Assembly (NCBI GenBank): GCA_023818695.1
Contig: JAMWCF010000001.1
Span: 659,306-697,180 of the forward strand
DNA: 37,875 bases
Direction of reading: 5' to 3'
Origin: Candidatus Omnitrophota bacterium
Lineage (GTDB): Bacteria; Omnitrophota; Gorgyraeia; 1-14-0-20-64-10
Within the stretch, counting starts at the first letter, position 1; the number at the start of each line of letters is the position of its first letter. This document shows positions 1 through 37,875 of the stretch, piece by piece. The notes beneath the pieces are model-generated. The model saw only the letters and a list, made by a program, of their open reading frames with translations, did not search any database and was not told the origin of the DNA. The position numbers were made by a program, and so were the translations under genes.

Positions 1-923
1 TTTTCTCCTTCAGAGGGAATGGCCCCTTCGACGTTGGCCACATAGGCCACCACATCCGGCTTGAACTGCTTGGCCACCACCGTAGTCAGCGCGGAATCAA
101 TGCCGCCGCTGCACATGGTGGCCAGCGGAGCATCGCTCACCAGGTGAATCCGAACACTGTCCGCCAGGGACTGCTCAAACTCGGCGATCATATCTCCAGC
201 AGGCCTCCTGCTGAATTCCAACAGCCGATCCACGTCCACATCCCGCAGAACATCGAAATAAGTGGTCCGCTCGACCCCGCATCGGCTGACTTTGACGATC
301 GTCCCGGCCTTGACATCCTCGATCCCCTCGAACGGGGTCCATTCCCCTTCGAAGCGCTGGTAAACGATAAAGGAAGCGAGCGCGTGCACGTCCGGTTTGC
401 AGGCGACCTCCGGATGGGCCAGCAGAGCTTTGCTCTCCGAGGCGAAAGCGATCCCCTTGCCGTAATCGGTCATGTAGAGGGGCTTGATACCGGTCCGGTC
501 CCGGGCCAACCAGAGGAAGCCGTCTCTCTTGTCGTAGTAGCCGAAGGCGAACATCCCGTTGAACCGGGGCACCGCTTTGAGAGGACCCCATCGATGGAGC
601 GCGTAGAGAACCACCTCGGTGTCGGTGGCGCTGGTGAACCGGACCCCTTCCCTCTCCAGCTCAGCGCGCAGTTCCTTGAAGTTGTAGACCTCACCGTTAT
701 AGGTGATCGCTCCCTGACCGTCGGCGGTGACAAACGGCTGGTGGCCGCGGGGAGACAGATCGAGGATACTCAAACGGCAGTGGCTGAAACCAACCGGGCC
801 GTCGGTCCAGACCCCTTTGTCGTCCGGGCCGCGGTAGCGGATCCTTTCGATCATCCGGTCAAGAAGATGCTCCCTGGCCGGTTCACTACTCTTGGTATTG
901 AAGTAACCGGCAATCCCGCACAT
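1..923 (-). CDS. asnB: Asparagine synthase (glutamine-hydrolysing), N-terminal part, runs off the window edge
   Basis: Reverse-strand translation from CAT at 921-923: MCGIAGYFNTKSSEPAREHLLDRMIERIRYRGPDDKGVW..., with Cys2 glutaminase nucleophile and RYRGPD motif; open to position 1. Not in the ORF track because no stop lies within the window. Confidence 0.93.
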   Translation of the reverse strand, partial: MCGIAGYFNTKSSEPAREHLLDRMIERIRYRGPDDKGVWTDGPVGFSHCRLSILDLSPRGHQPFVTADGQGAITYNGEVYNFKELRAELEREGVRFTSATDTEVVLYALHRWGPLKAVPRFNGMFAFGYYDKRDGFLWLARDRTGIKPLYMTDYGKGIAFASESKALLAHPEVACKPDVHALASFIVYQRFEGEWTPFEGIEDVKAGTIVKVSRCGVERTTYFDVLRDVDVDRLLEFSRRPAGDMIAEFEQSLADSVRIHLVSDAPLATMCSGGIDSALTTVVAKQFKPDVVAYVANVEGAIPSEGE

Positions 924-925
924 GG

Positions 926-2221
926 CTATGCCTCTCGAGTTGAAATGCGCAGTTCCGACTCCTGCGCGGACGGCATCCCGACAGGTTCGCTCAAGCGCCA
1001 GGCATGATCCATCAGTATCGCCCCGCGGGTCGGCCGATTGGAAGTGACAGTGAAATAAAGCGGCTCCGGCAATTGGGCCATTGGCACAGGATTCTGTCCT
1101 TCATGCAAAACAGCGGTAATGAAGTAGGTGTTTGGGGCCAAATTCAGCGATGGATACTCTAGAGTGACGGAGCCTGACCCTGCTTGAATTTCCCATTGGA
1201 AATCGGCGTAAAGGCTGGAGGCCTCGTGGCAAACCATCCCGTCATACCGTTCCAACGTCACCGTGATCGAAGGATTTTTGATGCCCCGCCTGGCAAAGTA
1301 AGAAAGATGGACCCGGAGAGAATCACCCGCCTTGAATTCATTCTTCCCTTCCCCCGAAACCGCTTCCAGACGGCCGCTGGTGAATTGGATTTCGCGGAAG
1401 GTGTCGGCCATCTCGATCCCGAGCGGAGTCCACACCTTCTCAAAGCGACCCCGGCTGACCACCTGATTGCGGTAGAGAGCAATCGCCTCGGCCGGCTTCC
1501 CATCCATAACGGTGCGGCCTTCCTTCAGTAGAACCACCCGGTCGCAGAGCCGGGAGATCGCCTCCAAGTTGTGCGAGACAAACAAAATCGTGGTCCCGCA
1601 CGCTTTCAGGTCGAGTATCCTTTTATAGCACTTCTGCTGAAACTCCATGTCGCCCACTGCGAGAATTTCATCAATCAGCATAATTTCCGGATAAACGTGG
1701 GCGATCACTGAGAAACCGAGACGGACTGACATCCCCGAGGAATATCGCTTGACTGGCATGTCGAGAAACTTTTCCAAACCGGCATAGGCCACAATCGAAT
1801 CGAAGTTTTTTCTGATCTCCCGGTGGGTCAACCCCATTACAGTACCGTTCAGAAAAATGTTCTCCCGGCCGGTCAAATCAGGGTGGAAACCGGCACCCAC
1901 CTCGATGAGGGCCGCCAAACGGCCCTTGACTTTGATCTCTCCCCGTGTCTGCCGACAGATCTTAGACAGGAGCTTGAGCACGGTGCTTTTGCCCGCCCCA
2001 TTGTGCCCTATGAGACCAACGGCCTCTCCTCTTCGAACATCGAAACTGACATCGCTTAAAGCCCAGAACTTTCCAACATGGTTCCCCGCGTTATCGCGGT
2101 CTCGGCCAACCAACCTTTTGAACATGTTCGGGATGGCATCCCGGAGACTGTCGTACTGGGATCCGAGGTGGAACTCTTTCCAGACATTTCGAACGGAAAC
2201 GGGAACCGGTGTCCTGTCCAT
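926..2221 (-). CDS. Polysaccharide ABC transporter ATP-binding protein with C-terminal Wzt-like domain
   Basis: Walker A GHNGAGKST, signature YSSGMSVRLGF, Walker B IMLIDEILAVGD; ~180-aa C-terminal beta-rich extension (LEAVSGEGKNEFKAGDSLRVHLSY...) typical of Wzt. Confidence 0.93.
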   Translation of the reverse strand: MDRTPVPVSVRNVWKEFHLGSQYDSLRDAIPNMFKRLVGRDRDNAGNHVGKFWALSDVSFDVRRGEAVGLIGHNGAGKSTVLKLLSKICRQTRGEIKVKGRLAALIEVGAGFHPDLTGRENIFLNGTVMGLTHREIRKNFDSIVAYAGLEKFLDMPVKRYSSGMSVRLGFSVIAHVYPEIMLIDEILAVGDMEFQQKCYKRILDLKACGTTILFVSHNLEAISRLCDRVVLLKEGRTVMDGKPAEAIALYRNQVVSRGRFEKVWTPLGIEMADTFREIQFTSGRLEAVSGEGKNEFKAGDSLRVHLSYFARRGIKNPSITVTLERYDGMVCHEASSLYADFQWEIQAGSGSVTLEYPSLNLAPNTYFITAVLHEGQNPVPMAQLPEPLYFTVTSNRPTRGAILMDHAWRLSEPVGMPSAQESELRISTREA

Positions 2222-2222
2222 G

Positions 2223-3005
2223 TCAGATCAGATCCGCGAACTTAACTTCCGCTCTTTTGAAGTAGAGGTAGGCAACACAGATGAAGATGGCGATGATTGC
2301 TGTTGCACATAGAAGAGACCCAAATTCCGGTGGTTGGCCGTGCAGGACAACTTTCCGAACATTCTCGATCACGACCGCCATCGGGTTGAGCATGTAAAAC
2401 GGCCGCCACTTACTCGGTACGCTCGAGGAGGAGTAAATCACGGGTGTAACAAAGAGCCCCAGCTGAACCACGATGGGAAGGATGTATTTAACGTCCCGAT
2501 AGAAAACGTTCACCGCCGAGGTGATGAGGGAAATTCCCACCAGCAGCCCGATTTCGATGGCGATAATCCAGGGCAACCAGAGGATCTGCCACGTCACCGG
2601 AAGCTTGTAGAGCGACATCAAGACGCCGACCAGGATGGACGCGATTAAGAAATCCACAAGGCAACCGATGATTACCCCCAGGGGGAACACTTCCCTTGGG
2701 AAATAGATTTTTTTGACCAACCCCATGTTGGCGGCCACCGAGTTCACGGAGAGAGAGATCGCCGTAGCGAAAAGGACCCACGGGACGAGGCCCGTATAAG
2801 AAAAAACAGGGTAAGGGATTCCATCGGAGCTCATCCTCCCGAACTTGGAGAAAACCAGGGTGAAGATCGCCATGAAGGCGAGCGGCTGGAGGATGGCCCA
2901 CGCGATGCCAAGCAGAGACTGCCGGTAGCGGACCTTAATGTCCCTGATTGCAAGAGACAGGAGTAAGTCCCGAAACCGGTAAAGTTCCTTCAGATGGCTG
3001 ACCAT
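2223..3005 (-). CDS. Polysaccharide ABC transporter permease (Wzm/TagG-like)
   Basis: LLSLAIRDIKVRYRQSLLGIAWAILQPL...; six predicted TM segments; directly upstream of the ATPase gene. Confidence 0.93.
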   Translation of the reverse strand: MVSHLKELYRFRDLLLSLAIRDIKVRYRQSLLGIAWAILQPLAFMAIFTLVFSKFGRMSSDGIPYPVFSYTGLVPWVLFATAISLSVNSVAANMGLVKKIYFPREVFPLGVIIGCLVDFLIASILVGVLMSLYKLPVTWQILWLPWIIAIEIGLLVGISLITSAVNVFYRDVKYILPIVVQLGLFVTPVIYSSSSVPSKWRPFYMLNPMAVVIENVRKVVLHGQPPEFGSLLCATAIIAIFICVAYLYFKRAEVKFADLI

Positions 3006-3009
3006 GTCG

Positions 3010-4029
3010 TTACCGGTCCGTCTTTTGAAGGACAGTTGTCTCTACCGCTTCCTGCGAGCTCTCCTGGACGGTCGGCTGAACTGTCGCCGTGCCGGAGCCG
3101 TTCGTGACCGTTGAAACTGGTGCGGAAGAACCGTTGCGGCGGCGGTAGGGATAGTAATAGCTATAGCCGTAGTAGTTGGAGGTGAAGAATTCGGCGTGGG
3201 TCAGGATGCAACCGATGATCTTGGCTTTGGTCTGTTTCAGGAGCGCCTTGGTTTTCTCCACCGTGGCCCGCTGGGTCTTGCCCGACCGGACCACGAGGAT
3301 CGTGCCATCCACCATCCGGCTCAAGATGCCGGGATCGGCCACCGGCAAAACCGGCGGAGAATCGATCAGCACAATGTCATACTGCTTGCGGGCCGTCTCG
3401 ATGATCTGCTTCATATTCGCCGAGTCCAGCAGTTCAGCCGGGTGGCTGGGAACCGGGCCGGCAGGCAGAACCCAGAGCTTGGACTCCACCACGTTGACCA
3501 GGTAGGGGTCGATGACGCCGCTGTCCGACAAGGCGTTGGAAAGCCCCTTCTGCGGAGTGAATCCGAGCCATTGGTGGATCGTGCTGGCGCGCAGATCGGC
3601 ATCGATCAGGAGGACCCGCAGCCCTTCCTGCTGGGCCAGCGACAAAGCCAGGTTCAGGGAGGTGACGCTTTTCCCCTCCCCGTGCACCGAGCTGGTCACC
3701 AGCAGCGCCCTGGCTTCCGTCAGCGGTTTCATCGACTGCAGGTTGGTCCGGACGATCCGGTACTGTTCCGCGATCGGAGACTTGGGATCGGCCGCCACGA
3801 TGATATGAGGGTTGATCTTCAGGTTCTCGTTGAACTTCAGCTTCTCCGGGGCGACCATCTTCGGCCGGCTGACATGAGCGGGAAGGGGGTGCGCCGCTTC
3901 CTTTTTCTCGCCAGCAACGGCCTTGCTCTCCTGCGCGGGAGCGGAAGCCGCTGCAACCGTTTCTTCCAATTGCCGGCGCCGGAGCCGTTCCCGGGCTGCC
4001 TTCTCCAATGCTTTCGTGATCTTGCTCAT
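3010..4029 (-). CDS. CpsD/CapB-like tyrosine-protein kinase (BY-kinase)
   Basis: Internal start MSKITKALEKAARERLRRRQ at 4029; HGEGKSVTSLNLA Walker A, LLIDADLRAS, VLIDSPPVLPVAD; Tyr-rich tail NYYGYSYYYPYRRR. The longer 447-aa ORF start is out-of-frame overlap with the upstream gene. Confidence 0.9.
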   Translation of the reverse strand: MSKITKALEKAARERLRRRQLEETVAAASAPAQESKAVAGEKKEAAHPLPAHVSRPKMVAPEKLKFNENLKINPHIIVAADPKSPIAEQYRIVRTNLQSMKPLTEARALLVTSSVHGEGKSVTSLNLALSLAQQEGLRVLLIDADLRASTIHQWLGFTPQKGLSNALSDSGVIDPYLVNVVESKLWVLPAGPVPSHPAELLDSANMKQIIETARKQYDIVLIDSPPVLPVADPGILSRMVDGTILVVRSGKTQRATVEKTKALLKQTKAKIIGCILTHAEFFTSNYYGYSYYYPYRRRNGSSAPVSTVTNGSGTATVQPTVQESSQEAVETTVLQKTDR

Positions 4030-4865
4030 GACGCCACCACCTCTTCTTCTTGAGTCACCAAAGCCGGCAACTCCTTCGCCACCTCTTCGATGATCTCCGG
4101 CCCGATCGTCCTGGAATCGTTGATATATCCCGTTAAAAGCGCCCTGTCGCACAAACCGTTGATCAGCCTGGGGACTCCCTGCGTGTGCTTGAAAATGGGG
4201 GAGAAGGCGGCTGAAGAGAAGATCGGCTCGCCGTTGGCCCCCGCCGCGTGAAGCCGGTGGCTCACGTAGGCCGACGTCTCGAAAGCGTCCAGCGGACCCA
4301 GGTGGTAATAGAGGGAAACCCTCTGGCGCAGCTGGGTCAACTCCTTGAGCCACAGCTTCGGCTTGAGCTCCGGCTGGCCCATCAGGATGATCTGGATCAG
4401 CTTGTCGGTCTCGGTTTCGAGATTCGAAAGCATCCGCACCTCCTCCAGCACCGACGGCTTCAGGTTCTGCGCCTCGTCGATCAGCAGGACCACGTTGACG
4501 TCCCGCTCCAGCTGTTCGATCAAAAATTCGTTGAGCCGACCGATCATCTGGGTCTTGGTCATGCCGGGCCGGTAGGGAATCTCCAGTTCATCCAGCGTCA
4601 GGGCGATCAGGTCCTTGGAAGTCAGGTGGGTGTTTCGGATGATCGCCGTCTTGGCGGATGGATCCAGCTTGGACAGCAGAACCCTGGAGAGGGTCGTCTT
4701 GCCGGACCCGATCTCGCCGGTGATCACCACGAACCCGCACCGCTCCTCGATCATGTAGATCATGTTGTTCAGCGCGTCCAGGTGCTTCTGGGAGGGATAA
4801 AAATACCGGGTGTCCGGCGTCATCTGAAACGGCTTCTCTTTTAACCCGAAGAATTCCTCGTACAT
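4026..4865 (-). CDS. ExeA/GspA-like AAA ATPase (secretion ATPase type found in EPS / PEP-CTERM loci)
   Basis: MYEEFFGLKEKPFQMTPDTRYFYPSQKHLDAL, GEIGSGKTTLSR, VVLLIDEAQNL, QGVPRLINGLCDRALL. Confidence 0.9.
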   Translation of the reverse strand: MYEEFFGLKEKPFQMTPDTRYFYPSQKHLDALNNMIYMIEERCGFVVITGEIGSGKTTLSRVLLSKLDPSAKTAIIRNTHLTSKDLIALTLDELEIPYRPGMTKTQMIGRLNEFLIEQLERDVNVVLLIDEAQNLKPSVLEEVRMLSNLETETDKLIQIILMGQPELKPKLWLKELTQLRQRVSLYYHLGPLDAFETSAYVSHRLHAAGANGEPIFSSAAFSPIFKHTQGVPRLINGLCDRALLTGYINDSRTIGPEIIEEVAKELPALVTQEEEVVAS

Positions 4866-4876
4866 GTCTGCGCCCC

Positions 4877-6427
4877 TTAAACCTTCCAGCGGACCAGGAA
4901 CCGGTCCACCTGTTGAGCTACCCCGTTACGGACCGTCTTAAAGGCGGTCACCACATGCCGCTTCAAAGCGAGCCAATGTTTGATCCTCTCCCGCTGGGCC
5001 TCCAAATCCTCTTCCGTGAGGATGGTGGAGATCGACCCCAGGACCGGCAGGGCCAAAGCGGCCTGCAGTTCATCGGTCGACTGGAACGACTGGTCCAGGA
5101 ACTCCACCAGGAAGACGACGCCGGCCCCCACGAAAATCCCGAGGAACAACCCGAACAGCCCCAGCTTGAACATGTTCGGGCGGACCGGCCTCAAAGGAAG
5201 GCGCGCCGGCTCCAGGATCCGGAACCTCAATCCCTCATCCGATTCCCCAAGCCGGCGGGTGATCTTGGCCCTCTGCATCCGCTCCTGAAGGTGCTGATAG
5301 GTGCCGGCATGGACCTGGTAATCGCGCGTCAGCTGGGCCAGTTTCTGCTCCTGCCAGGGAGACAGGGCCACGGAGGTCGGCCCGCCGCCAAACACCTCCA
5401 CGCTGCCGCCCATCGCCGGATCATCGGCCCTGGTGATCACCTGCACCTGGGCTCCAGCGGGCGCGCCTGGCCTCTGCGAAACAGGCACCGGCTTCTCCAT
5501 CCGCTCAACCAAAGCGCCGTACGCCTCCTTGGCCAGCTTAACCTTCTCCTGGTCGATCCCTTTGAGCTCTTTTTCCTGCGCGGGGACTTCCAGGACGGTC
5601 AACAGATCCTGATACAGCTGCGGGTCCTGCCCTTTGGCGATGGAATTAGCCACGAACTTCCGGATCTCCTGGTTGCGCCGGCGCTTCAACTCCTCAAGCC
5701 GGCGCTTGGTCGCCACCACGGCCGGGTGGATCTCGGTATTCTCAACCAAAAGCTCCGCCAGCTGGGTCTCCAGCTGGATGACCTGGCGGTTGAGCTCGTC
5801 GGCCACCGGAAGGTCGGCGGCATTCATCTCTTTGAATTCCCGGAGTCTCCTCTCCGACTCTTCGAGCTCCTTCTTGTAAACGTCCATCTCCTTGCCGATG
5901 AAATCGATCGCGGTGTCCGTCTCCGCAGACTGGGCGGCGGTGTTTCGCTCCATGAAGATGCCGGAGATCGAGTTGACCACCTGCTGGGCCATCCTGGGAT
6001 CCTCATGTTCGTAGGCGATCATGAGAATCTCCCCGCCCCGCATTCCGACCCGAATATTGTTTTGCAGGCCGCGGACCAGCCCTTCGAAAGCGACCGGGTT
6101 GGTGATCCCCTTGTCCAGTTTCAGGTCCTCCACCAGCCGGCTCAAGGAGGTCCAGCTCAAGATCTCCTCCCGCAGGAGTCCCAGACGGCTGCGGACCGAG
6201 CTGGAGATCGCCAACCCGCTGATCAGCGGGTTCATGATGTTCGGCTCCTGCACCAGGATCGCCGTCTCCGCCCGGTAGATCTTCGGCATGAAAAGCCCCA
6301 TCACCATCGACCCCAGGAAGATGCTCAAGCAGGGGACGAGAAAGAACCACCGGCGCCTGACGATGATCGCCAGGTAATCCTGCCAATTGATGCGTGTCTG
6401 CGTTTCCGCGAGCTCTGTCTGTTCCAT
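4877..6427 (-). CDS. Wzz/GumC-like polysaccharide chain-length determinant (PCP), no fused kinase
   Basis: N-terminal DYLAIIVRRRWFFLVPCLSIFLGSMVMGLF, long coiled coil, C-terminal TM after PARLPLRPVRPNMFK (PCP proline-rich motif). Confidence 0.9.
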   Translation of the reverse strand: MEQTELAETQTRINWQDYLAIIVRRRWFFLVPCLSIFLGSMVMGLFMPKIYRAETAILVQEPNIMNPLISGLAISSSVRSRLGLLREEILSWTSLSRLVEDLKLDKGITNPVAFEGLVRGLQNNIRVGMRGGEILMIAYEHEDPRMAQQVVNSISGIFMERNTAAQSAETDTAIDFIGKEMDVYKKELEESERRLREFKEMNAADLPVADELNRQVIQLETQLAELLVENTEIHPAVVATKRRLEELKRRRNQEIRKFVANSIAKGQDPQLYQDLLTVLEVPAQEKELKGIDQEKVKLAKEAYGALVERMEKPVPVSQRPGAPAGAQVQVITRADDPAMGGSVEVFGGGPTSVALSPWQEQKLAQLTRDYQVHAGTYQHLQERMQRAKITRRLGESDEGLRFRILEPARLPLRPVRPNMFKLGLFGLFLGIFVGAGVVFLVEFLDQSFQSTDELQAALALPVLGSISTILTEEDLEAQRERIKHWLALKRHVVTAFKTVRNGVAQQVDRFLVRWKV

Positions 6428-6434
6428 GGGGAAA

Positions 6435-7280
6435 TTAGAAACCTCCGGTTGCCAGCGAACGGGCCGTCTGGGCGGAGGTCGCCGGGCTCAACAACTGTCC
6501 GAGGAACCGGTTGATGCCGCTCAAGAAGGTCGAGGGCACCACCACAATCTCCCCCGGGTAAATGTCGATGTCCTGCTCCAGCTTTCCCTGATAGAGCACC
6601 TTGTAAAGGTCCACCTTGCGGACCTTCGGCTTCTTGATGTCCGGTTTGACCACGTGCGTGCGCCGCTGGGCGGCGAAGAAGGTCGGCAGGCCGGCGGCCA
6701 CGATCGCCTCGCGCAGTTTGATCGTGTCGCCCCGCATGATGTACTTTCCGGGCCGGGCGACCTCTCCGAGGACGTAAACCACCTTCGAGTTGTAGCCAAC
6801 GATCGTCACCAGGACTTCCGGCACCCGGACGTACGGTTCCAGGAGCTTCGTGATCACCTCCTGGACCTCGTTCTTGGTCAATCCCAGCACGGAGACGTCG
6901 CCCAGGTAGTTATACTGGATGGCGCCTGTGGGCCCGACCACGAAATCGCCGCTGAAGTCCGGCTGGTTTCGCACCTGGATCCGTATGACATCATCCCGGC
7001 CCAGCGTGTAGGGACCTTTGCCGACAAACCAGGTGGTGAAATCGTATGTTTCCGGCAGCTGCTGGGTCCGCCGCGGCTGGTCCGAATCGGCCGGGACCAC
7101 GTTGCCGGAAGCGCCAGGCAAAGCGCTGTTGGGAATCGGCTGGTATCCGATGACATTCGGGGTATCGCCGCCCTGGTCGGACCCATGCTGGTCGCCGGGC
7201 GCCGCCCATGAGGGGGAACCCATGGCGAAACTAGTTACGAAAATGAGAAATAAACCGATCGTTTTCTTCGCCGGAAACAT
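6435..7280 (-). CDS. Wza-like polysaccharide export outer-membrane protein (OPX, SLBB)
   Basis: Start MFPAKKTIGLFLIFVTSFAMGSPSWAAPG at 7280, preceded by GAGGAGAG; YTLGRDDVIRIQVRNQPDFSGDFVVGPTGAIQYNYLGDVSVLGLT and VYVLGEVARPGKYIM SLBB motifs. The ORF-track TTG start at 7319 is less likely. Confidence 0.9.
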   Translation of the reverse strand: MFPAKKTIGLFLIFVTSFAMGSPSWAAPGDQHGSDQGGDTPNVIGYQPIPNSALPGASGNVVPADSDQPRRTQQLPETYDFTTWFVGKGPYTLGRDDVIRIQVRNQPDFSGDFVVGPTGAIQYNYLGDVSVLGLTKNEVQEVITKLLEPYVRVPEVLVTIVGYNSKVVYVLGEVARPGKYIMRGDTIKLREAIVAAGLPTFFAAQRRTHVVKPDIKKPKVRKVDLYKVLYQGKLEQDIDIYPGEIVVVPSTFLSGINRFLGQLLSPATSAQTARSLATGGF

Positions 7281-7302
7281 GCTTTTCACTCTCCTCGCTT
7301 TA

Positions 7303-7482
7303 TTAATAAACCGCCTCAATAAGCCCTTTGAGTTCTTCCAGATCGGTGGAGGAGTAAATCCTCCATCCGCGCCAATCCCGTTTGGCCTGCTTCACTTTCC
7401 CGGCTTTTTCCCAGCGAGTGATCGTCTTGGTTGTGACCCCGAGTTTTTCGGCCACCTCGGTGATGGTATATCGATCTTCCAC
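7303..7482 (-). CDS. Small 59-aa MerR-like helix-turn-helix protein heading the EPS locus
   Basis: GTG start at 7482 with AGGAGG 6-7 nt upstream; VEDRYTITEVAEKLGVTTKTITRWEKAGKVKQAKRDWRGWRIYSSTDLEELKGLIEAVY*. Missing from the ORF track, apparently by the 60-aa length cutoff. Confidence 0.85.
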   Translation of the reverse strand: MEDRYTITEVAEKLGVTTKTITRWEKAGKVKQAKRDWRGWRIYSSTDLEELKGLIEAVY

Positions 7483-7516
7483 TTTATCCCTCCTAAAAAC
7501 TTTTGTTCACAGATGG

Positions 7517-7539
7517 TAGGAATGTCCTAGACAGTCCTA
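7517..7539. promoter_or_regulatory. Candidate operator: inverted/direct repeats TAGGA-ATG-TCCTA-GACAG-TCCTA
   Basis: TAGGA (7517-7521) and TCCTA (7525-7529) form an inverted repeat; TCCTA recurs at 7535-7539, 10 bp later; located just upstream of the HTH gene. Confidence 0.35.
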
Positions 7540-7699
7540 TATAGAGCATGTGGTATGCCAAATCAGAGGAGAAGAACCTGTAAGTATTCTTATTTATTTA
7601 TAACTATCTTATTTATATATATTTATAATAATAATTTGAAGAATATTTCCAGTTTTGTTCTTCAGTTAATCTTTCTATAGCCAGATTTCTATGTCGTAA

Positions 7700-7733
7700 C
7701 TGTCGCAATAAATATACACTTCTGTCGCGACAG
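7700..7733. promoter_or_regulatory. Candidate operator: perfect palindrome CTGTCGCGACAG plus an upstream CTGTCGC half site 22 bp away
   Basis: CTGTCGC at 7700-7706 and CTGTCGCGACAG at 7722-7733; 22-bp spacing is about two helical turns; intergenic between divergent genes. Confidence 0.35.
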
Positions 7734-7813
7734 GTGGAGATATCGGAAAGTCATCGACTTCAGAGCTGTCATGCCCCTTGCCCCCTTCTGCTTCTTCAGG
7801 TATCATACGCCCC

Positions 7814-8773
7814 ATGTTCGGTAAACCGATGGCCCTCTTTACAACGCTTGCTCTTTGCGCTGGATGTGCCTCTGTTCCGGTGCCGATCCGGACGGATATT
7901 CCCACTGCCCCTCTGCCACAGAAATTTGCTGGCTACTACGATTACAACCCCGCACCCCTGCGGATCACTCAAGTGGAAAAGGAGGAAATCCGTTCGGGAT
8001 ACCGTTTGAAAAGGTTCACCCTAGCCCCGGACAACTCTCCTAAGAGATTCCGACCGATCAAAGTGGACTGGTACAAACCGGACAAACCGGGCCGTTTGCC
8101 GGTTGTCCTCATGTCTCCGATCCTGGCCGGCAACGATCTTTACGTGAAGGAGTTCGGCCGGTTCTTCGCGGCGCGGGGCCTTCATGCCATTCTGGTCTAC
8201 CGCCAAAAGGAGGTTTTCTCCGCCGGCAGGCAATTGGAGGATATCGAAACCCACCTCAAGGATTCGATCATCAAGATGCGCCAGGCGCTGGATTGGATTC
8301 AAACACAGGAATCGGTGGACCCGCAGAGGATCGGCGCCTTCTCCATCAGTCTCGGGGCGATCCTGACGACCATCCTGACCGCGGTGGAACCGCGCGTCCG
8401 CTGCGCGGTGCTGGGACTTCCGGCCGGGCATATCCCGGAGATCATCATGACCTCGGACGATAAGGCGATTCGCAAACGCCGGCGTAACTACCTGAAGGAG
8501 AATAACCTCACCGAAGCGCAGGCGCTGGCCCGCCTGAAAGAGGTGATCCGTTCGGAGCCGCTCGACGCCGCCCCGGCCATCGACCCCAGAAAAGTGCTCA
8601 TCATCACCGGTTATTTCGACAGGGTGCTGGGGAGGGATAACGCCTTCGAACTCTGGAGGGCCATGCGCCGGCCGAGAATGATCGTCCTGCCGACCGGTCA
8701 CTATACTGCCTATTTCGCCACGCCGTACCTGAAACTAGCGGTCTATTCCTTCCTCAAGCGAAACCTGAAATAG
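7814..8773 (+). CDS. Alpha/beta hydrolase-fold protein, probable lipoprotein
   Basis: MFGKPMALFTTLALCAGCASVPVP signal/lipobox-like N-terminus; VVLMSPILAGNDLYVKEF, IGAFSISLGAILTT nucleophile elbow, C-terminal GHYTAYFATPYL His region. Confidence 0.75.
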   Translation: MFGKPMALFTTLALCAGCASVPVPIRTDIPTAPLPQKFAGYYDYNPAPLRITQVEKEEIRSGYRLKRFTLAPDNSPKRFRPIKVDWYKPDKPGRLPVVLMSPILAGNDLYVKEFGRFFAARGLHAILVYRQKEVFSAGRQLEDIETHLKDSIIKMRQALDWIQTQESVDPQRIGAFSISLGAILTTILTAVEPRVRCAVLGLPAGHIPEIIMTSDDKAIRKRRRNYLKENNLTEAQALARLKEVIRSEPLDAAPAIDPRKVLIITGYFDRVLGRDNAFELWRAMRRPRMIVLPTGHYTAYFATPYLKLAVYSFLKRNLK

Positions 8774-10015
8774 GGGTGCCAGGTCCACCTCGTGGTAGAC
8801 CTGCGTGGCGGCTGGATCCCGCCCTCGGGCGTTGGCCACCCACAGCTTTGGGAAAGCGTAGACAACCGATTGGACGTTGCTTTTCGGGGCGATCGCCCTG
8901 GCGATCGACATCCCGATCTCCGGGTCAACCTGTCCGTAAAACTGCCGCAGAAGCAGTCCCTGCCCTTTATACCGGGTCTCATAGGCCCCTGAACCCTCCG
9001 GAGACTCCAGACCCGGTTTGTCCGGATCTCCCTTGGAGGCGGTCTGCAGATCCCTGACCTGCGGATCGAACGCGGTGTCAGCTCGAAAGATCACGTTCTC
9101 GACCGAAATCCGGTAGGGGGCTTCCGGCTCCTGGTCGATCCAGAAGACGGCGCAGTGGGATTTCGTCGTCTCCAGGGCGACAGCCCGTTTGGTCTGCGCG
9201 TCGCTGAACAGGTAATTGTAGCCGGTGGTCCTCTCGGCCGTCCGAATGATCTCAACCGCCTCTTCCAGCTCCTCGCTCTCCTGCAAAACCCGCCGCAGGA
9301 GAAACGGCATCGGGGTTCCCTTCATATCCTGGTCCACCGTCTCGGAACCGATCTCCCCGACAGCGATCCCCTCCTCATTGATGCCGGAGATCACGCCGGT
9401 GAAACCGAGCCAGCCGAGACTCACGAACCGCTTGCCGTTCTTCGGGTGATGCACGAAAACAGCCGCGTAGCGCTGGACGTCCGACTGAATCGCCCAGTCC
9501 AGGTTGCGGATGTGAACCATCCGGCCGTCCCGGGTGGCCCGGCCGAACGCGGCAAAAGCAGCGCAGGTGGTGGCCATCAGCTCCGGCAGGGCGTGGACCC
9601 GCTCCAGCGTCTTGAGCGGGATTCCGGAAGCGTCGGCAAGCCCCCGCATCTCTTCCAGGAAGGAAGCGGGCACGTGCGGCTTCATGGCCGCCCAGGTCTG
9701 GTCCAGCTTCCGGTAGGCGAGCCAGGTCCCCATCATCGGGATCCCAACCTCCCTCTTGATGAAGGCCATCACGTTGTCAACGGAGGCCTTGACCTGCCGG
9801 GGCATGAGGGAACCGTGCTGGTACCCCATCTCGTAGGGGGACCCGGAAAGGAAAAGGACGGGAATTGTTTCGTGGATCCAGGAGAGTTCGCCCGGAGGGA
9901 TCGTTTTCAGGATCGGTTTGGCTTCCTGCGGACCAGCGCAGCCGTTCATGACCAGCGCGGCGCAGGCGGCCATCAGCCAGCGGCCGGCATTCGATTTTAC
10001 TGCCGCACCCCTCAC
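8735..10015 (-). CDS. C45-family / acyltransferase-type Ntn hydrolase, probable lipoprotein
   Basis: Lipobox VMNGCAGPQ; LSGSPYEMGYQHGSLM; ATTCAAFAAFGRATRDGRMVHIRNLDW with the nucleophilic-Cys region; NEEGIAVGEIG. Confidence 0.8.
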   Translation of the reverse strand: MRGAAVKSNAGRWLMAACAALVMNGCAGPQEAKPILKTIPPGELSWIHETIPVLFLSGSPYEMGYQHGSLMPRQVKASVDNVMAFIKREVGIPMMGTWLAYRKLDQTWAAMKPHVPASFLEEMRGLADASGIPLKTLERVHALPELMATTCAAFAAFGRATRDGRMVHIRNLDWAIQSDVQRYAAVFVHHPKNGKRFVSLGWLGFTGVISGINEEGIAVGEIGSETVDQDMKGTPMPFLLRRVLQESEELEEAVEIIRTAERTTGYNYLFSDAQTKRAVALETTKSHCAVFWIDQEPEAPYRISVENVIFRADTAFDPQVRDLQTASKGDPDKPGLESPEGSGAYETRYKGQGLLLRQFYGQVDPEIGMSIARAIAPKSNVQSVVYAFPKLWVANARGRDPAATQVYHEVDLAPLFQVSLEEGIDR

Positions 10016-11376
10016 CGGTCCTTACCTTCCTTACTCTCTTCAGAATAGACGCCGGCCAGCGCCTCAATCCCATCGACCATCAGCTCCCCGAAGGAAGGGC
10101 CGTACCAGGTCATCCAGGATTCGTAGCTGCCGTCCCGAAACTCCTGCGGGGTCACGGCGTAGCCGAGATAGCCGTTGGCATATCCCAGGAGCAGCGGTTC
10201 GACTCCCTGCGACACCAGTCTGTGTCTCAACCCCTGTCCCAGACCGGTGGTCAATTCCGCCGACAGAGGGACGAAAATCAGCCGGTCCAAAGCGATGAGA
10301 TTGAGGTAGGCGGAGGTCGGCCGCATCATCCTGCCTATCAAGGAAGGAACCGGCACCGGCCCCAGGCGGACCTGTGGAGAGGGCAGATTCATCCGCCATC
10401 CCCAGGTCACCACGTCCCCTTTCGGGGAGAGTTTCAGCCGGCTGACAATCGCGCCGGCCTGCTCGGCGATGCCCTGGGAGAAGTTCCTGATCTTTTCTTC
10501 CGGATCAGACGCCAGCTGGCCGCTGGGCCTTAAATCCCCCGCCGCTCCGTTGACAAACAGGCAGACGGAATCGGGATAGGCCGTCTCCAGCAGACGGGAA
10601 ACCTCCCCTGGGAAATCGCCGCTGAAACGCATGTCCTGGGACCCCAAAAGGGTCGGATGGGCCGCGGCGTTCACCAGGATGGCCAGCGGTTTCTTCTTTT
10701 CCACCGATTCGACCATGAAAACCGTGATCTTCGGGTCGGTGGGTCCGAGGGGATTCCTCCTGTTCTCTGTCAAACCCAGCACCGGAGCGGATTCGACCCC
10801 CCATTGAACCGGTTCCATCCGTTCCAGCGCCTGCCGGATGGACCAGATAATCCGGGCCTTCAGCCCCTCGATGACCTCGGGATCATACTCTCCGAAGACC
10901 ATCTCATACAGGAACCCCGGAGCGATAGCCCCCATACCCGAATGGGTGTGCGTGGCGCACAGGACGACCGATTGTCGGTAAAGCTTGAACTCCTTGGCGA
11001 TCTGCTTGAAGAGCTGTTCCGCCAGCGGAGGGGGGAAAATCAGCAGGTCCGCCGAAACAAAAACCGCTGTGTCGGTCCCGTCGCTTAAGACCAGGGTCCG
11101 AACGTAAAGGGAGTCCCGGATGCCGGTGGAGGGCTTTCCCTTCCTCTTCGAGTAGCCGGCCAGCGGCGTGCCGACCGCTGGGGTGATCTCCACCTTGGCG
11201 GCTCCCGCGGTGATTTTGGCCGGTTTCTGTCTCTGAATCTGGCTCTGGATCTTCTCCAGCGGAATCTTGGCCAGCGTGGTCGAGCCGTGTACCGACGCGC
11301 AGCCCAAAGGAAAAACGCAGATCAGGCCGGCCGCCGCAACAAGCGCGATCCCGAAAAACGCCGGATACCGTTTCAT
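10012..11376 (-). CDS. Neutral/alkaline ceramidase-like (N-terminal domain) lipoprotein
   Basis: Start MKRYPAFFGIALVAAAGLICVFPLGCASVHG at 11376; AGAAKVEITPAVGTPLAGY, VVLCATHTHSGMGAIAPG, CLFVNGAAGDLRP. Confidence 0.83.
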   Translation of the reverse strand: MKRYPAFFGIALVAAAGLICVFPLGCASVHGSTTLAKIPLEKIQSQIQRQKPAKITAGAAKVEITPAVGTPLAGYSKRKGKPSTGIRDSLYVRTLVLSDGTDTAVFVSADLLIFPPPLAEQLFKQIAKEFKLYRQSVVLCATHTHSGMGAIAPGFLYEMVFGEYDPEVIEGLKARIIWSIRQALERMEPVQWGVESAPVLGLTENRRNPLGPTDPKITVFMVESVEKKKPLAILVNAAAHPTLLGSQDMRFSGDFPGEVSRLLETAYPDSVCLFVNGAAGDLRPSGQLASDPEEKIRNFSQGIAEQAGAIVSRLKLSPKGDVVTWGWRMNLPSPQVRLGPVPVPSLIGRMMRPTSAYLNLIALDRLIFVPLSAELTTGLGQGLRHRLVSQGVEPLLLGYANGYLGYAVTPQEFRDGSYESWMTWYGPSFGELMVDGIEALAGVYSEESKEGKDR

Positions 11377-11774
11377 AACCGATCCCCTTTCCGGCGAGCG
11401 GGATACCGCGCCTCCACAATAGTCTTCATCCCGCCCCGCACGTTGAACTCCCCCGTGACAACCACCCAGACCGGCTTGACCGCCTTGACGAAATCCCGCA
11501 GAATCCGGTTCACAGCGTTCTCCTGAAAAATCCCCACATTCCGGAAACCGTTGATGTAAAACTTCAACGCCTTGAGCTCGACGCACCATTTCCGCGGAAG
11601 GTAGCGGATGGTGATCGTCCCGAAATCCGGCAGGCCGGTTCTCGGGCAGACCGACGTGAATTCGTCGATTGCAATGGTGATCTCGTAGCCGGCGTACTGG
11701 TTGGGCCAGCATTCCAGCTCCGGAAGCTTCTCCTTGATCCCCGACGCGGCGTGGGCTTTCGTGTATGCAGGCAT
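11373..11774 (-). CDS. queF: NADPH-dependent 7-cyano-7-deazaguanine reductase
   Basis: DEFTSVCPRTGLPDFGTITIRYLPRKWCVELKALKFYINGFRNVGIFQENAVNRI; catalytic Cys and substrate Glu motif. Confidence 0.95.
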   Translation of the reverse strand: MPAYTKAHAASGIKEKLPELECWPNQYAGYEITIAIDEFTSVCPRTGLPDFGTITIRYLPRKWCVELKALKFYINGFRNVGIFQENAVNRILRDFVKAVKPVWVVVTGEFNVRGGMKTIVEARYPARRKGDRL

Positions 11775-11792
11775 CGTCTGCCGCTTATTTTA

Positions 11793-12668
11793 TCACGCCG
11801 CAAGGGTAATAATGGCGGCACCGGCCAGCATGACAGCGGTCGCCGCCATCCTCTGACGGAAGGCCGGCTCCCGGTAGAGCAAACCGCCGTAGAGGACGGA
11901 GACCAGCAGACTCAACCTTTTGATCGCGATGAAATAGGCGACCGGTGCCTCGCGGATCCCCAGGCAATGCATCAGGAAAGCTCCCGACATCACCAGGCCG
12001 GCCAGCATGTAAAGAGGCAGCTGGGCCCGCAGCTGCCCGCCGAGGCGCCGCAGGTCCCCTTTCGCCCGGGCCGCAACCAGCGCGCAGAGAATCAGGGCGT
12101 CCAGCGACAGATAGATGAAAGGAAACGACTCCGGGCTGGAGAGCAGGACCGCCCGCTTGCTCAAGACCGAGGTGATGCTGTACAAGGCGGCGGTGATCAT
12201 CATCAGCCGGATCCCCTCGTTCTTGAGCATCGCCCGCACCGGCTCCAGGGGCCCATGCACGGCCAGCTCCGCGTGGAGGGCGTACGCCCCGACAGTAACC
12301 GCCACCACCCCGATGAAGCCGGCCATGGTCACCGCTTCTCCCAGAAAGAGCCAGCCGGTCGCCACCGTCAGCAGAGGGGTGAAAGCCTGGAACGGGATGA
12401 CCAGCGACAGCAGCCCCTTCTTCATCGATTTCAGCGCGCAGAGGTAGGCGGTCAACTCCAGGGGGATCATCATGCCGGTCACTTTCCAGAATTCCCAGGA
12501 CAGAGCGGGCAGGCCGGCGTTCAGGAAAACCAGCAGCAGCCACGGCAGAGAGAAGAGGACCTTCGCCCAGGCCACTGTTGCTTCGTCCGCCCGGGCAAGA
12601 AGCTTTTTGGCGATGGCGTCGGATGTGCCGATCAGCAGAGCGCAGGCAAGACCAAAGGAGATCCACAT
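11793..12668 (-). CDS. EamA/DMT-family transporter
   Basis: ~10 TM segments; FQAFTPLLTVATGWLFLGEAVTMAGFIGVVAVTVGAYAL. Confidence 0.85.
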   Translation of the reverse strand: MWISFGLACALLIGTSDAIAKKLLARADEATVAWAKVLFSLPWLLLVFLNAGLPALSWEFWKVTGMMIPLELTAYLCALKSMKKGLLSLVIPFQAFTPLLTVATGWLFLGEAVTMAGFIGVVAVTVGAYALHAELAVHGPLEPVRAMLKNEGIRLMMITAALYSITSVLSKRAVLLSSPESFPFIYLSLDALILCALVAARAKGDLRRLGGQLRAQLPLYMLAGLVMSGAFLMHCLGIREAPVAYFIAIKRLSLLVSVLYGGLLYREPAFRQRMAATAVMLAGAAIITLAA

Positions 12669-12681
12669 CAGGGGCGGCTGG

Positions 12682-13860
12682 TCAAATCGTTTCCAGGATA
12701 AGGCACTTCAGATACTTCGATTCCGGGTGGGTCAGCAGGATCGGGTGGTCCTTCGACTGGGTCCGATTCTCCAGCAAGCGGACGGCCCGGCCGGCCCCCA
12801 CGCTGGCCTGGCGAAGCGTCTCCAGGAACAGCTCCTCCGTCATATTGTAGGAGCAGGAACAGGTGATCAGGATCCCTTCCGGTTTCAGGAGCCGCATGGC
12901 CCGCAGGTTGATCTCCCGGTATCCCCGCTTGGCGCCCTGCAGTTCCGCTTTGCTCTTCGCAAAAGCCGGGGGATCCAGAATCACCAGGTCGAACTGTTCG
13001 CCCTGCTTCTCCATTTCTCTCAACCGGTCGAAAGCGTTGGCCTTCTCGGCCCGGATATTTTTGAACCCGTTCAAAGCGGCGTTCTCTTGAAGCAGGTTCA
13101 AGGCCTGTTCCGAATCTTCGATGGCGACGACCTCCTGCGCCGTGCCGGCGGCCTGCAGACTGAACCCCCCTTGGTAGGCGAAAACGTCCAGCACCCTGCC
13201 CTTGGCGAACGAGCCGCTGTGAATCCGATTCTCCCTCTGGTCAAGATAGGCGCCGGTCTTCTGCGCTCGGGAGAAATCGACGATGTAGCGGCGCTTTCCC
13301 TCCGTCACCTCCACCCTCTTCGGCTCTTCGCCGAAAAGGAGCTTCCTTTCAGCCGACAACCCTTCCAGCTTCCGGACGGGGGAGTCGTTCCATCCCAGCA
13401 CCGCCTTGGCGCCGGTGAACTCCACCGCCAGTTCCACCAGAAGAGGCAGCAGCTGCTCTATCCCGAGACTCAAAACCTGGAACACCAGAATATCGGCGTA
13501 CCTGTCCACGATCAGCCCCGGGAAGCCGTCCGCTTCCGAAAAAACGAGCCGGCAGGCGTTGGAATCGGTGACGATCCTCTTTCTGTAGGCAACAGCCGCC
13601 TCGAAGCGGCCGGCCCAGAAATCCCTGTCGATCTGCTCCTGCGGATCCTGGGTGAGCATCCGCAGGGCGATCTTCGACGCCGCGTTGTAGAAGGCCTGCC
13701 CCAGCAGCTGCCCGTCGGGGGCCTTGACGCGGACAACCGCTCCCGAGGAGGGGCCGTCGGCCGTTTTCAGGTCGTCCTTGTAGATCCAGGGATGCCCCGT
13801 TTCGTACCACCGGACCCCTTTGTGCGTGATCGTGACTTCACCCTTCACTTCGTGACCCAT
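12682..13860 (-). CDS. Class I rRNA methyltransferase with PUA-type N-terminus (RlmI/RlmK-like)
   Basis: VRVKAPDGQLLGQAFYN, FPGLIVDRYADILVFQVLS, VLDVFAYQGGFSLQAA, VILDPPAFAKSK, ITCSCSYNM. Confidence 0.9.
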   Translation of the reverse strand: MGHEVKGEVTITHKGVRWYETGHPWIYKDDLKTADGPSSGAVVRVKAPDGQLLGQAFYNAASKIALRMLTQDPQEQIDRDFWAGRFEAAVAYRKRIVTDSNACRLVFSEADGFPGLIVDRYADILVFQVLSLGIEQLLPLLVELAVEFTGAKAVLGWNDSPVRKLEGLSAERKLLFGEEPKRVEVTEGKRRYIVDFSRAQKTGAYLDQRENRIHSGSFAKGRVLDVFAYQGGFSLQAAGTAQEVVAIEDSEQALNLLQENAALNGFKNIRAEKANAFDRLREMEKQGEQFDLVILDPPAFAKSKAELQGAKRGYREINLRAMRLLKPEGILITCSCSYNMTEELFLETLRQASVGAGRAVRLLENRTQSKDHPILLTHPESKYLKCLILETI

Positions 13861-14438
13861 TCTCCCGATGGCTGCTGGATCTTCTCTCCCGGCTCCGCTC
13901 TCTCCCTCTGCTCCTGGGCGAAAGCGGCTTTGACGGTGGCCATGGCATCCCCGGGAAGATTGTTCTGCTCAATGATCGTCCGGTAAATCAGCTCCCGGTC
14001 CCGGTTCTCCTGCTCCACCAGAGCGGTCACTTCCGGAGTGGAAACCAGCGCGCTGACAAGCCCCTGGTTGTTTTCCCCGACCCATCCCTTCATCTTGTAT
14101 TCCTTCAACTGCTTGTACCGATCCCGACGGGAATCGATCGCCCGCTGGGCCTCCGGCGTCATGAACTTCAGCTGCGGCGACGCCGCCCAGGCGGAGGGAA
14201 CCAACCAGTCGCCCAGTCGGCTGCGCGGCTTCTGCGCCGATTTCGGCTCGGGGTTCACCATATCCTCAATGGAGCTGGCCGTTTCCTTGACCTGCCGCAC
14301 ATCCAGCGTGATGTGGGCCTCAATCTTGATCGGCCTGTCCGGGTCGCCCGCGACCGTGGCCCGGCACGCGGCGACCCCGAGGAGACCCCCCCCAGCCAAT
14401 AAAATCCCAAGCGTCATCGTGCATTGTCTCTTCAACAT
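13845..14438 (-). CDS. YdbL-like (DUF1318) protein with N-terminal YnbE-like lipoprotein segment
   Basis: Lipobox LLGVAAC; YnbE-like DPDRPIKIEAHITLDVRQVKETASSIEDMVN; C-terminal YdbL-like ALVEQENRDRELIYRTIIEQNNLPGD...RAEPGEKIQQPSGEWVTK. Confidence 0.82.
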   Translation of the reverse strand: MLKRQCTMTLGILLAGGGLLGVAACRATVAGDPDRPIKIEAHITLDVRQVKETASSIEDMVNPEPKSAQKPRSRLGDWLVPSAWAASPQLKFMTPEAQRAIDSRRDRYKQLKEYKMKGWVGENNQGLVSALVSTPEVTALVEQENRDRELIYRTIIEQNNLPGDAMATVKAAFAQEQRERAEPGEKIQQPSGEWVTK

Positions 14439-14449
14439 GGACTCCCCCC

Positions 14450-15166
14450 TTATAAGATCAGCTCTTTTAAGACCGCCACCGACTCTTTATCCACTCGTAT
14501 CTTCAGATTCAGAAGATGGTCCCCATCGAGATAGAGATCGACCAGATACCGACTTTCATCGGTCCGGACGTCGATCTTTCCCACCTGATAATGAAACAGC
14601 TCCTGGCCTTTCAGCGCCGTCAGCAACTGCCGCCGAGCGTCTCCCTCCGGCATGAAGCTTAAGAGCTGGCGCATCAGTTCGCCGCTCAATGTTCCGCCGG
14701 GATCATCGGCCTTCAGAGCCGTTTCAACCCTTTCCACGGCCCCTGCCGTCCCTTCCAAATCGATCGCCCCCCGCAGCAGACCCGCGGCCTTCCATTCCCC
14801 TTTGCCGACCGTCCGGTCCAGCGCGGCCAAATCCAGCTCCACCTGCCGAACCTGCACCGCCCATTTGCAATCCCCTCGGATCCAGCGGCGGGGGTCGGTC
14901 TGCAGCAGGACGCTTCCGGCCGACAGGATCCGGGTCCCATCGATCGTTTTCCAGTTTACCGAAATCGCCTCCACCTTGAAATGGGGAACAAACCGCAGCC
15001 GCCGGATCTCCACTTTCGTTTCCGGAACCTGTTCTTGAACGCGCGAGCTCACAGCAAGGGAGATCCAGGAAGCCCCGCCCGGCGTAGTCACCCAATAGAG
15101 CAGCGCCCCGGCCGCCAGAACCCCGAGGCACAGCAGGACGGCGAAAACCAGGAGAACTCTTTTCAC
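14450..15166 (-). CDS. Membrane-anchored AsmA/YdbH-like protein (238 aa)
   Basis: GTG start at 15166; KRVLLVFAVLLCLGVLAAGALLYWVTTPGGASWISLAVSSRVQEQVPETKVEIRRLRFVPHFKVEAISVNW, a single N-terminal TM then amphipathic beta repeats; adjacent to the YdbL-like gene. Confidence 0.6.
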   Translation of the reverse strand: MKRVLLVFAVLLCLGVLAAGALLYWVTTPGGASWISLAVSSRVQEQVPETKVEIRRLRFVPHFKVEAISVNWKTIDGTRILSAGSVLLQTDPRRWIRGDCKWAVQVRQVELDLAALDRTVGKGEWKAAGLLRGAIDLEGTAGAVERVETALKADDPGGTLSGELMRQLLSFMPEGDARRQLLTALKGQELFHYQVGKIDVRTDESRYLVDLYLDGDHLLNLKIRVDKESVAVLKELIL

Positions 15167-15168
15167 GA

Positions 15169-16599
15169 TCAAACGGATAGGAAGACCGGCACCAGGCCGC
15201 CGCCCTGGCTGATGTTCACGATCGGCTCCGGCGAACACCGGCCGACGAAAGCCACCCCCTTGGAGGTCGCGGTGACGCTCAAGGTCACGTAATGCTGCTC
15301 CACCTGAACCCGCCCGCTCTGCTTCAGGACCATCATCGGTACCTTCTCGATTTTCACCTTCTCCTGCGCCACAAAAGACCCCGGGCGGGAAAACGCCTCC
15401 TCCAGGACCTTGCTCCACTCCGCCTCCGAGACCTCCTCCCCGACGACCACCTTCTCCCCCCCGTAGCCGCGGTTCGGCTTGAGCACCAGTGCCTCTCTTT
15501 TCTCACGGACGTACGGAATCAGGTCGATTTCGTTCCCCTGAGGATCCGTGGTTTTCCTCTCAAAAATCAGCCGGGTCCAGGGGACCCGGCGCTTCGAGGC
15601 TCGCAACTCTTGCGGGGTGAAGTAGGAAGCGAACGCGGGGCTGGTGAAGATCTCGCACAGGCTTTTGTGGTCGAACTCGCCGAAAACGGTGGAGACCACC
15701 CTGTTCTGGGCGAAAGCGGCCTCTATCCCTTCCACCGACCCGCCGTGCGTCTTGATGGAGACCACCTCTTCCAGCTGGAAGTCCCTGTAGACGATGTCGA
15801 TCTCCTGCCCCTTCAGCAGGAAGGTTTCCCCTTTGGTTTCCAGCTCGCGGGGGTCTCCGACCAGCGAACGAAACCCTTTCTCCTCAAAGAAGCGCTGGAG
15901 CTGGCTGAACTCGTCGCACCCGCCGGTAATCGTCTCCCGTCTTTCGACCAGCCCCACGCGGCAATCCGGCCGGCCCAGTGCTTTGGAGTGGGCCGCCAGT
16001 TCTCCCAGCAGCAGCTGCCTGTAATCGGCCGGCGGGACCAGATCCACATGGGGGATTTTTTCCTTCAGGGACGGAATCAGGTGAGCGTTCACCAGCTCGG
16101 TGGCGGCCGGCATTAGGTAGACGCAACCCACCCCCACCGCGTTGAACTCGATGATCTGGAAGGAGGAGAGATCCTCTTCCACATTCGGACCCAGATTGGT
16201 GTCGAACCGCTCGAAGACCGTCTGTGGGCGGGGGATCTTGTCGGAATAGCTGTCCTTCAGCCACTTCAGCTCCGCTTCCCTCAAAGGAAGGATTTGCTGG
16301 AGGTTCGGATCTTCGAAGTAACGGGGAAGGATCCTGTTGACGGTCCTGCGGATCGCTCGGAAAAGCCCCTGCAGATACCGGGCGGTGGAACGGCGAAGAA
16401 CCCACGGGGTCAGCGCCACAGGGATGATGTTTTGCTGGTCCGTCTCGGTCCCCTGGATCAACAAACTGCGCTCTCTCAAACGGGCCCGGATCTCGCCGGC
16501 GACGGCGTTCAGCTCGGCCTCCGGCAGCTGCTCGATGGCCGAGAAGACCGCTCGTCCGGAACCTGTCCGCTGCCGCCAGTGCGGCTCGCTATTCCCCAA
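15169..16599 (-). CDS. Circularly permuted ATP-grasp-like protein, substrate unknown
   Basis: FERFDTNLG...[46 protein letters not shown]...[32 protein letters not shown] start. Confidence 0.7.
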
Positions 16600-17014
16600 T
16601 GATCTTGATCAGCACCCTTTTTTTTCTTCGGCCGTCAAACTCCCCGTAAAAAATCTGCTCCCATGGTCCAAAATCAAGTTTACCATTGGTGACGGCCACC
16701 GTGACGTCCCTTCCGAATAGTTGCCGTTTGATGTGGGAATCCCCGTTGTCCTCCCCGGTGAGATTGTGTTTGTATTTCTTGACGTCGTAAGGAACCAGCT
16801 TCTCCAGGAATTCAGCAAAGTCGCTGTGGAGCCCCTCCTCGTCATCGTTGATGAAGACGGAGGCGGTGATGTGCATGGCGTTGACCAGAACCAGCCCTTC
16901 CTTAATCCCGCTCTTTTTGACCGCCTCCTCCACCTGCGGCGTGATGTTGATGAAGGCCATCCGGGTCTTCGTGTTGAACCAGAGCTCTTCCCTATATGTT
17001 TTCACTAGTCCCAC
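16589..17014 (-). CDS. YjbQ / UPF0047 family protein
   Basis: [75 protein letters not shown]. Confidence 0.92.
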
Positions 17015-17982
17015 ACTCCTTGATAGAAATTTCTCGGCCAGGAGTGCTTCTTCAGCTCGGCCAGCGTCCGGGCGTCCAGCGCAGCGCCGTCGCTGACGGC
17101 GCAGTTCCTCTCCACGTTGGAGACTTTGCGCATGCCGGGAATCACGGTCGAAACCGCGGGATGGCTCAAAACGAACCGCAGCGCCAGCTCAGCCAGGGTC
17201 GGGACAGCGGGAGTGAGCAGTTTTTTAAGCGGCTCCACCCGCCGGCAGGTCTCCGCAAGGCGCTCTCCCCTGAAATAACCGGCCCTCCAATCCCCCCGCT
17301 GGAAGCGGGTTTCCGGTGTCAGCGAGCCGGTGAGAGACCCCTCGTCGAACGGCACCCGCACGATGACGGCCACACCGTGTTCCTGACAAAGGGGGAAAAG
17401 CCGTTTCTCCGGGGTCTGGTCGAAAACGTTGTAGATGACCTGCACCGAATCAAGACCGCCGGAGGCGACGAGCTTCAACACCGACTCCGGCTGGTGGTCG
17501 TTGACGGAGATACCGAAGGACCGGATCTTGCCCTGTTTTTTGAGGAGATCGATCGCCGTGCGCCATTCCTGGGAAGCAAGCCAGGCATCCAGCCAGACAT
17601 GGAACTGAAGCAGGTCGATCCGCTCCCGACCAAGGCGCTTGAGACTGGTTTCGGCGCAGCGGACGATCCAGCTGGCGGGAAAGGCCCGTTCGGCGGGCGT
17701 GGACGGAGGGGGCGGCCACTCCATCGTCTTGGAAGGGACTTTCGTGGCGACATACACCTGCCCCCTCCAGTCCCGCAGGGTCTCCCCGAGCACCTTCTCG
17801 CTGTGCCCGTTGCCGTAGACGTAAGCGGTATCGAAGAAGTTGACACCGAGCTCCAGCGCCCGGCGGATCGCCCGCCGGCCCTCCTCATCGTCGCGCGAGC
17901 CCCATCCTCCGCCCAACCCCCAGCAGCCGAAACCGATCTCGGAGACCTGCCAGCCGGTTCTGCCGAAGGGGCGCAGTCGCAT
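17005..17982 (-). CDS. Aldo/keto reductase
   Basis: [75 protein letters not shown]. Confidence 0.93.
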
Positions 17983-18347
17983 TACTTCTTGTAGGAGGAT
18001 TGCTCCAGGTCGGACATGACAAACTCTGGCTGCATGATCGGCCTGTATCCTTCGGGGACCGGAACGGGGAACGTGACGATCTCGTAGGCCCCCAGCACCG
18101 ACCGGGCGATCGCGTAGCCGACTCCCTTGGCCAGCCCCCAGGAGAGCCCGACGCCGGGCCCGTCCTCCTGCCAGACGAGAGAGGTCTGCTTGAAAATCTC
18201 CATCCAGCCGGTGGCGGCGTTGGCGATGCCCCGGAAAAGTTTTTTCACCACCAGGGCGCCGGTCTCCTCCTCGGCGGCCAGCGCTGGCTGCGCCGCCGCA
18301 GCCATAACCAATCCGATGATCATGAAAGCTGCAAGAATTTTCTTCAT
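17982..18347 (-). CDS. Secreted TIGR04073-like (exosortase-system-associated) protein
   Basis: MKKILAAFMIIGLVMAAAAQPALAAEEETGALVVKKLFRGIANAATGWMEIFKQ...GVGYAIARSVLGAYEIVTFPVPVPEGYRPIMQPEFV. Confidence 0.75.
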   Translation of the reverse strand: MKKILAAFMIIGLVMAAAAQPALAAEEETGALVVKKLFRGIANAATGWMEIFKQTSLVWQEDGPGVGLSWGLAKGVGYAIARSVLGAYEIVTFPVPVPEGYRPIMQPEFVMSDLEQSSYKK

Positions 18348-18408
18348 GTCATTCCTCCTGTTTTCCCAGATGATGGCGAATGCTTTTGCGCCATTGTATC
18401 ATACTCGA

Positions 18409-20478
18409 ATGGAGACCCACGCCGGCCTGGCACATCCTTTCGAATACGATCCTTTCCAGAAAGAGGCGATCGCCTGCATCAGGAAGGGGATCTCTGTTTT
18501 CGTCTCGGCCCCCACCGGCGCCGGCAAGACCGTGATCGCGGAGGTGGCGGTCGAACAGGCGATGCACTTAAGCGGCGGCCGGTCCAGCGGGGCGGCCATC
18601 TACACCGCCCCCATCAAAGCGGTCAGCAACCAGAAATTCCGGGACTTCCACGCCTGCTACGGGGAGAAGGTCGGCATCCTGACCGGCGACGTGACGATCA
18701 ATCCCGGCGCCCCCCTGCTGATCATGACGACGGAGATCTACCGAAACTCCCTGCTGGAAGAGAAGGGGCGGTTCTCCTCCTGCCGGTGGATCATCTTCGA
18801 CGAGGTCCATTTTCTCGACGACCCGGAAAGAGGCACCGTCTGGGAGGAGGCCCTGCTGTTGACACCACGGCAGACGGAGATCCTGGCATTGAGCGCCACC
18901 ATCCCAAACGCCGCCCAGCTGGCCGCCTGGATCGAAAAAATCCACGGCCGGCCGGTGAAGGTCATCCAGGAAAACCACCGGCCGGTTCCGCTGCGGTTCT
19001 CCTTCCAATGCCAGAACCAGCTTTTCTCCAACATGGAGATCCTCAAAAAAAATGGTTACGCCGGCTTCGACCGGAAATCCGAGAAATTCAACAGGCCGTT
19101 CAGGATGATGCGGCGCCACAGGAGAGGAGGCAGAGCCTTTTTCAAAGGGTCGCCGGGTTTCAGCGGGCCGCCGGCCCCCTACGGCAAGCCGAATAGGGCG
19201 CCCGACCTGCTGAAGGCGATCCGAAACGCCGGCCATCTCCCCTGCCTTTACTTCACATTCAGCCGGAAGCGGACCGAAGAGCTGGCCTGGGAATTCGCAG
19301 GGCTGGGGCTGGCCGAGCCGGAGACGAAGAGCCGTCTTCTGGAGGAGTTCGACCGACTCTGCCGGAAATACGAGATTTCCGGGGAACGGTCCAGCTGGTC
19401 GATGCGGGAGCTGATCGCCCAGGGGATCGCCTTCCACCACGCGGGGTTGCTGCCGACCCTGAAGGAGGTCATCGAACAGCTCTTCAGCAAGCGGCTGATC
19501 CAGGTGATCGTCACCACGGAGACCTTCGCGCTGGGGATCAACATGCCGGCCCGCTGCGTCGTCCTGGACACCCTGGTTAAGAGGATGCCCCGCTTCAGCT
19601 CCGACGTCTTCGTTCGGTCGGTGCTGAAGGTGCGGGAACTCTCCCAGATGGCGGGACGGGCCGGCCGGCGCGGCATGGATGAGATGGGTTTCGTCTACCT
19701 GCGGATCAATCCGTGGGAGGTCCCCTTCCCGGAGCTGACCCGACTCCTGCACGGCAAGCCGGAGGAGGTCTCCAGCCGGTTCAACCTCACCTACGCGACG
19801 GTCCTGAACCTGTACAAAAGCTACCTCCAAAACCTCTTCGAGTTCTACGAGAAAACCCTCCACGCCTTCCAGTCGAGCCCGCTCGAGCAGAAAGAGGCGA
19901 GGGATCTGATCCGCCGCAAGCTCACCCTCCTGCAGGAGATGGGCTACGTGGCGCAGGGGGGAAAGCTGACTTCCAAAGGAGTGTTCGCCATTTCTCTCTA
20001 CGGCTATGAGCTGTTTCTCTCCGAGATGTTCGAGGCCGGCGTGCTGGACGAGCTGGATATGACCGACCTGGGGATCCTGCTTTTCGCCGCCGTGTACGAG
20101 CCGCCGCGCAAAGCCCTGCCGGTCCAGCCGCCCCACCGGCTCAAAGGGCTGGTGCTGAAAGCGCACGAGGTCATGACCGACATCCACCAGGCGGAACGGC
20201 GCCTGCGGATCAAACCGTTCACCAAACCGCCGGCCTTTCACCTTTCCGTGACGGTGGAAAAATGGATCAGCGGGGCCTCCTTCGAGAAGGTGGTGCAGGC
20301 CTCGGACGAGGATGAGGGGGGGCTGATTCGCTTCATGAGGATGACGGTCCAGCTTTGCCGGGCGCTGGCGACGGCGCCCGCGGCGTCGGCTGCCCTGAAG
20401 GAAAAAACCTCTAAATTGATCCACCGGATCAACCGGGACCAGGTGGACGCCGAAGCGGAACTGCGCCGCTGTCTGTAA
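18409..20478 (+). CDS. Ski2/Mtr4-like DEAD/DEAH-box helicase
   Basis: SAPTGAGKTVIAEVA (I), IIFDEVHFLDD (II), LSATIPN (III), LFSKRLIQVIVTTETFALGINMPAR, QMAGRAGRRGMDEMG (VI); preferred start METHAGLAHPFEYDPFQKEA. The ORF-track start at 18127 overlaps the divergent gene. Confidence 0.92.
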   Translation: METHAGLAHPFEYDPFQKEAIACIRKGISVFVSAPTGAGKTVIAEVAVEQAMHLSGGRSSGAAIYTAPIKAVSNQKFRDFHACYGEKVGILTGDVTINPGAPLLIMTTEIYRNSLLEEKGRFSSCRWIIFDEVHFLDDPERGTVWEEALLLTPRQTEILALSATIPNAAQLAAWIEKIHGRPVKVIQENHRPVPLRFSFQCQNQLFSNMEILKKNGYAGFDRKSEKFNRPFRMMRRHRRGGRAFFKGSPGFSGPPAPYGKPNRAPDLLKAIRNAGHLPCLYFTFSRKRTEELAWEFAGLGLAEPETKSRLLEEFDRLCRKYEISGERSSWSMRELIAQGIAFHHAGLLPTLKEVIEQLFSKRLIQVIVTTETFALGINMPARCVVLDTLVKRMPRFSSDVFVRSVLKVRELSQMAGRAGRRGMDEMGFVYLRINPWEVPFPELTRLLHGKPEEVSSRFNLTYATVLNLYKSYLQNLFEFYEKTLHAFQSSPLEQKEARDLIRRKLTLLQEMGYVAQGGKLTSKGVFAISLYGYELFLSEMFEAGVLDELDMTDLGILLFAAVYEPPRKALPVQPPHRLKGLVLKAHEVMTDIHQAERRLRIKPFTKPPAFHLSVTVEKWISGASFEKVVQASDEDEGGLIRFMRMTVQLCRALATAPAASAALKEKTSKLIHRINRDQVDAEAELRRCL

Positions 20479-20489
20479 CCCCGGGCCTC

Positions 20490-20789
20490 TTACCGGATGC
20501 CCAGTTTCTGCTTCGCCGCTTCCGACATCCGGCTGGGGTCCCACCTCGGTTCCCACACCACCGTGACGGTCGCGTCTGTGACCCCCGGAACCTGCAGGGT
20601 CCGCTGCTTGACCTGCATGGCGATGTTGTACGCCATGCCGCAGCCTGGCGTGGTCAACGTCATCGTGACGGTCACCTTCTCCGGCGTCACGTCGATGCCG
20701 TAGATCAGCCCAAGGTCCACCACGTTCACCGGAATCTCCGGGTCGAAAACCTCCTTCAGCGCTTCCAGCACCTGCTCTTTCGTTACCAT
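20490..20789 (-). CDS. MIP18/DUF59 family metal-sulfur cluster assembly factor
   Basis: MVTKEQVLEALKEVFDPEIPVNVVDLGLIYGIDV...MTLTTPGCGM...VVWEPRWDPSRMSEAAKQKLG; start at 20789. Confidence 0.9.
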   Translation of the reverse strand: MVTKEQVLEALKEVFDPEIPVNVVDLGLIYGIDVTPEKVTVTMTLTTPGCGMAYNIAMQVKQRTLQVPGVTDATVTVVWEPRWDPSRMSEAAKQKLGIR

Positions 20790-20800
20790 CTGTCCGCTCC

Positions 20801-22021
20801 TTATTGATCGAAGAAGATCTGCTTCGAATAAATCAGGTTCATCAGCTTCTCGCCGCTGGGTCTGATTTTCCTTTCCATCGTGTTGTAATCCACCTCCACC
20901 AGCCCGAAGCGGGGCCTGAACCCGTGCGCCCATTCAAAATTGTCCATCAAAGACCAGTACAGATAGCCGGCCACGTTCGCGCCGCCGACCATCGCCTTGG
21001 CCATCTCCCCTACATGCGTCCGGATGAAATCCCACCGGACCTCGTCGTCATCGGCGCAGACGCCGTTCTCCGCGATCAGGACCGGCAGCCCGTACTGCTT
21101 GAGATCTGCCAGCACCCGGCGAAGCCCCTCCGGATAGATCTCCCAATCCATCCCGCTCCTGGGTCGTTGGCCGTCGTGATGCCACGGCGGGCAGACGCGC
21201 CCGGGGAATCGGATGAAATCCCGCGTGTAATAGTTCAACCCGATGAAATCCATCGTCCCCCTGCAAGCGTTGAGCACCCATTCGTTGGCGAGCCGGTGGC
21301 GGATCTTCGCGGCCCACCGGTCCGCCTTCGAACGCCAGCGGCACGGGTCGTAACAGCGGATGTGATGGGCGATCCCGACATAGGGGTTGAAAAGCCAGTC
21401 GGAGGATTTCGCATGCGCGTGGATCGCCGTGTAGGCGAGCCGGTGCGCCTGGACGAGGTTCTTCAAGGCCCGGATCGCCATGGGAATCGACCTTTTCCCC
21501 GGTGGCCACGTCCCGCACAGGTAACCGTAATAGACCAGGACCGTCGGCTCATTGATCGTGATCCACCAGGGGATCCGGTACTGGAACCGCTCCACCACCC
21601 GTTTGGCGTATCGGGCGAAATGCTCGGGGCTTCTGGAAGAGGCCCATCCCCCCTCTGCCGCGAACCACATCGGGTTGGTGAAATGGTGCAGGGTGACGAC
21701 CGGCACGATCTTCCGCGCCCGGCAGGCCTGGATGACTTTCTCGTAGTGGGTCAGCTCCTCCTCGGAAAAATGGCCCGGCGAGCGCTCGACGCGGGACCAC
21801 TCGATGGAGAAACGGTAGGCGTTGTGCCCGAGCCGCTTGGCGATATCCAGGTCCGTCTCGTACTGGTTGTAATGGTCGCAGGCCATGCCCGAGGGCTCCG
21901 GCACCAGCGGCACATGTTCCCACGCCCACCAGTCGTTCAGGCGGTTGTCTCCCTCCACCTGGTGGGCGGAGGTGCCGGCCCCCCACAGAAAATCGTTCGG
22001 AACCCTCAAATGTCCCTGCAT
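20801..22021 (-). CDS. Glycoside hydrolase family 1 (beta-glucosidase-like)
   Basis: FLWGAGTSAHQVEGDN, WITINEPTVL (acid/base), VLIAENGVCADDD (nucleophile), GYLYWSLMDNFEWAHGFRPRFGLVEVDY. Confidence 0.95.
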   Translation of the reverse strand: MQGHLRVPNDFLWGAGTSAHQVEGDNRLNDWWAWEHVPLVPEPSGMACDHYNQYETDLDIAKRLGHNAYRFSIEWSRVERSPGHFSEEELTHYEKVIQACRARKIVPVVTLHHFTNPMWFAAEGGWASSRSPEHFARYAKRVVERFQYRIPWWITINEPTVLVYYGYLCGTWPPGKRSIPMAIRALKNLVQAHRLAYTAIHAHAKSSDWLFNPYVGIAHHIRCYDPCRWRSKADRWAAKIRHRLANEWVLNACRGTMDFIGLNYYTRDFIRFPGRVCPPWHHDGQRPRSGMDWEIYPEGLRRVLADLKQYGLPVLIAENGVCADDDEVRWDFIRTHVGEMAKAMVGGANVAGYLYWSLMDNFEWAHGFRPRFGLVEVDYNTMERKIRPSGEKLMNLIYSKQIFFDQ

Positions 22022-22076
22022 GTTGATCTACGTTATCTCAACTGAAGCCGTAAGGAAAGGGGTTTAAGGAAAGAAG

Positions 22077-22124
22077 AAACGGGCGATGGAGAGACCCCGG
22101 GGAGAGGTTCCACCGCCCGTTTTT
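22077..22124 (-). terminator. Rho-independent terminator-like hairpin, possibly bidirectional
   Basis: AAACGGGCGATGGA (22077-22090) pairs with TCCACCGCCCGTTT (22109-22122), 13/14 complementary, GC-rich loop; T run after it on the plus strand and TTTCTTCTTTCC on the minus strand. Confidence 0.75.
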
Positions 22125-22140
22125 ACAAACAGTCCCCCTC

Positions 22141-22392
22141 TCAGAAACCGGGGACAGAAGTGCAACCCGCCGCTGGCGGAGTCCGCTTGACTTTGGCAAG
22201 GGCTTCCTCCGCTTGTCTGCGGGCTTTCGATTCGGCGTCAGCCAACGTCTGGCCTTCGCACTTGACGATCCATGCTCCCGGCTCTTCATTGTGGACCGAC
22301 ACGTAATAGGTCGATCCGAGCCGATACGAAACAATCTTCACCGGCCAGCCGGCCAGCTGCTCTTTGCGCTCGTGGTACTCCTGCGCCTGCAT
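22141..22392 (-). CDS. Small hypothetical protein (83 aa)
   Basis: ORF between rhodanese gene and terminator, same strand, 3-nt gap to the upstream gene; MQAQEYHERKEQLAGWPVKIVSYRLGSTYYVSVHNEEPGAWIVKCEGQTLADAES... Confidence 0.65.
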   Translation of the reverse strand: MQAQEYHERKEQLAGWPVKIVSYRLGSTYYVSVHNEEPGAWIVKCEGQTLADAESKARRQAEEALAKVKRTPPAAGCTSVPGF

Positions 22393-22395
22393 TCC

Positions 22396-23244
22396 TTAAG
22401 GCCTTTCAATCGGCGCGGCCACGAGGTTTCCCCACTCGGTCCAGCTGCCGTCGTAATTCTTGACATCCTTGTATCCCAAGAGGTACTTCAGCACGAACCA
22501 GGTGTGCGAAGACCTCTCGCCGATGCGGCAATAGGCGATGACCGGTTTTTGTCCCGTGATCCCGGCGCCGCCGTAGATGGTTTTCAGTTCCTCCGGCGAC
22601 TTGAAGGTGCCGTCCTCATTGCAGGCCTTGGCCCACGGCACCGACTTGGCGCCCGGAATGTGCCCTCCTCTCTGGCAGGTTTCCGGCAAGCCGGGAGGAG
22701 CCAATATCTCCCCGGTGAACTCCTGCGGGCTGCGGACATCCACCAGGTCGGCTGTCTTCCTGGAGGAGGCCGCCTGCACGTCCGGCAGGAAGGCCCGGAT
22801 CGAGTAATCCGGCGTCTTGGCCTTGTAAGAGGTCTTCTGGATCTTCGGCGCTTCCTGCGTCAGTTCGCGCGACTCGGCCAGCCATTTCTTTCGGCCGCCG
22901 TCCATCAGGCGCACGTCGGCGTGCCCGTAGATCTTCATCTGCCAAAAGGCCCACGCGGCGAACCAGTTGTTGTTGTCTCCGTAAAGGATGACGGTCGTCT
23001 GGGGGGTGATGCCCGATTCCCCCATGAGCTGTTCGAACTTCTGCTGGGAGATGATGTCGCGCCGCAGGGTGTCGCACAGCTGGCGGCTCCAATCCCAGCC
23101 GACAGCAGCGGGGATATGCCCTTCGGAATAGGCCTTGGTGTCGACGTCCACTTCCACAATGCGGATTTTCGGATCGTTAAGGTGTTCGGCCACCCAGGAG
23201 GTGGAAACAACGACGCCTGAAGCGGTTTGCAGTCCTGTAGACAT
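22396..23244 (-). CDS. Thiosulfate sulfurtransferase (tandem rhodanese)
   Basis: Two rhodanese domains; active-site loop YCRIGERSSHTW; GRKKWLAESRELTQE, GHIPGAKSVPWAKA. Confidence 0.93.
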   Translation of the reverse strand: MSTGLQTASGVVVSTSWVAEHLNDPKIRIVEVDVDTKAYSEGHIPAAVGWDWSRQLCDTLRRDIISQQKFEQLMGESGITPQTTVILYGDNNNWFAAWAFWQMKIYGHADVRLMDGGRKKWLAESRELTQEAPKIQKTSYKAKTPDYSIRAFLPDVQAASSRKTADLVDVRSPQEFTGEILAPPGLPETCQRGGHIPGAKSVPWAKACNEDGTFKSPEELKTIYGGAGITGQKPVIAYCRIGERSSHTWFVLKYLLGYKDVKNYDGSWTEWGNLVAAPIERP

Positions 23245-23326
23245 GGGACGACTCCTTCCCTTGAGGAAACCTCATTATGCCAAACAGGGGAAGGTTCGTC
23301 AAGACGAGAGGTCCTTCAACTCCCTT

Positions 23327-23490
23327 AGAGCTGGCTTCAAAACCTCGCGTGAGCTACGTTGCGTGCGCCAGGCGGCCAAATCCAAGGAGCGACGCCGGAG
23401 ATAGCCGCCTGCCGCCGCAACCCGAGAGGCTGGGCGGAACTGCGTCGCCCTGCGGCGTTGCTCGTCGTCGGCGTAGCGCTCCTATGTCAG
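23327..23490. repeat. Candidate structured intergenic repeat element (REP/MITE-like)
   Basis: Noncoding GC-rich segment with imperfect inverted arms AGGAGCGACGCCG (23385-23397) and CGGCGTAGCGCTCCT (23469-23483) and further internal GC-rich partial complementarity; no convincing ORF. Confidence 0.45.
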
Positions 23491-23554
23491 GACATCCCGC
23501 CATCTCCCTGTGCATGAATCCCTTCAAATCCTGTCCGGCATCAGAAACAGCTCT

Positions 23555-24165
23555 TCATCGGCGGTCTTTCAACCGGAAACAGATCAAACCGTCCTTCGTC
23601 CGAAAAATCATCTGCCGGAAAAAGAAGTGGCCCGCCTCCGTCCAGGTCACACGTCCTGGATAAAGCCAGTGCCTCAACAGAAACAGCATGTGGAAAGCCA
23701 TGTAAGCGGCCAGCAAAAAAGCGGCTCCTTTTTGTCTGCCACTCAAAGCGGGCGCGGGAAACGCCTCGGGCTCGAGCTTGCCACCCCGCCGAAGAAATAT
23801 GGCAACCCCACCTGGAACCGCAGCAGCCAAAGGGCCCATCTGGGGACCGTTTGCGACCTTAAGCCGGGACGCAGGAGGACGTCCAAAGAAAAACCCTATG
23901 CGCCGGCACAGAAATCATCGGAAAGCTGACGAGCGTCAGCAGATAGAAGTAGTTCAGATAATACCCCTGCTCGATTAAAAAGATGTGAGCGAATCCGATG
24001 AAAAACATGAAGACGCTGACCCTGTAAAGAAAGCCGGCTGCGATGAAGTGGGTATAGATCCACCCTTTCCTGAAATAGCGGACAACCTCCACCAGGATCA
24101 GCACGCCGAAGACGATCCGGAAGAACACGATGGAGGCGACGTCGACCGGGGAAAAGAGGGCTGTA
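23555..24165 (-). pseudogene. Decayed tandem copy of the HTTM/VKGC-like gene
   Basis: Fragments ALFSPVDVASIVFFRIVFGVLILVEVVRYFRKGWIYTHF...YRVSVFMFFIGFAHIFLIEQGYYLNYFYLLTLVSFPMISVPAHRVF and, in another frame, SGRQKGAAFLLAAYMAFHMLFLLRHWLYPGRVTWTEAGH..., matching the intact neighbour with internal deletions, frameshift and early stop. Confidence 0.88.
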
Positions 24166-24177
24166 AGGGCTTTTGCT

Positions 24178-25695
24178 TCATCTCCATCCTCCGCGCCACA
24201 CCCCCGGCCCGCTGCGGCCCTGTCTCCACCTCGTGTCCTTCCAGGGTTTCTGCTGCAGATGCTCCAGCTCCGGCGGAACATCCCTCCTGCCTCTGGATTC
24301 CAAAATCTTCTTCAGATCGGCAGGCGATTGTTTGAAAGGCAGGATATACGCCGCGTGTCCGCCTGCGAAGCGGTTCACGGCGGCTAGGTCAACGGCCGGA
24401 TCGATGAACCGCTCGTACGGCCTGCCGTTCAAGGAAACCCAGCAGTCGGCATAGACGGCTACATCCCTCCCCGCCGCCTTCATCTTCCTGGCCAGGTAAT
24501 GGGCGAACTGAATAATCATATCGGGGGTCTGCGCCAGTTCGTGGTACTGCGGCTTGGATAAACCCTTTTCAGGCATTATGAAGATCTCTTCGCCTGTTTG
24601 CCGGTCTTTCATGCGGAAAGCGACCAACCCGTTCTTGACCCGTAGCAGCATCCGCCAGGAAAACATGTGTCCTTCCTCCGTCCAAGAGACATATCCCGGA
24701 TAGAACCAGTGGCGAAGGGGAAACAGCACGTGGAAAGTCATATAGGAAGCCAGCAAGAAGACAGCCGTTTTCTGCCTGCCTGTCAAGCCGGAGGCGAAGA
24801 CAGCCCGCTGGGGCCGCACCGTCAGTTCGGTGACACGTGGCGGACCTAAAAGTCGCCGGGGCCAATCCGGTTCGAAAAAGATGGTGGTCAGGGCCATCAT
24901 CATCCACGGGAAGATCCCGATATGAAAAAGATGGATGTTCGTCAGGTGGAAGCCAATCGCCGCCGAGTAGGCCCATCCCCTCGTGCACCTCCACAACAGC
25001 AGAGGGACGACCAACAGGTCGAAAAGGAGCCCGCCGTAAGCGAAGAAGAAGGACGCCCAGGGCTGTGCGAAATGCCGGGTGACGGCGTACGGCAGTTTCG
25101 ACGAGTTGATCCTGGAGGCCAGCATGGATCCCATGGCGGTCCCGTTGAGCCAGTCGGCATCGAGCTTGGCGATTCCTCCGAAAAAATAAGGGATCCCCAC
25201 CTGGAACCGCAGCAGCCAAAGGGCCCATCCGGGGACCGTCTGCGACCTCAAGCCGGGGCGCAGGAGGGCGTCCAAAGAAAAAGCCCTGTGCGCCGGGATA
25301 AAAATCATCAGGAAGCTGATGAGCATGATCAGGTAGAAATGGTTCAAATAATAGGACTGCTCAAGGAGGAATATGTAGGAGAACCCGATGAAAAAGAGGG
25401 CAGTGCTGACGCGGTAGTACAGACCGACAGCAATGAAGAGGGCCAGCACCCCCAACACCGCCATGTGGACGTACAAGCCGTTGCCCGGCCACGGCTTGAC
25501 CCAGTCGAAACCGGGATAAGTGAAGTGAAAATCGGGATTCAGAAAATGGCTGTCGATCCACCCTTTCCTGAAATAGCGGACAACCTCCACCAGCATCAGG
25601 ACGCCGAAGGCGATCCGGAAGAACACGATGGAGGCGACGTCGACCGGTGAGAAAAGCTCCGTCCCTATCCGTTCAAACAGGGGACGGCGCGTCAT
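24178..25695 (-). CDS. HTTM-domain membrane protein (vitamin K-dependent gamma-carboxylase-like)
   Basis: LFSPVDVASIVFFRIAFGVLMLVEVVRYFRKGWI...YPGFDWVKPWPGNGLYVHM...FQVGIPYFFGGIAKLDADWLNGTAM...RHWFYPGYVSWTEEGHMFSWRMLLRVK. Confidence 0.85.
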   Translation of the reverse strand: MTRRPLFERIGTELFSPVDVASIVFFRIAFGVLMLVEVVRYFRKGWIDSHFLNPDFHFTYPGFDWVKPWPGNGLYVHMAVLGVLALFIAVGLYYRVSTALFFIGFSYIFLLEQSYYLNHFYLIMLISFLMIFIPAHRAFSLDALLRPGLRSQTVPGWALWLLRFQVGIPYFFGGIAKLDADWLNGTAMGSMLASRINSSKLPYAVTRHFAQPWASFFFAYGGLLFDLLVVPLLLWRCTRGWAYSAAIGFHLTNIHLFHIGIFPWMMMALTTIFFEPDWPRRLLGPPRVTELTVRPQRAVFASGLTGRQKTAVFLLASYMTFHVLFPLRHWFYPGYVSWTEEGHMFSWRMLLRVKNGLVAFRMKDRQTGEEIFIMPEKGLSKPQYHELAQTPDMIIQFAHYLARKMKAAGRDVAVYADCWVSLNGRPYERFIDPAVDLAAVNRFAGGHAAYILPFKQSPADLKKILESRGRRDVPPELEHLQQKPWKDTRWRQGRSGPGVWRGGWR

Positions 25696-26399
25696 CGGAT
25701 CGAGAGCCGTATCCGGAACAGATCCGCCAGCATCTCGAGCGGTCCAAAAAGAAAATGAACTTTGCTGGTCGGCGAGTTGCGCCAGAGGACAGGCACTTCC
25801 TTTATCTTGTATCCCATCCGCTGGGCGTAATACAGGATTTCCGCGTCGAAACAGAAGCCGTCTATTTTTTGGCGGGAAAAAAGTTCTTTAGCTGCCTGCC
25901 GTTTGAAGCACTTGAAACCGCATTGGGAATCGATGATCCCTTTGAAGGTCAGAAGTCTGGCGATCTTGTTGAAGAGCTTGCCCATCGTCTGGCGGACAAT
26001 GTTCTGCCGGATCTCCACTTTCGAATCCGACAGGGATCTGGAACCGATCGCGATGTCATACCCCTCTTCCAGCGGCTTAATCAGTTTCTCCATCTCTTCG
26101 ATCGGCGTGGACAGATCGGCGTCGGTAAAGAGAAGGGTGTCTCCCTGCGCCTCCAACATTCCCCGTTTGACGCTGAATCCCTTTCCCCGGTTCCTCTCAT
26201 TCCGAACCAAGCGCCCCTTCCCAGGAAAACCTCTCAACATCCCTTCAACCAGGGAGGCCGTATTGTCTGTGCTGCCGTCGTCTACGACGATTATTTCGGC
26301 GTCCATATTCTTGCGGAGCAGGAACTCGCGGATTTTCTGGAGGGTGTGCCCGATCCGGACTTCTTCGTTGTAAGCGGGGATGACGATGGAGAGCTTCAC
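25692..26399 (-). CDS. Glycosyltransferase family 2 (dolichyl-phosphate glucosyltransferase/ DPM1-like)
   Basis: MKLSIVIPAYNEEVRIGHTLQKI, EIIVVDDGSTDNTA, LLFTDADLSTPIEEMEKL, DSQCGFKCFKRQAA. Confidence 0.93.
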   Translation of the reverse strand: MKLSIVIPAYNEEVRIGHTLQKIREFLLRKNMDAEIIVVDDGSTDNTASLVEGMLRGFPGKGRLVRNERNRGKGFSVKRGMLEAQGDTLLFTDADLSTPIEEMEKLIKPLEEGYDIAIGSRSLSDSKVEIRQNIVRQTMGKLFNKIARLLTFKGIIDSQCGFKCFKRQAAKELFSRQKIDGFCFDAEILYYAQRMGYKIKEVPVLWRNSPTSKVHFLFGPLEMLADLFRIRLSIR

Positions 26400-26410
26400 A
26401 AACCCTTACG

Positions 26411-28300
26411 TCACCGGACGATGCCGGACTCCAGCCAAGTGTAGTTGCCCTTCATGAGGTCCTGCGCGACCCTGTATCCCTGGCGATCCTCCGGGATGTC
26501 GAGACTTGCGAAGTTGGCGTCGATCCGGCGCCGGGCGTAGCGGCAGAAGAGGTCGGCCAGTTCCACCGCATTGGTGGAACTATCCTGCGAGCGCATCATC
26601 GCCGCGCGGGAGATCGAAGCGGCCATGACGAACAGGTCCATCCCGATGTCCACGAGCCGGGCCAGCATCGCCTGCCGCTTGTCCAGCTTCTGCTGGTAGC
26701 GCATCATCTTGTGGAAGAGGACCCGGGCCAGCCGCCTGCTGCCGCCCAGCACGAAACCCCAATGGCCCCGCAGCTGCGGCGGCAGGCCGGCCGGCCTGTT
26801 GCCGAGAACCGGCAGCCACAGTTTTGGATACCAGATGGCGTAGAAACCGGCGGCGGTGACCGCCGCCTTCACCCGCTGGCCTACAGAACGGTTGGGCAGG
26901 ATCATGTCGAAGGCCAGCTGGATGTGCGGGTCCAGCGCCTCCCGGGCGAGGAACAGGTGCATGATCTCGCTGGTCCCCTCGATGATCCGGTTGATGCGGG
27001 CGTCCCGCAGGATCCGCTCCGCCGGGATCGGCTCCTCCCCGCGACCCTTGAGCGAATCGGCCGACTCGAAACCGCGGCCACCCCGGATCTGGACCGTCTG
27101 GTCGGCGATCGTCCAGGAGACCTCGGAGCCGAACAGCTTGGCGAACGCCGCCTCCAGCCGGATGTCGGTCTGCCCCTTGTCGGCCCAGGCGGAGGTTAGC
27201 CAGACGACCGCCTCCATGGCGAAGGTATGGGCCGTCATCCATCCCATCATGGTGGCCACCGCCTCATGCCCGCCGATCGGCCCGCCCCACTGTTTGCGCT
27301 CCTGCGCCCATCTCCGGACAATCTGCAGACACCGCTTGGCCCCTCCCAGACAGCCGGCCGGCAGGGTCAGCCGCCCGGTGTTCAGGGTCATCAACGCCAC
27401 CTTCAACCCTTTGCCCAGGTCCCAGATGATGTTCTCCTTCGGCACCCGGACATCCTTGAACTCCAAAAGCCCGTTCTGGATCCCTCGGATTCCCATGAAC
27501 TGGCACCGGTGGACAAGCCGAATTCCCGGCATCCCCTTCTCAACGATGAAAGCGGTGATCTGCTTGCGCGGCTTGCCCCGCACCATCACGTCCGGTGTGC
27601 GGGCCATCACCACCATCACGTCGGCGACCGGCCCGTTGGTGCACCAGAGTTTCCGCCCGTTGATCAGGTAGGCGCTTCCCCCGTCCACCGGTGTGGCGGT
27701 GGTGGACATGTTGGCCGGGTCGGACCCCACGTCCGGCTCGGTCAGTGCAAAGGCGGAGATCGCCCCCTTGGCGAAAAGCGGCAGGTATTTCCTCTTCTGC
27801 TGGTCGGTCCCGAACATCTTCAGCGGCTGGGGCACGCCGATCGATTGGTGGGCGGAGAGCCAGACGGCGGTGGAACTGCAGTACGAGCCGACCAGCGCAA
27901 TGGCTCGGTTGTAGTTCACCTGGGAGAACCCGAGCCCTCCGTATTCCTTCGGGATCTTCATCCCGAAACAACCGAGCTTCGCCAGCCCCTCGATCACCTC
28001 ATCCGGCAGGTCGCCGGTCCGGTCGATCGCATCCGGGTCCACCTTCTGCTTCAGGAACGCCTCCAGCTTCTCGCAGAAAGCGTCCCCGACCCGCTTGTCC
28101 TCCTCGGACTGGACCGCGTACGGGAAGATCAACCGCGTCAGCACCCTGCCCAAAAAAAGCTGGCCCGCGAAGGTGGGCCGTTCCCACACCGCCTCGCGGG
28201 CCTCTTCAATCGCTTGGAGGGCCTCGGGTCCTCCGGGGATCATCCGGTCGTTCTGTTTGTCGTGGAGCTCCTTCGCCTCGGCTGCCGGTTTAGCCATCAA
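26411..28300 (-). CDS. Acyl-CoA dehydrogenase family protein with C-terminal extension
   Basis: [108 protein letters not shown]. Confidence 0.93.
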
Positions 28301-28788
28301 GCCCCCAGGGTTTTTAAGTCCTCCAGTACTTCCTGCGCATGCTCTTCCGGTTTGACCTTCGGATAGACCTTGGCGATCTTCCCTTTGGGGTCGATCAAAA
28401 AGGAAGCGCGCTGGATCCCCATGTACGTCTTGCCCATGAACTGCTTCTCTCCCCAGACCCCGTAGGCGTTGATCATCTGCTTCTGCGGGTCCGCCAGCAG
28501 GGGAAACGGCAGGTTGAACTTCTCGGCGAACTTTCCGTGGCTCTCCACCGAGTCGGCGCTCACGCCGAACACCTGCGCCTTCAGCTTCTTGAAGCCGCTG
28601 ATCTGGTCACGCAGGCCGCAGGCCTCCTTGGTGCATCCCGGGGTGTCGTCCTTCGGGTAAAAGTAGACCAGCACCCACTGACCTTTATAATCGGAAAGTT
28701 TATGCGTCTTCCCGTTCTGGTCCTGCAAAGAAAAATCGGGCGCCGTCGAGCCGGCCTTCAATCCCTTCTTCTGTGTTGCGGTTGCCAT
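28297..28788 (-). CDS. bcp: Thioredoxin-dependent thiol peroxidase (Bcp/PrxQ)
   Basis: Start MATATQKKG at 28788 behind [45 protein letters not shown]. Confidence 0.95.
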
Positions 28789-28851
28789 CGTTTTACCTCC
28801 ACTTAAAGCATACATTGTAACATGCTGGAATAACACGCAATAGTGAGCCCC

Positions 28852-28880
28852 TTGACTTTCATCTCGATTCGTCCTATGCT
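28852..28880 (+). promoter_or_regulatory. Sigma-70-like promoter TTGACT-N17-TATGCT
   Basis: TTGACT at 28852-28857, TATGCT at 28875-28880, 17-bp spacer, 15 nt before the ATG at 28896. Confidence 0.6.
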
Positions 28881-28895
28881 GTGTTGGTACCGCTG

Positions 28896-29795
28896 ATGAA
28901 CAGTAACCCTTTTAACGGGTCTGACCAGAAACTCCCCTGGATCGTCGGCGGTTTTTTGTTTGTAACCGCCCTTGGAATTTTCGACGTTTTCACCGGCCCC
29001 CACTTTTCCTTCGAACTCCTCTACCTGGTCCCCGTAACCCTGGTCATCTGGTTCGCCGGCAGATGGGCCGGCACCTACATCGCCCTGGCCGGCGCCGTCA
29101 CCTGGCTGACCGCCGCGGTCCTGCAAAAACCGCCGGAGATCTCCTCCTTCACGCACCTCTGGAACACCGTTTCCCGGCTGCTCTTTTTCGCCGTCGTGGC
29201 CGTCTTCATCCCCCACCTGCGCACCGCCTGGCAGCAGGAAAAGGAGCTGGCCCGCACCGATTTCCTCACCGGGGTCGCCAACAAACGCTGCTTCATGGAT
29301 ATGGCCTCCCTGGAGCTGGAGCGCAACACCCGCTACAATCGCCCCTTTACCTTCGTCTACATGGACATCGACAACTTCAAGTTCGTCAACGACCGGATGG
29401 GCCACAACGCCGGCGACACGCTGCTGCGCGCAGTGGCCCAAACCCTGAAAAAGAAGGTCCGTTCCATCGACCTGGTGGCCCGCCTCGGGGGCGACGAGTT
29501 CGCCGTCCTCCTTCCGGAGACACAGTCCCAGGCGGCCCGAATTGTCGTGCAGAGGATCCAGAAAGACCTGATCGACCTGGTGGAAAAGAACGAGTGGCCG
29601 GTCTCCTTCAGCTTCGGGGTGGCCACCTTCATGCGGCCGCCGGAATCAGTCGAGGAGATGATCCGAAAAGCCGACGCCCTGATGTACGCCTCCAAAAACA
29701 ACGGGAAAAACCTGATCAAGCATGAGTTGATCGGCGGCCCAGCGCCGGTGGAGGTCCCCCGCGGCAAACCGGCCCAGATTCGCAAAACCGCGTGA
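28896..29795 (+). CDS. Membrane-anchored GGDEF diguanylate cyclase
   Basis: N-terminal hydrophobic helices, then [25 protein letters not shown]...[25 protein letters not shown]...[15 protein letters not shown]; intact GGDEF. Confidence 0.95.
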
Positions 29796-30304
29796 GCTGG
29801 TGGCTTCTCCTTAAAACCGTTCTTTTCCTCATGGTCGTCCCCACCAATGTCTCCACCACTATTCCGTTTCTGATCCTCCACTCCTTCAAAAAACTGGCCC
29901 TTCCCCATCTGTGGGGTTTTTACGCCGTGCTCGGCGGCCCGCTGGTTCTCTTTGGAATCCTCACCTTCGTCTTCAGCGCTTTGACCTTCGCCCAGGCGGG
30001 ACGCGGCACCCCGATACCCTGGGACGCCCCGAAAGATTTCGTCGCCGTCGGCCTCTACCGATTCGTGCGCAACCCGATGTACCTCGGCGTCTTGAGTGTC
30101 GTGCTCGGCTGGGCCCTCATCTTCTGCGCCCCAATTCTGTTAGGATATCTTTTTACCCTGTGGCTGTTTTTCCATCTGTTTATCCTGATCTATGAGGAAC
30201 CGACCTTGAGACGGCGCTTCGGCGATTCGTACCGCGAATACTGCAGGGGGGTCCCCCGCTGGATTCCGCGGGAGACACCGGCCCGCCGGAGGCCAAAACC
30301 ATGA
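29792..30304 (+). CDS. Isoprenylcysteine carboxyl methyltransferase-like membrane protein
   Basis: FVAVGLYRFVRNPMYLGVLSVVLGWAL...EEPTLRRRFGDSYREYCRGVPRWIPR; GTG start, ATG-less 4-nt overlap with the upstream stop. Confidence 0.88.
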   Translation: MSWWLLLKTVLFLMVVPTNVSTTIPFLILHSFKKLALPHLWGFYAVLGGPLVLFGILTFVFSALTFAQAGRGTPIPWDAPKDFVAVGLYRFVRNPMYLGVLSVVLGWALIFCAPILLGYLFTLWLFFHLFILIYEEPTLRRRFGDSYREYCRGVPRWIPRETPARRRPKP

Positions 30305-31044
30305 AAACAGCCAGAACGAAAATGTGGGTCCTCCAGCATGCCGCCCCGGAAACGCTGGGCACCATCGCCTCCGCCCTGCGCGCCGCAGGCCACTCCTACG
30401 AATACGTCCGGACCTTCGAAGGGGCCCCCGTCCCTAAAAATATGGAGGGCGCCGACGGCCTGATCGTCATGGGCGGGCCGATGGGGGTCTACGACCATTC
30501 CAGGTATCCTTACCTGAAGGATGAAATGCGGCTGATCGAGACGGCCTTGAAAGAGAAAAAACCGGTGCTGGGCACCTGTTTGGGAAGCCAGCTTCTGGCC
30601 GCCGTCCTGGGGGCCCCGGTCACCAAAGGGAAGAAGAAGGAGATCGGCTGGCATCCGGTGACTCTTCGGAAGGCGGCTGCCTCCGACCCCCTCTGGAAAG
30701 GGGTCCCCCCTTCCTTTATGGGGTTCCACTGGCACGGAGATATCTTCGAGCTTCCGAAAGGGGCTGTCTCCCTGGCTTCATCGCTGACGACCGAGCACCA
30801 GGCGTTCCGCTGGGGGGAGAATGCCTACGGCCTGCTCTTCCACATGGAGGTGACTGAACCGATGATCCGCCAGATGACCGAGACCTTCGCGGATGAACTC
30901 CGGCAGGAAAAATTGAGCGGCCGGGAGATCCTTCAGGAGACCTCACAACACCAGCCGGAACTTCAGAAGATCGGCTCTGCTGTGTACGGCCGCTGGGCGG
31001 AGCTCCTTTCCTGCCGCTCCCCCCGACCGTTCATGATGACCTAA
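30301..31044 (+). CDS. Class I glutamine amidotransferase (GMP synthase-like)
   Basis: GLIVMGGPMGVYDHSRYPYLKDE, VLGTCLGSQLLAAVLGA nucleophile elbow, FHWHGDIFELP. Confidence 0.9.
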   Translation: MKTARTKMWVLQHAAPETLGTIASALRAAGHSYEYVRTFEGAPVPKNMEGADGLIVMGGPMGVYDHSRYPYLKDEMRLIETALKEKKPVLGTCLGSQLLAAVLGAPVTKGKKKEIGWHPVTLRKAAASDPLWKGVPPSFMGFHWHGDIFELPKGAVSLASSLTTEHQAFRWGENAYGLLFHMEVTEPMIRQMTETFADELRQEKLSGREILQETSQHQPELQKIGSAVYGRWAELLSCRSPRPFMMT

Positions 31045-32588
31045 GGAACCACCTCGTACAGCCCGAACGTCCCGTTCCTGGCGACAAGCTTCAGCTTCCC
31101 ACCATTTAACCAAATCCACCGGGTGATTTTGAGGGTCCGCTTCAGGAGGTCCCCAGTGACATTCTCCATCTTCCGCGGGTCCGACAGACCGAGGTTCTTC
31201 CCTTCCGGGAAACCAACCGCATAGCGGACGGACCGGTCTCCTCTTCTGATCGCGTCAAACCCAGCTGTGTCGCCGGCAAAAGAGCGGTGATCCGTCAAAA
31301 CCTGCCAGTGAGCCGGCAGTGGTGTTATGCCGACGGTTCCTTTCCCATAGCGGGAATTGGCCTCCCTGGCGATGGCGAGGTAATCCCGGACCTCCGGCGT
31401 GCCGTACGGATTGACCCACTGCTGTATCCCGACAACCACGCTCGCGGCGAAACCCAGCGCGAACACCGCCCGCGGCACCCACAGGCGCCACGCCCCTTCC
31501 AGCGACCGGAACCCATACACGATGAAAGCCGGAAAGAGCGGCATCATGTAACGGTGTGCGTAACCGGCAGTGGCCACCGACAAAAGCATCAAACCAAACA
31601 ACACAAACCCCTCCAGAACGGAGGGCTGCCGCCGGAAAGAGCGGATCCACATAAAGGCCAGCCAGAGGACAAACGGGATGCTCAAAACCACCCCTTTCAT
31701 CTCGGAATAAACAAAAAAGAGCGGCGGGTTAAAAACCGTGCCGACGGATCCCAGCATCCCCCACAGGAGGTTATGCCGGACCTTCACCAAAAACTCCCCC
31801 GCCGATATCATGCCGGTGTAGTGAACGGCCATCGGATCCTTGTCCACGAAAAGCAGGATCGGCGGCTTCGCCCAGTAACCGCGCATCGGCACCGTCGAAC
31901 ACCACCACTCCCACAACAGAACCGGCACGGCAACCATCAGGGAACAGGCAAGCAGCTTTCTGAACACAGCCGGCGTCCGGTATCGCTTGTGGACCAGCAG
32001 GAACCATCCCCCGGCCATCAGCCCCAACGCCGTGATCTTCATCAGGTAAGCGGCCGTGATGAAGATCACCGCCCCAAAAAGAGTCCTGCTGACAACCGGC
32101 CCCTCCTCCCGCAGGTACCGGTCCATCCAGACCAGCGCCAGCATCACGAACAGGACCAGCGGGATCTCCGCCAGTATCCGGTGAGCCAGCATGAAAACGA
32201 CCGGCGAAGCCATCAAAACCAGAGTCGCCCATTCCGGCTTCTGCTCCGGTTCCAGGAACCGCCTGAAAAAGATCCCCGCCGCAACAGCCATCCCACCGGC
32301 CAAAAGAACCATGAACAGCTTCAGGACAACGAAATTGACGCCGAAGATGCCGACCAGCGGAATCAACAGGAGCGTCAATCCCGGCATCTGGCTGGTGACA
32401 GGGAAAAACCCATCCGCGAAAAGCTCCCCGTAGCGGTACGTGCTCCAAAAAGATTCCGCCCGCAGCAGGTAGGAGGCCGGATCATGGGCGCTGGTCAGCG
32501 TCATATCCAGGTAGGGATGCAGGAAAACCAGGTAAACCACGCCCAGGACAATCCCCAGGAGTGCGGTTTGGGAAAACCACTTGGTCAT
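31041..32588 (-). CDS. GT39/ArnT-like membrane glycosyltransferase
   Basis: Multi-TM; HPYLDMTLTSAHDPASYLLRAESFW, FADGFFPVTSQMPGLTLLLIPLVG; polytopic GT-C pattern. Confidence 0.75.
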   Translation of the reverse strand: MTKWFSQTALLGIVLGVVYLVFLHPYLDMTLTSAHDPASYLLRAESFWSTYRYGELFADGFFPVTSQMPGLTLLLIPLVGIFGVNFVVLKLFMVLLAGGMAVAAGIFFRRFLEPEQKPEWATLVLMASPVVFMLAHRILAEIPLVLFVMLALVWMDRYLREEGPVVSRTLFGAVIFITAAYLMKITALGLMAGGWFLLVHKRYRTPAVFRKLLACSLMVAVPVLLWEWWCSTVPMRGYWAKPPILLFVDKDPMAVHYTGMISAGEFLVKVRHNLLWGMLGSVGTVFNPPLFFVYSEMKGVVLSIPFVLWLAFMWIRSFRRQPSVLEGFVLFGLMLLSVATAGYAHRYMMPLFPAFIVYGFRSLEGAWRLWVPRAVFALGFAASVVVGIQQWVNPYGTPEVRDYLAIAREANSRYGKGTVGITPLPAHWQVLTDHRSFAGDTAGFDAIRRGDRSVRYAVGFPEGKNLGLSDPRKMENVTGDLLKRTLKITRWIWLNGGKLKLVARNGTFGLYEVVP

Positions 32589-32620
32589 GGATTATTTAAT
32601 TTTATGCTACCATAAAAAAG

Positions 32621-34096
32621 ATGAATCTTGTATTGAAACGGTTGTATATCTTCCTCACCGTAGCGGGTGGATTCTGGCTGGTCAGCGGCGCCGGAGCCGA
32701 AGTGACGGAAGTGGTTACTCATTACCCGATGGGGGATGTGGAGTTCGACCGGCTCCACGCCAACCGTGCCACCATAGGAGATGCGTATCAACCGGCTGTC
32801 GTGCCGGACGCCAGCGTCCCCAACGGCAACCTGTTTATCGCCGGACGTCTAGGAATCGGGACCCCCGTTCCGGGACGAACGGTGGATGTCTTCGCCGTCA
32901 ACGGTGCCCGGTTTGCCGGATCAGCCGGTTTCGAAAACGGCGTCTATTTCACTCCCTCCTCTATTAATACGGGTCTCTCCGGCTTGGCCATCGGCTACAA
33001 CCAAACCTACAACGGCACCGCTATGACCAATGCCGGTTTTCTCCAGGCGGAAACCCAGGGTGGCGCCTACCGGAACCTCCTGCTCAATCCTCTGGGCGGA
33101 TCGATCGGCGTCGGCACGACCTCCCCCGCCACTCTTCTGCATGTGCGGGACCTGACCGGCGGCAATCGCCCCACCCTTCTGGTGGAACGCTCCAGCGGCG
33201 GGACTGCCCCGCCCCGGCTCGGCCTGATCGACCTGGATGAGGGGGGAGGAGCAGTCACCACCTCCCCCATCTGGTCCATTGAAAATCTTCAGGACCGGTT
33301 CCGGATCACCCGCAAGGCCAATATCACCGCCGCCGCCACGGAGCATTTCATGATGACCAACGCGGGACGGATCGGTCTGGGAACCGCGATCCCCTCGGCG
33401 ATGCTTGACATCCTCACCACTACCATCGGCACTGTCGCCGTCTGGGCGGACGGAAATACCCCCTCCGCCAACGGCTTGTATGCTCTCGGTCCCTGGAATG
33501 CAACGGTGATCTCCTGCCTTGGCCCGAACAGCTACGGCAGTTACGGCAACGGGCAGGAAGTCGGCGTTTTCGGCAACGGGGAGATCGCCACGTCGGGAGC
33601 TGGAATCCACGCGGTCTCCGAAGGCAGCGGCGCCTACATCGCAGGAAGCGTCATCGGTTTCTCTGCCTGGACCGACCACGCCACCGGCATCGCTCTTGAT
33701 GTCACCGCCGCCAACGACACGGGGATTCTAGCGGACGGTCAGGATGAAGATTTCTACGCCTCCGGTCCGGGCATCGACTACGGTTCCCCCTCCTCGATCC
33801 GCTGGAAGAGGAACATCCATCCTTTGGAGGGCGTATCGGAGAAACTGCTCCGGATCCGCGGCGTCTATTTCAGATGGGACAAACCGCACGGCGGCCGGCA
33901 AGATCTCGGCCTGATCGCGGAGGAGGTGGGGCGCATCTTCCCTGAAATCGTCCATTACGAACCGGACGGCAAAAAAGCCGTCTCCGTGGAGTACAGCCGG
34001 ATGACGCCGCTGCTGGTCGAGGCGGTCAAAGAGCTTGAAAAAAGAATCAAAGCCCTGGAAGAGGAGGCCTCATCGTTAAAGGGGAAGACCCCATGA
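32621..34096 (+). CDS. Secreted protein with tail-fibre-like repeats and C-terminal Peptidase_S74 domain (paralog 1)
   Basis: Signal peptide MNLVLKRLYIFLTVAGGFWLVSGAGA; GRLGIGTPVPGRTVDVFAVNGARF; SSIRWKRNIHPLEGVSEKLLRIRGVYFRWDKPHGGRQDLGLIAEEVGRIFPEIV; terminal coiled coil. Confidence 0.88.
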   Translation: MNLVLKRLYIFLTVAGGFWLVSGAGAEVTEVVTHYPMGDVEFDRLHANRATIGDAYQPAVVPDASVPNGNLFIAGRLGIGTPVPGRTVDVFAVNGARFAGSAGFENGVYFTPSSINTGLSGLAIGYNQTYNGTAMTNAGFLQAETQGGAYRNLLLNPLGGSIGVGTTSPATLLHVRDLTGGNRPTLLVERSSGGTAPPRLGLIDLDEGGGAVTTSPIWSIENLQDRFRITRKANITAAATEHFMMTNAGRIGLGTAIPSAMLDILTTTIGTVAVWADGNTPSANGLYALGPWNATVISCLGPNSYGSYGNGQEVGVFGNGEIATSGAGIHAVSEGSGAYIAGSVIGFSAWTDHATGIALDVTAANDTGILADGQDEDFYASGPGIDYGSPSSIRWKRNIHPLEGVSEKLLRIRGVYFRWDKPHGGRQDLGLIAEEVGRIFPEIVHYEPDGKKAVSVEYSRMTPLLVEAVKELEKRIKALEEEASSLKGKTP

Positions 34097-35592
34097 AGAG
34101 ATCCTTTTCCTTCCTCTTGGCCGTTCTTCTTCTGGCAGCAGTTCGTTTTCCGCCCGTCATGCCGGCCCGGGCGGAAACCACGGAATTGATCGTCTATTAC
34201 CCGATCTCCGTCGAGGTGGACCGTTACCACGCCAGGAAAGGAACGGTCGGCACCGTTTACAGCCCGACGATTGTCTCAACCTCCGCCATCGGGGACGGCA
34301 ATCTTCTCATCGCCGGTCAGGTGGGAATCGGCACCCCCTCTCCTCTCCGGCGTATGGACGTCATCGCTTCCAACAGCGCCCGCTTTTTCGGCACCACCGG
34401 TTCTGAAAACGGCGTCTACCTCGTCCCCACATCCATCGCCGCCGGCCGTTCCGGCCTGGCCATCGGCTACAACCAAACTTACAACGGCACCGCCATGACC
34501 AACGCCGGCTTCCTCCAGGCCGAAACCCAAGGCACCGGCTACCGCACCCTGCTGCTCAATCCCTTGGGCGGTTTCGTGGGGGTGGCAACAGCAGCCCCTC
34601 TGTCCCCTCTGCATGTCCGGGACACTACCTCCGGGAGCGAACCCTCCCTCTTCATCGCCCTTGACAGCGGATCCCCCGGCGCTGGCCCACCCCGGCTGGG
34701 CCTGGTGGACACCTCGCTGGGTGGCGGCTCGGTGATGGTGGCACCCTCCTGGGTGATTGACACCGTCGACGACAAGTTCCGGATCGGGTCGCAAACCAAC
34801 ATCACCAGTTCGCCGACCGCTTACCTGCGGATTCTCAATAACGGCAACATCGGAATTGGCATCGACTACGATCCGACGGTCCGGTTGGAGATGGCCGCTT
34901 CGTCCAACACGGTGCTTCTTGCGACCTCCGATTCCGTCACCACTGAATCGGTCTACATCAAGAACACCGTCAACCTGCCAATCTCCGCCTGGAGCCCGAA
35001 TCTCTACGGCATCCGCGCTTTCGGGGAAACCGGCATCTACGCCTATTCGCCGCATGAAAACGGCTTGGGGGTGATGGGGGACGCCTCCGACACCGGCCTT
35101 TTCGCCTCGGGCGGGCTGTTCGGCGCCTCCGTGACCGCCATGAACGATGTCGGCCTCTACACTTACGCTCCCCAATCCGGCAGCAGCGCTTGCCTTGCCC
35201 ACGGACGGACCTACGACTTTTACGCCAACGGCCCCGGAGAAGATTACCCGAATCCCTCCTCCATCCGGTGGAAGAACGACATCCAGCCGATGGAAAACAT
35301 CCTGGAGAAAACCCTGCAGATCCGGGGTGTCGCCTTCCGCTGGGACGAAGAGCATGGCGGCCGCCGGGATATCGGCTTCATCGGCGAGGAGGTCGGCCGC
35401 ATTTTCCCGGAGGTGGTCCACTACGAGCCGGATGGGGAGCACGTCCGCTCGATCGACTACAGCAAGATGACCCCAATCCTGATCGTAGCTTTCCAGGAGC
35501 TGGAAAAGGAGGTCTCCGAGCTGGAAACACGGTTGAAAGCCCTGCGCAACATCAAAAAGCAGAAAAAGATGAACGAGGGGCGGGTTTCATGA
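34093..35592 (+). CDS. Secreted Peptidase_S74-domain protein (paralog 2)
   Basis: Signal peptide MKRSFSFLLAVLLLAAVRFPPVMPARA; SSIRWKNDIQPMENILEKTLQIRGVAFRWDEEHGGRRDIGFIGEEVGRIFPEVV; ATGA overlap with paralog 1. Confidence 0.88.
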   Translation: MKRSFSFLLAVLLLAAVRFPPVMPARAETTELIVYYPISVEVDRYHARKGTVGTVYSPTIVSTSAIGDGNLLIAGQVGIGTPSPLRRMDVIASNSARFFGTTGSENGVYLVPTSIAAGRSGLAIGYNQTYNGTAMTNAGFLQAETQGTGYRTLLLNPLGGFVGVATAAPLSPLHVRDTTSGSEPSLFIALDSGSPGAGPPRLGLVDTSLGGGSVMVAPSWVIDTVDDKFRIGSQTNITSSPTAYLRILNNGNIGIGIDYDPTVRLEMAASSNTVLLATSDSVTTESVYIKNTVNLPISAWSPNLYGIRAFGETGIYAYSPHENGLGVMGDASDTGLFASGGLFGASVTAMNDVGLYTYAPQSGSSACLAHGRTYDFYANGPGEDYPNPSSIRWKNDIQPMENILEKTLQIRGVAFRWDEEHGGRRDIGFIGEEVGRIFPEVVHYEPDGEHVRSIDYSKMTPILIVAFQELEKEVSELETRLKALRNIKKQKKMNEGRVS

Positions 35593-37055
35593 ACCGCGAC
35601 CGGTGGCGATTAGCTGCGGCGGCGCTTCTACTGACCGGCTCCATCCTGGGAACCCTCGTCTGGGCGGAGACCGTGGAGATTCCCACCTACCTTCCGGCCG
35701 CCATCAACAACCTGAATCGGTTCCATGCCAAGAGGATGAGCGTCGGCCCCGCTTATGCCCAGGCCACCGTACCGAACTCCGCTCTCCTCGACGGCAACCT
35801 GATCATCTCCACCCGGCTTGGGGTGGGGACCTTCACCCCGGCTTATACGGTGGATGTCTTTGCCTCCAACGGCGCTCGTTTCTTTGGCACCACTGGCTTC
35901 GAAAATGCCGTCTACCTCGTCCCCTCCTCCATCGACAGCGGCCTCTCCGGCCTGGCCATCGGCTATAATCAAACGTATAATGGAACTCCCATGACGAACG
36001 CCGGCTTCCTCCAAGCTGAAACCTCTGGCACCGGTTACCGCAACCTTCTCCTGAACCCAATGGGAGGATTCGTTGGGGTACACACCACCTCTGCCCTTGT
36101 CCCGCTTCAGATCATCGATGACACCGCCGGCGGTCAACGCCCTTCCCTGGTGATCCAGCGGACCAGCGGCGGCGGCATTCCCGGTCCCCGGATCGGCCTC
36201 ATGGACACCAACGGCGCCACCCCCATCACCTCGCCGGTCTGGGCTATCGAAAATCTTAGTAACGCCTTCCGTCTGACACGCCAGGCCACTATCAACGGCG
36301 CGGTCACGGAACTTCTGCGAATCACCTCCGCCGGACAGGTCGGACTCGGCACCTCCTCCCCTTCGGCCCGGATGCAGATCTACACCCCTTCCGGCAGAAC
36401 CATCCGCCTGGAATCGGCCAGCAATGCTGAAACCCTCTGGGCGGCCAGCAACAACGGCATTGGGGTCCTGGCCTACACGCAGGACCCCGGCTCCATCGGA
36501 ATCCGTTCGGAAGGGGCGACAGGCATCCTTGGCTTCTCCGGAGATGCTTACGGCGTCGGCGTCTGGGCGAACGGGGCTTACATCGGCCTGCTGGTGGAAG
36601 CGGAGGACGATGGGGTCCAAGCTTACGCCAGCGGCACCAATGGCATTGGGACCTACGCCCGTTCGGAAAACTACATCGGCATTCGGGCCTCGGGTTTCGA
36701 CTACGATTTCTACCCCAACGGCCCCGGCGAAAATTACGGCTCCTCCTCCTCCATCCGCTGGAAAACCGATATCCATCCCATCGAAGGGGCCCTGGAGAAG
36801 ATCCTTCAGCTGCGTGGAGTCTCCTTCCGGTGGGACGAGCCGCACGGCGGACATCAGGATATCGGCTTCATCGGTGAGGAGGTCGGCCCGGTTGTGCCGG
36901 AGATCGTCGTGTACGAGGAAAACGGCGTGGACGCCGACGGAATGGACTACAGCCGGTTGACACCGATTCTGCTGGAAGCGATTCGTGAGCAGAAAAAGCG
37001 GGTGGATCAACTGAAATCTGAAATCGCCGAACTAGAGAAAACCCTTGCGCGCTGA
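35589..37055 (+). CDS. Secreted Peptidase_S74-domain protein (paralog 3)
   Basis: Start MNRDRWRLAAAALLLTGSILGTLVWA at 35589 (the ORF-track start at 35190 is within paralog 2); SSIRWKTDIHPIEGALEKILQLRGVSFRWDEPHGGHQDIGFIGEEVGPVVPEIV. Confidence 0.88.
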   Translation: MNRDRWRLAAAALLLTGSILGTLVWAETVEIPTYLPAAINNLNRFHAKRMSVGPAYAQATVPNSALLDGNLIISTRLGVGTFTPAYTVDVFASNGARFFGTTGFENAVYLVPSSIDSGLSGLAIGYNQTYNGTPMTNAGFLQAETSGTGYRNLLLNPMGGFVGVHTTSALVPLQIIDDTAGGQRPSLVIQRTSGGGIPGPRIGLMDTNGATPITSPVWAIENLSNAFRLTRQATINGAVTELLRITSAGQVGLGTSSPSARMQIYTPSGRTIRLESASNAETLWAASNNGIGVLAYTQDPGSIGIRSEGATGILGFSGDAYGVGVWANGAYIGLLVEAEDDGVQAYASGTNGIGTYARSENYIGIRASGFDYDFYPNGPGENYGSSSSIRWKTDIHPIEGALEKILQLRGVSFRWDEPHGGHQDIGFIGEEVGPVVPEIVVYEENGVDADGMDYSRLTPILLEAIREQKKRVDQLKSEIAELEKTLAR

Positions 37056-37545
37056 CAAAATTCCCGCAACCATCTTTCTCCTGTGCTTCCTGCTTGGCCC
37101 AGCCGGGGGGCAGGCCCTCGGACAGCCTCGCGATTACAAGCCGACCTCCCCCGACAAAGCTGCCCAGCTCCAGCAAAAGAGCGAAAAGCGGCACAAAGAC
37201 CTTGAAACAATGCGGGCCGATTGGATGGATCGGCTGAAGACCGACCACCCGAACTTCTACGCGCGGGCCCAGGCCACCGCAGCCCGGCAGGCGAAAATCC
37301 AGGAGATCGTCGCCCTCTACACCAACCAGAAGCTCTCCTACGACGACGCGGAGAAACTGCTCACACCGTTAGTCCGGGAAAACCTGCAGCAGGGCCTGAT
37401 GACTGATCTCAACGACCGGATCGCCCGCCTGGAAAAGAAACTCAACGCCCTCAAACAGATCCGGAGTGATCCGGAACATCACCTGCGCAAAGAGGTGAAT
37501 CGGATCCTCAAACGCCAGCCGGCCGTCCCCCTCGACGAACCCTGA
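37045..37545 (+). CDS. Secreted helical hypothetical protein
   Basis: TTG start overlapping paralog 3; MRADKIPATIFLLCFLLGPAGGQALGQ signal-like N-terminus, charged helical body. Confidence 0.6.
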   Translation: MRADKIPATIFLLCFLLGPAGGQALGQPRDYKPTSPDKAAQLQQKSEKRHKDLETMRADWMDRLKTDHPNFYARAQATAARQAKIQEIVALYTNQKLSYDDAEKLLTPLVRENLQQGLMTDLNDRIARLEKKLNALKQIRSDPEHHLRKEVNRILKRQPAVPLDEP

Positions 37546-37548
37546 CCG

Positions 37549-37875
37549 TCACTGCTCTTCCTGGAGACTCATTTTCAGCAGGCATTCGACCCGGTCTCCT
37601 CCCACCGACCGGACCTGCATCTGCTTCATAGATTTGGCCCTCTTGGCGCTCCTGCCGCGGACATTCGTGGATTCCATTTGTCGCAACTGGTTTTCCAGGG
37701 AGCTGTATTGACTGGTCAAGTCTGTCCTGGCCTGGGTAATCTGGGCGAGGATTTGGTTGAGGGCGAGCCCTTTCTGGCGGGCAAGTTCTTCAAGGGCCTC
37801 TGCGCGGCGGCGGGCCACGTCGGCCCGGGCATCGGCGATCTGCTGCGGCAGTTCCCGGCGGGCGGCGTGCAGGGC
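37549..37875 (-). CDS. Coiled-coil hypothetical protein, C-terminal part, open to the window edge
   Basis: Frame open from 37875: ALHAARRELPQQIADARADVARRRAEALEELARQKGLALNQILAQITQARTDLTSQYSSLENQLRQMES... Confidence 0.5.
   Translation of the reverse strand, partial: ALHAARRELPQQIADARADVARRRAEALEELARQKGLALNQILAQITQARTDLTSQYSSLENQLRQMESTNVRGRSAKRAKSMKQMQVRSVGGDRVECLLKMSLQEEQ

Follow-up and report, generated by a model that had tools for sequence, protein, structure and literature searches.

The window, that is, the whole stretch of 37,875 nucleotides that we analysed, carries on its minus strand a gene that joins a YnbE-like lipoprotein segment to a YdbL-like domain, behind a short gene for an AsmA/YdbH-like protein. 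The locus contains the following features:

12682..13860, minus strand: RlmI-like rRNA methyltransferase gene, a downstream neighbour outside the system, overlapping the fusion by 16 nt
13845..14438, minus strand: fused YnbE-YdbL lipoprotein gene, 197 aa in one open frame (PF07027 match; 41-member alignment of fused homologues)
13848..14159, minus strand: YdbL/DUF1318 domain, residues 94-197 (PF07027 on residues 108-197; Foldseek and profile matches to 28oj)
14160..14255, minus strand: linker, residues 62-93, of low model confidence, with an amphipathic motif ahead of A-W-A (column conservation)
14184..14192, minus strand: A83-W84-A85 motif inside the linker (41-member fused alignment)
14256..14366, minus strand: YnbE-like segment, residues 25-61, with a predicted acylated Cys, the strand-forming stretch RPIKIEAHITLDVR and helix 47-61 (hhalign, model)
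14367..14438, minus strand: lipoprotein signal peptide, residues 1-24, with lipobox VAA followed by Cys25 (sequence; lspA homologue in the same genome)
14442..14449, minus strand: ribosome-binding-site-like GGGGGGAG ahead of the fusion ATG (sequence)
14450..15166, minus strand: short AsmA/YdbH-like partner gene, 238 aa, with an N-terminal membrane helix and a beta-groove (model), 11 nt upstream of the fusion

The fused gene begins with an ATG at 14438 and ends with a stop codon at 13845-13847, and the single ORF described in an earlier note on this DNA stands as one open frame, its length being 197 rather than 198 aa. The lipobox and domain layout given there also hold, with VAAC and Cys25, both halves and the A-W-A linker present and the residue numbers slightly shifted: from the N to the C terminus follow a signal ending in VAA, Cys25, DPDRPIKIEAHITLDVRQVKETASSIEDMVN, the linker, A83-W84-A85 and the C-terminal domain. 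Cys25 is invariant across the 41 fused homologues aligned, and the source genome, which is 61% complete, contains an lspA homologue. The model of the fusion has a mean pLDDT of 82.5, with 94-98 in the DUF1318 part and mostly low values in the linker, where residues 84-87 are predicted at below 50. At the other end of the gene, the longest downstream ORF often begins 16 nt inside the end of a fused or split ydbL gene, although the downstream genes differ (window:13845-13860, L028, L036, L037, L039, L048, L049, L051, L054, L058, and L068); the conserved C-terminal Glu-Trp codons give ATGG, the putative start of the downstream ORF.

The C-terminal domain was confirmed as YdbL-like by the DUF1318 search that the earlier note had called for, PF07027 matching residues 108-197 with an E-value of 5.8e-18 and a score of 65.6 bits (cut-off 27), and by its predicted fold, which is that of 28oj, the crystal structure of E. 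coli YdbL that was deposited under the name "Probable chaperone-like protein YdbL." Foldseek placed the window model on this structure with a TM-score of 0.90 on the target (E 1.5e-5), the superposition giving an rmsd of 1.3 over 87 columns at 33% identity, and a profile of fused proteins finds 28oj with an E-value of 4.4e-13. The fused domain has no typical Sec signal of its own: it sits inside a lipoprotein, and the linker has no typical signal peptide.

The N-terminal segment is, by its sequence relationships, YnbE-like. The Pfam model for YnbE, PF13617, has 34 positions and does not match the window protein; a family search of the 41 fused members did not turn it up either, and it has no usable match in the source genome (61% complete). 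The model works, with E. coli YnbE matching at 3e-16 as a positive control, and is simply short; one split-layout relative reaches just E 0.14. The earlier note had asked for a YnbE-profile search and taken a lack of similarity as evidence against the fusion. For the 34-position Pfam model that lack is literally what we found, but split relatives bridge the segment to YnbE. The N-terminal part of the window's clade matches 24 stand-alone lipoproteins, which related genomes encode next to a separate ydbL, with an hhalign probability of 99.3 over 54 columns (E 7.6e-21, for a single comparison and not a database), and the stand-alone lipoproteins of split loci in turn match E. coli YnbE with a probability of 95.1. 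Clade B, a large fused group in the same class as the window, matches E. coli YnbE with an hhalign probability of 93.7 and, in a two-sequence BLASTP test whose E-value likewise refers to that single comparison, at 3e-6; the stretch R-[IV]-x-V-x-A-P-K-E-P-I is common to both. Within the YnbE-like part of the window protein, helix 47-61 is predicted with high confidence.

An AsmA/YdbH-like gene lies directly 5' of the fusion in nearly all loci, frequently with a 4-nt overlap, so that the gene order recognised in the earlier note, from AsmA/YdbH-like gene to YnbE-like segment to YdbL domain, is upheld. Its length is about 240–420 aa in the Omnitrophota fusions and, where the gene is complete, about 660–930 aa in those of Verrucomicrobiota. 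The partner in the window is predicted to consist of a helix at residues 2-26 and about nine long strands (pLDDT 93.7). It matches no AsmA/YdbH Pfam model, PF11739 included, and a Foldseek search with its model gave no significant match; aligning the partners directly with the single sequence of E. coli YdbH by hhalign gave none either. At E<=1, PF11739 is matched by 22 of the 56 partners in the alignment, with 3.6e-12 as the best value, and two clade B partners that we inspected pass the cut-off at positions 647-847 and 682-829 of 893, corresponding to the C-terminal end of YdbH. The partners of the window's family match those of clade B and of the split clade with hhalign probabilities of 96.1 and 97.0, respectively. 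Since the partner has relatives that align to the YnbE-facing C-terminal end of YdbH, it may offer a tractable structural model. The Verrucomicrobiota YdbH-like genes tested gave a weak DUF748 match or nothing, and no match to PF11739. The source genome (61% complete) also holds a TamB C-terminal domain and two AsmA matches. Two further genes of the window are of note: 15169-16599, directly upstream of the YdbH-like gene, encodes a circularly permuted ATP-grasp-like protein (PF14403), and 17982-18347, adjoining an aldo/keto-reductase-like gene, encodes an exosortase system-associated protein (TIGR04073, E 2e-28).

A phylum-wide search with the window protein found matches in 136 of 384 genomes, about 68 of them with the fused layout as counted by eye from the match coordinates. 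We examined 41 fused proteins in sequence; with the named loci, the fused set comprises at least 77 distinct Omnitrophota proteins, from the window's family (L002-L005, four genera), G026 (L006), and clade B (L032-L067 and L074-L140). Loci of the split layout (L007-L031) have two genes, a lipoprotein ORF of 55-120 aa, in which GCTVKAVGDPNRPITINAHIT is typical, and after it a ydbL that encodes a signal peptide of its own. Our survey of contigs covered at least 80 loci and, among the matches listed, two phyla, the Verrucomicrobiota fusions (L141-L153) there coming from Spartobacteria, Chthoniobacterales, and Terrimicrobiaceae. A single-protein scan of genome contigs and a search of plasmids gave no match. 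The survey of recurrence proposed in the earlier note thus places the fusion far beyond the source genome: it is a general trait found in two phyla. One family (f18) mixes the layouts, with a clade B fusion in G121 (L044) and split operons in G087, G114, G338, G355, and G372; gene transfer or differential loss may lie behind this. Genomes G253 and G084 show three matches each, and G084 lists more than one YdbL-like place.

The trees require one or two fusion or fission events. In the tree of YnbE and YdbL, the window's clade falls among the split rows, giving two changes, and forcing all fusions together costs 4.95 log units (p-AU 0.36). Adding the C-terminal part of the YdbH-like partner reduces this to one change: the split rows form a clade with support of 99/96, and the window's family and G026 stand just outside it. 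We do not claim two independent fusions, since a single origin is not rejected at that p-AU and the partner-added tree needs one change. The root of these trees is unsure; were it to separate clade B from all other rows, at the point where the long branch of E. coli joins, the split genes would be a later fission.

The linker contains a conserved motif of the form A-[aromatic]-A. In the 41 aligned fusions, the last Ala (A85 in the window) is invariant, the first position (A83) has Ala in 38 cases and Val in the other three, and the middle residue is always Y, W, H or F. Among the clade B proteins, with a median pairwise identity of 45%, the top frequencies of the three columns are 0.92, 0.86, and 1.00, against an average of 0.29 for the other linker columns. 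An A-[aromatic]-A-like motif is kept in all Omnitrophota fusions, the middle residue being L or C in two of the 77 proteins; the count over 77 comes from a pattern search and is partly circular, which the 41-row alignment is not. Judged by the alignment, such conservation appears to exceed what a neutral relic would show. The motif may be a docking motif, a processing site, both, or a relic of the signal peptide of YdbL. The Verrucomicrobiota fusions have no A-[aromatic]-A in their linkers, so the existence of a fused product does not depend on it. An internal start producing a separate YdbL was rejected as a general mechanism: an in-frame start with a Shine-Dalgarno-like core is present in only six of the 77 proteins, three of which belong to the window's own family.

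The central proposal of the earlier note, a natural fusion of a YnbE-like lipoprotein and YdbL, is confirmed by the open frame, the domain matches, the operon order and the recurrence. YdbL has reportedly been proposed, in a PNAS paper of 2024, to keep YnbE from runaway multimerisation. In E. coli, a plasmid carrying ydbH-ynbE-ydbL suppresses a tamB yhdP mutant (PMC8593681), and two further papers describe an interaction of YdbH with the lipoprotein YnbE (PMC12977461) and propose strand addition between the two at the YdbH C terminus (PMC12045153). We consider it probable, with reasonable confidence, that the window encodes a YnbE-YdbL fusion working in an operon with a short YdbH-like protein of the AsmA family, acylation, strand docking and a chaperone in cis included. 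The lipoprotein signal, YnbE-like segment, YdbL domain, operon order and recurrence are read from the sequence, and from there we infer acylation, location, interaction and lipid transport. The fusion would carry its acyl groups on Cys25 and be directed to the outer membrane, and residues ~36-46 could extend the YdbH-like groove by a beta-strand at its C-terminal edge, much as proposed for E. coli YdbH and YnbE. The tethered YdbL domain, present in cis and once per YnbE strand, would halt uncontrolled stacking of YnbE strand on strand, and with stacking so limited the bridge would form correctly, making the fusion a self-chaperoned YnbE. The direct coupling of YnbE and YdbL that the earlier note had suggested gains plausibility from a fusion that recurs in two phyla.

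Processing of the fusion into two chains at the linker motif is possible. Were the fusion a polyprotein, it would be exported as a lipoprotein, after which signal peptidase I or some other protease would cut at A-[aromatic]-A and set free a soluble YdbL like that of the split genomes. The motif residues obey the -3/-1 rule, the invariant Ala and the Ala or Val two positions earlier stand out from an otherwise variable linker, and the signal-peptide site of the split YdbLs lies at the same place. We nevertheless regard this as unlikely: the stretch before the motif is far less hydrophobic than the split YdbL signal peptides (median 1.23 vs. 2.88) and usually contains one charge, an almost always aromatic middle residue is not what the split YdbL sites require, the Verrucomicrobiota fusions do without the motif altogether, and no SPase I was matched in the source genome (61% complete). 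Equally speculative is the idea that the gene encodes a precursor with a conserved motif of its own for processing or docking between lipoprotein and chaperone; cutting or docking at this site would determine when the chaperone domain allows YnbE to lengthen the lipid bridge, and the split genes of one Omnitrophota clade might have arisen by fission there.

The missing PF13617 match and a monomer model that shows no strand in the YnbE-like segment would suit a lipid-anchored YdbL whose N-terminal segment has lost the function of a YnbE strand and serves as a tether. This we hold to be rather improbable, as conservation in clade B is higher in the YnbE-like part than in the DUF1318 domain (mean top frequency 0.76 vs. 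0.59) and the source genome (61% complete) has no stand-alone YnbE-like lipoprotein above the cut-off. More doubtful still is a role of the operon in exporting lipoproteins or proteins instead of transporting phospholipids: GspN, an AsmA-like protein, moves lipoproteins (PMC12802150), and the window partner weakly matches the GspN-type model TIGR04411 (E 0.028; 13.9 bits, below the cut-off of 50), but the gene order and the best family matches are those of YdbH-YnbE-YdbL, and a reading of the loci that was not aimed at T2SS genes noted none next to the operon. The joining of two genes by a frameshift or an assembly error, raised as a concern in the earlier note, could draw on the split genes of related genomes; we checked and excluded it, and its probability is vanishingly small, as the fused frame is open independently in many metagenome assemblies from two phyla, including four genera of the window's family and the at least 77 Omnitrophota proteins.

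Within the open question of how phospholipids traverse the periplasm, YdbL stands as the part of the YdbH-YnbE bridge that is least understood. The fusion, retained in two phyla, is strong "Rosetta stone" evidence for YnbE and YdbL acting together and provides a single-chain, 1:1 version of the pair for study, while the 238-aa partner is a near-minimal YdbH-like protein tractable for structure work.

Compared with known systems, the locus resembles the E. coli ydbH-ynbE-ydbL operon in gene order, in having all three components and in the YdbL fold (28oj), but YnbE and YdbL are separate in E. coli and fused in the window, and YdbH has 879 aa there against the 238 aa of the window partner. The split Omnitrophota operons (L007-L031) have the same gene order and a DUF1318 domain 45-54% identical to that of the fusion, whereas their lipoprotein and YdbL are two genes and the YdbL carries its own signal peptide. 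Clade B shares the fused layout and the linker motif with the window, while differing in sequence (about 30% identity) and in an N-terminal part, EAPKEPIKVDISMRLDIYQHV, nearer to E. coli YnbE. The Verrucomicrobiota fusions likewise place a fused lipoprotein-DUF1318 gene behind a YdbH-like gene, although their linker is shorter and without A-x-A and their YdbH-like partner is long (660-930 aa).
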